A DNA stretch of 64,000 nucleotides from Ensifer adhaerens (lineage in GTDB: Bacteria > Pseudomonadota > Alphaproteobacteria > Rhizobiales > Rhizobiaceae): the NCBI RefSeq assembly GCF_001270265.1, contig NZ_LGAP01000001.1, forward strand, positions 248,001 to 312,000, written 5' to 3'. Positions 1-64,000 of the stretch are shown here, piece after piece. Positions within the stretch are counted from its first letter, which is position 1. Each line of letters starts with the position of its first letter. The translations under genes were made by a program, and so were the position numbers. Under the pieces are notes generated by a model, which was given only the letters and a program-made list of their open reading frames with translations, had not been told where the DNA came from and did no database searches.

Positions 1-71
1 CAGCTTGCACTGTGGCCGCTTTGACCGCATTCCAAGACGGCGAAGATGATATCGCCCGGTCGAAGACGGTT

Positions 72-914
72 TCAGTGGGCAATGAGCAGGGGAATTGTGA
101 CATTTGCGAGCAGGGCGCGCGTCACCCCACCAAAGATCGTCTGTCTGGACCGGGAATGGCTGTACGCGCCGACGACGAGCAAATCGCTGTTATTTCGCTT
201 CGCTGCCACCTGAAGCACTTCCGCAACGGGGTGTCCTGACGATTGCACGTGCTCTACGATAACGTTTGCGCCATGCCTGCTAAGATACAGCGCAACATCA
301 GCGCCAGGCTCCTCGCCGTGACGTGGATTGCCGTCGGAATCGACGACGACGACGGAAACCGATTGTGCCGCGGTCAAGAGTGGAAGCGAATCCGCTATCG
401 CCCGGCGTGCCTCGCGACTGGCGTTCCAGCCAAGAAGTATGCGCTCCGCGATCGAATCTGGATTCCATGTATCGGGGACGATGAGCAACGGCACCCCTGT
501 CGCCAGGAGCATATCTTCCGGCGACCAGTTCTCCGGCAGCCCTCCCGGTGCTGGGAAGCCTGCGATGGTGAGATCGGCATGCAACGAATGCAGCTTCGCG
601 TGCTCGTTCGCGTCGCTTTCTCGAATGATGCGGAAGTCGAAGTTTATGTCCTCGCGCTGAGTTGCCGCCTTGAAGCATTGCATCGCTGCATCCGACGCAG
701 TCGCCTCCTCGGACTTACGCTGTTCGATCAATTGCCGGATCGCATCTTGCCCCCGGACATAGCATCCCGCCCGGTCCCCTCGCCATCCAGACGGGGCGAC
801 ATATACCCCGGTCAAGTGAGCGCCGTGTCGAAGCGACAAATTTACGGCGTAGCGCGTGCGCACTTCACCTGCTGGCGAGAAATCAACAAATACGAGGATC
901 GTTTTGAGAGACAT
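72..914 (-). CDS. Universal stress protein, tandem UspA-type (280 aa)
   Basis: The protein opens with a UspA-type beta strand (KTILVFVDFSPAG) and closes with a second Usp half holding a nucleotide-site-like run, GAYSHSR then IFGGVTR, at about residues 249-267, followed by the terminal PLLIAH strand. Length near 280 aa fits the double-domain Usp family, cytosolic proteins induced by starvation, low oxygen or membrane stress. The ATG at 914 is chosen because AAGGG lies seven bases upstream; an in-frame ATG 39 bases earlier lacks a site. The N-terminal half is poorly conserved and may not bind nucleotide. The gene is last in a probable minus-strand group with the small ORFs at 985-1638. Exact stress signal cannot be inferred. 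Confidence 0.85.
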   Translation of the reverse strand: MSLKTILVFVDFSPAGEVRTRYAVNLSLRHGAHLTGVYVAPSGWRGDRAGCYVRGQDAIRQLIEQRKSEEATASDAAMQCFKAATQREDINFDFRIIRESDANEHAKLHSLHADLTIAGFPAPGGLPENWSPEDMLLATGVPLLIVPDTWNPDSIAERILLGWNASREARRAIADSLPLLTAAQSVSVVVVDSDGNPRHGEEPGADVALYLSRHGANVIVEHVQSSGHPVAEVLQVAAKRNNSDLLVVGAYSHSRSRQTIFGGVTRALLANVTIPLLIAH

Positions 915-984
915 GTTCGGCCCTTGATGCGGTGTAGCAGCGTACCGCCCCACCAGGGGCTAGCGGTGTGTCGGAGGCGGGCGA

Positions 985-1330
985 TCAAATGTCATGAGCC
1001 TGGTCGACAATTGCCTGGTAGAAAATATTCGCTGCATGCTGAGCGGTTCTTGCCTTGATCCACAATGGTCTCGTGGCTGCATTCGAAAAACGGCGTGAAA
1101 GCGGGCGGCTCGGGCGTTTGGCTTCGTATATGGCGCAAGCGCATTTTGACCGCCGGTTCAGGGCAAATTCCATGATCCCCGAGGGCGGAGCCGACGTCTC
1201 GTCGAAGATCATCAGCAGGTAGGCCTCGAATGCACGGCTATCCTCGCGCCCTTCGATCTCGTGAAGCAGAGCGGGGTGAAGCTCAAGCTTGTTGATGGGC
1301 AGCGGCGAAAATGCCGTTCCTGCCGATCAT
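985..1330 (-). pseudogene. Possible frameshifted small gene
   Basis: Reading the minus strand, an ATG at 1330 with a good AAGGTGAGG ribosome site starts a frame (MIGRNGIFAAAHQQ) that stops after 15 codons near 1283. The next frame is open from about 1325 to a stop at 985 and reads like coding sequence (LELHPALLHEIEGRED, then EAYLLMIFDETSAPPSG), but has no early start codon. One frameshift would join the two into a protein of roughly 110 residues lying between the 86-aa ORF and the stress protein in the same direction. No family is recognised. It may instead be non-coding chance, or an ORF of 75 aa starting at 1212. Confidence 0.3.
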
Positions 1331-1377
1331 TTGCGGTCCTCACCTTCATCTCGGCTGGTCCGTTTGACAGCTTTCGG

Positions 1378-1638
1378 CTATTTCAAGCTTTGCGCGATCT
1401 CCAGCGCCAAGCTTTCGATCATGCCTTCAAACTCGGCCCGACGCTCGTCACGCAGGTGGGCTGGGAAGCTGTCCACGGAAGCCAAGGCGCTTTCAGCGGC
1501 AGCCAAGTCTGCACAGATTCCCCTGAAATTCTCGTCTCTAAGTACCCGTCTTCTGATTTCCAGCGACTGCATCGGAAAGCGGCGTGTTGCCGCCACCAGG
1601 CCCTGCCTCTCCTCTGTTTCGTGGGAATTCTTGTCCAT
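1378..1638 (-). CDS. Small hypothetical protein (86 aa)
   Basis: An 86-aa charged, mostly helical protein without membrane segment or signal peptide; it begins MDKNSHETEERQGLV and is rich in Arg, Glu and Ala. The start is well supported: GGAGG stands eight bases before the ATG. It is the first gene of a minus-strand group that runs on through a possibly broken ORF to the universal stress protein, with 47 bases between its stop and the next start. It diverges from the TPR protein at 1786. I do not recognise the family; the stress-protein neighbourhood suggests, without proof, a stress role. Confidence 0.6.
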   Translation of the reverse strand: MDKNSHETEERQGLVAATRRFPMQSLEIRRRVLRDENFRGICADLAAAESALASVDSFPAHLRDERRAEFEGMIESLALEIAQSLK

Positions 1639-1785
1639 CTCGGTCCTCCGGCCGAAGCGGCGACACGATATATACGTGATATACGTGTATTCTTATATTG
1701 TGTTATCTTGCGATGGCGCACGTAGTTTACAGGAGCATACGTGACCCCTGGCGCCTGCGCGCCCATCGGGACATAGGGGGAGGGC

Positions 1786-3543
1786 ATGCCTCTTGCCATA
1801 AGAGCGAGTGCCGTTGACGAACCGACAACGCTCCCGAGCGAACACGAGATACGCGCGCAACTCGACCGAATTCGATCCAGTCCCGAGTTCGACACGCCCG
1901 AACGCGCTCGCAAGTTTCTAGGTTACGTCATCGAGGAAGCGATCGCAGGCAGGGCCGGGCGAATAAAGGCATACACCATTGCGACCGAAGTCTTCGGCAG
2001 AGAAGCGTCCTTCGACGCTCAAGCTGATCCAGCCGTGCGTATTGAGGCCGGGCGGGTGCGCCGAGCCCTCGAACGTTACTATTTGGTCGCTGGGCGCGAC
2101 GATCCGATCATTATAGCGATACCGAAAGGCGGATATGTTCCTACATTTACGCGGCGGATGCCGGCTGAGAGGATTGGTCACGGCGAGTTTGATGACGCGC
2201 GACGACCGCTGCGGCGTGGCTGGCGTTGGCTGACGTTCGGCGTCGCCGCATTGGCGTTGATCGTCTTCATCATGACCATGTTGCCCCAACTGACCGAGTT
2301 GCCTGCGGGACGCGAAAACGCGCTTACAAAACAGAACGAAGCCCAGCCGGATATTCCGCGACTACTGGTAGAGCCCTTTGAAGATCTGTCTGATGGTCAG
2401 CTTTCGTCCATAATCGCCCGCGGGCTGACCGATGAGGTGATCAGCCAAATCGTCAAATTTAAAGAGATAGCGGTGGTGGCGGGGCGCGCCTCTGACCTGC
2501 CTGCTGCGAAGACACTTGGCTTCAAACCGCCGCTCTACGCGTTGCACGGAACCGTCCGCGTCGACAGCACCAAATTGAGACTAAGCGTCCGCCTGGTTCA
2601 AAGATCCGATCAGTCCATCATATGGGCAAGCAACTATGACGAGGTTCTCGATGTTCGTAACCTCCTCACAATTGAGGCGGAAGTGGCGAGATCGGTTGCA
2701 ACGGCGTTGGCCCAGCCTTATGGGATCATTTTTCAGGCCGATGCCACAAACCTAACACAATCGCCGCCTCAGGATTGGGAGGCATACGCATGTACGCTTG
2801 CCTACTATGGCTATCGGGCTGACCTCGATCCACAAACGCACGCCTCGGTGCAGACTTGCCTGCAGAAAGCAGTCGCGCGATTCCCGAACTACGCCACCGC
2901 GTGGGCACTCCTTTCCCTGACCTATATCGATGAGCTTCGCTTTCGCTATCGTTTCGACGAGGCGGCGCCAGTCTCTCTGGACCGTGCTGTCGAGACCGCA
3001 GCGCGTGCTGTTGAACTCGATCCGCAGAACGTGCGGGCGCTTCAGGCGGAAATGCTCGGATTATTCTTTCGTGGGGAAATCGATACGGCGTTGAAGGTTG
3101 GCGCACGCGCCATGACGATCAACCCGAACGATACAGAACTTGCGGGTGAGTATGGGTTCCGACTTGCCTTGTCGGGTCAATGGCCGGAAGGCTGCAAACT
3201 GGTAAGCGGGGCTGTCGAACGGAACCCTGGACCGCTTGGCTACTTCGAAACGGCCTTGGCGGTCTGTTCCTACATCTCGGGCGATTATCCGGCGGCGGAA
3301 CGGTGGGCCCGGCTGGCCGATATGCAGGCGAATCCGATCTACCATCTGATACTGCTCGCGATCCTCGGCCGCTCCGGGCAGACCGAGGAGGCCGCGCTGG
3401 AGTTGCAATGGCTTCGCACCAATGCGCCCGAACTCGTGCGCAATATCCGTCGTGAAGTTGCCATTCGCGTTTCCCGCCCGGTCGACCAGGCGAAATTTAT
3501 AGACGGCTTACGTCAGGCAGGCCTCGCGGTATCCGAAGAGTAG
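1786..3543 (+). CDS. Membrane-anchored TolB/FlgO-like and TPR protein with N-terminal regulator-like domain
   Basis: 585 aa in three parts. Residues 15-125 form a soluble domain (helices around HEIRAQLDRIRSSPEF and RKFLGYVIEEAIAGR, then AIPKGGYVPTF) seen at the N terminus of many rhizobial proteins annotated as adenylate-cyclase-like or TPR regulators. A single membrane helix spans about 148-168. A domain resembling the TolB N-terminal/FlgO fold follows (RLLVEPFEDLSDGQ, ARGLTDEVI, LHGTVR; about 192-315), then helical TPR-like repeats to the end. No cyclase catalytic domain is present. The arrangement suggests a signalling or protein-assembly role with the N-terminal part in the cytoplasm; that is inference. 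The start follows GGGGAGGG. It stands divergently from the small stress cluster and upstream of SulP. Confidence 0.6.
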   Translation: MPLAIRASAVDEPTTLPSEHEIRAQLDRIRSSPEFDTPERARKFLGYVIEEAIAGRAGRIKAYTIATEVFGREASFDAQADPAVRIEAGRVRRALERYYLVAGRDDPIIIAIPKGGYVPTFTRRMPAERIGHGEFDDARRPLRRGWRWLTFGVAALALIVFIMTMLPQLTELPAGRENALTKQNEAQPDIPRLLVEPFEDLSDGQLSSIIARGLTDEVISQIVKFKEIAVVAGRASDLPAAKTLGFKPPLYALHGTVRVDSTKLRLSVRLVQRSDQSIIWASNYDEVLDVRNLLTIEAEVARSVATALAQPYGIIFQADATNLTQSPPQDWEAYACTLAYYGYRADLDPQTHASVQTCLQKAVARFPNYATAWALLSLTYIDELRFRYRFDEAAPVSLDRAVETAARAVELDPQNVRALQAEMLGLFFRGEIDTALKVGARAMTINPNDTELAGEYGFRLALSGQWPEGCKLVSGAVERNPGPLGYFETALAVCSYISGDYPAAERWARLADMQANPIYHLILLAILGRSGQTEEAALELQWLRTNAPELVRNIRREVAIRVSRPVDQAKFIDGLRQAGLAVSEE

Positions 3544-3803
3544 GCCGGCGAAAGTTCCGATATGGGTGCGGCCAGGAGCACCCGATACTACACGATGTTA
3601 CAAGCCCTTTTATTGTTTGAGCGATATATTTGATCGGTTGGCGAGACTCCTCGGTCTTGGCGAAGGTTCGACACCACGCTCCCAAAGTGTTGCCGACTTC
3701 ATCGAGCGAGAGAGACCTCCTTGGCCGGGAACGCGCACGGGCGCGGGGAGGGGAGTGCGCAATAGACCGAACACATGTCGTTTGACCGGTGAGGGAGTGC
3801 GCA

Positions 3804-5552
3804 ATGAGTGATCGCTTTCACCTGCCGGTCTTCTCTGGTTTCGGTGGTTTTCGCGCCGCGTGGCTTCCAAACGATATCTCGGCAGGGTTGGCGATAGCGG
3901 CGGTTGGGCTGCCAAGTGCCATTGCCTATCCAGCGATTGCCGGTCTTCCTCCCGAGGTTGGGCTCTATGCCAGTATTGCGGCACCGGTCGCTTATGCTGT
4001 CTTTGGTCCGTCGCATCGAATGATCGTCGGACCGGATGCGGCCAGTATGACGGTGCTCGCGGCGGCGATTGCGTTGATCATAGCGGCAATGCCGACGGCT
4101 GCCTCGCACGACCGTGTCGCTATCGCGGCGGTCCTGGCCCTGGCCGTTGGCGGGTTTTGTCTTGCCGCGCGTCTCCTGCATCTCGGCGTACTGGCGACAT
4201 TTCTTTCCCGACCCATCCTGGTCGGCTTCTTCGCCGGGATTTCCCTCTCGATACTTGTCGGTCAGATCGGCCGCTTTACCGGCGTCTCCATCGAGGCTGA
4301 CGGGCTTTTTGCGCCGCTCTTCGAGCTTCTGCAAAAGAGCGGCGACATCCATTGGCCGTCACTGATGCTCGCGGGCTCGATGTTCGTGCTTTTGCAGATT
4401 GCGACGGCGCTACGGCTTCCTGTCCCCGGTCCTGTCATTGCAATTGTCATTTCGGTGGCATTATCGGCTGTGCTTGATCTCAAGGGCATGGGCGTTGCGG
4501 TGGTCGGCGATATACCCTCTTCCATCCCCAGCCTTTCACTGCCTCCGATTTGGGCCTTTCCCTTGGACAAGGTGCTGCTCGGTGCCGGGGCGATTTTCCT
4601 TGTCAGTTTCGGATCAGGTATCGTGGCGGCGCGCAGCTTTGCAACACGAACCGGCGAACACGTGGACGCAGACCAGGAACTTGTGGGCCTCGGTGCTGCC
4701 AACGTGATGGCGGGAATGTTCGGCGCATTCCCGGTCAGTATGTCCGACTCCAGGACCGCCATCAATTTGTCGGCGGGCGGCAAGTCACAACTGGCCGGCC
4801 TGGTGTCGGCCGCCGCACTCGTGATCACCCTGCTTTATCTGGGCCGCGCTCTGACCATATTGCCAACGCCAACCCTCGGCGCAATTCTGGCAGCAGCGGC
4901 CATCAGTCTCATCGATGTGAGAGAACTTCGACAAATCTGGCGGGTAAGTCGTGCGGAATTCGCATTTGCACTTGTCACCATGTGGGGTGCAATCAGCCTC
5001 GGCGTTCTGAACGGGGTTGTCATCGCGATCGCCGCCACCCTCATCTACCTCCTGCTGAAGATGATGTTTCCGCGCGATGCGCTGCTTGGCCGGCTTGCCG
5101 GGCGCGATGGGTTCTACAAGCTTCATCGCACGCCCGACGCGCTCCCCGTGCCGGGTTTCGCGGTCTGCCTTATCCAAGGCAGCCTTCTCTTTTTCAATGC
5201 CGACTACGTGCAATCACGCATCCGGACAATTTTTGAGGAACTGCCTGCGGACACGCGTTGGTTTGTCCTCGACGCCAGCGCAATTGTTCAGATCGATAGC
5301 ACTGCCGCCGTGATGCTGGCGGGGGTTCGCGACGATCTCGCCAACCGCGGCACGACGCTGGCGGTCGCAGAACTCCACGCCGAAGTCAAGGAATTGCTGG
5401 AACGAGCCGGGGTGCTGCAACAGATCGGCGAGGCATTCGTGTTCGCTGATCTCGATGATGCTTTTCGCGCTTTCCAGGCATGTGATTCAAAGCATTTCCC
5501 ACAAGAGGCGACCGCCGCGGCAGGCGTGCGGGGCCAGCATCAGGAGGAATGA
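3804..5552 (+). CDS. SulP-family inorganic anion transporter with STAS domain
   Basis: 582 aa. The first 420 residues are strongly hydrophobic with SulP hallmarks (AAVGLPSAIAYPAIAGLPPEVGLYAS; GPDAASMTVLAAAIAL), followed by a cytosolic STAS domain at roughly 440-555 containing VLDASAIVQIDSTAAVML. SulP proteins move sulfate, bicarbonate or other anions across the inner membrane; the substrate cannot be read from sequence. The ATG at 3804 is chosen since GAGGGAG lies just before it; a GTG at 3789 overlaps that site. Its stop codon overlaps the first possible start of the PPK2 gene, so the two are almost certainly co-transcribed. Confidence 0.88.
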   Translation: MSDRFHLPVFSGFGGFRAAWLPNDISAGLAIAAVGLPSAIAYPAIAGLPPEVGLYASIAAPVAYAVFGPSHRMIVGPDAASMTVLAAAIALIIAAMPTAASHDRVAIAAVLALAVGGFCLAARLLHLGVLATFLSRPILVGFFAGISLSILVGQIGRFTGVSIEADGLFAPLFELLQKSGDIHWPSLMLAGSMFVLLQIATALRLPVPGPVIAIVISVALSAVLDLKGMGVAVVGDIPSSIPSLSLPPIWAFPLDKVLLGAGAIFLVSFGSGIVAARSFATRTGEHVDADQELVGLGAANVMAGMFGAFPVSMSDSRTAINLSAGGKSQLAGLVSAAALVITLLYLGRALTILPTPTLGAILAAAAISLIDVRELRQIWRVSRAEFAFALVTMWGAISLGVLNGVVIAIAATLIYLLLKMMFPRDALLGRLAGRDGFYKLHRTPDALPVPGFAVCLIQGSLLFFNADYVQSRIRTIFEELPADTRWFVLDASAIVQIDSTAAVMLAGVRDDLANRGTTLAVAELHAEVKELLERAGVLQQIGEAFVFADLDDAFRAFQACDSKHFPQEATAAAGVRGQHQEE

Positions 5553-5554
5553 AA

Positions 5555-6388
5555 ATGGATAAGAAGGTCGATAAGGCGACGCACCAAAACGGTGAAAGCA
5601 AGAAACAGAATACGGCACGTTATGAAAAGGAAATGGCGCGCTTGCAGGTCGAACTCGCACATCTTCAAGCCTGGGTGAAAAAGTCGGGCGCACGAGTGGT
5701 GATCATCTTTGAGGGGCGCGATGCGGCAGGCAAGGGCGGTGTCATCAAACGTCTCACCGAGCGCGTCAGCCCCCGTGTCTTTCGCGTTGTCGCATTGCCG
5801 GCTCCGACCGATCGCGAGAAGACCCAGATATACATGCAGCGCTATATCGCATTGCTACCAGCTGCTGGTGAAGTCCTCATCCTGGATCGCAGCTGGTACA
5901 ACAGGCCGGGCGTCGAGCGCGTCATGGGGTTTTGCACCGACAAGCAGGCGCGCCGGTTCCTCGAACTCGCCTCAAGTTTCGAGGCTGCGATTGTCGAAAG
6001 TGGCGTGACTTTGCTCAAGTATTTTCTGACAGTCAGCGAGGACGAGCAGGAACGTCGTTTTCGCCGCAGGATTGAAGACCCGTTGCGTCAATGGAAACTG
6101 AGCCCGATGGACGTTGAATCCTATCAGCGGTGGTGGGACTACACGCGGGCCTACGACGACATGATCCGAATGACGGATAGCCAGCACGCGCCCTGGTGGA
6201 TGGTTCCGTCGGACAACAAAAAGAGCGCACGGATCAACTGCATCACGCATATTCTGAAGTCGATTCCCTACGAGAAGGTCAAATTCCAGAAACCCGATCT
6301 GGGGAAACGGCAGAAAAGGCCTGACGGATGGGTCGACGACACGACGCCACGCAATTACGTGCCCGACGTATTTGGCGCGCGCCAGTGA
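5555..6388 (+). CDS. ppk2: Polyphosphate kinase 2 (PPK2 class I)
   Basis: 277 aa. PPK2 enzymes transfer phosphate between polyphosphate and nucleoside diphosphates, commonly making GTP or ATP from polyphosphate. Visible motifs are the P-loop GRDAAGKGG (about 55-62), the Walker B/lid start LDRSWYNR with Asp111, and the PPK2 tail motifs RRIEDPLRQWKLSP and PWWMVPSDNKKSARIN. Length is normal for a single-domain enzyme. Two starts are possible: 5549, which overlaps the SulP stop, and 5555; the latter is chosen because AGGAGGA then sits six bases upstream. Coupling to a SulP transporter and closeness to a universal stress protein suggest an energy or stress role. Confidence 0.92.
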   Translation: MDKKVDKATHQNGESKKQNTARYEKEMARLQVELAHLQAWVKKSGARVVIIFEGRDAAGKGGVIKRLTERVSPRVFRVVALPAPTDREKTQIYMQRYIALLPAAGEVLILDRSWYNRPGVERVMGFCTDKQARRFLELASSFEAAIVESGVTLLKYFLTVSEDEQERRFRRRIEDPLRQWKLSPMDVESYQRWWDYTRAYDDMIRMTDSQHAPWWMVPSDNKKSARINCITHILKSIPYEKVKFQKPDLGKRQKRPDGWVDDTTPRNYVPDVFGARQ

Positions 6389-6439
6389 GCCTGGAGGTGG
6401 GGCTTCCCGTCAGCGCCACCTCTGAAGGAACGCTCAGGA

Positions 6440-7561
6440 TCAGGCCGTAGGCCCTTGTTGCTGCGTCTCGCTTCCGGCTCGCAGCCAGACGAGCAGCAGA
6501 TCGTAGAAGACACTTAGGACGATCGGCCCCAGGAACAGGCCGATGAGGCCATATGACAGTGTGCCGCCAAGCACGCCGATGAGGATAACGAGCATCGGCG
6601 TCGAGAGGCCGCGAGCGACCAGAATTGGCTTCATGATGTTGTCGATCAATCCGATGGGGACGAGCAAAAGCGTGAGCGCGAGCGCGCTGCCCGTATCAAG
6701 CGCAGACCAACCCCAAATCGCCAATGGCAGCAACACGGGCGCTGGACCGATTTGAACGATACAGAGGATGAGGACTGCAAAGGCGATCAGACCGGGCAAA
6801 GGCACGGCGAATATGTGAAGCACAATCGCGCAGAGAAATGTCTGGATGAGGGCAACGCCGATGACGCCTCTCGCCACGTTTCGGATTGTCGAGGTTGTCA
6901 TCTTGACGAAGCCGAGGCCCCTTTGGCCGGCGATCCGGTCTGCAAACGTCATGATCACGTTGCCGATGCGGGGCCCAGGCTGGAACAGGAAGCCTGCAAC
7001 AATCACCGACGCCACAAAACTCAACAGCCCGATTCCTATGCTCGCAATAATGCCGACCGCGGAACTGCCCACATGCAGGAGGGACGGTTCGAGTTGTTTG
7101 ATCAGGGCGTCGAGGTTGCTGGAGGCAAGCACCCAGCTTGCGTAGAGACGTTCGCCAACCAGTGGCCAGTGACGCACGCTTTCGGCAGGCAGTGGAACGG
7201 TGATGCCGCCGTCCTTGAATCTTGTGAAAAGCACTTGAGCTGCTTCCGCCGAGCCAAAGACAATGGCGGCCAACGGGCCGATGATGATGCCGAGATTGAG
7301 CAGGGTAATAATAAGCGCTGCAAGCCGGCCGCGACCGCCCAACATGAGACGGAGCCGCGCATAGGCGGGATAGAGTGCGACCGTTAGAATGGCGGCCCAG
7401 ATTGCTATAATGGCAAACGGCGCTACGAGCGTGAGCGACCAATAGGCAAACAACCCAACGATGCCCAGCCTGACAAAATCGGTGATCCGCGTCTCGATCG
7501 CTGGGAGTGTACTTTTCGCAGTATCGATGCGCTCGTCATTGCGAGTTCGGTTCTCGTCCAT
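6440..7561 (-). CDS. AI-2E family transporter (DUF20/PerM-like)
   Basis: 373 aa, largely hydrophobic, with about eight membrane helices and the family's conserved C-terminal stretch (TPMLVILIGVLGGTLSYGLIGLFLGPIVLSV). The superfamily includes TqsA, which exports autoinducer-2, and PerM-like permeases and Na+/H+ antiporters; substrate is not predictable. The N-terminal 25 residues are charged and cytosolic. It converges on the PPK2 gene, 51 bases apart, where a weak inverted repeat (GAGGTGG/CCACCTC) at 6394-6422 may separate the transcripts. It is followed on the same strand by nothing before PPK2 and preceded by the 156-aa hypothetical. Confidence 0.85.
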   Translation of the reverse strand: MDENRTRNDERIDTAKSTLPAIETRITDFVRLGIVGLFAYWSLTLVAPFAIIAIWAAILTVALYPAYARLRLMLGGRGRLAALIITLLNLGIIIGPLAAIVFGSAEAAQVLFTRFKDGGITVPLPAESVRHWPLVGERLYASWVLASSNLDALIKQLEPSLLHVGSSAVGIIASIGIGLLSFVASVIVAGFLFQPGPRIGNVIMTFADRIAGQRGLGFVKMTTSTIRNVARGVIGVALIQTFLCAIVLHIFAVPLPGLIAFAVLILCIVQIGPAPVLLPLAIWGWSALDTGSALALTLLLVPIGLIDNIMKPILVARGLSTPMLVILIGVLGGTLSYGLIGLFLGPIVLSVFYDLLLVWLRAGSETQQQGPTA

Positions 7562-7657
7562 GCTCGCGCTCCCAGCGGCTTTTCATGCACGAACAGAAAT
7601 CGACCGCAGCACTGAAGGTCGGGCTGCGCGCTGCAACTGCCATCATTGTGCGTTGCG

Positions 7658-8128
7658 CTAGGCGATCGGCTGCTCCCAGTTCAAGATGAAGCCTATATCA
7701 CCCGGCACGCCACCGGGAAAATTGATAACCATCGCTTTCAGCCGGTAGCCCTGTGGCTGCGCTACCAGTTTGAAGCGGTCGTAAAGTTCCTTGGCCTTGC
7801 CTTGTAGCGTCTCGGGCCAATCGGGTTGGCTGTTGTTGATTGCACGACCGCTATCAGTGCAGAAATCCGATGGGAAACTGTATACAAGCGCCTCCATTTT
7901 CCCGTCGGAAACCGCTCTCATCACGACCTTGCGGATAATTGCTCGCTCTTCGTCGCTGACGTGCGACTTGAAGAATTCATCGGCGAACTTGGCACGCTCC
8001 TCCCGCTGCCGCGACCTGATCGCGTCTTCACGATCCATCGAGGCCAATTGCTTTTCTAACAGGGCTTTTCGCAAATCTGCCGCGCTTGGAACCGGGGCGT
8101 TGGGGTCTGGCTGTTTTACTTCGCTCAT
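7658..8128 (-). CDS. Hypothetical protein, stress-cluster associated (156 aa)
   Basis: 156 aa, soluble, no signal peptide. A Pro-rich start (VKQPDPNAPVPSAADLRKALLEK) leads into a charged helical stretch and then a compact C-terminal part (MEALVYSFPSDFCTDSGRAINN; YRLKAMVINFPGGVPGDIGFILNW). The ATG is preceded by AAGGGAG. Similar ORFs occur, as I recall, beside universal-stress and polyphosphate genes in rhizobia, but the family has no function known to me. It lies 96 bases upstream of the AI-2E transporter on the same strand and may share its transcript. Confidence 0.65.
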   Translation of the reverse strand: MSEVKQPDPNAPVPSAADLRKALLEKQLASMDREDAIRSRQREERAKFADEFFKSHVSDEERAIIRKVVMRAVSDGKMEALVYSFPSDFCTDSGRAINNSQPDWPETLQGKAKELYDRFKLVAQPQGYRLKAMVINFPGGVPGDIGFILNWEQPIA

Positions 8129-8483
8129 GTCACCACTCCCTTGCGAAAACGATCGCCCCGAGGATAGTACCGGTATTGGCGCAGCCAGAGTAAAATACCG
8201 TAGTTTACTGAGAGATGGAGAAGATCGCCTTTCGGAAGCCTCCAGGAGCGACGCCCCATCAATTCAAGCCGAACCGGAATGTGATGGCGGACGAAGAGGT
8301 TTATCAAGCTATCGCATTGTCTGCCGTGTCGCGACCATGCTCATCGAGGGAAGCGATCCGCGATCAGAAGTCCAGGCCGCCGAAAACGGGTCGGTGCCAA
8401 AATGGCCTGCCAGAGTAATGAACGTATTTAGGACATCCAAATGATGGGTAGCTTATTCCCGTCCCCTTCGGAGCTGTTGATCT
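8129..8483. other. Gene-poor gap
   Basis: About 355 bases between the 156-aa hypothetical and the cupin. Short open frames exist on both strands, including one on the minus strand whose stop overlaps the start of the hypothetical gene (ATGA), but none has a convincing ribosome site. No RNA gene or terminator stands out. It probably holds the divergent promoters of its two flanking genes and marks the end of the stress cluster. Confidence 0.5.
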
Positions 8484-8828
8484 ATGGTGAAGATGCAGAA
8501 ATTCGACCTCGCGGCGGTCGAGCCCGAAATCGGCGAGCCCGCCGCCGATCGGCTGATCGCCGGCACGCCCCGGTTCCGCACCTGGAACGTCGAAGAGGCC
8601 GATGGCGGGCTTTATGCCGGCGTCTGGGAATCCACTCCGGGCAAGTGGCGCATCAGCTATGACGAATGGGAGTATTTCCATATCCTGTCCGGCCACTCGG
8701 TCGTCACCGAAGACGGTGGCGCCGAGATGCATCTTCGTGCCGGCGACAGCATGATCCTCAGGCCCGGTTTCAAGGGAACTTGGGAGGTTATCGAGACGAC
8801 CCGCAAGGATTACGTCATCCGTCTCTGA
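8484..8828 (+). CDS. Cupin domain protein (DUF861-like)
   Basis: 114 aa single-domain cupin. Its core reads WEYFHILSGHSVVTEDGGAEMHLRAGDSMILRPGFKGTWEVIETTRKDYV, matching the (S)-ureidoglycine aminohydrolase-like cupin group (DUF861), in which the aromatic-rich WEYFHILSGH and the RAGDSMILRPGFKGTW turn are typical. Catalytic activity is uncertain because most single-domain members have no assigned reaction. The ATG at 8484 is taken although the nearest site, CGGAG, is slightly far; an ATG three codons on is equally possible. It ends eight bases before the convergent MarR gene. Confidence 0.8.
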   Translation: MVKMQKFDLAAVEPEIGEPAADRLIAGTPRFRTWNVEEADGGLYAGVWESTPGKWRISYDEWEYFHILSGHSVVTEDGGAEMHLRAGDSMILRPGFKGTWEVIETTRKDYVIRL

Positions 8829-8836
8829 TCGACGTG

Positions 8837-9325
8837 TTATCCGGTCGCGCCCGGCTCGGTACTGTCCGACGCCCGTGCAAACGCTTCGGCGAACGCGGCT
8901 TCCGAGATCCCGTTCAGCGCCCGCCGCAGCGCTTCGGCTTCCTGTTTGCCGAGGGCATTTTCGAAGCGCGCCTGCGCCTTGCGCCAGAGATCGGTCGTTT
9001 CCTGCTGTTTCTTGACGCCGAATGGCGTCAGCTGCACGCGCTTCACCCGCCGGTCCGACGCGTCGGGTACCAGCTCGACATAGCCGTCGCGGATAAGCGG
9101 CTTCAGCGTGTGGCCAAGCGCCGATAGATCCATCACCAGCAGATCCGCGAGTGTGCGCAGCGACGCATTCCTGCTATGGGCGATCTGGCTGAGCAGCGAA
9201 TACTGCGTGCCGCGCAATCCGCTCGGCGCGAGCACATCCTCATAGAGCTGTCCCAACTGTCGCGAGGCGCGCTTCAGCGCGCTGTTGGTGCAGAAGTCCC
9301 AGATACCCTTCGGTGTGTCGTCCAT
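8837..9325 (-). CDS. MarR family transcriptional regulator
   Basis: 162 aa winged-helix protein. The region APSGLRGTQYSLLSQIAHSRNASLRTLADLL followed by DLSALGHTLKPLIRDGYVELVPDASDRRVKRVQLTPFG is a classic MarR helix-turn-helix and wing. The start at 9325 is set by GGAGG seven bases upstream. It stands divergent to an SDR oxidoreductase with a 125-base gap that carries a palindrome (9393-9425) suited to a MarR dimer. The simplest reading is a ligand-released repressor of the SDR gene and of itself; the ligand is unknown. Confidence 0.88.
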   Translation of the reverse strand: MDDTPKGIWDFCTNSALKRASRQLGQLYEDVLAPSGLRGTQYSLLSQIAHSRNASLRTLADLLVMDLSALGHTLKPLIRDGYVELVPDASDRRVKRVQLTPFGVKKQQETTDLWRKAQARFENALGKQEAEALRRALNGISEAAFAEAFARASDSTEPGATG

Positions 9326-9392
9326 CGTTTCCTCCACCGGGCTACGGCACCGGTTTTCGACTTTGGTAGCGCCACTCTTGTGCAGCGTCCAG

Positions 9393-9425
9393 TTTACTGT
9401 ATATTTAATGGCATATACCACTAAA
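9393..9425. promoter_or_regulatory. Candidate MarR operator between marR-type gene and SDR gene
   Basis: An imperfect inverted repeat: left arm TTTACTGTATAT, eight-base centre, right arm ATATACCACTAAA. The inner GTATAT/ATATAC arms are perfect. AT-richness contrasts with the surrounding GC-rich DNA and it lies centrally in the divergent promoter region, 26 bases before the SDR start and 68 from the MarR start, as expected for a repressor site. Confidence 0.5.
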
Positions 9426-9450
9426 TTGAAATCGGAACAGGAAACCGACA

Positions 9451-10269
9451 ATGAGTGCAGTGGAGAAAAAGGGTAAGGCACTGGTGACGGGCGCTTCTTC
9501 GGGTATCGGCGCGACCTATGCGGACCGGTTGGCACAACGCGGCCATGACCTGGTTCTGGTGGCGCGCGACGAAAAGCGTCTTTCCGACCTCGCCGCCAAG
9601 CTTTCGGCGCAATATGGCGTCGCCGTCGATGTGCTGAAGGCGGACTTGACGCTACGGGATGACGTAAGGGGCGTTGAGAAGCGCCTGCGTGAAGACGCGG
9701 CGATTGAACTCCTCGTCAACAATGCCGGGATCGGCCCGAAGGGCCCGCTGCTCGCCGATGACCTGGATTATCTCGAAGCCATGATCGACCTTAACGTCGT
9801 CGCAGTGAACCGGCTGGCGATTGCCGCCGCCCAGACGTTCGCAGCGCGCGGTAAGGGATCGATCATCAACATCGCCTCTGTCGTGGCGCTGGTGCCCGAG
9901 CAGTTCAACGGCACATACAACGCCACCAAGGCCTTCGTGCTCAACCTGACCCAGTCGATCAACGCGGAAGCTGCAGGCAAGGGCGTCAAGGTCCAGGCGG
10001 TGCTGCCCGGGCTGACCCGCACCGAAATCTTCGATCGGGCCGGCGGCTCGATCGACCGGCTCGATCCATCGATGGTGATGGACGCCACCGATCTCGTCGA
10101 CGCGGCACTTGCCGGTTTCGACCGGGGAGAACTGGTCACCATCCCATCGCTGCCCGACGCTGCCGACTGGGAAGCCTTCACCGAGGCGCGCCTGGTGCTG
10201 GCGCCCAATCTTTCGCATGACAGACCGGCGGCTCGCTACGGTATCGAACCGGCGGCCGCCGCCGTCTGA
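9451..10269 (+). CDS. SDR family NAD(P)-dependent oxidoreductase
   Basis: 272 aa classical short-chain dehydrogenase/reductase. The cofactor motif TGASSGIG is at 13-20, NNAG at 90-93, and the catalytic set is Ser143 (NIAS) with YNATK giving Tyr156 and Lys160. The region after the first strand (VLVARDEKRL) carries Arg and Asp; NADPH preference is possible but not provable. It belongs with the DltE/YqjQ-like group of SDRs and the substrate is unknown. CAGGAAA precedes the start. Expression is probably governed by the divergent MarR protein. Confidence 0.9.
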   Translation: MSAVEKKGKALVTGASSGIGATYADRLAQRGHDLVLVARDEKRLSDLAAKLSAQYGVAVDVLKADLTLRDDVRGVEKRLREDAAIELLVNNAGIGPKGPLLADDLDYLEAMIDLNVVAVNRLAIAAAQTFAARGKGSIINIASVVALVPEQFNGTYNATKAFVLNLTQSINAEAAGKGVKVQAVLPGLTRTEIFDRAGGSIDRLDPSMVMDATDLVDAALAGFDRGELVTIPSLPDAADWEAFTEARLVLAPNLSHDRPAARYGIEPAAAAV

Positions 10270-10362
10270 GGCTCAGGCGCGTTCTCCTCCACAACTGGGA
10301 TCAAACGGCTTTGGCGGTCGCGTCGAAGCCGTTTTGTTGGCGCAACCGGGCAAAGCGTGCCG

Positions 10363-11610
10363 TCACCAAACGAGGTCCAGCCGCTCCAGTCCATGGAAAT
10401 GGAAACTGTCCCTGACCTCCGGCTGGTGTTTCAGCCGCATGCCGGGCAGGCGCTGAAACAGGATCGGCAGCGACAGCTTGAGTTCGAGCCGGGCGAGCGG
10501 CGCTCCGATGCAGAAATGCAGGCCGGCACCGAATGAGACGTTGGCGCCTTCGTCGCGCGCGGGCTTGAAGCGGTAAGGGTCGCTGAACTTTCGGGGATCG
10601 ACATTGGCGGCGCCAAGGAGCAAACCGATCTTGTCGCCCTTGCGAAGCGCGATTCCTTCCTCGAGTTCCACATCCGACAGCGCGTAGCGCTGAAAGATAT
10701 GCAGCGGGGCCGCAAATCTCAGGCATTCCTCGATCGCAAGCTCGGTCGTCGCCTCGGTTGCGAACAGATCTCCAGGCGCGTGGCCCGACTGCAGGATCGT
10801 TCTGACCGCATTGCCGATCTGATGCACGGTCGCCTCGTGGCCGGCGTTGAGAAGCAGGGCGGCCGTGGAGGCCAGCTCTGCCTCTGACAACCGTTCACCG
10901 TCCTTCTCCGACGTGATCATATGCGTCAGCAGATCGTCGGCCGGCCTAAGGCGTTTCTCGGCGATGATCGCCTTCAAGTAGTCGGCGAAGTCGGCAGATG
11001 CCTGGTTGGCGTCGAGTTCGGTTTCCTGGCTTGGATTGAAGACGTACATTCGCACCATGCGATGCGACCAGTCGAGAAGGTTTGGCGCCGCCTCGACGGG
11101 AATGCCGAGCATTTGGGCGATGATCGTCACGGGAATGGTTTCGGCATAGGTCTTGAGCAGCTCGACTTCGCCGTCACGCTCGAAACCATCGATCAACGTA
11201 TGCGACAGCCGTTCAATGTCCGGCCGCAACTGTTCGATCTGCCTTGAGACGAAGGCGCGGTTGACGAGGGTGCGAAGCCTTGTGTGGGCAGGCGGTTCGA
11301 GTTCCAGCAGCGAATGCTCCTCGAGTGCGTCGAAATCCTTCAGATGCGGCTTCGGTGCCGGCATGCCGAGTTCTTCGCGGGTCGCCACGTGCAGGATCTG
11401 CCGCCCAAAACGCCGGTCGCGCAGCAACGCATTCACCTGATCATAGCCCGCAAAATACCATTGCTCGCGCTCGCTCCAGTAAAATGCCGGGCAGTGAGCG
11501 TGAATCTCTGCGTAGGCCGACGATGGCGAACGATAGAAATCCGGGTTGTGCACGTCGATCGAAACGCGCCGCTCGGCACTGTCGATGGTGATGGCGGGCT
11601 TTGGCGGCAT
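10363..11610 (-). CDS. Cytochrome P450
   Basis: 415 aa bacterial class I-type P450. The haem loop FGAGLHFCIGAPLARLE puts the haem-ligating Cys near residue 367; the K-helix ExxR is EECLRF; the I-helix oxygen-site motif reads LLLNAGHEATVHQIGN, where AGHEAT replaces the common AGxET form. It would need a ferredoxin and reductase, neither of which is nearby. The ATG at 11610 (MPPKPAITIDS) is preferred over one 108 bases upstream, which adds a tail atypical of the family. It converges on the SDR gene, 93 bases apart. Substrate is unknown. Confidence 0.92.
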   Translation of the reverse strand: MPPKPAITIDSAERRVSIDVHNPDFYRSPSSAYAEIHAHCPAFYWSEREQWYFAGYDQVNALLRDRRFGRQILHVATREELGMPAPKPHLKDFDALEEHSLLELEPPAHTRLRTLVNRAFVSRQIEQLRPDIERLSHTLIDGFERDGEVELLKTYAETIPVTIIAQMLGIPVEAAPNLLDWSHRMVRMYVFNPSQETELDANQASADFADYLKAIIAEKRLRPADDLLTHMITSEKDGERLSEAELASTAALLLNAGHEATVHQIGNAVRTILQSGHAPGDLFATEATTELAIEECLRFAAPLHIFQRYALSDVELEEGIALRKGDKIGLLLGAANVDPRKFSDPYRFKPARDEGANVSFGAGLHFCIGAPLARLELKLSLPILFQRLPGMRLKHQPEVRDSFHFHGLERLDLVW

Positions 11611-11867
11611 GGTGCTGGCTCTTTGCAAGGCGGGTAAGACAGCTATTTCTAAGGGCGTCCGGGTTCGGCCCGCAAGAGCACAAGTTGTGTGGGACTGGCT
11701 GATCAGCGGTGCAATCAAGCGGTTCTGGCAACAGGTTTCGGCTTGCGGTGTCAGCGCGTTGACAACATGGCTCTCTGCGAGTCAATGTTTTGACGCTGCG
11801 TAGGGCGCATCGGTGCAAGGTCGAAAGGGCAACGCCCACCTACGGTAGATAGACCTTAGTTGCGCCC

Positions 11868-12515
11868 ATGCCGAACCTGGAAAACCTCAAGAAGCAGGCC
11901 AAGCAATATCTGAGATGGCATCGCGAAGGATATTTTCCCGTCGCTGCCGAAATCAGGAATGCCTTGCCGCGCTTTCGCGACCTGGATGACCGGGAGATAT
12001 TGAAGGCGGACTTCAAGCTTGCGGACGCCCAGGAGCTTGTCGCGCGGCAGATGGGGTTTGACGGCTGGCAGCCGCTCAAATCAGGAGCCCTGACAATGAG
12101 CATTCAAGCAAAGCAAGCAGCACCTCGCCCTGTTCTGCGATCGACTTCGGCGCAATTGTTCGTCGCCGATATCAAGGCATCTTGCGATTTCTTCACGGAT
12201 AAGCTCGGTTTTGCCGTCGACTTCGTCTACGGCGATCCGCCCTTCTATGGTCAGGTGATGCGCGACAACGCGCTGCTCGCATTGCGCCTGGTGTGTGAAC
12301 CCGTATTCGTCGGAGACATCCGGGAACGGGAACACCTGCTTTCCGCTTCGCTGACCGTCGGTACATCGCAGGAGATCAAGCGCCTGTTCCTCGATTATCA
12401 AGCCGCCGGCGTGCGTTTCCATCAGACCTTGCGGACCGAGCCGTGGGGTGCGCGGAATTTCATCGTCCTCGATCTCGACGGCAATCTGATCCTGTTTGCC
12501 GGCCCGGCGGATTGA
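11868..12515 (+). CDS. Glyoxalase/VOC superfamily protein with short N-terminal helical domain
   Basis: 215 aa. Residues 1-70 form a helical segment starting PNLENLKKQAKQYLRWHREG and ending in AQELVARQMGFDGW, seen ahead of VOC or ankyrin domains in alphaproteobacteria. Residues 85-213 are a vicinal-oxygen-chelate module (QLFVADIKASCDFFTDKLGF, RNFIVLDLDGNLILFAGP). It may be a metal-dependent lyase or dioxygenase relative or a bleomycin-resistance-type binding protein; the metal ligands are not all evident, so catalysis is uncertain. No strong ribosome site precedes the ATG. A perfect stem follows the stop and may end transcription. Confidence 0.75.
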   Translation: MPNLENLKKQAKQYLRWHREGYFPVAAEIRNALPRFRDLDDREILKADFKLADAQELVARQMGFDGWQPLKSGALTMSIQAKQAAPRPVLRSTSAQLFVADIKASCDFFTDKLGFAVDFVYGDPPFYGQVMRDNALLALRLVCEPVFVGDIREREHLLSASLTVGTSQEIKRLFLDYQAAGVRFHQTLRTEPWGARNFIVLDLDGNLILFAGPAD

Positions 12516-12526
12516 CGATTGCGCGT

Positions 12527-12554
12527 GCGATGGCGGGCTGCTGCCCGCCATCGC
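12527..12554. terminator. Stem-loop after glyoxalase-like gene
   Basis: A perfect 12-bp inverted repeat, GCGATGGCGGGC and its complement, with loop TGCT starts 12 bases after the stop codon. It lacks a U-tract, so termination would be weak or factor-assisted. Confidence 0.45.
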
Positions 12555-12763
12555 GTGCTAGCCTGAAACAGTTGGAAATTCTCGGCGGTTGGCTCGTCTT
12601 GGAGCGGCGTTGACACACGAAGCCTGAGCGCAAAAGTGCCTGCGTTGTGCCGCACAAAACGCCGCGCCCGTCATTTCAAGCGGAACAACTTTCTGTCCGA
12701 AACCTTTTTCAGTGGCGTCCGGCGACCTATTTGCGCATGATGCGGCAGCAAGCAGGGAGCGGC

Positions 12764-13621
12764 ATGGCAAAAAACCAGAGCAGTCTATCGGCGGGCATCG
12801 TGGCGGCAATCCGCAAGCGCCGACCCACCGTCGTCAGCCGGGAGGCGGCGGTCAGCCGCGGTGATATCGTCATCGCTTCCTACAACATCCACAAATGCGT
12901 CGGCACCGATGGCCGCTTCGATCCGGGTCGTACAGCCCAGGTGATCGGCGAGCTCGGCGCCGATATCGTCGCCCTTCAGGAAGCCGACCAGCGCTTTGGC
13001 GAGCGGGCAGGGCTCCTTGACCTGGAACACCTGCGGCGTGAGGCGCATCTCGTATCCGTCCCGATCTCGGGCTTCTCCACCAAGGGCCATGGCTGGCACG
13101 GCAATGTGCTTCTTCTGCGCGAGGGGGCGGTTTCCGATGTCCAGCAACTGAAGCTGCCGGGCGTCGAGCCGCGCGGCGCGCTTGTTGTCGATCTGGACCT
13201 CAAGATGGGCCCATTGCGGGTGATCGCGGCCCATCTGGGGCTGCTGCGTCATTCCCGCGCCCAGCAGGCCGAGGCGATCATCGAGGCGGCATCCGATGCG
13301 GGCGGAAGGCCGACTTTGCTGATCGGCGATCTCAACGAGTGGCGCATGGGCAAACGATCGTCCCTGTCCTTCCTCAGCCCGGTCTTCGATCCGTCGCATG
13401 CGACCGTCGCGAGCTTTCCCTCCCGCTTTCCGCTGTTGCCGCTCGACCGCGTTCTCGGCAATCCGCACAGCCTGGTCACGTCGGTGGCCGTGCACGATTC
13501 CCCTTTGGCCCGCGTCGCTTCCGATCATTTGCCGGTCAAGGCATCGATCGATCTGAAGGTTGGCAAGCGGGAAGGCCATAACAACCAACGGATTGAAGTG
13601 AGCCGGGCCGGATCGGCCTGA
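12764..13621 (+). CDS. Endonuclease/exonuclease/phosphatase (EEP) family protein
   Basis: 285 aa. The EEP fold motifs are visible: SYNIHKCVGTDGRFD with Asn41, IVALQEAD with Glu73, LLIGDLNEW, and the terminal ASDHLPVKA. These supply the metal site and catalytic His-Asp of the DNase I/phosphatase superfamily. Substrate could be nucleic acid or a phospholipid/inositol phosphate. The ATG at 12764 (MAKNQSS) has AGGGAG five bases before it, unlike a longer frame opening at 12647. It lies 19 bases upstream of a phospholipase-D-like gene, so both probably share an mRNA; the pairing points to membrane-phospholipid metabolism, as inference. Confidence 0.85.
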   Translation: MAKNQSSLSAGIVAAIRKRRPTVVSREAAVSRGDIVIASYNIHKCVGTDGRFDPGRTAQVIGELGADIVALQEADQRFGERAGLLDLEHLRREAHLVSVPISGFSTKGHGWHGNVLLLREGAVSDVQQLKLPGVEPRGALVVDLDLKMGPLRVIAAHLGLLRHSRAQQAEAIIEAASDAGGRPTLLIGDLNEWRMGKRSSLSFLSPVFDPSHATVASFPSRFPLLPLDRVLGNPHSLVTSVAVHDSPLARVASDHLPVKASIDLKVGKREGHNNQRIEVSRAGSA

Positions 13622-13640
13622 GACACTTTCTGGCGGGCAG

Positions 13641-15203
13641 GTGATGTTGTCCTTTGTCATTGTTGCCGTTGTCGCCATCGGCGGTGCGTTCGGCGCAGCG
13701 ATCTTCTATGTCTATGGCCGCTTCGGTCGTCGCCCCCACGGAGACCCGTCCTCCGCGCTTCCTGTCGCCGACGCCGATACTGAACTCGATCGAGCCATCG
13801 TCCCGCTGCTTCGCACCCATTCCGGAAAGAATGGCATATCGCTGGTCTCTGACAGCATCGAAGCCTTTATCGTCAGGGCGCATGCGGCTCGAACGGCTGG
13901 CCGCAGCCTCGACCTGCAATATTACTACTGGAAGGATGACCTGACCGGTTTCCTGCTCACGCGCGAAATCCTGGTGGCAGCGGATCGCGGCGTCCACGTG
14001 CGCTTGCTGCTCGACGATATCAATGCCGGCATCCACGACCGGATGTGCATCGCGCTCGATGCCCATCCGAACATCGATGTGCGGCTCTTCAACCCAAGTC
14101 GTGCCCGCACCGATCGTATCCGCCGCGGTTTCGAGATGGCCATCCGCGCCTTCAGCGCCACGCGCCGCATGCACAACAAGCTCTGGGTTTCCGATGCGCG
14201 GGTGGCCATCGCCGGCGGGCGCAACATCGGCGATGCCTATTTCGACGCGGCGGAGCTTTCAAACTTTCGTGACCTCGATGTCTGGATGATCGGGCCGGTA
14301 GTCGATCAGGCCTCGGCAATGTTCGATCGTTACTGGAACAGCACGTCGGTGCTGCCGATCGGGAAGCTGCGCACTCCGCGCAAGCAGTATCTGCCGGCGC
14401 TGAGGGAAGCGCTCGATATGCATGCGCGCACGCCTGCCGCCCGCTTCTATCTGGAACGCGTGACCGACGCGGTGGGCGAAGAGACGTTCTATCGCGGTTC
14501 GAGAAAGCTGTACTGGATAGACGATGTCCGTCTTGAGGCCGACCCGCCCGAGAAGGCGCTGATGCAGAAGCGGCAGAACTGGCTGCTGCGCGAACTCTTC
14601 CCGCTGATCCAGGCTGCCAAGCGGGATTTGCGCATCATTTCGCCCTACTTCATTCCAGGCACAGCCGGGACGCGCGAACTGACGGCCCTGGTGAACAGGG
14701 GCGCCCGGGTCTCGGTGCTCACCAATTCACTGGCTGCCACCGACGTGGCGGCCGTTCACGGTTGCTATGTGAAGTATCGTCGAAACCTCGTGCGCGCCGG
14801 TGTCGAACTTTTCGAACTGAAAGAGCAGGGCGATGCCGTCGAAAGCCATCGCATGTCGCTGTTCGGCCGCCGCAATGCCAGTCTGCACAGCAAAGCCTTT
14901 GTCGTCGATGGGCTGAGCGGCTTCGTCGGTTCGATGAATTTCGACCCACGATCGGCATCGCTGAACACCGAAATGGGCGTCGTGTTTGCGGATGCAGCAC
15001 TTGCCGGTGAACTCGCCACGATGTTCGAGGAGGAGACGGCCCCGTCCGTCAGCTACCAGCTGAGCCTCGAAGGTGCGCGGCTCGTCTGGCGCGACCGAAC
15101 CAACGGGACCGAGCGGCTGCTGCGGCGCGAGCCCGACGCCAGCTTACTGAGGCGCGTCATCGCCGGGATCATCCGTATTCTGCCGATCGAATCGCAGCTC
15201 TGA
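13641..15203 (+). CDS. Phospholipase D/cardiolipin synthase-like protein
   Basis: 520 aa with an N-terminal membrane anchor (residues 2-25) and two HKD catalytic motifs: HNKLWVSD (His178, Lys180, Asp185) and HSKAFVVD (His416, Lys418, Asp423), each followed by the GGRNIGD or GSMNFD turn. This is the cardiolipin synthase C-like (YmdC) layout, so it may make cardiolipin from phosphatidylglycerol and another lipid at the inner membrane, or act as a phospholipase D. Start is GTG 13641 or the next codon ATG 13644; no clear choice. It follows the EEP gene closely. Confidence 0.87.
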   Translation: MMLSFVIVAVVAIGGAFGAAIFYVYGRFGRRPHGDPSSALPVADADTELDRAIVPLLRTHSGKNGISLVSDSIEAFIVRAHAARTAGRSLDLQYYYWKDDLTGFLLTREILVAADRGVHVRLLLDDINAGIHDRMCIALDAHPNIDVRLFNPSRARTDRIRRGFEMAIRAFSATRRMHNKLWVSDARVAIAGGRNIGDAYFDAAELSNFRDLDVWMIGPVVDQASAMFDRYWNSTSVLPIGKLRTPRKQYLPALREALDMHARTPAARFYLERVTDAVGEETFYRGSRKLYWIDDVRLEADPPEKALMQKRQNWLLRELFPLIQAAKRDLRIISPYFIPGTAGTRELTALVNRGARVSVLTNSLAATDVAAVHGCYVKYRRNLVRAGVELFELKEQGDAVESHRMSLFGRRNASLHSKAFVVDGLSGFVGSMNFDPRSASLNTEMGVVFADAALAGELATMFEEETAPSVSYQLSLEGARLVWRDRTNGTERLLRREPDASLLRRVIAGIIRILPIESQL

Positions 15204-15393
15204 CGTCAGTGGCGGCGCGCGCCCCGTTTACCGTCCGTTTACCCAGCGGTGGCGAATGCTGTGCGGAAAGCGCAAAAGCCAGGGCGTTGGCAAAGGCGGC
15301 GGCGAAAAAATGTTCTATCAGCAATCACGTGTGGAGGACCGATGCTCTTCGGTCGGAAGGGCGCCGCCGATTAAGGTTATCGGATGTTGGCGA

Positions 15394-15423
15394 CTTGAAG
15401 TGAAGGGTGTTGACACTCTATGT
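15394..15423 (+). promoter_or_regulatory. Candidate RpoH (sigma-32) promoter for clpP
   Basis: CTTGAA at 15394-15399, a 17-base spacer, then CTATGT within 15417-15423. This agrees with the rhizobial heat-shock promoter form CTTGAA-N17-CCATNT at most positions. It lies 71 bases before the clpP start, and clpP is a typical RpoH target. A TTGACA at 15410 lacks a good partner. Confidence 0.45.
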
Positions 15424-15493
15424 AGGGGCAGAAGGCTAATCCTGTGATTCCCGGTTCGCAAAGGTATGCGGGCCAGATTGATGAAGGTTCGAT

Positions 15494-16126
15494 ATGAGAA
15501 ATCCAGTTGATACCGCCATGGCGCTGGTGCCGATGGTTGTGGAGCAGACCAACCGCGGCGAACGTTCCTACGATATCTTTTCGCGCCTTCTGAAAGAGCG
15601 CATCATCTTCCTGACCGGCCCGGTTGAAGATCAGATGGCAACGCTCGTCTGCGCCCAGCTTCTTTTCCTTGAAGCGGAAAATCCGAAGAAGGAAATCGCG
15701 CTCTACATCAACTCGCCGGGTGGCGTGGTTACCGCCGGCATGGCGATCTACGACACCATGCAATTCATCAAGCCGGCGGTTTCGACGCTCTGCATCGGCC
15801 AGGCCGCGTCGATGGGGTCGCTCCTGCTGGCAGCCGGTCACAAGGACATGCGTTTCGCCACCCCGAATTCGCGCATCATGGTGCACCAGCCGTCCGGCGG
15901 TTTCCAGGGCCAGGCCTCCGACATCGAGCGCCATGCCAAGGACATCCTCAAGATGAAGCGTCGCCTGAACGAGGTTTACGTCAAGCATTGCGGTCGGACC
16001 TATGAAGAGGTTGAACAGACGCTCGATCGCGACCATTTCATGAGTTCCGACGAAGCGCTCGACTGGGGTCTGATCGACAAGGTCATCACGTCGCGCGAAG
16101 CGATCGAGGCTGCAGAGCAGGCGTGA
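15494..16126 (+). CDS. clpP: ATP-dependent Clp protease proteolytic subunit
   Basis: 210 aa serine peptidase that assembles into tetradecamers and degrades proteins fed by ClpX or ClpA. The catalytic triad is Ser106 (QAASMGS), His131 (MVHQPSGG) and Asp180. The handle and GG motif INSPGG are intact and a short N-terminal propeptide is present ([22 protein letters not shown]). It heads the clpP-clpX-lon block; its separation from clpX by about 290 bases with a palindrome suggests independent control as well as read-through. Rhizobia often carry several clpP copies; this is the one linked to clpX. Confidence 0.97.
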
Positions 16127-16153
16127 TAACGCGCTTTTGTGTCACGGTAGATG

Positions 16154-16170
16154 CAATTGTGACACAATTG
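16154..16170. promoter_or_regulatory. Perfect palindrome in clpP-clpX intergenic region
   Basis: CAATTGTGACACAATTG is a perfect 8-bp inverted repeat around one central base. It is nested in a wider repeat, TTGTGTCAC (16137-16145) with GTGACACAA (16159-16167). It resembles a dimeric regulator's operator; as RNA the wider repeat could fold into a 9-bp stem after clpP. Confidence 0.4.
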
Positions 16171-16419
16171 TAATGGTGAAAGGGCTTTATCGAGGGGGTA
16201 AAGCCGCTAAGATGAACCCTTAATGCTATGTTGAGCTGTGAAGGCATAGGGTTCAGAGTTAGGTGGGAGAGTCGTTGCGGCCGAATCTTGGGCAAAATGC
16301 CCTGATACGGTGGGTACTCCCGGAAGCCCTCTTAATGCGGCGCAGGTCTTTGCGCGGGGCGAATTGAGTGGACCGTGATATCTTTCCGAAGGTGTCCGGC
16401 GTGCTGGAAGGAAATGGAA

Positions 16420-17697
16420 ATGAGCAAGGTCAGCGGTAGCAACGGCGGTGACTCGAAGAATACGCTTTATTGTTCGTTTTGCGGCAAGAGCCAGCACGAA
16501 GTCCGCAAACTGATTGCCGGACCGACGGTTTTCATCTGCGATGAATGCGTCGAGCTCTGCATGGACATCATTCGCGAAGAGAACAAGACCTCGATGGTCA
16601 AGTCCCGCGATGGTGTTCCGACCCCCCAGGAAATCATCAAGGTCCTCGACGAATACGTCATCGGCCAGCAGCAGGCCAAGCGCATTCTTTCGGTCGCCGT
16701 GCACAACCACTACAAGCGCCTGGCTCACGCGGCCAAGGGCAGCGATGTGGAGCTGGCGAAGTCGAACATCATGCTCGTCGGCCCGACCGGCTGCGGCAAG
16801 ACTTACCTCGCACAGACACTGGCGCGCATCATCGACGTGCCCTTCACGATGGCCGATGCGACGACCCTGACGGAAGCCGGCTATGTCGGTGAAGACGTCG
16901 AAAACATCATCCTGAAGCTGCTCCAGGCTGCCGACTACAATGTCGAGCGCGCCCAGCGCGGCATCGTCTACATCGACGAAGTCGACAAGATCTCGCGCAA
17001 GTCCGACAACCCGTCGATCACCCGTGACGTTTCGGGTGAGGGCGTGCAGCAGGCGCTCCTGAAGATCATGGAAGGCACCGTCGCTTCGGTACCGCCTCAG
17101 GGTGGCCGCAAGCATCCGCAGCAGGAATTCCTGCAGGTGGATACCACCAACATCCTGTTCATCTGCGGTGGCGCCTTCGCCGGCCTCGACAAGATCATCT
17201 CCGCCCGCGGCGAGAAGACGTCGATCGGTTTCGGTGCAACGGTTCGCTCCCCGGAAGATCGCCGCGTCGGCGAGGTCCTGCGCGAACTCGAGCCGGAAGA
17301 TCTGGTCAAGTTCGGCCTCATCCCGGAATTCATCGGCCGTCTGCCGGTTCTGGCGACGCTGGAAGACCTCGATGAAGATGCGCTGATCCAGATCCTGTCC
17401 GAGCCGAAGAACGCTCTGATCAAGCAGTACCAGCGCCTGTTCGAGATGGAAGACGTCGAGCTGACCTTCCACGAGGACGCGCTGCGCGAGATCGCCCGTC
17501 GTGCCATCGTGCGCAAGACCGGCGCCCGTGGTCTCCGCTCGATCATGGAAAAGATCCTGCTCGACACGATGTTCGAGCTGCCGACGCTCGAAGGCGTTCG
17601 CGAAGTCGTGATCTCCGACGAAGTCGTGAAGGGTGCCGCACGGCCGCTCTACATCTATTCCGAGCGCTCGGAAGAGAAGACCAACGTTTCGGCCTGA
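16420..17697 (+). CDS. clpX: ATP-dependent Clp protease ATP-binding subunit ClpX
   Basis: 425 aa, the normal ClpX length. An N-terminal zinc-binding domain uses Cys18, Cys21, Cys40 and Cys43 ([21 protein letters not shown]). The AAA+ module has Walker A GPTGCGKT at 121-128 and Walker B VYIDEVDK with Asp186-Glu187; an IGF loop for ClpP docking is present in TSIGFGATV. ClpX unfolds tagged substrates and passes them to ClpP; in alphaproteobacteria it also drives cell-cycle proteolysis such as CtrA removal. The start at 16420 has GGAAGGAAA upstream; the frame opens 45 bases earlier with no support. Confidence 0.98.
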
Positions 17698-17724
17698 TAC
17701 GGCCAACAGATCAGACCTGCAAAA

Positions 17725-17746
17725 GCCCGCCTCGTGCGGGCTTTTT
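17725..17746 (+). terminator. Rho-independent terminator after clpX
   Basis: Stem GCCCGC/GCGGGC with loop CTCGT followed by TTTTT, 27 bases after the clpX stop. It separates clpX from lon. Confidence 0.88.
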
Positions 17747-17964
17747 CATGACCCCACACTTAGTTGTTGAGATGACTTCTGCAGGGGACGAATTAACAAT
17801 TCGGTTGTTGCTAAAGTGTCTTAACAACGCAATGATGTGACGATTCAGTAAAGGGCCTCGGCCGTTGCATACCCTTGAAGCCTCGTTTTCCGTCGCAAGG
17901 TACGCAACAGCGATAAAGCGTAGTCAGAAGGACCCGGCCATTGATGGTGGATGTAGCGTCGAGC

Positions 17965-17995
17965 CTTGAAAAGGCCTCTCTAGCACTCCACTTTC
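17965..17995 (+). promoter_or_regulatory. Candidate RpoH (sigma-32) promoter for lon
   Basis: CTTGAA at 17965-17970 followed after 17 bases by CCACTTT, partly matching the heat-shock -10 form. It sits about 80 bases before the lon start in a 375-base gap (17698-18072) that otherwise holds the clpX terminator, a second CTTGAA near 17873 without a good -10, and a leader stem CCGGGAG/CTCCCGG at 18013-18037. Confidence 0.35.
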
Positions 17996-18072
17996 ATGTG
18001 GAAATATGACAACCGGGAGTGCCGCTGTGGCTCCCGGGAACGGGCCCGAAATCGGGACGGAAAGGAAATGAC

Positions 18073-20493
18073 ATGACGAGCAAAACGTCTCCGGCGACTG
18101 AAAGCGCGACCTACCCGGTCTTGCCGCTTCGCGACATTGTAGTCTTCCCGCACATGATCGTGCCGCTCTTCGTCGGCCGTGAAAAGTCCATCCGTGCGCT
18201 GGAAGAAGTCATGGGGACCGACAAGCAGATCATGCTTGCCACCCAGATCAACGCGACAGATGACGATCCGGAACCCTCCGCGATCTACCAGGTGGGCACG
18301 ATCGCCAACGTTCTGCAATTGCTGAAGCTGCCCGACGGCACTGTCAAGGTGCTGGTCGAAGGGCGCACGCGCGCCAAGATCGACAGCTACACGTCGCGCG
18401 AGGAATTCTACGAAGCGACAGCACAGGCGCTCGACGAGCCGGAAGAAGATCCGGTCGAGATCGAGGCGCTCAGCCGCTCGGTCGTCTCTGAGTTCGAAAG
18501 CTACGTGAAGCTCAACAAGAAGATTTCGCCGGAAGTCGTCGGCGTTGCCAGCCAGATCGAAGATTATTCGAAGCTCGCCGACACCGTCGCGTCGCACCTG
18601 TCGATCAAGATCGTCGAAAAGCAGGAAATGCTGGAAACCACCAGCGTGAAGATGCGTCTCGAAAAGGCGCTCGGCTTCATGGAAGGTGAAATCTCCGTCC
18701 TGCAGGTGGAAAAGCGTATCCGCTCGCGCGTCAAGCGCCAGATGGAGAAGACCCAGCGCGAGTACTACCTCAACGAACAGATGAAGGCGATCCAGAAGGA
18801 ACTCGGCGACGGCGAAGACGGCCGCGACGAGATGGCCGAAATCGAAGAGCGTATCGCCAAAACCAAGCTTTCCAAGGAAGCGCGCGAAAAGGCTGACGCG
18901 GAGCTGAAGAAGCTGCGCCAGATGAGCCCGATGTCGGCGGAAGCAACCGTCGTGCGCAACTATCTGGATTGGCTGCTTGGCATGCCGTGGGGCAAGAAGT
19001 CCAAGATCAAGACCGACCTGAACCATGCCGAAGAAGTGCTCAACGTCGATCACTTCGGCCTCGACAAGGTCAAGGAGCGCATCGTCGAATACCTCGCCGT
19101 CCAGGCGCGTTCGACCAAGATCAAGGGCCCGATCCTGTGCCTCGTCGGCCCTCCGGGCGTCGGCAAGACCTCGCTCGCCAAGTCGATCGCCAAGGCGACC
19201 GGCCGCGAATACGTGCGCATGGCGCTGGGCGGCGTTCGTGACGAAGCGGAAATCCGCGGTCACCGCCGCACCTACATCGGTTCGATGCCCGGCAAGGTCG
19301 TCCAGTCGATGAAGAAGGCGAAGAAGTCCAATCCGCTCTTCCTGTTCGACGAGATCGACAAGATGGGCCAGGACTTCCGTGGCGACCCATCTTCGGCTCT
19401 GCTGGAGGTGCTGGATCCGGAACAGAACTCGACCTTCATGGATCACTACCTGGAAGTCGAATACGATCTGTCCAACGTCATGTTCATCACCACGGCAAAC
19501 ACGCTGAACATTCCGGCGCCGTTGATGGACCGCATGGAAGTGATCCGCATCGCCGGCTACACGGAAGAGGAAAAGCTGGAAATCGCCAAACGGCACCTGC
19601 TGCCGAAGGCGATCCGCGATCACGCGCTGCAGCCGAAAGAGTTTTCGGTCACCGACGGTGCGCTGATGGCGGTCATCCAGACCTACACGCGTGAAGCGGG
19701 CGTTCGTAACTTCGAGCGCGAACTGATGAAGCTCGCCCGCAAGGCGGTAACCGAGATCATCAAGGGCAAGGCCAAGTCAGTGGCAGTCACCGCGGAAAAC
19801 ATCCCGGATTACCTGGGTGTACCGCGCTACCGTCACGGCGAAGCCGAGCGCGACGATCAGGTCGGCGTGGTCACAGGGCTTGCCTGGACCGAGGTCGGCG
19901 GCGAACTGCTGACGATCGAAGGCGTCATGATGCCCGGCAAGGGCCGCATGACCGTCACCGGCAACCTGCGCGACGTGATGAAGGAATCGATTTCGGCGGC
20001 GGCGTCCTACGTCCGCTCGCGGGCGATCGATTTCGGCATCGAGCCGCCGCTGTTCGACAAGCGCGACATCCACGTGCACCTGCCGGAAGGTGCGACGCCC
20101 AAGGATGGCCCGTCGGCCGGTGTTGCCATGGCAACGGCGATCGTCTCGGTGATGACCGGCATCCCAATCTCCAAGGACGTGGCGATGACGGGTGAGATCA
20201 CCCTTCGCGGCCGCGTGCTGCCGATCGGCGGCCTGAAGGAAAAACTGCTGGCGGCCGTTCGCGGCGGCATCAAGAAGGTGCTGATCCCTGAGGAGAATGC
20301 CAAGGATCTCGCCGAGATCCCGGACAACGTGAAGAACGTGCTCGAGATCATCCCCGTTTCGCGGATGGGTGAAGTGCTTGAGCACGCTCTCATCCGCGTC
20401 CCGGAGCCGATCGAATGGGACCCTGCAAATGAGCCGGCACCAGTCGCCGCAGTTGATTCGCAGGACGAAGCGGGCGCTTCCATCGCCCACTGA
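18073..20493 (+). CDS. lon: ATP-dependent protease La (Lon)
   Basis: 806 aa. The N-terminal substrate-binding LON domain starts at [19 protein letters not shown], then a coiled region, the AAA+ domain with Walker A GPPGVGKT at 359-366 and [10 protein letters not shown], and the C-terminal serine-lysine peptidase with Ser681 (DGPSAG) and Lys724 (GGLKEK). Lon degrades misfolded and short-lived regulatory proteins; in alphaproteobacteria known substrates include CcrM and DnaA. The start at 18073 has GGAAAGGAA ahead; an upstream in-frame ATG at 18019 would add residues outside the family. A strong terminator follows. Confidence 0.98.
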
Positions 20494-20555
20494 TCGATAG
20501 GCCCGGGCGGGTGCAATTGTGCTCCCCGGCAGGCCCATTTGGTGGAAAAACAAGG

Positions 20556-20582
20556 AAGACCGGCCTTTGGCCGGTCTTTTTT
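20556..20582 (+). terminator. Rho-independent terminator after lon
   Basis: Perfect stem AAGACCGGCC/GGCCGGTCTT with loop TTT and a downstream T-run, 62 bases after the lon stop. Confidence 0.92.
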
Positions 20583-20717
20583 GTTGTAAAAGCATGCTGC
20601 AAGCCTTGCATTCCAAGGGATTAGGCGCAATTGGGAATGGCAAGACGCGGGCGATGCGCAAGCCGCCGCGGCTTAAAAAACACAGTTGTTTCGAACCATT
20701 TTGAAAGGGGTGGAAAC

Positions 20718-20993
20718 ATGAACAAAAATGAGCTCGTGTCTGCCGTTGCTGAGAAGGCCGGACTTTCCAAGACCGATGCATCTTCCGCAGTTGATGCAGT
20801 TTTCGAGACCATTCAGGCTGAACTGAAGAACGGTGGCGACATTCGCCTCGTCGGTTTCGGCAACTTCTCCGTTTCGCGTCGCGAAGCCTCCAAGGGCCGC
20901 AACCCGTCCACGGGCGCTGAAGTTGACATCCCGGCACGTAACGTTCCGAAGTTCACGGCCGGCAAGGGCCTGAAGGATGCCGTTAACGGCTGA
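20718..20993 (+). CDS. hupB: HU-type DNA-binding protein
   Basis: 91 aa histone-like protein. The start MNKNELVSAVAEKAGLSKTD, the core GDIRLVGFGNFSV, the DNA-clasping beta arm region with RNPSTGAEVDIPARNVPKFTAGK, and the terminal helix are all standard HU. It binds and bends DNA as a homo- or heterodimer and shapes the nucleoid. AAAGGGGTGGAAAC provides the ribosome site. It has its own terminator on each side, so it is a single-gene unit, as is usual downstream of lon. Confidence 0.97.
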   Translation: MNKNELVSAVAEKAGLSKTDASSAVDAVFETIQAELKNGGDIRLVGFGNFSVSRREASKGRNPSTGAEVDIPARNVPKFTAGKGLKDAVNG

Positions 20994-21039
20994 TAAGTTT
21001 GCTTGACGGCCGGATACGAGGCCGGCAGTCCAAGTCTTG

Positions 21040-21067
21040 AAGGGTTCGGCTCACGCCGGACCCTTTT
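21040..21067 (+). terminator. Rho-independent terminator after hupB
   Basis: Stem AAGGGTTCGG/CCGGACCCTT (one G-U pair), loop CTCACG, then TTTT. It also insulates hupB from the riboswitch about 50 bases on. Confidence 0.85.
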
Positions 21068-21117
21068 GCTTTTCGGGTGGCCTTGCGGCAGCGCGGTCTT
21101 TGGTCTAGGGCTCAGCC

Positions 21118-21362
21118 TGTTCTCAGGGCGGGGTGAAAGTCCCCACCGGCGGTAAGGGCTCACAGCGCTGCGCGTCAAACATGACGCGCAGCGCTGTGAC
21201 ATTTGAAAGCTGCTGCATAATTTTCTCCTTAAATCGGATTGGATTTAGGGAATTGTGCAGTAGGCCCAAGCCCGCGAGCGCTTCAGGCGTCTGTTCGTCG
21301 GAAGGTCAGCAGATCCGGTGCAACTCCGGAGCCGACGGTCACAGTCCGGATGAAAGAGAATG
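21118..21362 (+). ncRNA. FMN riboswitch (RFN element) with enlarged P3
   Basis: The conserved RFN blocks are all present: AGGGCGGGGTGAAAGTCCCC and ACCGGCGGT near 21125-21153, AGCCCGCGAGCGC at 21269-21281, AGATCCGGTGCAACTCCGGA, GCCGACGGT and ACAGTCCGGATGAAAGAGAA at the end. P1 pairs TTCTC (21120-21124) with GAGAA (21356-21360). The P3 stem GGGCT (21156-21160)/AGCCC (21269-21273) carries a 108-nt insertion in place of a short loop. FMN riboswitches switch off riboflavin synthesis or uptake genes when FMN is high. The gene below encodes a RibN-type transporter. No strong terminator follows the aptamer; GTCCT near 21415 could pair with AGGAC at the start codon, suggesting translational control. 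Confidence 0.93.
21160..21263. repeat. Palindromic dispersed-repeat-like element inside the riboswitch P3 loop
   Basis: Two hairpins in tandem. The first is a perfect 18-bp stem, left arm 21160-21177 beginning TCACAGCGCTGCGCGTCA, loop AACA, right arm 21182-21199. The second is imperfect, CTGCTGCATAATT (from 21210) against AATTGTGCAGTAG (to 21263), with AAATCGG/GGATTT inside. From memory, such a double hairpin (GCGC-rich stem followed by CTGCATAATT...TTAAATCG...ATGCAG) recurs between genes in Rhizobiaceae genomes. Confidence 0.6.
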
Positions 21363-21443
21363 ATCGTGGGTGCGAGGGGCAGGGCTGTCCGTTGTCGCGC
21401 CTTGCGCTCATGCGTCCTGATTTGTGTTGGTCCCTGTTTGCGG

Positions 21444-22352
21444 ATGAAGGACATGAGTGAGACTACCCAAGCACTTTTCACTTCCCGTGCCATGGCCGGT
21501 GCCGCCTGGATGATACTGGCCGGCGTCGCCTTTGCCCTGCTTAATATCGTTACGCAGTGGATGACGATGCAGCTCGGTTTTTCCGCCACGTCGACAGCCT
21601 TCTGGCAATATGCATTCGCGCTCGTCTTCTCCCTGCCGTTCCTGTTTCGGGTCGGCCTGTCGGCGATGCGCACCGATTATCCCTGGCGTCACGTCGTTCG
21701 CGTTGCCCTTGCGGCGCTGGGTGTGGGGGCCTGGGTTTCGGGGCTGGCTTCCGTTCCGATCTGGCAGGCCATCGCGCTGGTGATGACGTCGCCGTTCTTC
21801 ATCATTCTCGGTGCGCGCCTCTTTCTCGGCGAACGCGTCGGCGCGGCGCGCTGGGCCGCCGCTGCCGTGGGTTTTGCTGGCGCCACGATCATCCTGCAGC
21901 CCTGGTCGGAAAGCTTCGCGTGGGCGGCCTTGCTGCCCATCCTCTCGGCACTGCTCTGGGGCGCGTCGTCGCTGATTACCAAGAGCCTGACGGGCATCGA
22001 GCGTCCGGAGACGATAACGGTCTGGTTGCTCGTGCTTCTGACACCGATCAACGGTGTTCTGGCGCTGGCGGCAGGGTTCGTCGTGCCGAGCGGCGCCATC
22101 CTTGCGCTATTGGTGCTGGCGGGGCTGCTGACGGTGGTGGCGCAATATCTATTGACGCTGGCCTATACCGTCGCCGACGCCGCCTATGTGCAACCTTTCG
22201 ACGATCTCAAGCTGCCGCTCAACGTGCTGGCCGGCTGGATCGTTTTCGGTTATGCGCCGAGCGGCTATCTCTGGCTGGGGGCTGTACTGATCCTCGGCGC
22301 CTCGCTTTTCATCATGCGCAACGAGATGAAACGCGAGCGCGCGACCGCGTAA
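21444..22352 (+). CDS. ribN: Riboflavin transporter, DMT (EamA) superfamily
   Basis: About 302 aa with ten membrane helices in two EamA repeats (AGAAWMILAGVAFALLNIVTQW; LPILSALLWGASSLITKSLTG). The direct position under an FMN riboswitch and the DMT fold match RibN, the riboflavin importer described in Rhizobium leguminosarum and relatives; the substrate call rests on that context. The start is uncertain: ATG at 21444 (MKDMSETTQ) or 21453; AAGGAC overlaps the interval between them, and the frame is open back into the riboswitch. It is probably repressed when FMN is plentiful, allowing scavenging of riboflavin when synthesis is short. Confidence 0.85.
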   Translation: MKDMSETTQALFTSRAMAGAAWMILAGVAFALLNIVTQWMTMQLGFSATSTAFWQYAFALVFSLPFLFRVGLSAMRTDYPWRHVVRVALAALGVGAWVSGLASVPIWQAIALVMTSPFFIILGARLFLGERVGAARWAAAAVGFAGATIILQPWSESFAWAALLPILSALLWGASSLITKSLTGIERPETITVWLLVLLTPINGVLALAAGFVVPSGAILALLVLAGLLTVVAQYLLTLAYTVADAAYVQPFDDLKLPLNVLAGWIVFGYAPSGYLWLGAVLILGASLFIMRNEMKRERATA

Positions 22353-22380
22353 GGAAACGCTGCACAACAAAGGCGCGGGA

Positions 22381-22400
22381 TTGTCATGCGCCTGTCATCG
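22381..22400 (+). promoter_or_regulatory. PHO box (PhoB binding site)
   Basis: TTGTCATGCGCCTGTCATCG: two 7-mers, TTGTCAT and CTGTCAT, repeated at 11-base spacing, matching the PhoB direct-repeat consensus at all but one base of the half-sites. It lies 49 bases upstream of the phytase-like gene, which fits a phosphate-starvation gene. Confidence 0.7.
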
Positions 22401-22413
22401 CCATCCCGCAGAA

Positions 22414-22443
22414 CCCCCTTGTTTTGAATATTCGTCAAGGGGG
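22414..22443 (+). promoter_or_regulatory. Hairpin masking the ribosome site of the phytase-like gene
   Basis: A perfect 8-bp repeat CCCCCTTG (22414-22421) and CAAGGGGG (22436-22443) around a 14-base AT-rich loop. The right arm is the Shine-Dalgarno sequence AAGGGGG, five bases before the ATG at 22449, so the folded RNA would block initiation. Confidence 0.5.
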
Positions 22444-22448
22444 ATTTC

Positions 22449-24644
22449 ATGACCATTTCATCATGCAGAACGGCGCTCGCCGCCATGCTTCTTGCGTCCG
22501 TTGCTTTTCCGGCTGCCGCCGAACCGGTGTTCAATCGTATTGCGTCCTTCGCCGTTGCCGACAACCTGCCGGAGGGCGATGCCCGCAAGGAAGCGACATC
22601 CGCGGAAATCATCACCGCAACCGAAGACGGCAGCACGCTGATTTACTCCGATAGCCCGGGCAAGCGCATCGGCCTCATCGACATCACCGAGGCCAACGCG
22701 CCGAAGGCCGCCGGCACTGTTTCGTTCGAGGGAGAGCCGACATCGGTGACTGTCGCCGGTGTCAAGGCGCTGGTCGCCGTCAATACGCGCGAGAGCTTCA
22801 CAAAGCCTTCCGGCTTCCTCGCCACCGTCGACGTTGCCTCGAAGAAGGTCGAGGCGACCTGTGATCTCGGCGGTCAGCCGGACTCCGTCGCGGTCAACAA
22901 GAACCGGACGCTTGCGGCGATCGCCATCGAGAACGAGCGCGATGAAGAGGTCAACGACGGCAAGATCCCGCAGATGCCTGCCGGCGATCTCGTGATCCTG
23001 TCTCTGAAGGATGGCGTTGCCGATTGCGCGACGATCAACCACGTGACTCTAACGGGTCTTGCCGAAGTTGCTGGCGACGATCCAGAGCCGGAATTCGTTT
23101 CCTTCAACGGCAAGGATGAGATCGCGCTGACGCTGCAGGAAAACAACCACATCGTCATCATCGACGCCAAGTCGGCCACGGTAAAGACGCATTTCTCCGC
23201 CAGCGCGGTTGACCTCAAGGACATCGACACCAAGCGCGACGGTGCCATCGCCTTCAAGGACGAGCAGCCGAGCCGCAAGCGCGAGCCTGACGCCGTCAAG
23301 TGGCTCGACGACGATCGCATCGTCGTTGCCAACGAAGGCGACTATGAGGGCGGTTCGCGCGGCTTCACGATCTTCGACACGGCCGGCAAGGTCCTGTTCG
23401 AATCGGGCGCGAGCTTCGAACACGCGATCGCGTCGATCGGCCATTATCCGGAGAAGCGCTCGTCGGCCAAGGGCGTCGAGCCGGAGGGACTCGAGGCCGC
23501 CAAGTTCGGCGACGACAATCTGTTCTTCGTGCTTGCTGAACGCGCATCCGTCGTCGGCGTTTACAAGGATACCGGCGCCGAGCCAGAACTGCTGCAATTG
23601 CTGCCATCCGGCATCTCGCCGGAAGGTGCCGTCGCGATCCCGTCCCGCAATCTGCTTGCCACCGCCAACGAGGTCGATCTCGGTGAAGACGGCGGCGCCC
23701 GCTCGCATGTCATGATCTATGAGCGCGGCGAAGGTGAGGCTGCCTATCCGCAGATCCGCTCTGCCGACAAGGATGGTCTGCCGGTTGGGTTCGGAGCACT
23801 TTCCGGCCTGGCAGCCGTTGCCGACAAGCCCGGCTTCCTGCGCGCCACCAGCGATTCGGTCTACGCTTCGCAGCCGACGATTTTTACCATCGACGCGACG
23901 CAGAAGCCGGCGCTGATCACCGAAACGTTGCGCATCACCCGCGATGGCGCGCCGGCACAGAAGCTCGACATCGAAGGCATTGCCAATGACGGGGAAGGGG
24001 GCTTCTGGCTCGCCTCGGAAGGCAACTCCGACAAGCTCTACAGCCACGCGCTGCTGCGCGTGAACAAGAAGGGCGAGATCAAGAAGGAGATCGCCCTGCC
24101 TGAAGCTCTGCGGGCCGGCGAGACTCGCTTCGGCTTTGAAGGCGTAACAGTCGTCGGCGAAGGCGACGACCAGGTGCTCTGGATGGCCGTTCAGCGCGAA
24201 TGGAAGGATGACGAGAAGGGCTTCGTCAAGCTCGTCTCCTACAAGCCGTCAAGCGAGGAATGGGGCGCGGTCCGCTATCCGCTCGAAAAGGCGGGCGGCG
24301 GTTGGGTCGGCCTGTCCGAAATCTCGGTGCACGGCAACTATGCCTACATCATCGAACGCGACAACCTGATCGGCCAGGCCGCCAAGCTGAAGAAGCTCTA
24401 CCGTGTCGCGCTTGCCGAGTTGAAGCCGGCAGCCCTCGGCGGCGAGCTCCCCGTCGTCAAGAAGGAGGAGGTTCGCGACCTCGTTCCCGATCTGAAGGCT
24501 TTGAACGGCTACGTCGTCGATAAGGTCGAAGGCTTTACCGTCGATGCCGCCGGCAACGGTTATGTCGTCACCGACAACGACGGCGTCGACGATTCCTCCG
24601 GCGAAACGCTGTTCTTCTCCATCGGTGCCATCGACGCGATGTAA
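22449..24644 (+). CDS. Exported esterase-like/phytase-like beta-propeller protein
   Basis: 731 aa with a clear signal peptide (about residues 1-24, AAMLLASVAFPAAA then EPVF). The first half has repeated beta strands typical of a propeller or alkaline-phosphatase-associated choice-of-anchor-like domain (LIYSDSPGKRIGLIDITEAN). The C-terminal half holds the 'esterase-like activity of phytase' module: KLDIEGIANDGEGGFWLASEGN, RFGFEGVTVVGEGDDQVLWMAVQREW, VEGFTVDAAGNGYVVTDNDGVDDSSGET. It would act in the periplasm or outside on phosphate esters. The PHO box upstream supports phosphate scavenging. Direct phytase activity is not proven. Confidence 0.82.
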   Translation: MTISSCRTALAAMLLASVAFPAAAEPVFNRIASFAVADNLPEGDARKEATSAEIITATEDGSTLIYSDSPGKRIGLIDITEANAPKAAGTVSFEGEPTSVTVAGVKALVAVNTRESFTKPSGFLATVDVASKKVEATCDLGGQPDSVAVNKNRTLAAIAIENERDEEVNDGKIPQMPAGDLVILSLKDGVADCATINHVTLTGLAEVAGDDPEPEFVSFNGKDEIALTLQENNHIVIIDAKSATVKTHFSASAVDLKDIDTKRDGAIAFKDEQPSRKREPDAVKWLDDDRIVVANEGDYEGGSRGFTIFDTAGKVLFESGASFEHAIASIGHYPEKRSSAKGVEPEGLEAAKFGDDNLFFVLAERASVVGVYKDTGAEPELLQLLPSGISPEGAVAIPSRNLLATANEVDLGEDGGARSHVMIYERGEGEAAYPQIRSADKDGLPVGFGALSGLAAVADKPGFLRATSDSVYASQPTIFTIDATQKPALITETLRITRDGAPAQKLDIEGIANDGEGGFWLASEGNSDKLYSHALLRVNKKGEIKKEIALPEALRAGETRFGFEGVTVVGEGDDQVLWMAVQREWKDDEKGFVKLVSYKPSSEEWGAVRYPLEKAGGGWVGLSEISVHGNYAYIIERDNLIGQAAKLKKLYRVALAELKPAALGGELPVVKKEEVRDLVPDLKALNGYVVDKVEGFTVDAAGNGYVVTDNDGVDDSSGETLFFSIGAIDAM

Positions 24645-24668
24645 GCGTCGGGGCCAGGAGAAAAACGG

Positions 24669-24703
24669 AAGAGGCCGGGACATGACGTCCCGGCCTCTTT
24701 CTG
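24669..24703. terminator. Bidirectional terminator between phytase-like and MarR genes
   Basis: Perfect 11-bp stem GAGGCCGGGAC/GTCCCGGCCTC with loop ATGAC. AAGAG and CTCTT extend it, and both strands have a T-rich 3' flank (TTTCTGTTT on plus, TTCCGTTTTT on minus). It serves the two convergent genes. Confidence 0.85.
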
Positions 24704-24734
24704 TTTCAGCTATCGGTAATTGACTGAGCGATCT

Positions 24735-25214
24735 TTAGCGAGCGACCGTGATCTCGGCCGCTTCGGCCTCGTCCTTGCGCTTGCGGATCTCGTCGGTCTT
24801 GTCGACGAGTTTGCCGACGATATCGAAGAGCTGGTCGAGTTCCTTGTCGTCGAGCGCCGAGAAGATTTCCTCGATCAGCTGTTTGCGCGGATGTTCGGCT
24901 GCTTCGAGAATGACGCGCCCGGTGTCGGTGATCGAGACGATCTTGGCGCGACGGTCCTCGGGGTCCGGTTTGCGCATGACGAGACGATCGCGCTCGAGGC
25001 CGTCGATCGCTTCGGTGACGGTGCGCGGCGCGAAGTTCAGCGCGCAGGCGATATCCGTCGAACGACAGGGGCCGAGCTTGCTCAAGAAGAACAGGAACTT
25101 GCTTCGCGCCAGCGAAACGCCTTCCTCGGTCATCGACTCGTTCACCAACCGGTGGACGCGGTGATAAAGCTCAAACAGCCTGTCAGAAACTTCGAATGTC
25201 TTCTTCATGATCAT
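24735..25214 (-). CDS. MarR family transcriptional regulator
   Basis: About 159 aa. The winged helix-turn-helix is clear: SLARSKFLFFLSKLGPCRSTDIACALNFAPRTVTEAIDGLERDRLVMRKPDPEDRRAKIVSITDTG. A long acidic/basic C-terminal helix follows (DKTDEIRKRKDEAEAAE), suited to dimerisation. Starts are possible at 25256, 25238, 25214 or 25208; none has a good ribosome site, so the MIMKK/MKK start is taken by likeness to family length. The AT-rich DNA just upstream (25255-25290) contains a CAATTG-centred partial palindrome that may be an autoregulatory site. Target genes are unknown; it is isolated from its neighbours by terminators. Confidence 0.85.
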   Translation of the reverse strand: MIMKKTFEVSDRLFELYHRVHRLVNESMTEEGVSLARSKFLFFLSKLGPCRSTDIACALNFAPRTVTEAIDGLERDRLVMRKPDPEDRRAKIVSITDTGRVILEAAEHPRKQLIEEIFSALDDKELDQLFDIVGKLVDKTDEIRKRKDEAEAAEITVAR

Positions 25215-25329
25215 CGTTGGAAAATTGTGAGGTGCCATGTCAAATGGCAGCAACATTATTGATAGTTACAATTGCTACATTTGTCGACTAAAACCTCTGC
25301 AATTTCACGGGAACTACCTCCACAAGCAA

Positions 25330-25359
25330 GAAACGGCCCGCGTTTCCGCAGGCCGTTTC
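25330..25359 (-). terminator. Stem-loop terminator after chemoreceptor gene
   Basis: Inverted repeat GAAACGGCC (25330-25338) and GGCCGTTTC (25351-25359). Read on the minus strand it follows the chemoreceptor stop and runs into TTGCTTG, a modest T-tail. Confidence 0.6.
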
Positions 25360-25391
25360 ACTTGTACGCTCAAGAATTTCGCCCGTTCGGA

Positions 25392-27230
25392 CTATGCCGC
25401 CCAGCGCGATGAGCCGGCCGAAGGCGCGTAGCCGTAGCCCGAAGCCTCGGCCAGGGTGAAGCGAGCGATAAGCTCGCGAAGGCGACCGGCCTCCTGTGCC
25501 AACGTCGCGCTTGCGGCATTCGCCTCTTCGACCATCGCGGCGTTCTGCTGGGTCACCTGGTCCATCTGGTTGACGGCGGTGTTGACCTCCGAAAGCCCGG
25601 CGGACTGTTCCTGCGCCGAAACCGCAATCGCATCCATGTGCTGGTTGATCGTCACGATGAAGCCTTCGATCGTGCGCAGCGCCTCGCCGGTTTCGCGGAC
25701 GAGCTTGACGCCGCTCTGCACTTCGACGGCCGAATTGCGGATCAGATCCTTGATCTCCTTGGCAGCATTGGCCGAGCGCTGTGCCAGTTCGCGCACTTCC
25801 TGGGCAACGACGGCAAAGCCCTTTCCGGCATCACCGGCGCGAGCGGCTTCCACGCCGGCGTTCAGCGCCAGCAGGTTGGTCTGGAAGGCGATTTCGTCGA
25901 TGACGCCGATGATGTTGGAGATCTGGCTCGACGAATGCTCGATGCGGCCCATGGCGTCGATTGCGCCGGAAACGATGGCGCCGGACTTGTGTGCGCTTTC
26001 GTTTGCCTGGCTGGCGATGGCGCGGGCTTCGTTGGTGCGTTTGGACGAGCTGCCCACATTGACCGTGATCTGGTCGAGCGCGGCGGCCGTTTCTTCGAGC
26101 GACGCGGCCTGCTGCTCGGTGCGGCGCGACAGATCGTCGGCGCTCTGGCTGACTTCGCGTGCGCCGCTGTCGATACTGCCGGAGCTGGAGGAGACGGCAG
26201 CCAGCGTATCGGCCAGCTGGGCAACGGCCTGGTTGAGGTCGTGACGCAGCTGTTCGAAGTCCGGCGCGAAAGGTTCGTTGAGCTGGAACGCAAGGTCGCC
26301 TGCGGCCAGACGGCGAAGACCGGTTGCAAGGCCGGCCGTTGCTTCCTGCAGACGAAGCTGTGCGGCGGCTTCGGCCTCTTCGGTCACACGCCGACGCTCG
26401 GCCTCTGCCTGAGAGCGCTGTACCTTGGCGTCGTCCTCGAGCTGCAGATTGGAGATAGCCGCCTCACGGAAGACCTCGACGGCGCGCGCCATCTCGCCGA
26501 TCTCATCTTTGCGCACGCCATAGGGAATGGCGGTGGCGGTATCGCCATTTGCGAGACCTGCCATCGAGTGGGTGATGATCTGGATCGGACGGGCAATGCC
26601 GCGGATCGCGTAGAGGATCGCGCCGAGCACGATCAGGGCGGCGACCGCGATGACGCTCATTTCGATGGTGCGGATCTGGTCGTGCGTGCTGGAGCTGGCA
26701 GCAACGGCTGCATCGGCGCCGGCTAGGTTGAGGGCGCGCATTTCCTTGATCGCCTGGTCGACCTGCTGTTCCGTCTCGCGCATCTCGACCTTGAACACGC
26801 TCTGCGCCTTCATGTTTTCGAGATTGTTGGAGAGCTTGACCATGCCGGCGGAAACCGAGAGGTAGGCCTCGTAGGCGCTCTTGACCTTTTCGAGCGCTGC
26901 CTTGTCGGCGTCGCTGATCATCAGAGCGGCGTATTCGTCCGAAAGCTTGTTGAAGCCATCCACGGTTTCGCCGATGACCTTCTCGGCCGCCTTCTTCTCG
27001 AAGGGCGTCAGCGAGATCAGGTGCCGGGCAAACGACATGCGCGTGTCCGAAAGCTGGGTTTCAAGTGCGCGCGAGAGCGAGACGCGCGGCAGCCAGGTGG
27101 TGGCGATCTCGTTGTTGCGTTCGTTCATCATCTTGATGCCGCCAAGCGAGGCGACCGCCAGCACGGCGACGATGAAGCCAACCATCAGGAAAAGAGCAAT
27201 AAGGGTGTGCGATATCTTTAGGCGCGACAT
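25392..27230 (-). CDS. Methyl-accepting chemotaxis protein
   Basis: 612 aa inner-membrane chemoreceptor. A first membrane helix at about 8-30, a periplasmic four-helix-bundle-type sensor of about 155 residues, a second helix near 191-212, HAMP (RPIQIITHSMAGLANGDTATAIPYGVRKDEIGEM), then the long cytoplasmic coiled coil with the kinase-control tip IDEIAFQTNLLALNAGVEAARAG-type motif and EVRELAQRSANAAKEIKDLI. The C terminus (SRWAA) lacks the NWETF-type CheR tether. The ligand is unknown. GGAG precedes the start. It stands alone, away from a che operon. Confidence 0.94.
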   Translation of the reverse strand: MSRLKISHTLIALFLMVGFIVAVLAVASLGGIKMMNERNNEIATTWLPRVSLSRALETQLSDTRMSFARHLISLTPFEKKAAEKVIGETVDGFNKLSDEYAALMISDADKAALEKVKSAYEAYLSVSAGMVKLSNNLENMKAQSVFKVEMRETEQQVDQAIKEMRALNLAGADAAVAASSSTHDQIRTIEMSVIAVAALIVLGAILYAIRGIARPIQIITHSMAGLANGDTATAIPYGVRKDEIGEMARAVEVFREAAISNLQLEDDAKVQRSQAEAERRRVTEEAEAAAQLRLQEATAGLATGLRRLAAGDLAFQLNEPFAPDFEQLRHDLNQAVAQLADTLAAVSSSSGSIDSGAREVSQSADDLSRRTEQQAASLEETAAALDQITVNVGSSSKRTNEARAIASQANESAHKSGAIVSGAIDAMGRIEHSSSQISNIIGVIDEIAFQTNLLALNAGVEAARAGDAGKGFAVVAQEVRELAQRSANAAKEIKDLIRNSAVEVQSGVKLVRETGEALRTIEGFIVTINQHMDAIAVSAQEQSAGLSEVNTAVNQMDQVTQQNAAMVEEANAASATLAQEAGRLRELIARFTLAEASGYGYAPSAGSSRWAA

Positions 27231-27606
27231 GAATAACTCCGGAGGAACGGCGTCCGTAAAAGTTTGTGCATGAATAAGTCGTTCCGGCTCTTGATCGTCA
27301 TGAGGGAGCGGATGCCGAAGCAGGGAGTCATTCCTGTGCTTGGCCGCACGCAGAATGCGGCCGTGCGAAACCTAGCCAACAAGTTATTACAAAAGCGCTA
27401 ATCGATTAAAGTGAGTATAATCTGATATTTGCACATAGACGTGCGCACATTTTTGGATAATCGTTTCATGCCGAAACTGCAGCCTGCACGTATTAGAACT
27501 GCCTTTACTTGGGCGGCCTGAAATAACGGTGAGGGACAGGCGCGTTCGCGTGGATGACGGTGTCCGGCGCATTGACGGGTGCTGCTTTCGCGGGCCATGG
27601 TCGGCC
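27231..27606. other. Divergent intergenic region
   Basis: 376 bases between the chemoreceptor and SbcD-like genes. Seen here are a 7-bp hairpin (GGCCGCA, 27342-27348, with TGCGGCC, 27356-27362) and an AT-rich tract with TATAAT-like sequence near 27414-27420 that could hold promoters. No ORF or RNA gene is convincing. Confidence 0.4.
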
Positions 27607-28884
27607 ATGCCTTTCCGCTTCGTTCACACCGCCGATCTTCATCTTGATTCCCCGCTGCGCAGCCTTGCGCTTCGAAATGCCGATCTCGCCGAAATCGTGC
27701 GCGGCGCAACCAGGCAAGCGCTTGTCAGGATCGTCGACCTCTGCCTTGCCGAAGAGGTCGATGCCCTGCTGATCGCCGGCGACCTTTATGATGGCAGCCA
27801 GACCTCGATGAACACCGCGCTGTTTCTCGCCGGTGAGCTGCGCCGGCTCGACGAAGCCGGCATCCGCGTTTTCATCATTCGCGGTAATCACGATGCTCAA
27901 TCGCAGGTGACGAACGAGCTGACGCTGCCGCCGTCGGTGCATGTCTTCAAGGGCCGCAGCAAGGCCGTTCTGGCAAAGACGCTGGAGCGCGGCCGCGACG
28001 TCTATATCCACGGTATGAGCTTTGCGAGCCCGCACGCGCCGGAAAGCCTGCTGCCGTCCTTTCAGATGCCCGCTGTCGATGCGATCAATATCGGCATGCT
28101 GCACACGAGCCTGGCCGGTTCTGCCGGCCATGACCTCTATGCGCCCTGCAGCGTGGCGGATCTCCAGGCGCACGGTTTCGACTATTGGGCGCTCGGTCAC
28201 GTTCATCAGCGCCAGGTGCACGCCAGCGAGCCCTTCGTCGTCATGCCGGGCATGCCGCAGGGGCGCGATATCAACGAAGCCGGCAGCAAGGGCGTGACGC
28301 TGGTGACGGTCACCGACGAGGGGCGTTTCTCGATCGAGGAACGGGCGATCGGGCTTGCCACCTTCGAGAGGATGAACCTTGACCTCACCGATGTTTCGGA
28401 CTGGGGTGATATGCTTGATGCGGTCAGGAACGCCTTCCTGCAGTCTCGCGAGACGACCGCTGCCGACAACGTCATCCTCCGTCTGACCTTGACCGGTGCG
28501 ACGCCGCTTGCCTGGCGCCTGCGCCGCGATGCCGATCTGCTCCAGGCGGAGATCGACAATGTCGCTGCCGGCATCGGTGGCTGCTGGGTCGAGAAAATTG
28601 AGCTGGATTGCCGCAGTCCTGATGCCGAGACCGGGACGGCTATCGCCGATCCGGTCGACGAATTGGCGGCCCTTGTCGGCAGCGATGTCCTGCCGGCCCA
28701 TGGCTTCCGTCAGGAAGTGCGCGCCGCCGTCGAGGAGCTGTTGCAGCAGTTGCCGCCGGACTTGCGCCAGGCTCTGGCGCCGGATGAAGCGGCGGGCGAA
28801 CGGCTGGCGTTCGATGCTGGCGTTTCCGGCGCGGCAGAGGTGCTCGCACATCTCCATGGCGGTGCGGCCGAGGGTTCACGCTGA
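27607..28884 (+). CDS. DNA repair exonuclease, SbcD/YhaO-like metallophosphoesterase
   Basis: 425 aa. The calcineurin-type phosphoesterase motifs run in order: FVHTADLHLDSPL, LIAGDLYDGS, IRGNHDAQS, IHGMSF and YWALGHVHQRQV. These bind two metal ions in SbcD/Mre11 nucleases. The C-terminal half is a capping and partner-binding region. It overlaps the next gene by one base (TGATG), so the two products very likely form an SbcCD/Rad50-Mre11-like complex that processes DNA ends. The ATG at 27607 (MPFRFVH) is chosen because the family starts there; the open frame before it is not conserved in type. Confidence 0.9.
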   Translation: MPFRFVHTADLHLDSPLRSLALRNADLAEIVRGATRQALVRIVDLCLAEEVDALLIAGDLYDGSQTSMNTALFLAGELRRLDEAGIRVFIIRGNHDAQSQVTNELTLPPSVHVFKGRSKAVLAKTLERGRDVYIHGMSFASPHAPESLLPSFQMPAVDAINIGMLHTSLAGSAGHDLYAPCSVADLQAHGFDYWALGHVHQRQVHASEPFVVMPGMPQGRDINEAGSKGVTLVTVTDEGRFSIEERAIGLATFERMNLDLTDVSDWGDMLDAVRNAFLQSRETTAADNVILRLTLTGATPLAWRLRRDADLLQAEIDNVAAGIGGCWVEKIELDCRSPDAETGTAIADPVDELAALVGSDVLPAHGFRQEVRAAVEELLQQLPPDLRQALAPDEAAGERLAFDAGVSGAAEVLAHLHGGAAEGSR

Positions 28885-31800
28885 TGCGGCTGCGCGAACT
28901 CGACCTGGTGCGATACGGCAAGTTTACCGAGCGCCGCCTCGACTTCGGTCCCGGGATACCGGGCAGGCCCGACCTGCATATCGTCTACGGACCGAACGAG
29001 GCTGGCAAGTCGACGCTGTTTTCCGGCTTCCTCGACCTGTTCTTTGGCATCGAGCACTACAGCTCGTACGGTTTTCTGCACCCATACCAGACCATGCGGG
29101 TCGGCGGCACGATCGAGGCGGCCGGCCGCACCCACCAGGCCTTTCGGATAAAACGCAAGACCAACACGCTGGTGGGCGCCGACGACCAGCCGTTGCCGGA
29201 CAATCTGTTTTCCGCCTCGCTCGGCTCGATCGACCGCGCGACCTATCGCATGATGTTCTCGCTCGACGACGACAGCATCGAGCTGGGAGGAGAGGCGATC
29301 CTCAAAAGCGAAGGCGAACTCGGCTCGCTGCTCTTCTCTGCAAGTTCAGGTCTGCCGGACAGTGCCGCGATCCTGACTACCCTGCGCGCCGAGGCGGATA
29401 GCTTCTATCGCCCCCAGGCACGCAAGCATCAGCTTTCGGAGCTGAAGGCCGAACTCGATGCGCTGAAAGTCGAGCGCAACGGGTTGGACGTCAATGCTCG
29501 CGAATATGCGTCGCTGCGCAAGACGCTTCTTGCCGCCCGCGAGCGCCACGACGCGGCGATGGCCCGGCGTGTCGAGCTGCGGGTGGAGCGTGATCGGCTG
29601 AAGGCGCAGATCGATGCCTTGCCGCTCTTCCGTCGCCTTTGTGGCTTGCGCGCCGATCTGGCCAAGACGCCACCCTTGCCGCTTGCTCCAGCCGAGTGGG
29701 CAACAGAATTGCCGGCACTGCGTCGGCGCGACGTCGAGATCACAACGAAGCTTCGTCAGCTCGATGACGAAACCCGGCGTCGGCAGGAGGAGCTTGAGGA
29801 CCTGCCGCGTGACGAGGCGGCACTCCTTCTGATGGAGCGTTTGAACGCGCTGCAGGAGGTGGCGCTCGATGCGCGCTATGTCACGGCGGCGCGCGATATG
29901 CCCGCACGGATCGAGGAACTGTCGCGGACGAAAACGGAGATTGCCGCCTGCCTTATCAGGCTCGGCGAGCCCGGCGACCGGGATCCGGCATCGCTGCTGT
30001 TGCCGACGGCCACAAACGCCCGGCTGCAGGAACTCTCCCGGCAACATTCGGCGCTGCAGGAGCGCGCGGCATCGGCCCGACAGGAGGCGGATGGGGCAAA
30101 ACGTGCTGAGCGGGAGACGGCCAGTGAGTTGGCGCGGCTGCAGGCCGAAGGCGGTCCGGGTGTCGATCCGGGTGCGCTTGTCGAGCGGCTGCGACGCCTG
30201 CGGCAGGACGATTGTGGGCTGCGCCTGCGGGCCGCCAGACAATCGCTCGAGCGTCTGGATGCGGAGCTGGCCGACAGGCTGGAGGCTTTGAAGCCCTATT
30301 CCGGCAGCGCCGATGATCTGCTTGGCCTGCCGGTGCCCGCTGCCGGCATGATCGAGACCTGGCGTCGTGACTTGGCAACACAGGACGAAAAGCGTCTGCG
30401 CCTTGCCGATCGTCTCGCCAGCGAGACCGAGCAACTCGCCGGAGAGGAGGCTCGGCTGGCCGCCCTGGTTGCCTCGGGCGGCGCCATTGACGACAGGGCA
30501 TCCACTGAGCTTCGCCAGCACCGGCAGCACGCCTGGGAGCAACACAGGGCTCGGTTGGACACGACGACTGCGGCGCTCTTTGAAGACGCACTGAGTCGGG
30601 ACGATGATGCCACGGCGTTGCGGCTTGCCGAGGTGGCAAAGGTCGCGGATATGCGGTCGCTCGCTTTGTCGATCGCCGAGCGCCGGGCGCGCCTTGATGC
30701 GCTTCGAAAACAGCAGCTCTCCCTTGCCGAGGAATCGTCCGCACTGTCAGAGGCTGTTAAGACGGTCGCCACAGCCTGTGGATTACCGAACGTTATGCAG
30801 TTGACGCAACTGGAGGCATGGCTGGCGGGCCGGCTTCTCGCGCTCGATATCCGCACACAGCAGCGTTCTACGCAGCTGGACCTCGACCGTGCCCGAGCAG
30901 ACGAGAACGATGCCCGCGAAACTCTCAAGGAATCACTTGCCGAGATCGGTGTGATCGAACGTTTGCCGCATCGGCTCGATGATCTCCTGACGTTTGCCGA
31001 AAATGCTGTCGCGCAGGCGCAGGCGGCCTTCTCTGCCGGCAAGGCGGCGCGCGAGGCGGTCCGGCGAGCCGGCGATATGATGGAGCAGCGGCAGTCGACC
31101 TTGGCGCAAGCCGAAGATGCCCTGTCCTCTTGGCAGGCGCAGTGGGATAATTTGCTGTCAGCCACCTGGCTTGCCGACAGGCAGGTGCGGCCTTTGCCGG
31201 ATCAGGTCGCCCCCATGCTCGCGGTCTTGCAGGATCTCGACAAATTGGTGCAGCGCAAGGCCGATCTCGATCACCGCGTCGCCGGCATGCGCAAGGACCA
31301 AGTGGCCTTTGAGACGGCGGTCGCAGACCTTGCTGGTATGCCGGGCATCGAAGACACGCTTGCGACCTTCGCCGCCATGAAGGCACGTGTCGCTGACGCG
31401 GAGAAACAAGAGGATCGGCGAGCGGCGCTGTTGGCGGAACTCGTCCGCGTTGAAGATGAGAAACGCACCATCGCTGCCGAGCAGGATCTCCACACCGCTC
31501 GCAAACGTCTCGTGCTCGATTTCTTCGACTGCGAGACATTGGACGATGCGGGGTTGCGGCTCGACGCTGCCCGCGAACAGGAGCAGCTGCGCCAGCGCAT
31601 CGCCGAATCGGAGGCTGATCTCGCGTCCCGCCTCGGTGTCGCCGGCAGCGAAGACGCCGAGGCGCTGCTGGCCACGCTTGATGACGAAACGGTGCGGCTG
31701 GAGCTGGCTCGCGTCGAGGCGCTCCTTGAAGAGAGCGACCGCGACGTCAGCGAATTGCATGCGGATGTGCGGACGAAGCAGGCAGCACTCGCCAATATCG

Positions 31801-32345
31801 CCGGCGACGACACCGTTGCAGCGCTCGACCAGCGCCGCCGCACGCTGCTTCTGGAGATCGAGGCCAAGGCGCTCGGCTATCTCAAGCTGAAGGCCGGCGT
31901 CATCGCCGCCGAGCAGGCGCTCCGGCTCTTTCGCGAGCGCCATCGCAGTGCCATGATGCGGCGCGCCTCGGAGACCTTCAGCCGCATCAGCGGCGGGGAA
32001 TATTCCAGCCTGTCGGCGCAGGCCGACAAGGGTCAGGAGTTCCTGATAGCCAACGCCGCGGCTGGTGGCTCCAAGTTGGCGCGCGATCTTTCCAAGGGGA
32101 CGCGCTTCCAGCTCTATCTGTCGCTGCGCATCGCGGGCTATCACGAGGTTGCTGCGGCGCGCGAAACCTTGCCCTTCATCGCCGACGATATCATGGAGAC
32201 GTTTGACGACGGCCGCGCCGGCCGCGCCTTCGAGCTGATGGCGGACATGGCCCGCGTCGGGCAGGTGATCTACCTGACGCACCACGAGCATCTTTGCGAC
32301 ATTGCCAGAACGGCATGTCCGGACGTGATTATCCACAGACTATGA
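28884..32345 (+). CDS. SbcC/Rad50-like AAA ATPase (YhaN family)
   Basis: 1153 aa SMC-like ATPase. N-terminal Walker A GPNEAGKST is at 36-44 after LRELDLVRYGKFTERRLDFG, the YhaN-type opening. Residues from about 190 to 1000 are coiled coil rich in Leu, Arg, Ala and Glu, with no obvious zinc-hook CxxC in the middle, unlike Rad50. The C-terminal head has the signature-like DLSKGTRFQLYLSLRIA and Walker B LPFIADDIMETFD (Asp1101-Asp1102), then the switch THHEH. It works with the preceding nuclease in DNA-end repair. Start overlaps the preceding stop. Confidence 0.9.
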   Translation: MRLRELDLVRYGKFTERRLDFGPGIPGRPDLHIVYGPNEAGKSTLFSGFLDLFFGIEHYSSYGFLHPYQTMRVGGTIEAAGRTHQAFRIKRKTNTLVGADDQPLPDNLFSASLGSIDRATYRMMFSLDDDSIELGGEAILKSEGELGSLLFSASSGLPDSAAILTTLRAEADSFYRPQARKHQLSELKAELDALKVERNGLDVNAREYASLRKTLLAARERHDAAMARRVELRVERDRLKAQIDALPLFRRLCGLRADLAKTPPLPLAPAEWATELPALRRRDVEITTKLRQLDDETRRRQEELEDLPRDEAALLLMERLNALQEVALDARYVTAARDMPARIEELSRTKTEIAACLIRLGEPGDRDPASLLLPTATNARLQELSRQHSALQERAASARQEADGAKRAERETASELARLQAEGGPGVDPGALVERLRRLRQDDCGLRLRAARQSLERLDAELADRLEALKPYSGSADDLLGLPVPAAGMIETWRRDLATQDEKRLRLADRLASETEQLAGEEARLAALVASGGAIDDRASTELRQHRQHAWEQHRARLDTTTAALFEDALSRDDDATALRLAEVAKVADMRSLALSIAERRARLDALRKQQLSLAEESSALSEAVKTVATACGLPNVMQLTQLEAWLAGRLLALDIRTQQRSTQLDLDRARADENDARETLKESLAEIGVIERLPHRLDDLLTFAENAVAQAQAAFSAGKAAREAVRRAGDMMEQRQSTLAQAEDALSSWQAQWDNLLSATWLADRQVRPLPDQVAPMLAVLQDLDKLVQRKADLDHRVAGMRKDQVAFETAVADLAGMPGIEDTLATFAAMKARVADAEKQEDRRAALLAELVRVEDEKRTIAAEQDLHTARKRLVLDFFDCETLDDAGLRLDAAREQEQLRQRIAESEADLASRLGVAGSEDAEALLATLDDETVRLELARVEALLEESDRDVSELHADVRTKQAALANIAGDDTVAALDQRRRTLLLEIEAKALGYLKLKAGVIAAEQALRLFRERHRSAMMRRASETFSRISGGEYSSLSAQADKGQEFLIANAAAGGSKLARDLSKGTRFQLYLSLRIAGYHEVAAARETLPFIADDIMETFDDGRAGRAFELMADMARVGQVIYLTHHEHLCDIARTACPDVIIHRL

Positions 32346-32408
32346 CGCGCTTGCGCAGTTGGTATGCTGTTGGCGAATTATCGCGACGGAAACCTGGAGG
32401 AACGGCAG

Positions 32409-32807
32409 ATGGAGATCATACCCAGCGGATCGCGAGCGTCGACACGACCCTCGACCGAGTACTTTACCGGGGCGGTCCGGCAGGACCCCGTCATCGAGGC
32501 GGCAGAGCCGGCCCGTGTGCGCGCCGTGAACGTGACGTTCGAGCCCGGCGCTCGAACCGCATGGCATACGCACCCGCTTGGGCAGACGCTGGTGGTGACA
32601 TCAGGCCGGGGCCTGGCGCAGGTCTGGGGCGGGCCGGTGCGTGAAATAAACACAGGAGACGTGGTCTGGTTTCCGCCTGGCGAAAAACATTGGCACGGTG
32701 CCGCGCCGGATACCGCCATGGTTCACCTTGCCATTCAGGAAGCGCTCGACTGCAAGGCGGTCGACTGGCTGGAGCATGTCAGCGACGAACAATATCGCGG
32801 CGCCTAG
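32409..32807 (+). CDS. Cupin domain protein
   Basis: 132 aa single cupin. Metal-binding motif 1 reads [17 protein letters not shown] and motif 2 [12 protein letters not shown], giving the usual His-His-(Gln/Glu)-His ligands; the Gln in place of Glu may alter activity. It resembles small cupins linked with carboxymuconolactone decarboxylases or quercetinase-like proteins. The start at 32409 (MEIIPSG) has GGAGG eight bases upstream; a start at 32364 lacks one. It lies 63 bases after the ATPase gene and may be co-transcribed, though no functional link is evident. Confidence 0.82.
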
Positions 32808-33117
32808 TCGATTCTCATGCGCATCGACCGCAGTTTGGCGATTGGACGACGAATCGGTCTTCCGGCGCGTGTTCGCAGCGCGCCACGGCAGTAAGGATCA
32901 CTTTCAACAGGTTCGGCTGCATCACGCGGAAGGCGCTTACACGCTCGATTGTCGCATGCCGCGGCGCAAATTTGCCTTGGGCCACGGTGCTGACGGTTCG
33001 ATGTTTTGATTTGCTGATGACATGGAGCGCCGAACTTGGCTGGCCATTGTTTGGAAGCGAACGTGCAGGAACAAGCGTTGCTGTCGGGGTGGGCGTCGAT
33101 AATTCTAGGGAAGAAAA
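32808..33117. other. Gene-free stretch
   Basis: 310 bases between the cupin and tRNA-Val. I see no credible ORF. The part next to the tRNA, read on the minus strand, has TTTTCTTCC, which may serve as the tRNA terminator. Confidence 0.4.
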
Positions 33118-33193
33118 TGGTGGGCGATGAGAGACTCGAACTCCCGACATCCTCGGTGTAAACGAGGCGCTCTACCAACTGAGCTAATCGCCC
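33118..33193 (-). tRNA. tRNA-Val (anticodon UAC)
   Basis: On the minus strand, acceptor GGGCGAT pairs with ATCGCCC; the D arm has TAGCTCAGTTGGTAGAGC; the anticodon stem CCTCG/CGAGG encloses loop TTTACAC with anticodon TAC; the T arm is GGGAGTTCGAGTCTC. The 3' CCA is encoded. 76 nt. Confidence 0.97.
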
Positions 33194-33665
33194 TTCAGCG
33201 TTCGGACCGGATGTGTCCGCCGCGTCGGTGGCCGTGATCTAGGCGTAACCGAAAAAAACCGCAAGAGCATTTCCGTCGTTTTTTCGATTTTTTTTGCACG
33301 GGGCGACAGAAGTGCAGGAGTTGCCGGGTTTTCGCGTTGTGGAAAAAAACGGAGAACGGCGACTGTGGAAAACGACGATTGGTCTCACGGCGACTTTCGC
33401 TCGAATCCGTCGATCGGTGGCTAACATCTGCGCATCGGCTTTCCTCATGCCGGAGCGTCCCGCCGTACAAAGGGAAGCGAGCTTCCTATTATTTGGGGAG
33501 GGAGGAGCCGGCTTTGATCTTGCCTGTGGATCAAAATTGGCTCCGTCATGGATTTGTCTCCAAACACGCTTGACACCCAAATGCGAACCGCTTAGTTAGC
33601 CGCTCATCGAACGGGCAAGCCCGCTCGGTGCCGGGGCGGAAACGCTCCAGCCACTTCAAGATGAT
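33194..33665. other. Divergent tRNA promoter region
   Basis: 472 bases without a credible protein gene. It holds the promoter of the tRNA-Asp genes at 33570-33598, and poly-T/poly-A runs at 33250-33300. Short open frames on either strand have no ribosome sites. Confidence 0.45.
33570..33598 (+). promoter_or_regulatory. Sigma-70-type promoter for tRNA-Asp genes
   Basis: Perfect -35 TTGACA (33570-33575), 17-base spacer, -10 TAGTTA (33593-33598). Transcription would start near 33605, about 60 bases before the first tRNA-Asp. Confidence 0.7.
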
Positions 33666-33742
33666 GCGGGTGTAGCTCAGTCGGTTAGAGTGCCGGCCTG
33701 TCACGCCGGAGGTCGCGGGTTCGAGCCCCGTCACTCGCGCCA
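33666..33742 (+). tRNA. tRNA-Asp (anticodon GUC), copy 1
   Basis: Acceptor GCGGGTG/CACTCGC with one G-U pair, D arm TAGCTCAGTCGGTTAGAG, anticodon stem CCGGC/GCCGG with loop CTGTCAC (GTC), T arm CGGGTTCGAGCCCCG, discriminator G and encoded CCA. 77 nt. Identical to copy 2. Confidence 0.97.
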
Positions 33743-33815
33743 TTCTTGATATGGTTTAACCTAGGCATTCTCATGAAGCGCCGATGGTGGTAATACTGAC
33801 CCTTGGGTCATATGC

Positions 33816-33892
33816 GCGGGTGTAGCTCAGTCGGTTAGAGTGCCGGCCTGTCACGCCGGAGGTCGCGGGTTCGAGCCCCGTCACTCGCGCCA
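33816..33892 (+). tRNA. tRNA-Asp (anticodon GUC), copy 2
   Basis: Identical over all 77 bases to the copy at 33666-33742 and 73 bases downstream of it, with unrelated spacer. Both are probably made from one precursor driven by the promoter at 33570. Confidence 0.97.
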
Positions 33893-34187
33893 TTTACCCC
33901 TTGACCCCTCCGATATAACATGACTGCAAACGGCGTCTCTTGCAGTGCGGCAATCTGTCCTGCAGGCTTCGCTTTTACGGTAAAGTCTCCTCGTGCCTGC
34001 AAATCAGCGCTTTGCCGTGGCACGTCGTCCAATCCTGTGTCGCGAACCGGTTTAAATGGCCCTCGAAGGCTTGCGCGCAGGCGCGGGCTGCGCTAACCAC
34101 TCTGGCGTTGCAACATATTTTTCGGCCTGCGAGATTTGTTGTTTTGGCGCTTCCCGGGTGCCCTCCCGCAGGCAGGGACGGATAACA

Positions 34188-34553
34188 ATGACTGAACTTC
34201 TCGGTTCCTACGTTCCGATCGCGATTTTCATTGGAATCGCACTTGTGATCGGCCTGGCACTTTTGATTGCTCCCTTCGCCGTCGCGTTCAAGGCGCCTGA
34301 TTCGGAAAAGCTGTCGGCCTACGAATGCGGCTTCAATGCGTTCGACGATGCGCGCATGAAGTTCGACATTCGTTTCTATCTTGTGTCGATCCTTTTCATC
34401 ATCTTCGACCTGGAAGTCGCATTCCTCTTTCCGTGGGCCGTCTCGTTCCACCAGCTGGGCTGGTTCGGATTCTGGTCCATGATGGTCTTCCTTGGTGTGC
34501 TGACGATCGGCTTTATCTATGAATGGAAGAAGGGAGCGCTGGAATGGAACTAG
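34188..34553 (+). CDS. nuoA: NADH-quinone oxidoreductase subunit A
   Basis: 121 aa with three membrane helices. The conserved loop [43 protein letters not shown] is the NuoA/ND3 signature including the Cys near the quinone channel. It is the first of fourteen nuo genes coding for proton-pumping complex I. The frame is open 132 bases further upstream, but NuoA homologues begin at the [10 protein letters not shown] start. The 295 bases before it hold no clear promoter that I can name. Its last ten bases overlap nuoB. Confidence 0.98.
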
Positions 34554-35122
34554 CATCCGGCACCACGCTCGTTGCGCCCAAGCCGAAGGGGATCATCGAT
34601 CCCTCGACCGGCAAGCCGATCGGCAGCAATGATGCATTCTTCGGCGAGATCAACAATGAGCTCGCCGACAAGGGTTTTCTGGTCACGTCGACCGACGAGC
34701 TCATCAACTGGGCGCGCACCGGCTCGCTGATGTGGATGACCTTCGGTCTTGCTTGCTGCGCCGTCGAGATGATGCAGATGTCGATGCCGCGTTACGACGC
34801 CGAGCGTTTCGGCTTTGCGCCGCGCGCTTCACCGCGCCAGTCCGACGTGATGATCGTCGCCGGCACCCTGACCAACAAGATGGCGCCCGCGCTCCGCAAG
34901 GTCTACGACCAGATGCCGGAGCCGCGTTACGTGATCTCGATGGGTTCGTGCGCCAATGGCGGCGGCTACTATCACTATTCCTATTCCGTCGTGCGTGGCT
35001 GCGACCGTGTCGTGCCCGTTGATATCTATGTGCCAGGCTGTCCTCCCACGGCAGAAGCGCTGCTTTACGGCGTGCTTCTGCTGCAGAAGAAGATCCGCCG
35101 GACCGGCACGATCGAACGCTAA
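34544..35122 (+). CDS. nuoB: NADH-quinone oxidoreductase subunit B
   Basis: 192 aa peripheral-arm subunit that holds the terminal cluster N2. The ligands are the tandem cysteines of [11 protein letters not shown], Cys of [18 protein letters not shown] and Cys of [14 protein letters not shown]. An N-terminal tail of about 35 residues precedes the core. The ATG at 34544 has GGGAG eight bases upstream and overlaps the end of nuoA, so translation of the two is coupled. Confidence 0.98.
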
Positions 35123-35140
35123 GGGTAGGGGGTTCTTAAC

Positions 35141-35746
35141 ATGAGTGAAGCCCTGAACGAGCTTGCCTCCTATCTGCGCGAGACGCGCAGCCAACTGATT
35201 TCGGATGCCGCCATCAACTACGGTGAACTGACGCTGACGACGACGGCTGCTAACCTGATCGAGCTGCTGACGTTCCTGCGAGACGACGTGCAGTGCGCCT
35301 TCATCAACTTCGTCGATGTTTGCGGTGTCGACTGGCCCCAGCGGCCGGATCGTTTCGACGTCGTCTACCACTTACTGTCGCCGCGCCAGAACCTGCGCGT
35401 TCGCATCAAGGTTGCGACCGGCGAAGGCGAGCCAGTGCCGTCGGCCACCAGCGTCTATCCGGGCGCCGACTGGTTCGAGCGTGAAGCCTACGACATGTAT
35501 GGCATTCTGTTTACCGGCCATCCGGACCTGCGTCGCATCCTGACGGACTACGGTTTCGAAGGGCATCCGCTGCGCAAGGACTTCCCGGTTACCGGGTTTG
35601 TCGAGGTTCGTTATGATGACGAAGCCAAGCGCGTCGTCTATGAGCCCGTCGAACTGAAGCAGGAATTCCGTAACTTCGACTTCCTCTCCCCGTGGGAAGG
35701 GACGGAATACGTCCTGCCCGGCGACGAGAAGGCGAAAGCACGGTGA
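35141..35746 (+). CDS. nuoC: NADH-quinone oxidoreductase subunit C
   Basis: 201 aa, the 30-kDa subunit as a separate protein rather than fused to NuoD as in E. coli. The family signature spans about 111-150: [18 protein letters not shown] then [21 protein letters not shown]. It lies at the junction of the hydrogenase-like module. AGGGGG precedes the start and the gene begins 18 bases after nuoB. Confidence 0.98.
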
Positions 35747-35803
35747 GACTAAGTCGGCCCGCGGCGACCCTTTGAGGGCGCCGTCCGGCCTGGAGCAATC
35801 GGT

Positions 35804-36994
35804 ATGACCGAACATAACGTCCGTAATTTCAACATCAACTTTGGTCCGCAGCATCCGGCGGCGCACGGCGTTCTTCGTCTGGTGCTCGAGCTTGATGGCG
35901 AAATCGTCGAACGCGTCGATCCGCACATCGGGCTGCTGCACCGCGGCACCGAGAAGCTGATCGAAACCAAGACCTACCTGCAGGCCATTCCCTATTTCGA
36001 TCGCCTCGACTACGTCGCGCCGATGAACCAGGAGCACGCCTTCGCGCTTGCCGTGGAAAGGCTGACCGGGACCGAAGTTCCGATCCGCGGCCAGTTGATC
36101 CGGGTTCTCTATTCGGAAATCGGCCGTATCCTGTCGCATCTTCTGAACGTGACCACGCAGGCCATGGACGTCGGCGCGCTGACGCCGCCGCTCTGGGGCT
36201 TCGAGGAGCGCGAGAAGCTGATGGTGTTCTATGAGCGCGCCTGCGGCGCGCGCATGCACTCAGCCTATTTCCGCCCCGGCGGCGTGCATCAGGACCTGCC
36301 GCACGAGCTGGTCGAGGACATCGGCAAGTGGATCGACCCGTTCCTGAAGACCGTCGACGATATCGACGAACTTCTGACCGGCAACCGCATCTTCAAGCAG
36401 CGCAACGTCGACATCGGCGTCGTCAAGCTGGACGATGCCTGGGCCTGGGGCTTCTCGGGCGTGATGGTTCGCGGTTCCGGCGCTGCCTGGGACCTGCGTC
36501 GCGCGCAGCCCTACGAATGCTATTCGGACATGGAATTCGACATTCCGATCGGCAAGAACGGCGACTGTTTCGACCGTTACCTGATCCGCATGATCGAAAT
36601 GCGCCAGTCGGCCAAGATCATGCGTCAATGCGTGAACCGCCTGCTCGGCGATGCCAAGGTTGGCCCGGTCTCGTCGATGGACGGCAAGATCGTTCCGCCA
36701 AAGCGCGGCGAGATGAAGCGCTCGATGGAAGCGCTGATCCACCACTTCAAGCTCTACACCGAAGGCTACCACGTGCCGGCCGGCGAGGTTTATGCAGCCG
36801 TCGAAGCGCCCAAGGGCGAATTCGGCGTCTACCTCGTCTCCGACGGTAGCAACAAGCCCTATCGCTGCAAGATCCGCGCCCCGGGCTACGCGCATCTGCA
36901 GGCGATGGACTTCCTTTGTCGCGGACACCAGCTCGCCGACGTCTCGGCCGTGCTGGGCTCCATCGATATCGTGTTCGGTGAGGTGGATCGCTGA
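35804..36994 (+). CDS. nuoD: NADH-quinone oxidoreductase subunit D
   Basis: 396 aa, the 49-kDa subunit forming the quinone pocket with NuoB. Visible are the N-terminal [21 protein letters not shown], with the His of the HPAAHG loop near the quinone head, [12 protein letters not shown], and the C-terminal [18 protein letters not shown]. Full length. Its TGA shares one base with the ATG of the small exported protein downstream. Confidence 0.98.
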
Positions 36995-37248
36995 TGCGTT
37001 TCGCGCCCCTGGCTATGGCAGGACTTCTTATGCTGGCAACGGCGGCATCCGCACAGGATTCCGTCAACAGCGAAGCGTCCGCCGCGATGCGCGGGGGCTC
37101 GATGGCCGATCTCGTGGCCAAGGGTTACGAGATCAAGGCAGCCGTGGCCAACGGCACGCGCTACATCGTATTTTTACAAAAAGACCAGTCAGCCTATGCC
37201 TGCGAATTCGTTTCGGTGACGAAGTCGCGGTGCGGGTCGATTAACTGA
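36994..37248 (+). CDS. Small exported hypothetical protein within the nuo operon (84 aa)
   Basis: 84 aa with a signal peptide ([20 protein letters not shown], cleavage probably after AQA-like SAQ near residue 20), leaving a periplasmic protein of about 63 residues with two cysteines (YACEFVS, SRCGS) that could form a disulfide. Its ATG overlaps the nuoD stop by one base and nuoE starts 16 bases after it, so it is translated with complex I. I know no function; as recalled, equivalents occupy this place in other rhizobia. It could aid assembly, or merely be a co-transcribed passenger. Confidence 0.75.
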   Translation: MRFAPLAMAGLLMLATAASAQDSVNSEASAAMRGGSMADLVAKGYEIKAAVANGTRYIVFLQKDQSAYACEFVSVTKSRCGSIN

Positions 37249-37264
37249 TAAGGTGTCGTGAAGA

Positions 37265-38392
37265 ATGTCTGTTCGTCGACTAGCCGAAGACAATGTCCAG
37301 CCGGCCGCATTCGCGTTCAATCGCGAAAACGCCGCTTGGGCACAAAAGACAATCCAGAAGTATCCGAAAGGCCGCGAGCAGTCCGCGGTCATTCCGCTGT
37401 TGATGCGGGCGCAGGAGCAGGACGGCTGGGTAACGAAGGCCGCGATCGAATCGATCGCCGACATGCTCGGCATGGCCTATATCCGCGTGCTCGAGGTTGC
37501 GACTTTCTATACCCAGTTCCAGCTGAAGCCGGTCGGAACGCGCGCCCACGTCCAGGTCTGCGGCACGACGCCGTGCATGCTGCGCGGCGCCGAAGACCTG
37601 ATCCGGGTCTGCAAGAGCAAGATCGCCCACGACCCCTTTACCCTCAACGAGAGCGGCACGCTTTCCTGGGAAGAAGTGGAATGTCAGGGCGCCTGCGTGA
37701 ATGCGCCGATGGTCATGATCTTCAAGGACACCTATGAAGACCTGACGCCCGAGCAGCTCGAGCAGATCATCGACCGCTTCGATGCAGGCAAGGGCGCCGA
37801 AGTTGCCACCGGTCCGCAGATCGACCGTGTCTTCTCCGCGCCGGAAGGTGGCCCGACCACGCTGACGACGCCGGAGGCACCGGCCAAGAAGGCTCCCGCG
37901 AGCGCAAAGAAGATCAACGATGCGCCGGCCGTCAGCGTGCCGCCGTCGAATGCCGCACGGGCAAAGACCGATGCCAGCGAAACCAACGCGGCCGTGAAGA
38001 CGCCGGCGACGGCGAAGAAGGAAGCGGCAGCGAACGCCAAGGTCGAAGGCGACACCGCCGACAAGTCGAAGTCCGCCAAGGCGGCCGATGTTTCCGGCAA
38101 GCCTTCGCTCGAAGACAAGAACCGGCCGGCAGGTATTGCCAAGCCGGCGACTGTCGACGACCTGAAGCTGATCTCCGGCGTCGGCCCGAAGATCGAGGAT
38201 ACGCTGCACGAACTCGGCATCTACACGTACGCGCAAGTCGCGTCGTGGAAGAAGGCCGAGCGCGAATGGGTCGACGGCTATCTCAATTTCAAGGGCCGGA
38301 TCGAACGCGACGATTGGGTCAAGCAGGCCAAGGCGCTCGCCAAGGGTGGCGAAGCCGAATACATCAAAGTTTTCGGCAAGAAGCCGCGGTAA
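37265..38392 (+). CDS. nuoE: NADH-quinone oxidoreductase subunit E with C-terminal helix-hairpin-helix extension
   Basis: 375 aa, about twice the usual NuoE. Residues 1-185 are the thioredoxin-like 24-kDa subunit with the N1a 2Fe-2S ligands Cys99, Cys104 (VCGTTPC), Cys140 and Cys144 (ECQGAC). A linker of about 110 residues rich in Ala, Lys, Thr and Pro follows. The last 78 residues hold a helix-hairpin-helix-like domain, DDLKLISGVGPKIEDTL then RIERDDWVKQAKAL, closely like the C terminus of the protein encoded between nuoF and nuoG. NuoE works with NuoF in NADH oxidation; the extension's role is unknown. Confidence 0.96.
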   Translation: MSVRRLAEDNVQPAAFAFNRENAAWAQKTIQKYPKGREQSAVIPLLMRAQEQDGWVTKAAIESIADMLGMAYIRVLEVATFYTQFQLKPVGTRAHVQVCGTTPCMLRGAEDLIRVCKSKIAHDPFTLNESGTLSWEEVECQGACVNAPMVMIFKDTYEDLTPEQLEQIIDRFDAGKGAEVATGPQIDRVFSAPEGGPTTLTTPEAPAKKAPASAKKINDAPAVSVPPSNAARAKTDASETNAAVKTPATAKKEAAANAKVEGDTADKSKSAKAADVSGKPSLEDKNRPAGIAKPATVDDLKLISGVGPKIEDTLHELGIYTYAQVASWKKAEREWVDGYLNFKGRIERDDWVKQAKALAKGGEAEYIKVFGKKPR

Positions 38393-38403
38393 AGAGGTGA
38401 ACC

Positions 38404-39708
38404 ATGCTCAGAGATGAAGATCGCATCTTTACCAATATCTACGGCCTCAAGGACAAGTCTCTGAAGGGCGCGATGAGCCGCGGCCATTGGGATGGCACCA
38501 AGCAGATCCTTGAAAAGGGTCGCGACTGGATCGTCAACGAGATGAAGGCTTCGGGTCTTCGTGGCCGTGGCGGCGCAGGCTTCCCGACCGGTCTTAAGTG
38601 GTCCTTCATGCCGAAGGAAAGCGACGGACGTCCGCACTATCTGGTTGTCAACGCCGACGAATCCGAACCGGGCACCTGCAAGGACCGTGACATCATGCGT
38701 CACGATCCGCACACCCTGATCGAAGGCTGCGTCATCGCCAGCTTCGCCATGGGTGCGCACACCGCCTACATCTATGTGCGCGGCGAATATATCCGCGAGC
38801 GCGAAGCGCTGCAGGCGGCGATCGACGAATGTTACGACGCCGGCCTGCTGGGCAAAAACAACAAGCTCGGCTGGGACATGGACATTTTTGTCCACCACGG
38901 CGCCGGCGCCTACATCTGCGGCGAAGAAACCGCGCTGCTCGAAAGCCTTGAAGGCAAGAAGGGCCAGCCGCGCCTGAAGCCGCCGTTCCCGGCGAATATG
39001 GGTCTCTACGGCTGCCCGACCACCGTCAACAACGTCGAGTCGATCGCCGTTGCCCCGACGATCCTGCGCCGCGGCGCCGGCTGGTTCTCGTCGATCGGCC
39101 GCCCGAACAACGTCGGCACCAAGCTGTTCATGCTGTCCGGCCACGTCAACAAGCCGTGCACGGTCGAAGAAGCGATGGGCATCACCTTCCGCGAACTCGT
39201 CGACAAGCACGCCGGCGGCATTCGCGGCGGCTGGGACAACCTCCTTGCCGTCATCCCCGGCGGCGCATCGTGCCCGGTGGTCAAGGCCGAAGACATCATC
39301 GACTGCCCGATGGATTTCGACGGGCTTCGCGAAGTCAAGTCGTCCTTCGGCACCGCTGCTGCCATCGTCATGGACCGCTCCACCGACATCATCAAGGCGA
39401 TCGCCCGCATCTCCGCTTTCTTCAAGCACGAGAGCTGTGGCCAGTGCACGCCGTGCCGCGAAGGCACCGGCTGGATGTGGCGCGTGATGGAACGCATGGT
39501 GCAGGGCCGCGCCCAGAAGCGCGAGATCGATATGCTGTTCGACGTTACCAAGCAGATCGAAGGTCACACGATCTGTGCTCTGGGTGATGCGGCCGCCTGG
39601 CCGATCCAGGGCCTGATCCGCAATTTCCGTCCCGAGATCGAAAAGCGCATCGACGAATATACCCGCAATGCGACGTCGCACGGCGCGGTGCTGGAAGCGG
39701 CGGAGTAA
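38404..39708 (+). CDS. nuoF: NADH-quinone oxidoreductase subunit F
   Basis: 434 aa, the 51-kDa subunit that binds NADH, FMN and 4Fe-4S cluster N3. The nucleotide-binding [13 protein letters not shown] is followed by [13 protein letters not shown], the FMN/NAD region [19 protein letters not shown], and the cluster motif [15 protein letters not shown] with the fourth Cys in [22 protein letters not shown] provides the ribosome site 11 bases after nuoE. Full length. Confidence 0.98.
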
Positions 39709-39714
39709 CGGGCC

Positions 39715-40386
39715 ATGGCCGGCGCACGCAAGGATGGACAGGTGAGGGGAGAGGCCGAAAGCGGCATTTCGTCCGCGCGTCCGATTGGCGGCGATCCGGC
39801 CGATCCGTTCGGCATGGCCGAATGGATGAAGAGCATGCCGCAGGTTCCGCTGCATCCGCTGATGGCGCATCCGGCAGGGGCCGTTGCTGCTGCGACGGCA
39901 CTTGGCTTCGGTCTGTCGAGCCATATCGCCGGCGTCATGCTCGGTGCGATGCAGGGCGCCGTCGAAGCGTTGCAGAAGGGTTCGGCTTTGGCTGGCCAGA
40001 TGCAGACAGGCGTTCCGGCTGAGGTCGTTCCGGCCAAGGCTGTTCCGGTTCAGGCGGAAGCAAAGCAAGAAACCGTCAAGCCTGTTGTTACGAACAGGAG
40101 TACGGCATCTAAGCCGGAGGCTGAGAAGAAACCGGCAGAGCCTGCAAAGGCGCCGGCCGCTTCGAAGGCCAAGGCCCGTGCCCCCGACGACCTCAAGCGG
40201 ATTTCCGGCATCGGCCCGAAGCTCGAGCAGGTTCTGAACGGTAAGGGCATTCTCCGCTTTGCCGATATCGCCGCCTGGAGCGACGCCGACGTAGCCCGCT
40301 TCGACGACGAACTGGGCTTTGGCGGACGTATCCTACGCGATGACTGGGTAAAGCAGGCAAAGGCGCTGAAAGGCGCAAAAGAATAA
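39715..40386 (+). CDS. Helix-hairpin-helix domain protein between nuoF and nuoG (223 aa)
   Basis: 223 aa, not a known complex I subunit. A polar N-terminal part contains ADPFGMAEWMKSMPQVPLHPLMAHP and a weakly hydrophobic Ala/Gly segment (about 54-85) resembling phasin-like or membrane-associated helices, then an Ala/Lys/Pro linker. The final 65 residues (DDLKRISGIGPKLEQVL to RILRDDWVKQAKAL) match the C terminus of NuoE in this operon nearly position by position. Six bases separate it from nuoF, so it is co-expressed. An assembly or stabilising role beside NuoE is a guess from this shared domain. Confidence 0.75.
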   Translation: MAGARKDGQVRGEAESGISSARPIGGDPADPFGMAEWMKSMPQVPLHPLMAHPAGAVAAATALGFGLSSHIAGVMLGAMQGAVEALQKGSALAGQMQTGVPAEVVPAKAVPVQAEAKQETVKPVVTNRSTASKPEAEKKPAEPAKAPAASKAKARAPDDLKRISGIGPKLEQVLNGKGILRFADIAAWSDADVARFDDELGFGGRILRDDWVKQAKALKGAKE

Positions 40387-40490
40387 GAGGCGGTGACCGG
40401 CAGAGGTCGCCACCGGCAAGCAGCATGGCTGTGTTGGAATTGTCCGTCGCCTCAAAGGTGGACGGATGGAAGACAGGATTGAGTACGAAG

Positions 40491-42572
40491 ATGGCAAAGC
40501 TGAAAGTCGACGGAAAAGAGATCGAGGTCCCGGATCATTTCACGCTGCTTCAGGCGTGTGAAGAAGCCGGCGCCGAGGTTCCGCGCTTCTGTTTCCATGA
40601 GCGGCTGTCGGTCGCCGGTAACTGCCGCATGTGTCTGATCGAGGTGAAGGGAGGGCCACCCAAGCCTGCCGCCTCCTGCGCCATGGGCGTGCGCGACCTT
40701 CGTCCCGGCCCGAACGGCGAGACGCCGGAAGTCTTCACGACCACGCCGATGGTCAAGAAGGCGCGCGAAGGCGTCATGGAATTCCTGCTGATCAACCATC
40801 CGCTCGATTGCCCGATCTGCGACCAGGGCGGCGAATGCGACCTGCAGGACCAGGCGATGGCGTTCGGCATCGACAGTTCGCGCTACCAGGAAAACAAACG
40901 CGCCGTCGAAGACAAGTACATCGGCCCGCTGGTCAAGACGGTGATGAACCGCTGCATCCACTGCACGCGCTGCGTTCGTTTCACCACGGAAGTTGCCGGC
41001 ATTGCCGAGCTCGGCCTCATCGGCCGGGGCGAGGATGCCGAGATCACCACCTACCTCGAGCAGGCGATGACCTCCGAGCTGCAGGGCAACGTCGTCGACC
41101 TCTGCCCGGTCGGCGCGCTGACCTCCAAGCCGTTCGCATTCACGGCGCGTCCGTGGGAACTGAACAAGACCGAATCCATCGACGTGATGGACGCACTTGG
41201 TTCGGCCATCCGCGTCGATACCCGTGGCCGCGAAGTGATGCGCATTATGCCGCGCGTCAACGAGGACATCAACGAAGAGTGGATTTCCGACAAGAGCCGC
41301 TTCATCTGGGATGGCCTGAAGACGCAGCGTCTCGATCGCCCTTATGTCAAGAAGGATGGCCGTCTGCAGGCAGCAAGCTGGGGCGAGGCTTTCCAGGCGG
41401 TCAAGGCTGCCGTTGCGGCGACCTCCGGCGACAAGATCGGCGCCATCGCCGGTGACCTTGCTTCCGTCGAAGAAATGTACGCGCTGAAGGAGCTGCTCGC
41501 TTCGCTCGGTTCCGAAAACATCGACTGCCGCCAGGATGGTGCAGCGCTCGATCCGTCGCTCGGCCGCGCCAGCTATATCTTCAATCCGACCATTCAAGGC
41601 ATCGAAAGCGCCGACGCGCTGCTGATCATCGGCTCCAACCCGCGCTTCGAAGCATCCGTACTCAACGCACGCATCCGCAAGCGTTACCGGATGGGCAATT
41701 TCCCGATCGCCGTCATCGGCGAGCAGGGTGAGCTGCGCTACGAATACGAATATCTCGGTGCTGGCACCGACACGCTCGCCGAACTCGTGTCCGGCAAGGG
41801 TAAGTTCGCCGCGACCTTGACGAAGGCGCAGCGTCCGATGATCATCATCGGCCAGGGCGCCGTCGCAGGGGAGGGCGGTGCTGCCGTTCTCGCTGCCGCT
41901 GCCAAGCTCGCAGGCGCAGTCGGTGCGGTGACCGCGGACTGGAACGGCTTTGCCGTTCTGCACACCGCAGCGTCCCGCGTCGGTGGTCTCGACCTCGGCT
42001 TCGTCCCGGGCAAAAACGGCAAGACGGCTGCCGAAATGGTTTCGGCCTCCGACGTTCTCTTCCTGCTCGGCGCAGACGAGATCGATCTTGCTGGCCGCAA
42101 GTCCGGCTTTACCGTCTATATCGGTTCGCACGGCGACAACGGCGCACACGCTGCCGACGTCATCCTGCCGGCCGCCACCTACACCGAAAAGTCCGGCACC
42201 TGGGTCAACACCGAAGGCCGCGTTCAGATCGGCAACCGCGCCGGCTTCGCTCCGGGCGACGCCCGCGAAGACTGGGCGATCATCCGCGCGCTTTCCGACG
42301 TTCTCGGCAAGAAGCTGCCCTTTGATTCGCTTGGCGAATTGCGCTCGAAGCTCTATGCCGTGCACCCGCATTTCGCCGATGTCGACGCGATTGCCGTCGG
42401 CAGTGGCGACGAAATTGCCGCACTTGCCCAAAAAGCCGGTGAGATGGGCAAATCCGTGTTTGCGTCTCCGGTCAAAGACTTCTATTTGACGAACCCGATA
42501 GCGCGCGCATCCGCCGTCATGGCCGAATGCTCGGCTTTGGCACGCAACAACTTCAAAGCTGCGGCGGAATGA
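40491..42572 (+). CDS. nuoG: NADH-quinone oxidoreductase subunit G
   Basis: 693 aa, the 75-kDa subunit. N-terminal 2Fe-2S cluster N1b: FCFHERLSVAGNCRMCLIEV; His-liganded N5 region in the middle; 4Fe-4S motifs CPICDQGGECDLQD and RCIHCTRCVRF with VDLCPVGALTSKPFAF. The C-terminal half is the molybdopterin-oxidoreductase-like domain without cofactor. It relays electrons from NuoE/F to NuoI. The ATG at 40491 (MAKLKVDGKEI) is taken because it gives the family length; an in-frame ATG at 40425 would add 22 residues. Confidence 0.97.
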   Translation: MAKLKVDGKEIEVPDHFTLLQACEEAGAEVPRFCFHERLSVAGNCRMCLIEVKGGPPKPAASCAMGVRDLRPGPNGETPEVFTTTPMVKKAREGVMEFLLINHPLDCPICDQGGECDLQDQAMAFGIDSSRYQENKRAVEDKYIGPLVKTVMNRCIHCTRCVRFTTEVAGIAELGLIGRGEDAEITTYLEQAMTSELQGNVVDLCPVGALTSKPFAFTARPWELNKTESIDVMDALGSAIRVDTRGREVMRIMPRVNEDINEEWISDKSRFIWDGLKTQRLDRPYVKKDGRLQAASWGEAFQAVKAAVAATSGDKIGAIAGDLASVEEMYALKELLASLGSENIDCRQDGAALDPSLGRASYIFNPTIQGIESADALLIIGSNPRFEASVLNARIRKRYRMGNFPIAVIGEQGELRYEYEYLGAGTDTLAELVSGKGKFAATLTKAQRPMIIIGQGAVAGEGGAAVLAAAAKLAGAVGAVTADWNGFAVLHTAASRVGGLDLGFVPGKNGKTAAEMVSASDVLFLLGADEIDLAGRKSGFTVYIGSHGDNGAHAADVILPAATYTEKSGTWVNTEGRVQIGNRAGFAPGDAREDWAIIRALSDVLGKKLPFDSLGELRSKLYAVHPHFADVDAIAVGSGDEIAALAQKAGEMGKSVFASPVKDFYLTNPIARASAVMAECSALARNNFKAAAE

Positions 42573-42592
42573 GCGCGAGGGAATAGAGTATC

Positions 42593-43636
42593 ATGGACGC
42601 TTTCGTTTCGACCTATGTCTGGCCTGCGATCATCATGGTCGCCCAGTCGCTGCTGCTGCTGGTCGCGCTGCTGCTTTTCATCGCCTACATTCTGCTGGCC
42701 GACCGCAAGATCTGGGCGGCAGTCCAGCTTCGCCGTGGTCCGAATGTGGTGGGCCCCTGGGGTCTTTTCCAGTCCTTCGCCGACCTTTTGAAGTTCGTCT
42801 TCAAGGAGCCGGTGATTCCAGCTGGCGCCAACAAGGCGATCTTCCTCTTGGCACCGCTCGTCTCCGTGACGCTGGCTTTGGCTGCCTGGGCGGTTATCCC
42901 GCTTAACGCCGGCTGGGTGATCGCCAATATCAACGTCGGCATCCTCTTCGTGTTCGCCATATCTTCTCTTGAAGTTTATGGCATCATCATGGGTGGCTGG
43001 GCTTCGAACTCGAAGTACCCCTTCCTCGGCGCGCTTCGTTCCGCAGCGCAGATGGTGTCCTACGAAGTCTCGATCGGTTTCGTCATCGTCACCGTCCTGT
43101 TGTGCGTCGGTTCGCTCAATCTCACGGATATCGTCAACGCGCAGAGCAACGGCATCGGTACGAACCTGGGCCTGCCGGCATCGTTCCTCGACTGGCACTG
43201 GCTGGCGCTGTTCCCGATGTTCATCGTGTTCTTCATTTCGGCACTGGCTGAGACCAACCGTCCGCCCTTCGATCTGCCGGAAGCGGAATCGGAACTCGTC
43301 GCCGGCTTCATGGTCGAATACGGCTCCACGCCTTACATGATGTTCATGCTGGGCGAGTATGCCGCCATCTGCCTGATGTGTGCGCTGACGACGATTCTCT
43401 TCCTTGGCGGCTGGCTGCCTCCGGTCGACGTCTGGTTCCTGAACTGGGTCCCGGGCATCATCTGGTTCGTTCTCAAGGCATCCTTCGTGTTCTTCATGTT
43501 CGCGATGGTGAAGGCTTTCGTTCCGCGTTACCGCTACGACCAGTTGATGCGTCTCGGCTGGAAGGTCTTCCTGCCGATCTCTCTCGCAATGGTCGTGATC
43601 ACTGCATTCGTTCTCAAGCTGACGGGAGCCGCATGA
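42593..43636 (+). CDS. nuoH: NADH-quinone oxidoreductase subunit H
   Basis: 347 aa, eight membrane helices, the heel subunit at the quinone entrance. Family signatures are [25 protein letters not shown] in the first matrix-side loop and [23 protein letters not shown] in the later acidic loop. GAGGGAAT precedes the ATG, 20 bases after nuoG. Full length with no anomaly. Confidence 0.98.
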
Positions 43637-43700
43637 TGTTGGCTTTCGCTCGGTTGCATACCGCTGGCCGCTCCCAGGCCGGCAAGTCTGGAGGTAAATG

Positions 43701-44192
43701 ATGGCCGGTCTTTCGCAAGCCGTCAGCTCGCTGTTCCTCAAGGAATTCGTCGGCGCGTTCTTTCTGTCGATGCGCTACTTCTTCAAGCCGAAGGCGACGT
43801 TGAACTATCCCTTCGAAAAGGGCCCGGTCAGCCCGCGCTTCCGCGGCGAACACGCCCTGCGTCGTTATCCGAACGGCGAAGAGCGTTGCATCGCCTGCAA
43901 GCTCTGCGAGGCGATCTGTCCTGCCCAGGCCATCACCATCGAGGCTGGCCCGCGTCGCAACGACGGCACCCGCCGCACGGTGCGCTACGACATCGACATG
44001 GTGAAGTGCATCTATTGCGGTTTCTGCCAGGAAGCCTGTCCGGTTGACGCCATCGTCGAGGGACCGAACTTCGAATTCGCCACCGAGACGCGTGAAGAGC
44101 TGTACTACGACAAGGACAAGCTCCTCGCCAATGGCGACCGTTGGGAACGGGAAATCGCACGCAACATCGCAATGGACTCGCCCTATCGCTGA
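43701..44192 (+). CDS. nuoI: NADH-quinone oxidoreductase subunit I
   Basis: 163 aa ferredoxin-like subunit carrying clusters N6a and N6b: [18 protein letters not shown] and [23 protein letters not shown]. An N-terminal amphipathic helix ([17 protein letters not shown]) lies on the membrane. Two adjacent ATG codons occur; 43701 is chosen because GGAGG then stands six bases upstream. It follows nuoH after 64 bases. Confidence 0.98.
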
Positions 44193-44242
44193 GACCAATG
44201 CGTGGTGCCGCCCTTAAGGCGGCACATGTGAAACAGTTTGGG

Positions 44243-44271
44243 GCAAAGGCCGGACACGCGTCCGGCTTTGC
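44243..44271 (+). other. Intercistronic hairpin before nuoJ
   Basis: GCAAAGGCCGGAC and GTCCGGCTTTGC form a 12-bp stem with one bulged G and loop ACGC, in the 135-base gap between nuoI and nuoJ. Only three T residues follow, so it is more likely an RNA-processing or stability element than a full terminator. Confidence 0.5.
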
Positions 44272-44327
44272 CAGTGGAGTGGGGCTGCAAGAGCCTCACG
44301 CCGTGCAAGACGAAAAAGGCACCGATC

Positions 44328-44942
44328 ATGGGTCTGCAGGTTCTTTTTTTCTATCTCTTTGCCTTCATCGCGGTGGCATCGGCATTTATGGTCATTGCGG
44401 CCAGGAACCCCGTTTATTCGGTGCTGTTCCTGATCCTGACCTTCTTCAATTCGGCGGGCCTGTTCCTGCTGGCTGGCGCCGAGTTCCTGGCGATGATCCT
44501 GCTCGTGGTCTACGTCGGCGCGGTTGCAGTGCTCTTCCTGTTCGTCGTCATGATGCTCGATATCGACTTCGCGGAACTGCGCGCGGGCGTGCTTGAATAC
44601 GCGCCGGTTGGTGCGCTGATCGGTCTGATCCTGGCTGCCGAACTCATCATCGTTGTAGGCGGAGCGACCTTCTCTCCGGAGATCGCCAAGGGTATCTCGA
44701 TGCCGATCCCAGCGGTTGCCGACCGGACGAACACGGCCGCCCTCGGCGACGTTCTCTATACCCACTATGTCTACTTCTTCCAGATCGCGGGCCTCGTGCT
44801 GCTGGTTGCCATGATCGGCGCCATCGTCCTCACGCTGCGTCACCGCGTGAACATCAAGCGCCAGAGCATTCCGCAGCAGGTTGCCCGCACGCCCGAGACC
44901 GCCGTCGAGGTGATCACGGTCAAGCCCGGGCAGGGCATTTAA
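44328..44942 (+). CDS. nuoJ: NADH-quinone oxidoreductase subunit J
   Basis: 204 aa with five membrane helices (ND6-like). The conserved third helix reads FLAMILLVVYVGAVAVLFLFVVMMLDID, containing the pi-bulge segment that changes shape during coupling. The C terminus is a soluble tail. The frame opens 90 bases before, but the ATG at 44328 (MGLQVLFFYLF) matches the family. It is the first membrane-arm gene after the nuoI gap. Confidence 0.97.
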   Translation: MGLQVLFFYLFAFIAVASAFMVIAARNPVYSVLFLILTFFNSAGLFLLAGAEFLAMILLVVYVGAVAVLFLFVVMMLDIDFAELRAGVLEYAPVGALIGLILAAELIIVVGGATFSPEIAKGISMPIPAVADRTNTAALGDVLYTHYVYFFQIAGLVLLVAMIGAIVLTLRHRVNIKRQSIPQQVARTPETAVEVITVKPGQGI

Positions 44943-44969
44943 TTCGGACGCGAGGTCGAGGAACTAAAA

Positions 44970-45278
44970 ATGGAAATCGGAATTTCCCACTATCTCACCG
45001 TCAGCGCCATCCTGTTCACGCTTGGTGTCTTCGGCATCTTCCTGAACCGGAAGAACGTCATCATCATCCTGATGTCGGTCGAGCTGATCCTGCTTGCGGT
45101 CAATATCAACATGGTCGCCTTCTCGTCGTTCCTGAACGACATTACGGGCCAGGTCTTCGCTCTGTTCATTCTGACCGTCGCGGCCGCGGAAGCCGCCATC
45201 GGGCTTGCAATTCTCGTCGTCTTCTACCGCAACCGCGGCTCGATCGCTGTTGAAGACGTCAACATGATGAAGGGCTGA
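44970..45278 (+). CDS. nuoK: NADH-quinone oxidoreductase subunit K
   Basis: 102 aa with three membrane helices (ND4L-like). The second helix region [18 protein letters not shown] carries the coupling glutamate, and [20 protein letters not shown] the second acidic site. AGGAAC lies ahead of the start, and nuoL begins seven bases after its stop. Confidence 0.98.
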
Positions 45279-45285
45279 TTGGGCT

Positions 45286-47280
45286 ATGGATACCATCATC
45301 AAGGCTATCGTCTTCCTGCCTTTGATCGGCTTTCTGGTCGCCGGCCTTTTCGGCACTTCGATCGGCGCCAAGGCTTCTGAATACGTCACCTGCGGACTGA
45401 TGATCATCGCCGCCGCATTGTCGGGGTACGTCTTCTTCGACGTCGCGATGGGCGAGCAGGAACTGATCAAGGTGTCGGTGCTGCGCTGGATCCAGTCCGG
45501 CAGCTTCGATGTCGAATGGGCGTTCCGCGTCGACACGCTGACAGCAGTCATGTTCGTGGTCGTCAACACGGTGTCGACGCTCGTGCATGTCTATTCGATC
45601 GGCTACATGCACCACGATCCGCATCGTCCGCGCTTCTTTGCCTATCTGTCGCTGTTCACCTTTGCGATGTTGATGCTGATCACGTCCGACAACCTGCTGC
45701 AGATGTTCTTCGGCTGGGAAGGCGTGGGTCTCGCATCCTACCTGCTGATCGGCTTCTGGTATAAGAAGCCGTCGGCGAACGCCGCCGCGATAAAGGCGTT
45801 CATCGTCAACCGCGTTGGCGACTTCGGTTTCTCGCTTGGCATCTTCCTCGTCTTCGTGCTGTTCGGTTCGGTCAGTTTCGAAACAATCTTCGCTGCGGCC
45901 CAGACCTACCTGCCGGCAGAAGGTGCAGCAGCAGGGGAGGCGGTCGTCACGCTGTTTGGCATGCACCTCGACAAGGCTGATGCCATCACGGCAGCCTGTC
46001 TCTTGCTCTTCATGGGCGCGATGGGCAAGTCGGCGCAGTTCCTGCTGCACACCTGGCTTCCGGACGCGATGGAAGGCCCGACCCCTGTTTCGGCCCTCAT
46101 TCACGCCGCAACCATGGTTACCGCCGGCGTCTTCCTGGTCGCCCGCATGTCGCCGCTGTTTGAACTGTCACCGAGCGCTTTGACCGTCGTCACGCTGATT
46201 GGTGCGATCACGGCCTTCTTTGCCGCGACCGTCGGTCTGGTCCAGAACGACATCAAGCGCGTCATCGCCTATTCGACCTGTTCGCAGCTCGGCTACATGT
46301 TCGTCGCACTCGGCGTCGGCGCCTATGGCGCGGCCATCTTCCACCTGTTCACGCATGCCTTCTTCAAGGCTCTCTTGTTCTTGGGTGCAGGCTCGGTCAT
46401 CCACGCCGTCGATGGCGAACAGGACATGCGTTACATGGGTGGTCTTCGGAAGCACATTCCGCTCACCTACTGGATGATGTTCATCGGCACGATTGCGCTG
46501 ACCGGCGTCGGCATTCCCGGCACCGTCATTGGTACCGCCGGCTTCTTCTCGAAGGATGCCATCATCGAATCGACGTTCGCTTCGCACAGCGTCGTCTCGG
46601 GCTTCGCCTTCGCGATGCTGGTCATCGCCGCACTGTTCACGAGCTTCTATTCCTGGCGTCTGACCTTCATGACCTTCCACGGCAAGCCGCGCGCTTCCTC
46701 GGATGTCATGCATCACGTCCATGAATCGCCCCAGGTCATGCTGGTGCCGCTCTACATCCTGGCGGCCGGCGCACTGGTGGCAGGCTTCCTGTTCCACGAC
46801 TACTTCTTCGGCCACCACTATGCCGAGTTCTGGCAGGGTGCATTGTTCACGTCCGCCGAGAACGAAATCCTCGAGGAATACCACCATGTTCCGCTGTGGG
46901 TTAAGTGGAGCCCGTTCTGCGCCATGGCGCTCGGTCTCTACACGGCCTGGTACATGTACATCCGCCGGCCTGAGGTGCCCAAGTACCTGGCGGAGCAGCA
47001 TCGCGGCCTCTACCAGTTCCTGCTCAACAAGTGGTACTTCGACGAGCTGTACGACTTCCTATTCGTGCGCTCCGCCAAGCGCCTCGGCACCTTCCTGTGG
47101 AAGGAAGGCGACGGCCGGGTCATCGACGGCCTCGGTCCGAACGGGATTGCGGCACGCGTGCTTGATGTCACCGATCGTGTTGTCCGGCTGCAGACCGGTT
47201 ACCTCTATCACTACGCGTTCGCCATGCTGATCGGCATCGCAGCGCTCGTTACATGGATGATGCTCGGGAGTTCCTTCTGA
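45286..47280 (+). CDS. nuoL: NADH-quinone oxidoreductase subunit L
   Basis: 664 aa, the distal antiporter-like proton-pumping subunit. Typical marks are [19 protein letters not shown], the broken-helix region [70 protein letters not shown], and the long lateral helix near the C terminus. About sixteen membrane segments. Its stop shares one base with the nuoM start. Confidence 0.98.
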
Positions 47281-48791
47281 TGACCGATTGGCCCGTACTT
47301 TCCGCGGTCACCTTCATGCCGCTCGTCGGCGTTCTGCTTCTCTTGCTGACAAGAGAAGACAGCGCCTACGGCCGCCGCAACATCCTGAACGTATCGCTGC
47401 TGACCACGATCTTCACCTTCGCCGTGTCGGTCTATATCTGGTACCAGTTCGACAGCTCGAACCCGGGCTTCCAGATGACCGAGAAGCACGAATGGCTCGG
47501 CACCGGGATTTCCTATCATCTCGGCATCGACGGCATCTCCGTGCTCTTCGTCGTTCTTTCCGCCTTCCTGATGCCGTTCTGCGTGCTCGCGAGCTGGCTG
47601 TCGGTCGAAAAGCGGCTGAAGGAATACATGATCGCGTTCCTGATCCTGGAAACGTTCATGATCGGCGTGTTCGTGTCGCTCGACATCGTGCTGTTCTACG
47701 TGTTCTTCGAGGCCGGCCTCATTCCGATGTTCCTCATCATCGGTGTCTGGGGCGGCAAGGATCGCGTCTACGCGAGCTACAAGTTCTTCCTCTACACGCT
47801 GCTCGGCTCGGTGCTGATGCTGCTCGCCATCATGGCGATGTACTGGCAGGCCGGTACCACCGACATCACCGAACTGCTTGGCTACAACTTCCCGCGTGAG
47901 ATGCAGACGTGGTTATGGCTTGCCTTCTTCGCGTCCTTCGCGGTGAAGATGCCGATGTGGCCGGTGCACACCTGGCTTCCCGACGCGCACGTTCAGGCGC
48001 CGACGGCGGGTTCGGTCATCCTGGCCGCCATCCTCCTGAAGCTTGGCGGCTACGGTTTCGTGCGCTTCTCGCTGCCGATGTTCCCGCTGGCTTCCGACTA
48101 TTTCGCGCCCTTCGTCTTCACGCTGTCGGTCATTGCAATCATCTACACCTCGCTGGTGGCGATGATGCAGTCCGACATCAAGAAACTGATTGCGTATTCG
48201 TCCGTCGCACACATGGGCTACGTGACGATGGGTATCTTCGCGGCCAACACGCAGGGCGTTCAGGGTGCGATTTTCCAGATGCTGTCGCACGGCATTGTCT
48301 CCGGCGCGCTGTTCCTTTGCGTCGGCGTTGTCTATGACCGTCTGCATACCCGCGAGATCTCGGCCTATGGCGGTCTCGTCAACATCATGCCGAAATATGC
48401 CGTCGCCTTCATGGTTTTCACCATGGCCAACGTCGGTCTTCCCGGTACATCAGGCTTCGTCGGCGAAGTGCTGACCCTCGTCGGCGTCTTCCGCGTCAAT
48501 ACCTGGGTTGCGTTCTTTGCAACGAGCGGCGTTATTCTCTCGGCTGCCTACGCGCTCTGGCTCTACCGCCGAGTGATCTTCGGCGCGCTGGAAAAGGAAA
48601 GCCTGAAGGCTCTGCTCGATCTTTCGGGACGTGAGAAGGCGATCCTCTACCCGCTGGTGATCCTGACGATCTTCTTCGGTGTCTATCCGGCGCCGATCTT
48701 CGATGCGACTGCAGCCTCCGTGGATCTGCTCGTCAACAACTACTCCGCAGCCCTGCAGGCAGCGCAAAACGTTGCGCTTTCGGTGCAATGA
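47280..48791 (+). CDS. nuoM: NADH-quinone oxidoreductase subunit M
   Basis: 503 aa, about fourteen membrane helices, the middle antiporter-like subunit. Marks include [22 protein letters not shown] with the essential Glu, [44 protein letters not shown], and [15 protein letters not shown]. The ATG at 47280 overlaps the nuoL stop; the frame is open 27 bases further without support. Confidence 0.98.
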
Positions 48792-48810
48792 CCACAGGAC
48801 GTGATTGGAC

Positions 48811-50256
48811 ATGACTGCTGAAACCCTCCTCGCTAGCCTGCAGCTCTCGATCCCCGAGTTGATCCTCGCGGTCGGCGCGATGGCGCTCTTGATGATCGGC
48901 GTGTTTGCTGGTGAAAAGTCGACCTCGACCGTCACCGGCCTTGCGGTTGCCGTTCTCATCATCGCCGGTCTCTGGCTCGTCCTGAAGACGGGCGAGGGCG
49001 AAGCTTATGGCGGCGCCTTCCTGTCCGATCCCTTCGCCAAGTTCATGAAGGTGCTGGCTCTGATCGGCTCCATCACCGCCATGGTGATGACGGTGGGCCA
49101 TGCCCGTTCCGCGCAGATCGACCGTTTCGAGTTCCCGGTGCTCTTGGTCCTCGCCACCCTCGGCATGCTGCTGATGATCTCGGCCAACGACCTGATGTCG
49201 CTGTACCTGTCGCTCGAGCTGCAGTCTCTGGCGCTTTACGTCGTTGCCGCTATCAACCGTGACAGCATCCGCTCGACGGAAGCCGGCCTGAAGTACTTCG
49301 TCCTCGGCGCGCTATCCTCGGGCATGCTGCTCTATGGCATGTCGCTCGTCTATGGCTTCACCGGCCACACCGGCTTTGACGAGATTGCCGCTTCCCTGAC
49401 GACGACGGGCACGCCGTCGCTCGGCCTCATCTTCGGCCTGGTCTTCATTCTTGCCGGTCTCGCTTTCAAGATCTCTGCCGTGCCGTTCCACATGTGGACG
49501 CCTGATGTCTATGAAGGTGCGCCGACGCCGGTAACGGCGTTCTTTGCCGCTGCTCCGAAGGTTGCCGCCATGGCCATCTTCGTTCGCGTCGTCATCAACG
49601 CGTTCGAGCCGGTCGTTGTCCAGTGGCAGCAGATCGTCGTCTTCATCTCGATCGCTTCGATGCTGCTCGGCGCCTTCGCTGCGATCGGCCAGAAGAACAT
49701 CAAGCGCCTGATGGCCTATTCCTCGATCGGCCACATGGGCTACGCGCTCGTCGGTCTCGCTGCCGGCTCGATGGCAGGCGTGCGCGGCGTTCTGCTCTAC
49801 ATGCTCATCTACATGGTCATGACGCTCGGCACCTTCGCCTGCATCCTCGCCATGCGCCGCAAGGACGGCGAGAACGTCGAAAGCGTCGACGACCTCGCGG
49901 GCCTGTCACAGACCAACCCCTTCATGGCCACGGTCCTCACCATCCTGATGTTCTCGCTCGCCGGCATTCCGCCGATGGCCGGCTTCTTCGCGAAGTACTT
50001 CGTGTTCATGGCGGCGATCGAAGCGCATCTGTACGCGCTCGCCATCGTCGGTGTGCTCGCATCGGTCGTCGGTGCCTACTATTACCTGCGCGTCATCAAG
50101 GTGATGTGGTTCGACGACGCCAAGGGTGAGTTTGCCCGCACGGCCGGCGAGCTTCGGCTGGTCTTCGGTCTCTCGGGCCTGTTTGTGGTCGGATATGTCC
50201 TGATCGGCGGTCCGCTCGGCAACGCCGCTGAAGTCGCGGCGCGGACCTTCTTTTGA
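48811..50256 (+). CDS. nuoN: NADH-quinone oxidoreductase subunit N
   Basis: 481 aa, about fourteen membrane helices, the inner antiporter-like subunit. Marks are [66 protein letters not shown] and [18 protein letters not shown]. It is the last complex I gene, 19 bases after nuoM. Its TGA overlaps the likely TTG start of birA, so the operon continues into birA and perhaps RNase J. Confidence 0.98.
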
Positions 50257-51020
50257 TCGGCCTTGAAGGCGGCGGCCGGGTTTCGCTCGACGATTTCCGG
50301 CACATCGCTCTCAATGAGGTCGGTTCCACCAACAGCGAATGCCTGATGCGGGCGCGCGAGGGAGACAGGGGAAATCTCTGGATCACCGCCGCCCGCCAGA
50401 CAGGCGGACGCGGCCGACGTGGCCGGGCCTGGTTTTCAGAGCCCGGCAATCTCTATGCCTCGCTCCTGTTGATCGAGCCGGCCCCGATTGAGCTACTGCA
50501 CTCGCTGCCGCTGGCCGTGGCCGTCGCGGTTCACAGGGCCATCCGGCAGGTGATGCCGCTTGCCGGCGCTCCGGTCGAGATCAAATGGCCGAACGATATT
50601 CTCATCGACGGTAAGAAGACCTGCGGCATCCTGCTTGAAGGCGAGAGCCTGGCGGACGGCCGCCGCGCTCTGGTCATCGGCTGCGGCATCAATATTGCCG
50701 TCAAGCCCGACGAGGCGCTCTACCCGGTGACTTCGCTTCGCAACGAAGGGGCGTCGGTATCGCCGGACGAACTGTTTGCCCATCTGTTCCTGACCATGGC
50801 CGAAACGCTTTCCGTTTGGGACCGCGGCAGGGGTGTGGCACACATCATAGACCAATGGCGGGCGGCAGCGCGCGGCATCGGTGAGACCATTACGGTGAAC
50901 CTGCCGGATCGGTCGCTTTCCGGCCGCTTTGCCGGTATTGATCAGGACGGCCGGTTGATGCTCGACACGGGCTCGAACACGATGCAGACGATTGCCGCCG
51001 GCGACGTATTTTTCGGATAA
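50253..51020 (+). CDS. birA: Biotin--[acetyl-CoA-carboxylase] ligase, monofunctional
   Basis: 255 aa. It activates biotin as biotinyl-AMP and attaches it to carboxylases. The biotin-loop motif [25 protein letters not shown], the catalytic [20 protein letters not shown] and GCGINIAV are present. It lacks the N-terminal helix-turn-helix of the E. coli enzyme and so does not bind the bio operator. A TTG at 50253, overlapping the nuoN stop, is the likeliest start; no ATG exists before the core. Position directly after nuoN is, as recalled, conserved in rhizobia. Confidence 0.92.
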
Positions 51021-51043
51021 TCAAAACAAGGGCGCATCAAAAC

Positions 51044-52711
51044 ATGGCGCAAGAAGAAGAACTGGTGTTCTTGCCGCTCGGCGGCGTCGGCGAAATCGGG
51101 ATGAACCTTGGCCTCTATGGCTACGGCAAACCCGGTCAGCGACAGTGGATAATGGTCGATTGCGGAGTCACCTTCCCGGGGCCCGAACTTCCCGGGGTGG
51201 ATCTGGTTCTGGCCGATATCAGCTTCCTGGCGGAAGAGCGCCGCAATCTCAAGGGCATCATCATCACCCATGCCCACGAGGACCACTACGGTGGCCTCAA
51301 CGATCTTTGGCCGGGGCTGAACGTGCCGGTTTACGCCTCGCCGTTTACGGCGGGCATGCTGGAGGCCAAGCGCGACTTCGAAAAGAGCCGCGGCGAAATT
51401 CCGGTGACGATCTTCAAACAGGGTGATCGCATCAATGTCGGCCCGTTCGAAATCGAAGCGGTCGGCGTCAACCACTCGATCCCCGAGCCGATGTCGCTGA
51501 TCATCCGCACGCCGCTTGGCGCGGTCGTGCACACCGGCGACTGGAAGATCGATCTTCAGCCGTCGCTCGGGCCGCTGACCGACGAGCAGCGCTTCCGCAA
51601 GATCGGCGACGAAGGCGTGCTGGCGCTTGTCTGCGATTCGACCAATGCCCTGCGCGACGGCGTCTCGCCGTCGGAGCAGGAGGTTTCCGCGAGCCTGACT
51701 GAGATCATATCCAAGGCTGAAGGTCGCGTGGCGATCACCACCTTCTCCTCGAATGTCGGGCGTATCCGATCGATCGCGGAGGCTGCCGATGAGGCGGGCA
51801 GGGACGTGCTGCTTCTCGGCAGCTCGATGAAGCGCGTCGTGGCCGTCGCCCGCGACCTCGGCCTGATGGAAGGCATCAAGCCCTTCCTCGCCGAAGACGA
51901 ATTCGGCTATGTGCCGCGCGACAAGGTCGTCGTGATCCTCACCGGCAGCCAGGGCGAGCCGCGCGCAGCGCTTGCCAAGATCGCCCGCGACGAGATGCGC
52001 AACGTCGCCTTCTCCGCCGGCGACACGGTCGTCTTTTCGTCGCGCACCATTCCCGGCAACGAGAAGGCGATCAACGACATCAAGAACGGCCTGATCGAAC
52101 AGGGCATTCACATCATCACCGACGGTGAAGCGCTGGTACATGTGTCAGGGCACCCGCGGCGCAGCGAACTGCAGCAGATGTACCAATGGGTCCGTCCGCA
52201 GATCCTCGTTCCGGTGCATGGTGAAGCGGCGCACCTGACGGCGCATGCCGAGCTTGGCCTGCAGTCGGGTATCGCCAGCGTCCCGCGTCTTCGCAACGGC
52301 CAGATGCTGCGGCTGGCGCCGGGGCCGGCGGAGGTCATCGACACGGCGCCGCATGGCCGCATCTACAAGGATGGCTCGCTGATCGGCGACTTCGAGGAGA
52401 TGGGTATCGGCGAGCGGCGCAAGCTCTCCTTTGCCGGGCATGTCTCCGTCAACGTCGTGCTCGACAATCGCTACGACTTCCTCGGCGATCCGGACCTCGT
52501 TGCCATCGGCTTGCCTGAGTTCGACGACGAGGGCGAGGACATGGAAGACACGCTCTACGACGCCGTGCTCGGCGCGGTGGAGAGCATTCCGCGCGCCAAA
52601 CGCAAGGATCTGGCCATGCTGCAGGAGGCGGTGCGCCGCGCCGTGCGCAGCACCGTAAACCAGATCTGGGGCAAGAAGCCTGTGGTGACCGTGTTCGTCA
52701 CCAAAGTCTGA
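51044..52711 (+). CDS. rnj: Ribonuclease J
   Basis: 555 aa metallo-beta-lactamase/beta-CASP RNase. The zinc motif HAHEDH is at 76-81 (ITHAHEDHYGGL), with VNHSIPEPMSLII, VHTGDWKID, LVCDSTNA, the beta-CASP core TFSSNVGRIRSIAEAA and LTGSQGEPRAAL, and HVSGHPRRSELQQM. RNase J acts as a 5'-3' exonuclease and endonuclease in rRNA maturation and mRNA decay; Sinorhizobium carries one alongside RNase E. It follows birA after 23 bases. Confidence 0.95.
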   Translation: MAQEEELVFLPLGGVGEIGMNLGLYGYGKPGQRQWIMVDCGVTFPGPELPGVDLVLADISFLAEERRNLKGIIITHAHEDHYGGLNDLWPGLNVPVYASPFTAGMLEAKRDFEKSRGEIPVTIFKQGDRINVGPFEIEAVGVNHSIPEPMSLIIRTPLGAVVHTGDWKIDLQPSLGPLTDEQRFRKIGDEGVLALVCDSTNALRDGVSPSEQEVSASLTEIISKAEGRVAITTFSSNVGRIRSIAEAADEAGRDVLLLGSSMKRVVAVARDLGLMEGIKPFLAEDEFGYVPRDKVVVILTGSQGEPRAALAKIARDEMRNVAFSAGDTVVFSSRTIPGNEKAINDIKNGLIEQGIHIITDGEALVHVSGHPRRSELQQMYQWVRPQILVPVHGEAAHLTAHAELGLQSGIASVPRLRNGQMLRLAPGPAEVIDTAPHGRIYKDGSLIGDFEEMGIGERRKLSFAGHVSVNVVLDNRYDFLGDPDLVAIGLPEFDDEGEDMEDTLYDAVLGAVESIPRAKRKDLAMLQEAVRRAVRSTVNQIWGKKPVVTVFVTKV

Positions 52712-52716
52712 TTTCC

Positions 52717-52754
52717 TTCATGCCCCCGGCGTTGTAGACGTCCGGGGGCATGAA
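52717..52754. terminator. Long perfect stem-loop after rnj
   Basis: TTCATGCCCCCGG (52717-52729) and CCGGGGGCATGAA (52742-52754) form a perfect 13-bp stem with a 12-base loop, five bases after the RNase J stop. No T-tail follows, so it may be a weak terminator or an mRNA stabiliser before mce. Confidence 0.5.
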
Positions 52755-52780
52755 ATCGGCAGGAAGGTTGGAGGATCGCG

Positions 52781-53185
52781 ATGCTCGGACGTGTGAACCA
52801 TGTGGCAATTGCCGTACCGAATCTGGCATCCGCGGCGGAGAGTTACCGGGTGACACTCGGCGCTTCCGTTACCGAGCCGCAGGTCTTGCCCGAGCACGGT
52901 GTTACCGTGGTTTTCGTTACGCTTCCCAACACCAAGGTCGAACTACTGGAGCCACTCGGCGACACCTCGCCGATTGCAGCGTTTCTTGCCAGGAATCCCT
53001 CCGGCGGCATGCATCACATCTGCTACGAGGTCGAGGACATCGTCGCAGCCCGTGACACCTTGAAGGCGTCCGGTGCACGCGTTCTCGGCGACGGCGAGCC
53101 GAAGATCGGCGCCCACGGCAAGCCGGTGCTCTTTCTGCACCCGAAGGATTTTCAAGGTACGTTGATCGAGCTTGAACAGGTGTGA
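52781..53185 (+). CDS. mce: Methylmalonyl-CoA epimerase
   Basis: 134 aa VOC-fold enzyme interconverting (R)- and (S)-methylmalonyl-CoA, joining propionyl-CoA catabolism to the mutase step. The metal/active-site pieces are visible: NHVAIAVPNL, VELLEPLGDTSPIAAFL, GGMHHICYEVEDI and the terminal KDFQGTLIELEQV. GGAGGATCGCG precedes the start. It lies with the DUF1467 gene downstream, an arrangement familiar from other rhizobia. Confidence 0.93.
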   Translation: MLGRVNHVAIAVPNLASAAESYRVTLGASVTEPQVLPEHGVTVVFVTLPNTKVELLEPLGDTSPIAAFLARNPSGGMHHICYEVEDIVAARDTLKASGARVLGDGEPKIGAHGKPVLFLHPKDFQGTLIELEQV

Positions 53186-53313
53186 CAGTTGATCGCGCGA
53201 TGCGGATTTGTGTGATCGCGCCCGTGGCGTTATAAGCGGGCCAGAATGTCGCGAGGATCGTTCCGTCGATGGCCAGGGGCCACTTCGGAAAAGGTCCTCA
53301 TTGGGAGCCTGAA

Positions 53314-53583
53314 ATGCCGCTTTTTTCCACCTTTGCCATCTATTTCATTATCTGGTGGCTGACGCTGTTTGCCGTTCTGCCGCTCGGCGTGCGCACGCAG
53401 GCGGAGGAAAACGAGGTTGTGCCTGGCACCGTCGAAAGTGCGCCGGCGCGCTTCCGTGCCAAGCGCGTCATCCTGCTGACGACGGCGATCGCGGCGGTCA
53501 TCCAGCTCGCCTGGTACATTGTATCGGTGCGGCTCGGCTACGGCATCGACAGCATTCCGCGCTTCTATCCGAAGTTCTATTGA
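53314..53583 (+). CDS. DUF1467 family inner-membrane protein
   Basis: 89 aa with two membrane helices (STFAIYFIIWWLTLFAVLPLGV and VILLTTAIAAVIQLAWYIVSV) joined by an acidic loop (RTQAEENEVVPGTVESAPA). This is the DUF1467 pattern, conserved across alphaproteobacteria and usually next to mce or proS; its function is not known to me. The ATG at 53314 has GGGAG upstream; the frame opens 45 bases earlier without a site. Confidence 0.9.
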   Translation: MPLFSTFAIYFIIWWLTLFAVLPLGVRTQAEENEVVPGTVESAPARFRAKRVILLTTAIAAVIQLAWYIVSVRLGYGIDSIPRFYPKFY

Positions 53584-53821
53584 GATTGCGAAGGTTGCGG
53601 CGAGGCATTTGCTTGCCAAGCGCTGATGATATTGGGCGAAGAAACACGCCGGCGAACAAAATCCCCAGTTATGTATGTCCGACTTTTTGTGACGATGGCC
53701 CTTCATGCGGGACGTTAGCGGCTGCTGGTGTGAAACCAGGGCAATCTTACGATTGACCGCCCAGAAATTGACACAGTTCCAGAATCTTTGGGTGCTTCGC
53801 GGCGCATAGGTCGGCGAAAGG

Positions 53822-53853
53822 CAAAAAAAAACAAGGCTAAAAGCCTTGTTTTT
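53822..53853. terminator. Bidirectional terminator, strong on the minus strand
   Basis: Stem ACAAGGC (53831-53837)/GCCTTGT (53843-53849) with loop TAAAA. On the minus strand nine T residues follow; on the plus strand TTTTT follows. Read on minus it ends the 52-aa ORF, whose stop codon lies at the stem-loop junction; on plus it may end the mce-DUF1467 transcript. Confidence 0.8.
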
Positions 53854-53995
53854 CAAGTATCGCGTGATCTTTAATCCGTTTCCGGCGGCAGCGACGAAGC
53901 GCGCCTAAGATCTTATCCTCCCAAGACTTGACCGCGAAAGTCGGCAAGAATTTAGACTTCTTGCCTGTTTTGTGAGCCGAAATTAGCCCAAACAT
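53837..53995 (-). CDS. Small basic hypothetical protein (52 aa)
   Basis: A 52-codon frame on the minus strand starting MFGLISAHKTGKKSKFL and ending RIKDHAILEKQGF, strongly basic in its middle (LRRCRRKRIK). Its stop codon TAG falls inside a terminator hairpin with a long T-tail on the same strand, the expected end of a transcript. Composition is coding-like and it fills part of a 787-base region with no other gene. The ribosome site is weak (GAGTGA 11 bases up). No family is recognised; its size and charge suggest a nucleic-acid-binding or ribosome-associated protein. Confidence 0.5.
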   Translation of the reverse strand: MFGLISAHKTGKKSKFLPTFAVKSWEDKILGALRRCRRKRIKDHAILEKQGF

Positions 53996-54370
53996 TGGGC
54001 GATGTCACTCTATTTTTTTGCATTTTTGCTACAGTTGGATAAAATTTCTCCGTTGACAAGCATCGTCGCAATCCTGTTACTAGCGTGCTCTTTTGACGCA
54101 GGTTTCGGCCCGCGGTTTCTCCTCCGAATCTCTCGATCCGCTCTGTGCTGTTCCCGCCGCAAGCAGGGTTTTCATCCGGGCGCGAAGCGGCTATGAACGC
54201 AGGGCTCGGAAAGGTTCCCGCCGATTTGTCGGTGGCGGAAATTTGAGAGCCGACCCCAAGAAGCAATGGTCGCCTTTGCCAGTTTTCGGTGAGACCGGCG
54301 TGCCTGAGCTCAACGTCATTTCGCCCGAATCCGTCGATAGTGCGACGTTCATCAAGTTCTGGAACCCGTC
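53996..54370. other. Gene-free region upstream of proS
   Basis: 375 bases holding the promoter at 54053-54082 and then a long leader. The leader has a short ORF ATG 54193-54246 (17 codons) and an overlapping open frame that runs into proS, neither convincing. Divergent promoter of the 52-aa ORF should also lie here. Confidence 0.4.
54053..54082 (+). promoter_or_regulatory. Sigma-70-type promoter for proS
   Basis: TTGACA at 54053-54058, an 18-base spacer and TTACTA at 54077-54082. Transcription from about 54090 would give a leader of about 280 bases before proS. Confidence 0.55.
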
Positions 54371-55699
54371 ATGCGCCTGTCCCGCTTTTTCATGCCCATC
54401 TTGAAGGAAAATCCGAAGGAAGCGGAAATCGTTTCCCACCGCCTTATGCTCCGGACGGGCATGATCCGGCAGCAGTCCTCGGGGATCTATACCTGGCTGC
54501 CGCTTGGAAAGCGGGTTCTCGACAAGGTCAATGCGATCGTTCGCGAAGAGCAGAACCGCTCCGGCGCCATCGAGCTGCTGATGCCGACGCTGCAATCCGC
54601 AGAACTCTGGCAGGAAAGCGGTCGTTATGATGCTTATGGCAAGGAAATGCTGCGCATCAAGGATCGCCAGGATCGGCCGATGCTTTACGGTCCGACCAAT
54701 GAGGAAATGATCACGGACGTCTTCCGTTCCTACGTGAAGTCCTATCGTGATCTGCCGCTTAATCTCTATCATATCCAGCTGAAGTTTCGCGACGAGATCC
54801 GTCCGCGCTTCGGCACCATGCGCTCGCGCGAGTTCCTGATGAAGGATGCCTACTCCTTCGATCTCGACCGAGAAGGCGCCGAGCACGCCTATAACAAGAT
54901 GTTCGCCGCCTACCTGCGCACCTTCTCGCGCATGGGGCTGCGCGCCATTCCGATGCGTGCCGACACCGGCCCGATCGGCGGCAATCTCAGCCATGAATTC
55001 ATCATTCTTGCCGAAACCGGCGAATCCGAAGTCTTCTGCCACAAGGACTTCCTCGGTTTCGACATTCCCGGCGAAGACACCAATTTCGACGATGTCGCGG
55101 GTCTGAAGACGATCTTTGACAAGTGGACGTCGCGCTACGCCGCCACCTCCGAAATGCACGACGAGGCTGCCTTCAACGAAGTTGCAGAAGGCGATCGTCT
55201 TTCGGCTCGCGGCATCGAAGTCGGCCATATCTTCTACTTCGGTACCAAGTATTCCGAGGCAATGGGCGCGAAGGTTCTCGGCCCGGACGGCAAGGAACAT
55301 ACGGTCCATATGGGCTCCTACGGCATCGGCCCGACGCGGCTGGTCCCGGCGATCATCGAGGCGTCGCATGACGACAACGGCATCATCTGGCCGAAGTCGA
55401 TCTCGCCGTTCGATGGCGTGATCATCAACATGAAAACCGGCGACGCAGCTTGCGACGCAGCCTGCGAGACGCTCTATTCGAAGCTGGGCACGGCGGGATT
55501 CGACGCACTGCTCGACGATACGGACGACCGCGCCGGCGCCAAGTTCGCGTCCGCCGATCTCATCGGTGTGCCGGTCCAGATCATCGTCGGGCCACGTTCG
55601 ATCGCCAACGGCGAAGTCGAGCTCAAGGATCGCAAGACCGGTGAGCGCGAGACCATGACTGTCGAGGCGGCCCTCAACAAGCTGATCGCGACGAAGTAA
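54371..55699 (+). CDS. proS: Prolyl-tRNA synthetase (short form without editing domain)
   Basis: 442 aa class II synthetase that charges tRNA-Pro. Motif 1 region ([23 protein letters not shown]), motif 2 ([30 protein letters not shown]) and motif 3 ([16 protein letters not shown]) are intact, followed by the anticodon-binding domain. It lacks the roughly 180-residue INS editing domain found in E. coli-type enzymes; this short form is usual in alphaproteobacteria, where a free-standing YbaK/ProX-type protein may edit. No strong ribosome site precedes the ATG. LolC follows 20 bases on. Confidence 0.97.
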
Positions 55700-55719
55700 G
55701 TGAGGCAAGGGGAGGCAGG

Positions 55720-57030
55720 ATGACCGCCGTGACGGAAGATCAGGTGCAGGCTGCTGGCCAGTCTGCAAAGTCCGCCAGCCGCCCCTTTTCCGCCTTTGAG
55801 CGCATGGTCGCCTGGCGTTATCTGCGTTCGCGGCGCAAGGAGGCCTTCATTTCGGTGATCGCCGGCTTCTCCTTCGTGGGCATCATGCTCGGCGTCGCGA
55901 CGCTGATCATCGTCATGGCGGTGATGAACGGTTTTCGCACCGAACTGATCTCGCGCATTCTCGGCATCAACGGCCATATGATCGTGCAACCGATCGACGG
56001 TCCGCTCAACAACTACGCTGATCTCGCCACGCGCTTTTCCGGCGTGAAGGGCGTGACCATGGCGATCCCGCTGGTTGAGGGACAGGTCCTGGCGCAGGGC
56101 GTTGGCGATGCCTCGACCGGCGCTCTCGTGCGCGGCATCCGCGCCGACGACCTCGGCAAGATGAAGTCGGTCTCCGACCATATTCAATCCGGCGATCTCG
56201 TCGGCTTCGCCTCCGGCAGCGGCGTGGCGATCGGCTCACGCATGGCCGAGCAGCTCGGCATCCAGGTGGGCGGCACCATCACGCTGACATCGCCGAACGG
56301 CGACGTGACGCCCATGGGCATGAACCCACGGGTCAAGGCCTATACGGTCTCGGCAATCTTCGAGATCGGCATGTCGGAATACGACGCGTCCATCATCTTC
56401 ATGCCGCTCGAGGAATCGCAGCTCTTCTTCAATGCGGAAGGTTTGGCGCAGCAAATCGAGATCTTCGTCGAACACCCTGATATGGTCGACGAGCTGCGCA
56501 AACCGGTCGAGGACGCCGCGGAACGGCAGATCTTCATCACCGACTGGCGCGACCGCAACAAGACGTTCTTTTCCGCGCTCGAAGTCGAGCGCAACGTGAT
56601 GTTCATGATCTTGACGCTGATCGTTCTGGTCGCGGCGCTGAATATCATCTCCGGGCTGATCATGCTGGTGAAGGACAAGGGCAGCGACATCGCCATCCTT
56701 CGCACCATGGGCGCGACCTCCGGATCGGTCATGCGCATCTTCTTCATGACCGGGGCCGCGATCGGCGTGGCGGGAACCGTTGCCGGCGTGCTGCTCGGTG
56801 TCGTCGTTTGCCTGAACATCGAGTCCATTCGCCAGTTCTTCTCCTGGATATCAGGTACGACGCTGTTCAGCCCCGAACTCTATTTCCTGAGCCAGCTGCC
56901 GGCGGACATGAACGCCGACGAGACGATCCTCGTCATCGTCATGGCCCTCAGCCTGTCGTTCCTTGCCACGATCTTTCCGGCATGGCGCGCCTCGCGTCTC
57001 GATCCCGTGCAGGCCCTGCGGTACGAATGA
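55720..57030 (+). CDS. lolC: Lipoprotein-releasing ABC transporter permease (LolC/LolE type)
   Basis: 436 aa with the MacB-like topology: one N-terminal helix (EAFISVIAGFSFVGIMLGVATLIIVMAVMNGF), a periplasmic domain of about 200 residues, then three C-terminal helices and the coupling segment MLVKDKGSDIAILRTMGATSGSVMRIFF. With LolD it releases lipoproteins from the inner membrane to LolA. Alphaproteobacteria have a single LolC/E-type permease (LolF-like) acting as homodimer, consistent with one gene here. GGGGAGG precedes the start. Confidence 0.93.
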   Translation: MTAVTEDQVQAAGQSAKSASRPFSAFERMVAWRYLRSRRKEAFISVIAGFSFVGIMLGVATLIIVMAVMNGFRTELISRILGINGHMIVQPIDGPLNNYADLATRFSGVKGVTMAIPLVEGQVLAQGVGDASTGALVRGIRADDLGKMKSVSDHIQSGDLVGFASGSGVAIGSRMAEQLGIQVGGTITLTSPNGDVTPMGMNPRVKAYTVSAIFEIGMSEYDASIIFMPLEESQLFFNAEGLAQQIEIFVEHPDMVDELRKPVEDAAERQIFITDWRDRNKTFFSALEVERNVMFMILTLIVLVAALNIISGLIMLVKDKGSDIAILRTMGATSGSVMRIFFMTGAAIGVAGTVAGVLLGVVVCLNIESIRQFFSWISGTTLFSPELYFLSQLPADMNADETILVIVMALSLSFLATIFPAWRASRLDPVQALRYE

Positions 57031-57046
57031 CAAGGACAACATCTGA

Positions 57047-57733
57047 ATGAATGCGCGCGTGGCACTGCAGCTTTCGGGCATCGAGCGTAATTACGGGCAG
57101 GGGGACACCTTTCTCTCGATCCTCAAGGGTGCGGACTTCACGCTGAAAAGCGGCGAGACCGTTGCGCTTGTGGCGCCGTCCGGCACTGGCAAGTCGACGC
57201 TTCTGCATGTCGCGGGCTTGCTCGAGCGCCCGGATGCCGGAAAGGTCGTGGTCAACGGCGTGACCTGCGAAGGTCTCAATGACGACAGGCGCACCGCGAT
57301 CCGTCGCAACGAGATCGGCTTTGTCTACCAGTTCCATCATCTGCTTCCGGAGTTCACCGCTCTCGAAAACATCATGATGCCGCAGTTGATCGCCGGTCTC
57401 GGCAAGGCTGAGGCCGCAGAGCGGGCGAGGGCACTGCTCGATTACATGCGCATCGGCCACCGAGCCGACCATCGCCCGTCGGAGCTATCGGGCGGAGAAC
57501 AGCAGCGGGTGGCTATCGCCCGCGCCGTTGCCAATGCACCACTGGTGTTGTTGGCCGATGAACCGACCGGTAACCTCGATCCGGAAACAGCAGGCTACGT
57601 CTTCGAGGCGCTTGAAGCACTGGCCCGCCAGTCGGGGCTCGCAGCCCTGATCGCCACGCACAACCACGAGCTGGCATCGCTGATGGACCGGCGGGTGACG
57701 ATCGAAGATGGCAAGGTCGTCGAACTGAAGTAA
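57047..57733 (+). CDS. lolD: Lipoprotein-releasing ABC transporter ATP-binding protein
   Basis: 228 aa ABC ATPase. Walker [10 protein letters not shown] is at 43-51, Q-loop [21 protein letters not shown] matches LolD well, signature [14 protein letters not shown], Walker [13 protein letters not shown] and switch His in ATHNHEL. It powers lipoprotein release with LolC. It begins 16 bases after lolC and ends the proS-lolC-lolD group. Confidence 0.95.
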
Positions 57734-57798
57734 CGCTCGTGACAACGCCCGTCGCCGATGGAGCCGGGCGATATCGATGCGACGCGAGACCTCTTGGC

Positions 57799-58266
57799 TC
57801 AGGGTACGATGAGACCGCCGCGATAGTCGAGTTCGTAGGCCTCGTCGCCGTCGACAAAAATAACCTCACGTCCGGAAAAGTGCCCTGTGTCGCCACGGCT
57901 GCTGTCGATGTAATAGCCATAGGCGTGCCGATATTCCATTCCGCCGAGGAAGTGCTGCTTCTCCCGATACATGGTCTCGAGCGCGGCCTTGATGACGATG
58001 CCGGCGCGTTCCGCATCGATCAGGTCGGGTCGGATAACGCGGCCGAAGTAATTCATGGCCCAACGGGTATCGTCCTCGAGCCAGACGGTCTCCTGCCCGG
58101 CGAAATCGGTTCCACCGAAATAACTGTCGAGATACCGCCACTGACCGCGCTCATAGCCGATATCGCGCGATCCCACGCGCGAAGGAGCACGCGCTCTACC
58201 ACCGCCGACATACGTCTTCGATTTGGCTTCCACGATGAAGTCTTTGAGTTGCTCGATGCTGGCCAT
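57799..58266 (-). CDS. DUF5680 domain protein
   Basis: 155 aa. It starts MASIEQLKDFIVEAKSKTYVGGGRA and runs through YLDSYFGGTDFAGQETVWLEDDTRWAMNYFGRVI and FLGGMEYRHAYGYYIDSSRGDTGHFSGREVIF, a pattern I place in DUF5680. That domain occurs alone or fused to HTH_3/XRE regulators; its function is unknown. AGGGTG lies before the ATG at 58266; the frame is open 123 bases further but overlaps the previous gene. A LexA-like box stands 55 bases upstream (58321-58335), suggesting DNA-damage control. Confidence 0.78.
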   Translation of the reverse strand: MASIEQLKDFIVEAKSKTYVGGGRARAPSRVGSRDIGYERGQWRYLDSYFGGTDFAGQETVWLEDDTRWAMNYFGRVIRPDLIDAERAGIVIKAALETMYREKQHFLGGMEYRHAYGYYIDSSRGDTGHFSGREVIFVDGDEAYELDYRGGLIVP

Positions 58267-58320
58267 GAGAACACCCTGTTTGTTCCCCGGCAGCATGCCG
58301 CGACATCGCATCGATGTAAA

Positions 58321-58335
58321 GAACAAAAAGGGAAC
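58321..58335 (-). promoter_or_regulatory. LexA-type SOS box upstream of DUF5680 gene
   Basis: GAACAAAAAGGGAAC fits the alphaproteobacterial LexA direct repeat GAAC-N7-GAAC (GTTC-N7-GTTC on the other strand). It lies in the 80-base gap between the two minus-strand genes, 55 bases ahead of the DUF5680 start, and shares GAACAAAAA-NN-GAACAA with the box at 59069. Confidence 0.5.
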
Positions 58336-58346
58336 AAGAGACTCAA

Positions 58347-58919
58347 TTAGTAGATGCCGCAGGCGTGCTGGCCGCGGTCGTCGGTCCAATCCTTGAGAAG
58401 CACAAGTTCGCCTTTGACGCTGACGGGCTTGTCGTTCGATTTGCCCTTACCGGTCAGGACATTCAGATCGCATTGCGAGGTGTTGTTGGGATCGAGCGTG
58501 TCGTAGGACGAGTAGGTGTAGCCGGCGACGACAAAGTCGAAATTGCGATAGGCGACGGTCAGCTTCTGTTCCCAGCGGTCGCGGCCGACCGAATCGTTGT
58601 GGGTGGTAATCAGCAGCGAGCCATTCGGGAGCGCGGTGATAGACGGGGCCTGGCCGACAAGGCCGTATTGGCCCCAGACCTTGTTCGGAATGGCTGACTT
58701 GACCGCTAGCGGGCCGTCTTCGCCGGCGAGGTAGATGTAGACGGCATTGTCCTCGTCCGTCCCGTCGCCAGGTTTCACCAGCAGCGCCAGATCGCTTGCG
58801 CCGTCTTTGTTCCAGTCGCCGGTCGCGGCCGAAACGATGCGGCCGGGGTCGATCGCCTCGGCGGCAAAGGCGAGGGAAGGAAGCAGGAAGACGAGGGGCA
58901 GGGTTAGGCGTGCATGCAT
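58347..58919 (-). CDS. Exported FG-GAP/VCBS-like protein
   Basis: 190 aa with a signal peptide (MHARLTLPLVFLLPSLAFAAEA). The mature part begins with an FG-GAP-like repeat (VSAATGDWNKDGASDLALLV, with the Asp/Asn/Asp calcium-loop pattern DWNKDGASD), then beta-rich sequence and two cysteines near the end (SQCDL, HACGIY). It is probably periplasmic or secreted; no reaction can be assigned. The start at 58919 is picked for the signal peptide; no good ribosome site exists. Together with DUF5680 it runs against lolD and dnaE. Confidence 0.72.
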   Translation of the reverse strand: MHARLTLPLVFLLPSLAFAAEAIDPGRIVSAATGDWNKDGASDLALLVKPGDGTDEDNAVYIYLAGEDGPLAVKSAIPNKVWGQYGLVGQAPSITALPNGSLLITTHNDSVGRDRWEQKLTVAYRNFDFVVAGYTYSSYDTLDPNNTSQCDLNVLTGKGKSNDKPVSVKGELVLLKDWTDDRGQHACGIY

Positions 58920-59068
58920 GTCGCTGTTGCTCCGTGTGGTTGCTCTAGTCATAGGCGCGATGGGCGGAGCACTCAAGGTTTCGGTTAATGGTCTCGAGCG
59001 GTCATTGTCGACGCAGTTAACCATGCGCGGTGGAAAGCGGGCGCTGTGTCCGACAGCGGTTGACGCGT

Positions 59069-59083
59069 GAACAAAAATAGAAC
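59069..59083 (+). promoter_or_regulatory. LexA-type SOS box upstream of 28-aa membrane ORF
   Basis: GAACAAAAATAGAAC matches GAAC-N7-GAAC. It is 33 bases before the small ORF's ATG, where a LexA repressor would overlap the promoter; TTGACG at 59060-59065 could be the -35. It lies about 150 bases from the divergent exported-protein gene. Confidence 0.6.
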
Positions 59084-59116
59084 AAAGTAAAAACATAACG
59101 GAAAAGGAGCCATGTT

Positions 59117-59203
59117 ATGACTGATTTTGTTCGTGACCTCGCCGCCTTCACATCGATGGGCCTGTTCGTCGCCAGCGTTGCCTTCATCGCTCTCGGGCTT
59201 TGA
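59117..59203 (+). CDS. 28-residue single-helix membrane protein, possible SOS-induced small protein
   Basis: A 28-codon frame starting MTDFVRDLAAF and continuing into a hydrophobic helix TSMGLFVASVAFIALGL to the stop. AAGGAG stands seven bases upstream, an optimal ribosome site, and a LexA-type box lies just before that. Size, single membrane helix and SOS-like control resemble SidA of Caulobacter crescentus, a 29-aa LexA-controlled division inhibitor, though sequence kinship is not claimed. It is 162 bases upstream of dnaE on the same strand. The evidence for translation is good; the role is inference. Confidence 0.65.
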   Translation: MTDFVRDLAAFTSMGLFVASVAFIALGL

Positions 59204-59337
59204 TCTGAGGGCATATTTTCGAAGAGGCGCGATCCCGATGCGGGGTCGCTCGATACCATCCCGGCACCGCACCGTTGAAAAGAACGCCGGCCCACGATGC
59301 AAAACTGGACATGGCGGGTGATAAGCGGGATATCCTG

Positions 59338-59361
59338 ACACCCTGACAGGAATCAGGGTGT
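59338..59361 (+). promoter_or_regulatory. Leader hairpin covering the dnaE ribosome site
   Basis: ACACCCTGA (59338-59346) and TCAGGGTGT (59353-59361) make a perfect 9-bp stem with loop CAGGAA, four bases before the dnaE ATG. The right arm contains AGGGTG, the only plausible Shine-Dalgarno sequence. Confidence 0.45.
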
Positions 59362-59365
59362 AGAA

Positions 59366-62300
59366 ATGGCGGATCAAGGCAGCGTGGAACGGAACGATCA
59401 GACGGCTGCGAACCCGCAGTTCGTGCATCTGCGTGTTCACTCGGCTTTTTCGCTGCTCGAAGGGGCGTTGCCTCTGAAGAAGGTGATCGGCAAGGCCGTG
59501 GCCGACGCCCAGCCGGCGATCGGCATCGCCGACACCAACAATCTTTTCGCAGCCCTCGAATTTTCCCAGAAGGCGGCCGAAGACGGCCTGCAGCCGCTGA
59601 CCGGTTGTCAACTGTCGATCGACATGGAAGACGAGGCCGACGGCGATCGTCGCGGCCACGCCCAGCAGCTTGCCAAGCTGCCAGCCATCGTCCTGATCGC
59701 AGCGACGGACGACGGCTATACGCGATTGGTCGATCTGGTGAGCCGCGCCTATCTCGGTGGGGAAGGCAGCCAGGTCACGCGGATTACGCGTTCGTGGCTT
59801 GCAGAGGCTGGTACCGATGGGTTGATCGCACTTTCGGGTGCCGGCGGCGGCCCGATCGATATGGCGGTGAAATCCGGCTCGACGGCCCTGGCCGAGGCGC
59901 GTCTGGAGGCCCTGAAGGATCTCTTCGGCGATCGGCTCTATATCGAATTGCAGCGGCACGGCAACTTCGACCGCCGACACGAAAGCCGGATGATCGATCT
60001 GGCGTACAAGTTCGATGTGCCGCTGGTGGCGACCAACGAGGCGTTCTTTCCCTCGCCATCCGACTACGACGCGCACGACGCGTTGATGGCGGTTGCGCAT
60101 AACGCCATGGTTTCCGACGACAGCCGCTTCCGCTTGACGCCGGATCATTACCTCAAGAGCCGGAAGGAGATGGCGGCGCTTTTCGCCGATCTGCCCGAAG
60201 CGCTCGAAAACACCATCGAGATCGCGCGACGGTGCTCGTTCATGCTGAAGACGCGCGGGCCCATTCTGCCGCGGTTCACCGGCGCCTCCGACGATCCGGA
60301 GGAGGCCGAGCGCGCCGAGTCCAGCGAGTTGCGCCGACAGGCGGAAGAGGGGCTCGACGACCGCTTGCGCAAGCTCGGCATGGCGCCCGGCTATACCGAG
60401 GAAGAGTACCGCGAACGGTTAGCGTTCGAACTCAGCGTCATCGAGCGCATGAAGTTCCCCGGCTACTTCCTGATCGTTGCCGACTTCATCAAATGGGCCA
60501 AGCAGCACGACATTCCCGTCGGCCCGGGCCGCGGTTCCGGCGCGGGCTCGCTCGTCGCCTATGCGCTGACGATCACCGACGTCGATCCGATGCGGTTCTC
60601 GCTGCTGTTCGAACGCTTCCTCAATCCTGAACGCGTGTCGATGCCCGACTTCGACATCGACTTCTGCCAGGATCGGCGCGAAGAAGTCATTCGCTACGTC
60701 CAGGCGAAGTACGGCCGCGAGCAAGTCGCGCAGATCATCACCTTCGGTTCGCTCCAGGCGCGCGCAGCGCTGCGCGATGTCGGCCGTGTGCTCGAAATGC
60801 CCTACGGCCAGGTCGACAAGATCTGCAAGCTCGTGCCCAACAACCCGGCCAACCCGACGCCGCTGTCGAAGGCGATCGAGGAAGAGCCGCGTCTGCAGGA
60901 GGAGGCGGAAAAGGAACCGGTCGTCGCCCGTCTTCTCGACATTGCCCAGAAGATCGAAGGCCTTTATCGCCACGCCTCGACCCACGCCGCCGGCATCGTG
61001 ATCGGTGATCGGCCGCTGTCGAAGCTGGTGCCGATGTATCGAGATCCGCGCTCCGACATGCCGGTCACCCAGTTCAACATGAAGTGGGTCGAGCAGGCTG
61101 GCCTCGTGAAGTTCGACTTCCTCGGCCTGAAGACGCTGACAGTGCTGAAGGTGGCCGTCGATTTCGTCAAGGCGCGCGGCATCGAGGTCGATCTCGCCAG
61201 CATTCCGCTCGACGACGAGAAGACCTACGAGATGCTGTCGCGCGGCGAAACGGTCGGCGTGTTCCAGGTGGAAAGTGCCGGCATGCGCAAGGCGCTGATC
61301 GGCATGCGGCCCGACTGCATCGAGGACATCATCGCTCTGGTGGCGCTCTATCGCCCGGGCCCGATGGAGAACATCCCGGTCTACAACGCCCGCAAGCACG
61401 GCGAAGAAGAGATCGAATCGATCCATCCCAAGATCGACCATCTGCTCAAGGAAACCCAGGGCGTTATCGTCTACCAGGAACAGGTGATGCAGATCGCCCA
61501 GGTTCTGTCGGGCTATTCGCTCGGCGAAGCCGACCTTCTGCGCCGCGCCATGGGTAAGAAGATCAAGGAGGAGATGGACAAGCAGCGCGCCCGCTTCGTC
61601 GACGGCGCGGTCAAGAACGAGGTGTCGAAGCCGCAGGCCGACCTGATCTTCGATCTTCTTGCCAAGTTCGCCAACTACGGCTTCAACAAGTCGCACGCTG
61701 CTGCCTACGCCATCGTTTCCTACCAGACGGCCTATATGAAGGCCCACTATCCGGTCGAGTTCCTGGCGGCGTCGATGACACTCGACATGGCCAACACGGA
61801 GAAGGTCAACGACTTCCGTCAAGATGCTGGGCGCCTCGGCATCCAGGTGATTGCCCCGTCGGTCCAGTCTTCCTTCCGGCATTTCCAGACCGGCGACAAG
61901 CGCATCTATTATTCATTGGCGGCCATCAAGGGCGTCGGCGAATCGGCGGTCGAGCACATCGTTGCCGTTCGCGGCGACCGCGAGTTCGCGAGCCTTGAGG
62001 ATTTTTGCCTGAGGATCGACCCGAAGCTGCTCAACCGGCGTGTGTTCGAAAGCCTGATCGCCGCCGGCGCCTTCGATTGCTTCGGTTACGATCGGGCCGA
62101 GCTGGTCGGCGGTCTCGATCGCATCCTGGGCTTTGCCCAGCGCGCGCAGGAAAACAAGACGAGCGGACAGAGCGATATGTTCGGCGCAGGGGCGGCCACC
62201 GGACCGGAACGGATCGCGCTTCCCACCTACACGCCTTGGCTCGCCTCGGAAAAGCTGCATCGCGAATTCCAGGTTCTGGGCTTTTATCTCTCGGCCCATC

Positions 62301-62863
62301 CGCTCGACACCTATAATCCTCTGCTTGCCAAGATGCGCGTCCAGACCTTCGGCGATTTTGCCGGTGCGGTGAAGAAGGGGGCAACGGCCGGACGGCTCGC
62401 CGGCACCGTTACCTCCAAGCAGGAGCGCAAGACCCGGACCGGCAACAAGATGGGCATCATCGCCTTCTCGGATTCATCCGGCCAGTTCGAGGCCGTGCTG
62501 TTCTCTGAAATGCTGCACCAGTACCGCGACCTGCTCGAGCCCGGTAAATCGCTGGTGATGACCGTACAGGCGGAGGAACGGCCGGAAGGCATCGGCCTTC
62601 GCATCCAGACCCTGCGCTCGCTCGAGGAAGAATCGCTGCAGATGCAGAAGGCATTGCGCGTCTATGTGCGCGATTCAGGACCGCTGAAGTCCATCGCCGC
62701 CCATTTGAACGCCAGGGGCGAGGGCCTCGTTTCCTTCATCGTCATCAAGGACAACGGGCAGCGCGAGATCGAGGTCGAACTCAGCGAGAAGTTTCGGATT
62801 TCGCCGGAGATCGCAGCAGCACTTCGCTCGGCCCCGGGTGTGGTCGACGTCGAGCTCGTCTGA
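59366..62863 (+). CDS. dnaE: DNA polymerase III subunit alpha
   Basis: 1165 aa replicative polymerase. The N-terminal PHP domain begins FVHLRVHSAFSLLEGALPL; the polymerase active site has PDFDIDFCQDRREEVI with Asp428 and Asp430, preceded by GPGRGSGAGSLVAYAL. HhH (tandem helix-hairpin-helix) and an OB fold (AGTVTSKQERKTRTGNKMGIIAFSDSSGQFEAVLFSE) lie toward the C terminus. Length is normal for DnaE1; it is the housekeeping enzyme, not the ImuB-linked DnaE2, judged by length and lack of imuAB. The start follows a hairpin that masks its ribosome site. Confidence 0.97.
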   Translation: MADQGSVERNDQTAANPQFVHLRVHSAFSLLEGALPLKKVIGKAVADAQPAIGIADTNNLFAALEFSQKAAEDGLQPLTGCQLSIDMEDEADGDRRGHAQQLAKLPAIVLIAATDDGYTRLVDLVSRAYLGGEGSQVTRITRSWLAEAGTDGLIALSGAGGGPIDMAVKSGSTALAEARLEALKDLFGDRLYIELQRHGNFDRRHESRMIDLAYKFDVPLVATNEAFFPSPSDYDAHDALMAVAHNAMVSDDSRFRLTPDHYLKSRKEMAALFADLPEALENTIEIARRCSFMLKTRGPILPRFTGASDDPEEAERAESSELRRQAEEGLDDRLRKLGMAPGYTEEEYRERLAFELSVIERMKFPGYFLIVADFIKWAKQHDIPVGPGRGSGAGSLVAYALTITDVDPMRFSLLFERFLNPERVSMPDFDIDFCQDRREEVIRYVQAKYGREQVAQIITFGSLQARAALRDVGRVLEMPYGQVDKICKLVPNNPANPTPLSKAIEEEPRLQEEAEKEPVVARLLDIAQKIEGLYRHASTHAAGIVIGDRPLSKLVPMYRDPRSDMPVTQFNMKWVEQAGLVKFDFLGLKTLTVLKVAVDFVKARGIEVDLASIPLDDEKTYEMLSRGETVGVFQVESAGMRKALIGMRPDCIEDIIALVALYRPGPMENIPVYNARKHGEEEIESIHPKIDHLLKETQGVIVYQEQVMQIAQVLSGYSLGEADLLRRAMGKKIKEEMDKQRARFVDGAVKNEVSKPQADLIFDLLAKFANYGFNKSHAAAYAIVSYQTAYMKAHYPVEFLAASMTLDMANTEKVNDFRQDAGRLGIQVIAPSVQSSFRHFQTGDKRIYYSLAAIKGVGESAVEHIVAVRGDREFASLEDFCLRIDPKLLNRRVFESLIAAGAFDCFGYDRAELVGGLDRILGFAQRAQENKTSGQSDMFGAGAATGPERIALPTYTPWLASEKLHREFQVLGFYLSAHPLDTYNPLLAKMRVQTFGDFAGAVKKGATAGRLAGTVTSKQERKTRTGNKMGIIAFSDSSGQFEAVLFSEMLHQYRDLLEPGKSLVMTVQAEERPEGIGLRIQTLRSLEEESLQMQKALRVYVRDSGPLKSIAAHLNARGEGLVSFIVIKDNGQREIEVELSEKFRISPEIAAALRSAPGVVDVELV

Positions 62864-62967
62864 CCGCGCTTACATGATTGCTTGAACAAACGTCGCTTCA
62901 CGGACGGTACGGCACGTTAGCCGCGATCGCAGCATTGTTTTGCGTGTCGTATCGGTTAAGCGGGGCG

Positions 62968-64000
62968 TTAGCCCCGAGGTGATGCGCGGGTGACAGTGAT
63001 GAAATCGGTACCGTCGCCGGTTTCAAGGCCGCTTTCCATATCGGAAATAGACAGCGACGAGCCGTCGGCGAGCAGTTCGCCGATCCGTTTGCGGACATCA
63101 TCGGATACTGTCAGGCGACCAAGCGTTCGCTGCACGGCGTTGAAGGCGGACGGGTCGGCATCAATGGTGATGCCGAGGCGCTTTTTCGTCGCTGACGGCA
63201 GATGGTTTTCGAGCGAAACGCCGTACCATTTGCCATCGGTTTTTCCGCCGTCAGTCTCCTGAAATTGCAGGAAATGTGTGCCGAGCGCCTGCTCTGGGCT
63301 GTCGATTGTGATGCCTGCCTCGAAAATCGGCTTGAAACCCTGGCGAACGAGGATCACGCCATTTGGCGGAGTGTCACGCCCCGCCTTCTTGAAGATGGCT
63401 TCGGTCAGTTCCGGCGTCAGCTTGCCGTCGACGGGCGATCCCTCGGCGGTCTGGAACGCGCTGATGGCGGCGACTGTGTCCGGGCCGATGTGGCCGTCCG
63501 GCACGCCGGCGACATAGCCGAGCTCGTTCAGCGCCGACTGGACCGCACGCCTGATATCGCGCTCGCCGCGTCTGGTAATCAGCAAGCGGATCGGCTCGCG
63601 ATCTTCTGCAGCAATGGCTGACGTCGCGGTGGATGCCTCGGTCATCGCCACTTCGACCGGCATATTCTCGGCCTGGCTGATCGCCGGGCGCAGGGGCACA
63701 TCCGACAGCGGCGCAGGGTTTTCGCCTGGTGCCGGCTCGCGCTGAAAGAGCATGGCGCTTGACACCTCGGTGGGGCTGACCTGCCGGTCCGTAATCAGGA
63801 CATGCATGCCGCGCGACGTCATCTTGAACAGGCTGGCGGCAAACTTGCTCGGCAGGCGCACGCAGCCGTGCGAAGCGGGATAGGCCGGCACGTGATTGGA
63901 GCCATGCAGCGCGATGCCCGACCAGGTCAGCCGCTGCATGAAGGGCATCGGCGCGTTCGAATAAATGTTGGATTTGTGGTGACGGCGTTTCTCCAGGATC
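62968..64000 (-). CDS. L,D-transpeptidase with peptidoglycan-binding domain (5' end outside window)
   Basis: At least 344 residues are visible; the frame is open to the right edge, so the start lies beyond. The YkuD catalytic motif is intact, LHGSNHVPAYPASHGCVRLP, with the nucleophilic Cys and its His. A peptidoglycan-binding-like domain follows (ALNELGYVAGVPDGHIGPDTVAAISAFQ, then GKLTPELTEAIF), and the C-terminal 130 residues form an extra domain. Such enzymes make 3-3 crosslinks or attach proteins to peptidoglycan in the periplasm, and in Rhizobiales they serve polar growth. It converges on dnaE. Confidence 0.88.
   Translation of the reverse strand, partial: ILEKRRHHKSNIYSNAPMPFMQRLTWSGIALHGSNHVPAYPASHGCVRLPSKFAASLFKMTSRGMHVLITDRQVSPTEVSSAMLFQREPAPGENPAPLSDVPLRPAISQAENMPVEVAMTEASTATSAIAAEDREPIRLLITRRGERDIRRAVQSALNELGYVAGVPDGHIGPDTVAAISAFQTAEGSPVDGKLTPELTEAIFKKAGRDTPPNGVILVRQGFKPIFEAGITIDSPEQALGTHFLQFQETDGGKTDGKWYGVSLENHLPSATKKRLGITIDADPSAFNAVQRTLGRLTVSDDVRKRIGELLADGSSLSISDMESGLETGDGTDFITVTRASPRG

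Follow-up and report, generated by a model that had tools for sequence, protein, structure and literature searches.

A SMALL GENE BEFORE dnaE1

Immediately before dnaE1, in the 64-kb stretch of Ensifer adhaerens DNA that was analyzed as a whole (64,000 nucleotides, hereafter the window), lies a small open reading frame (ORF) with a promoter-like sequence, a LexA-type box and a Shine-Dalgarno site (Table 1). Its 28-aa product, MTDFVRDLAAFTSMGLFVASVAFIALGL, reaches a hydropathy peak of 2.37 over 15 residues and falls, with one predicted membrane helix, within the ~30-aa class of such peptides. The sequence-only reading had described a box of the GAAC-N7-GAAC form, an ORF starting 33 bases past it with an AAGGAG site, and a place just before dnaE; the box coordinates are as it wrote them, the sequence confirms the positions of the ORF and of AAGGAG, with 33 nt from box to ATG, and dnaE starts 162 nt past the ORF stop. 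This dnaE is the top scorer among the four DnaE-type genes of the genome, and the three others (L039, L040, and L041), all above the TIGR00594 cut-off, are possibly damage-tolerance polymerases.

TABLE 1 Features at and upstream of dnaE1, in window coordinates
Feature	Position	Strand	Remarks
-35-like TTGACG	59060..59065	+	Read from sequence; putative promoter element
LexA-type box GAACAAAAATAGAAC	59069..59083	+	GAACN7GAAC form; LexA binding predicted
-10-like CAAAGT	59083..59088	+	17 nt past TTGACG; read from sequence, putative
Shine-Dalgarno AAGGAG	59104..59109	+	7 nt 5′ of the ATG; kept across the genus
ORF for a 28-aa single-helix membrane protein, SidA-type	59117..59203	+	ATG at 59117, stop ends at 59203; assigned from sequence, conservation, and profile comparison
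dnaE1	59366..62863	+	Constant downstream neighbor; TIGR00594, 1193.5 bits

A promoter spacer is a usual location for a repressor. The LexA-type box appears to sit within just such a spacer, that of a likely promoter formed by TTGACG and CAAAGT, and this position suggests a repressor-type placement. Taken by itself the box proves nothing, because GAACN7GAAC occurs three times in the window compared with 2.22 times expected by chance, and the box count, showing no excess, was dropped as evidence in its own right. In the genome lexA and recA each have a single match over cut-off, and boxes of the same form lie upstream of both (GAACACATATGGAAC and GAACATGAATCGAAC, respectively).

The two other boxes in the window are separate observations. 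A leftward gene (57799-58266, minus strand), encoding a DUF5680 protein (PF18931, 82.5 bits), has the second box (58321-58335) 54 nt upstream of its likely start. At least one box is present at this site in 15 of 16 same-genus genomes, several of them carrying two boxes ~50 nt apart, and the DUF5680 gene is likely a second SOS gene. The third match, GAACCGCGATAGAAC, is at 14486-14500 on the minus strand.

Two further elements flank the 28-aa ORF. Between its Shine-Dalgarno sequence and its start lies a two-codon ORF, ATGTTATGA (59112-59120), whose TGA overlaps the ATG and whose alignment columns are conserved in the genus. On the other side, in the interval from 59204 to 59365, the alignment of the 16 same-genus genomes shows a conserved block ahead of dnaE, containing CTGGACATG and GGATATCCT, within intergenic sequence that otherwise varies; this block is possibly the promoter or operator of dnaE1 itself.

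CONSERVATION AND CODING SIGNATURE WITHIN THE GENUS

The sequence-only reading had staked itself on the ORF and the box being conserved in relatives, together with the Shine-Dalgarno sequence, and conservation is what was found: all three are kept in the 16 same-genus genomes (own genome included), the ORF at 82-100% identity and the box with TTGAC directly 5′ of it in every case. Mean column variability across these genomes falls from 0.274 upstream of the box to 0.037 inside it and 0.011 between box and start. Within the ORF, variability at codon positions 1, 2, and 3 is 0.071, 0.000, and 0.136, and pN/pS over the 13 distinct genus sequences is 0.15 in frame as opposed to 1.19 in frame +1. 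The same comparison over 21 distinct 28-codon sequences from Rhizobiaceae gives 0.40 as opposed to 0.86. In a wider set of relatives searched with the peptide at E<=10, the ORF was recovered in 33 of 61 genomes, the weak matches being partly due to chance.

It is conceivable that all of this amounts to a random box ahead of a random hydrophobic ORF, given that the window contains about as many boxes as expected and that short hydrophobic ORFs are common. This idea is contradicted by the conservation of ORF, box, and spacing and by the coding-type pattern of substitutions, as well as by the shuffled controls and the profile ranking described below, and we hold it to be extremely improbable. A conserved coding gene, preceded by a conserved box and promoter-like site, stands before dnaE1.

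THE REGION BEFORE dnaE1 ACROSS THE RHIZOBIACEAE

Regions before dnaE1 were collected from 96 of 101 Rhizobiaceae genomes, about 95 genera; of the other five, one had no match, three had partial matches and the last would have repeated a region already covered. Two of the 96 regions (L394 and L407) had <400 nt upstream. A perfect box followed by a small membrane ORF is present in 49 of the 96; in 7 more an ORF of the matching kind occurs with no perfect box, and the remaining 40 have neither. TTGAC stands within 14 nt upstream of the box in 24 of the 49. At some loci, L311 and L313 among them, three GAAC repeats in 11-nt steps (two overlapping boxes) take the place of the single box.

The 56 peptides, including the 7 that lack a perfect box, which had been chosen by residue motif, are 27-33 aa long and share a set of nearly invariant residues: D7 in 55, F17 in 55, A/S at position 10 and F/L at position 11 in all 56, R/K at position 6 in 46, and S13 in 40. 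Charged residues crowd into the first nine positions. Because lysine and arginine number 45 there and 4 afterwards, but aspartate and glutamate likewise 94 and 5, a cytoplasmic N-terminus is weakly suggested.

Might the small ORF, or the LexA-type box itself, serve chiefly to tune dnaE1 expression under damage, with the peptide idle in division? A leader ORF would be expected to lie in the 5′ region of dnaE1, as this one does, a uORF role has been raised for such sORFs generally (PMC10117765), and the constancy of the dnaE1 linkage is imposed by the design of the surveys, which selected by position before dnaE1 and searched for the unit only there. Against this, the amino-acid sequence is kept (pN/pS 0.15), being that of a membrane helix in which particular residues are fixed, the ORF stop and the dnaE match lie anywhere from 85 to 526 nt apart in the 49 Rhizobiaceae regions, and the alignment of the intergenic sequence between the 28-aa ORF and dnaE gives no strong common RNA fold. 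The Caulobacter counterpart, moreover, is a known division inhibitor (see below). We therefore regard a mere leader function as unlikely.

THE WIDER CLASS

When the class was searched with this one peptide, 8 of 190 genomes matched at E<=1, its own genome being the sole convincing one, and given this weakness a positional survey was used instead. Of the 275 genomes that gave a DnaE match, it covered 148, from 78 families, taken from the higher-scoring matches listed, some of which were skipped. Three of the 148 regions had <600 nt upstream, the placement of L103 lacked a tblastn match, and L053, a box carrier on first reading, was excluded once tblastn had placed it. A box within 600 nt before dnaE1 is found in 28 of the 148 regions, from 14 families (27 of 147 when the window itself is excluded), and each of the 28 has a membrane ORF of 20-60 aa starting within 75 nt past the box; the other 120 regions lack a perfect box with such an ORF. 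In 20 dinucleotide shuffles of the same regions, the mean number of regions with a box was 1.25 (maximum 5), and a box with an ORF never occurred. On the reverse strand there were 10 boxes, none with an ORF, and 88 stretches within dnaE gave none.

Boxes in the opposite orientation occur before dnaE1 in 10 of 206 regions, all from the class survey; for three of them a membrane ORF is listed behind the box, of which those at L098 and L100 look plausible.

How far the set hangs together is a separate matter. On inspection of the list, 24 of the 28 ORFs have, ahead of the helix, a D/E preceded by K, R, Q, E, or G, the exceptions being L068, L104, L128, and L152; the Methylorubrum and Methylobacterium ORFs are likewise without an acidic residue there. 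Because this D/E is missing from them, such outer members may not be homologous to the rest.

RELATION TO SidA

SidA of Caulobacter crescentus, whose gene we take to be CC1927, shares with the rhizobial ORF its length (29 aa), its single helix and a LexA-type box, and is represented by the NCBIfam model NF033228. It is an inner-membrane protein that interacts with FtsW; in Caulobacter it makes contact with FtsW/FtsN, and its overproduction stops division (PMC4211646). The sidA gene carries the locus tag CCNA_02004 (PMC11034885), and Caulobacter dnaE is given as CC1926 in a table of PMC1839093.

The sequence-only reading had called the peptide SidA-like, and the arrangement of genes in Caulobacter relatives bears this out, since a SidA ORF behind a box precedes dnaE1 there as well, in the same place as the rhizobial ORF. 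Named genomes were found with PleD as bait, and the DnaE query matched 29 of 30. Before dnaE1, 14 of the 29 have a box with a small membrane ORF, compared with at most one in shuffles of these regions. Caulobacter, Phenylobacterium, and Brevundimonas are among the 14, with ORFs of 29-31 aa, their starts picked by Shine-Dalgarno sequence; in two more Caulobacter genomes the ORF is present and a perfect box is not. The ORF before dnaE1 in a Caulobacter metagenome-assembled genome (MAG) scores 73.7 bits against NF033228 (cut-off 35) across all 29 positions, and that of Brevundimonas 31.8 bits, under the cut-off. The thirtieth genome, a MAG filed as Caulobacter vibrioides, gave neither a DnaE nor a peptide match, so the adjacency of SidA and dnaE1 is a statement about Caulobacter relatives, not about the C. 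crescentus locus. A fifteenth box carrier, Pleomorphomonas (L276), has two boxes before dnaE1, and a small membrane ORF behind them was not found.

By the NF033228 definition (at least 35 bits), the rhizobial peptide is not SidA: the model does not detect it at E<=10, and none of 121 genomes of the order, its own included, has a match over cut-off. Among sub-threshold matches in the order, three in its own genome lie elsewhere and were set aside. The same model matches 5 of the 38 peptides of a further alignment (A3) at E<=1.

Profile comparison reaches further. One alignment (A1) of 14 peptides, to which Rhizobiaceae contribute 12, Devosia one and a different family of the order one, was set with hhalign against a second (A2) of ten, of which named Caulobacter, Phenylobacterium, and Brevundimonas genomes supply nine and a genome with a holdfast gene in its family the tenth; residues 1-21 align without gaps, with a probability of 71.5 and E 3.6e-5. 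A hidden Markov model (HMM) of the 56 Rhizobiaceae peptides gives the ten Caulobacter-type peptides 11.1-17.0 bits, and in 5,000 shuffles of each peptide this score was reached by none for eight of them and by one for the other two. The same HMM, run blind to boxes over 4,401 open frames of at least 18 aa from 147 upstream regions of other families, placed box-linked ORFs at all of ranks 1-13, with E from 0.0023 (best) to 3.4, and all 10 frames at E<=1 are box-linked; of the 27 box-linked ORFs altogether, 16 fall within the first 45 ranks and 11 outside. At the level of profiles, then, the rhizobial and SidA-type peptides are detectably related, the similarity being weak for any single peptide.

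What they have in common is the in-register motif R6-[DE]7-x-x-[AS]10-[FL]11-x-S13-x-x-x-F17, of which the Caulobacter MAG peptide carries R6, E7, A10, L11, S13, and F17. The half of SidA after F17 (WMM..) is not retained in rhizobia, and because the second half of the helix differs, the target could differ too. It is imaginable that the rhizobial peptide is an SOS-induced small membrane protein that shares an ancestor with SidA and acts elsewhere, for example by lowering membrane potential or on a different envelope enzyme; SOS-induced single-helix peptides with different effects do exist, DinQ being an example (PMC3567139). We find this distinctly improbable, in that the two kinds of peptide share their first two thirds, counted from the N-terminus, R/K-D/E, A/S, L/F, S, and F all being in register. 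Unlike SidA in the second half of its helix and below NF033228 detection, the rhizobial protein, with its predicted function, is best filed as a divergent, dnaE1-linked SidA-type protein and not as NF033228 SidA.

A PREDICTED SOS CHECKPOINT ON DIVISION

The reading we favor is that the 28-aa ORF is a real gene and encodes an inhibitor of the SidA type, repressed by LexA and acting on the FtsW/FtsI/FtsN step. We think this quite likely, the function being predicted from the comparisons above. In the undamaged cell, LexA would be bound to the box within the promoter and the gene would be off. Upon damage, RecA on single-stranded DNA would stimulate LexA self-cleavage and the gene would be transcribed, after which the 28-residue protein would insert in the inner membrane as one helix. 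Like SidA, this helix may bind the late divisome inside the membrane, through FtsW and perhaps FtsN, and FtsW/FtsI/FtsN would be held inactive, such that cells elongate and division waits for repair.

DidA, YneA, and SosA are likewise small membrane proteins and arrest division once damage has occurred, and in this they resemble the predicted protein. YneA also interacts with FtsW (PMC13396833), and DidA is a 71-aa, SOS-independent protein that binds FtsN (PMC4211646). The A31K variant of FtsW gives strong suppression of SidA and none of DidA (PMC4211646).

Parts of this locus have been seen before. In Sinorhizobium, ribosome profiling found an sORF in the 5′ UTR of dnaE1, sORF25, to be translated, the account of it giving no function (PMC10117765); neither LexA nor "SOS response" appears in the main text of that paper. 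In S. meliloti, a close relative, sORF25 occupies the same place as our ORF, and because the two were compared by position, not by sequence, we infer its identity with the SidA-type peptides. The suggestion that the gene may be undescribed in this group is accordingly only partly right. Within the parts of the literature that our search covered, no SOS division inhibitor of rhizobia was found, and neither a SidA counterpart in rhizobia nor the dnaE1 linkage was named, although an earlier mention may exist. In that literature a single paper treats sidA, dnaE, Caulobacter, and LexA together, a review that speaks, in its relevant passage, of SidA in C. crescentus only (PMC9578287).

IMPLICATIONS

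On a wider scale, we consider it likely that SidA is one lineage's form of an old alphaproteobacterial inhibitor of septal wall synthase, a LexA-controlled single helix encoded before the replicative polymerase gene. Its other members would have been overlooked because of their size, ~30 residues, and because they have diverged too far for the existing model to detect. If so, such an inhibitor would be present in Rhizobiaceae, Devosia, and other families, with dnaE1 linkage as its hallmark, and a single SOS division checkpoint would serve a large share of the class. The positional rule of looking before dnaE1 finds divergent SidA-type proteins that the present model misses. For the nitrogen-fixing symbionts, the analysis names a candidate SOS division inhibitor with a sequence, a putative promoter, and a predicted target.
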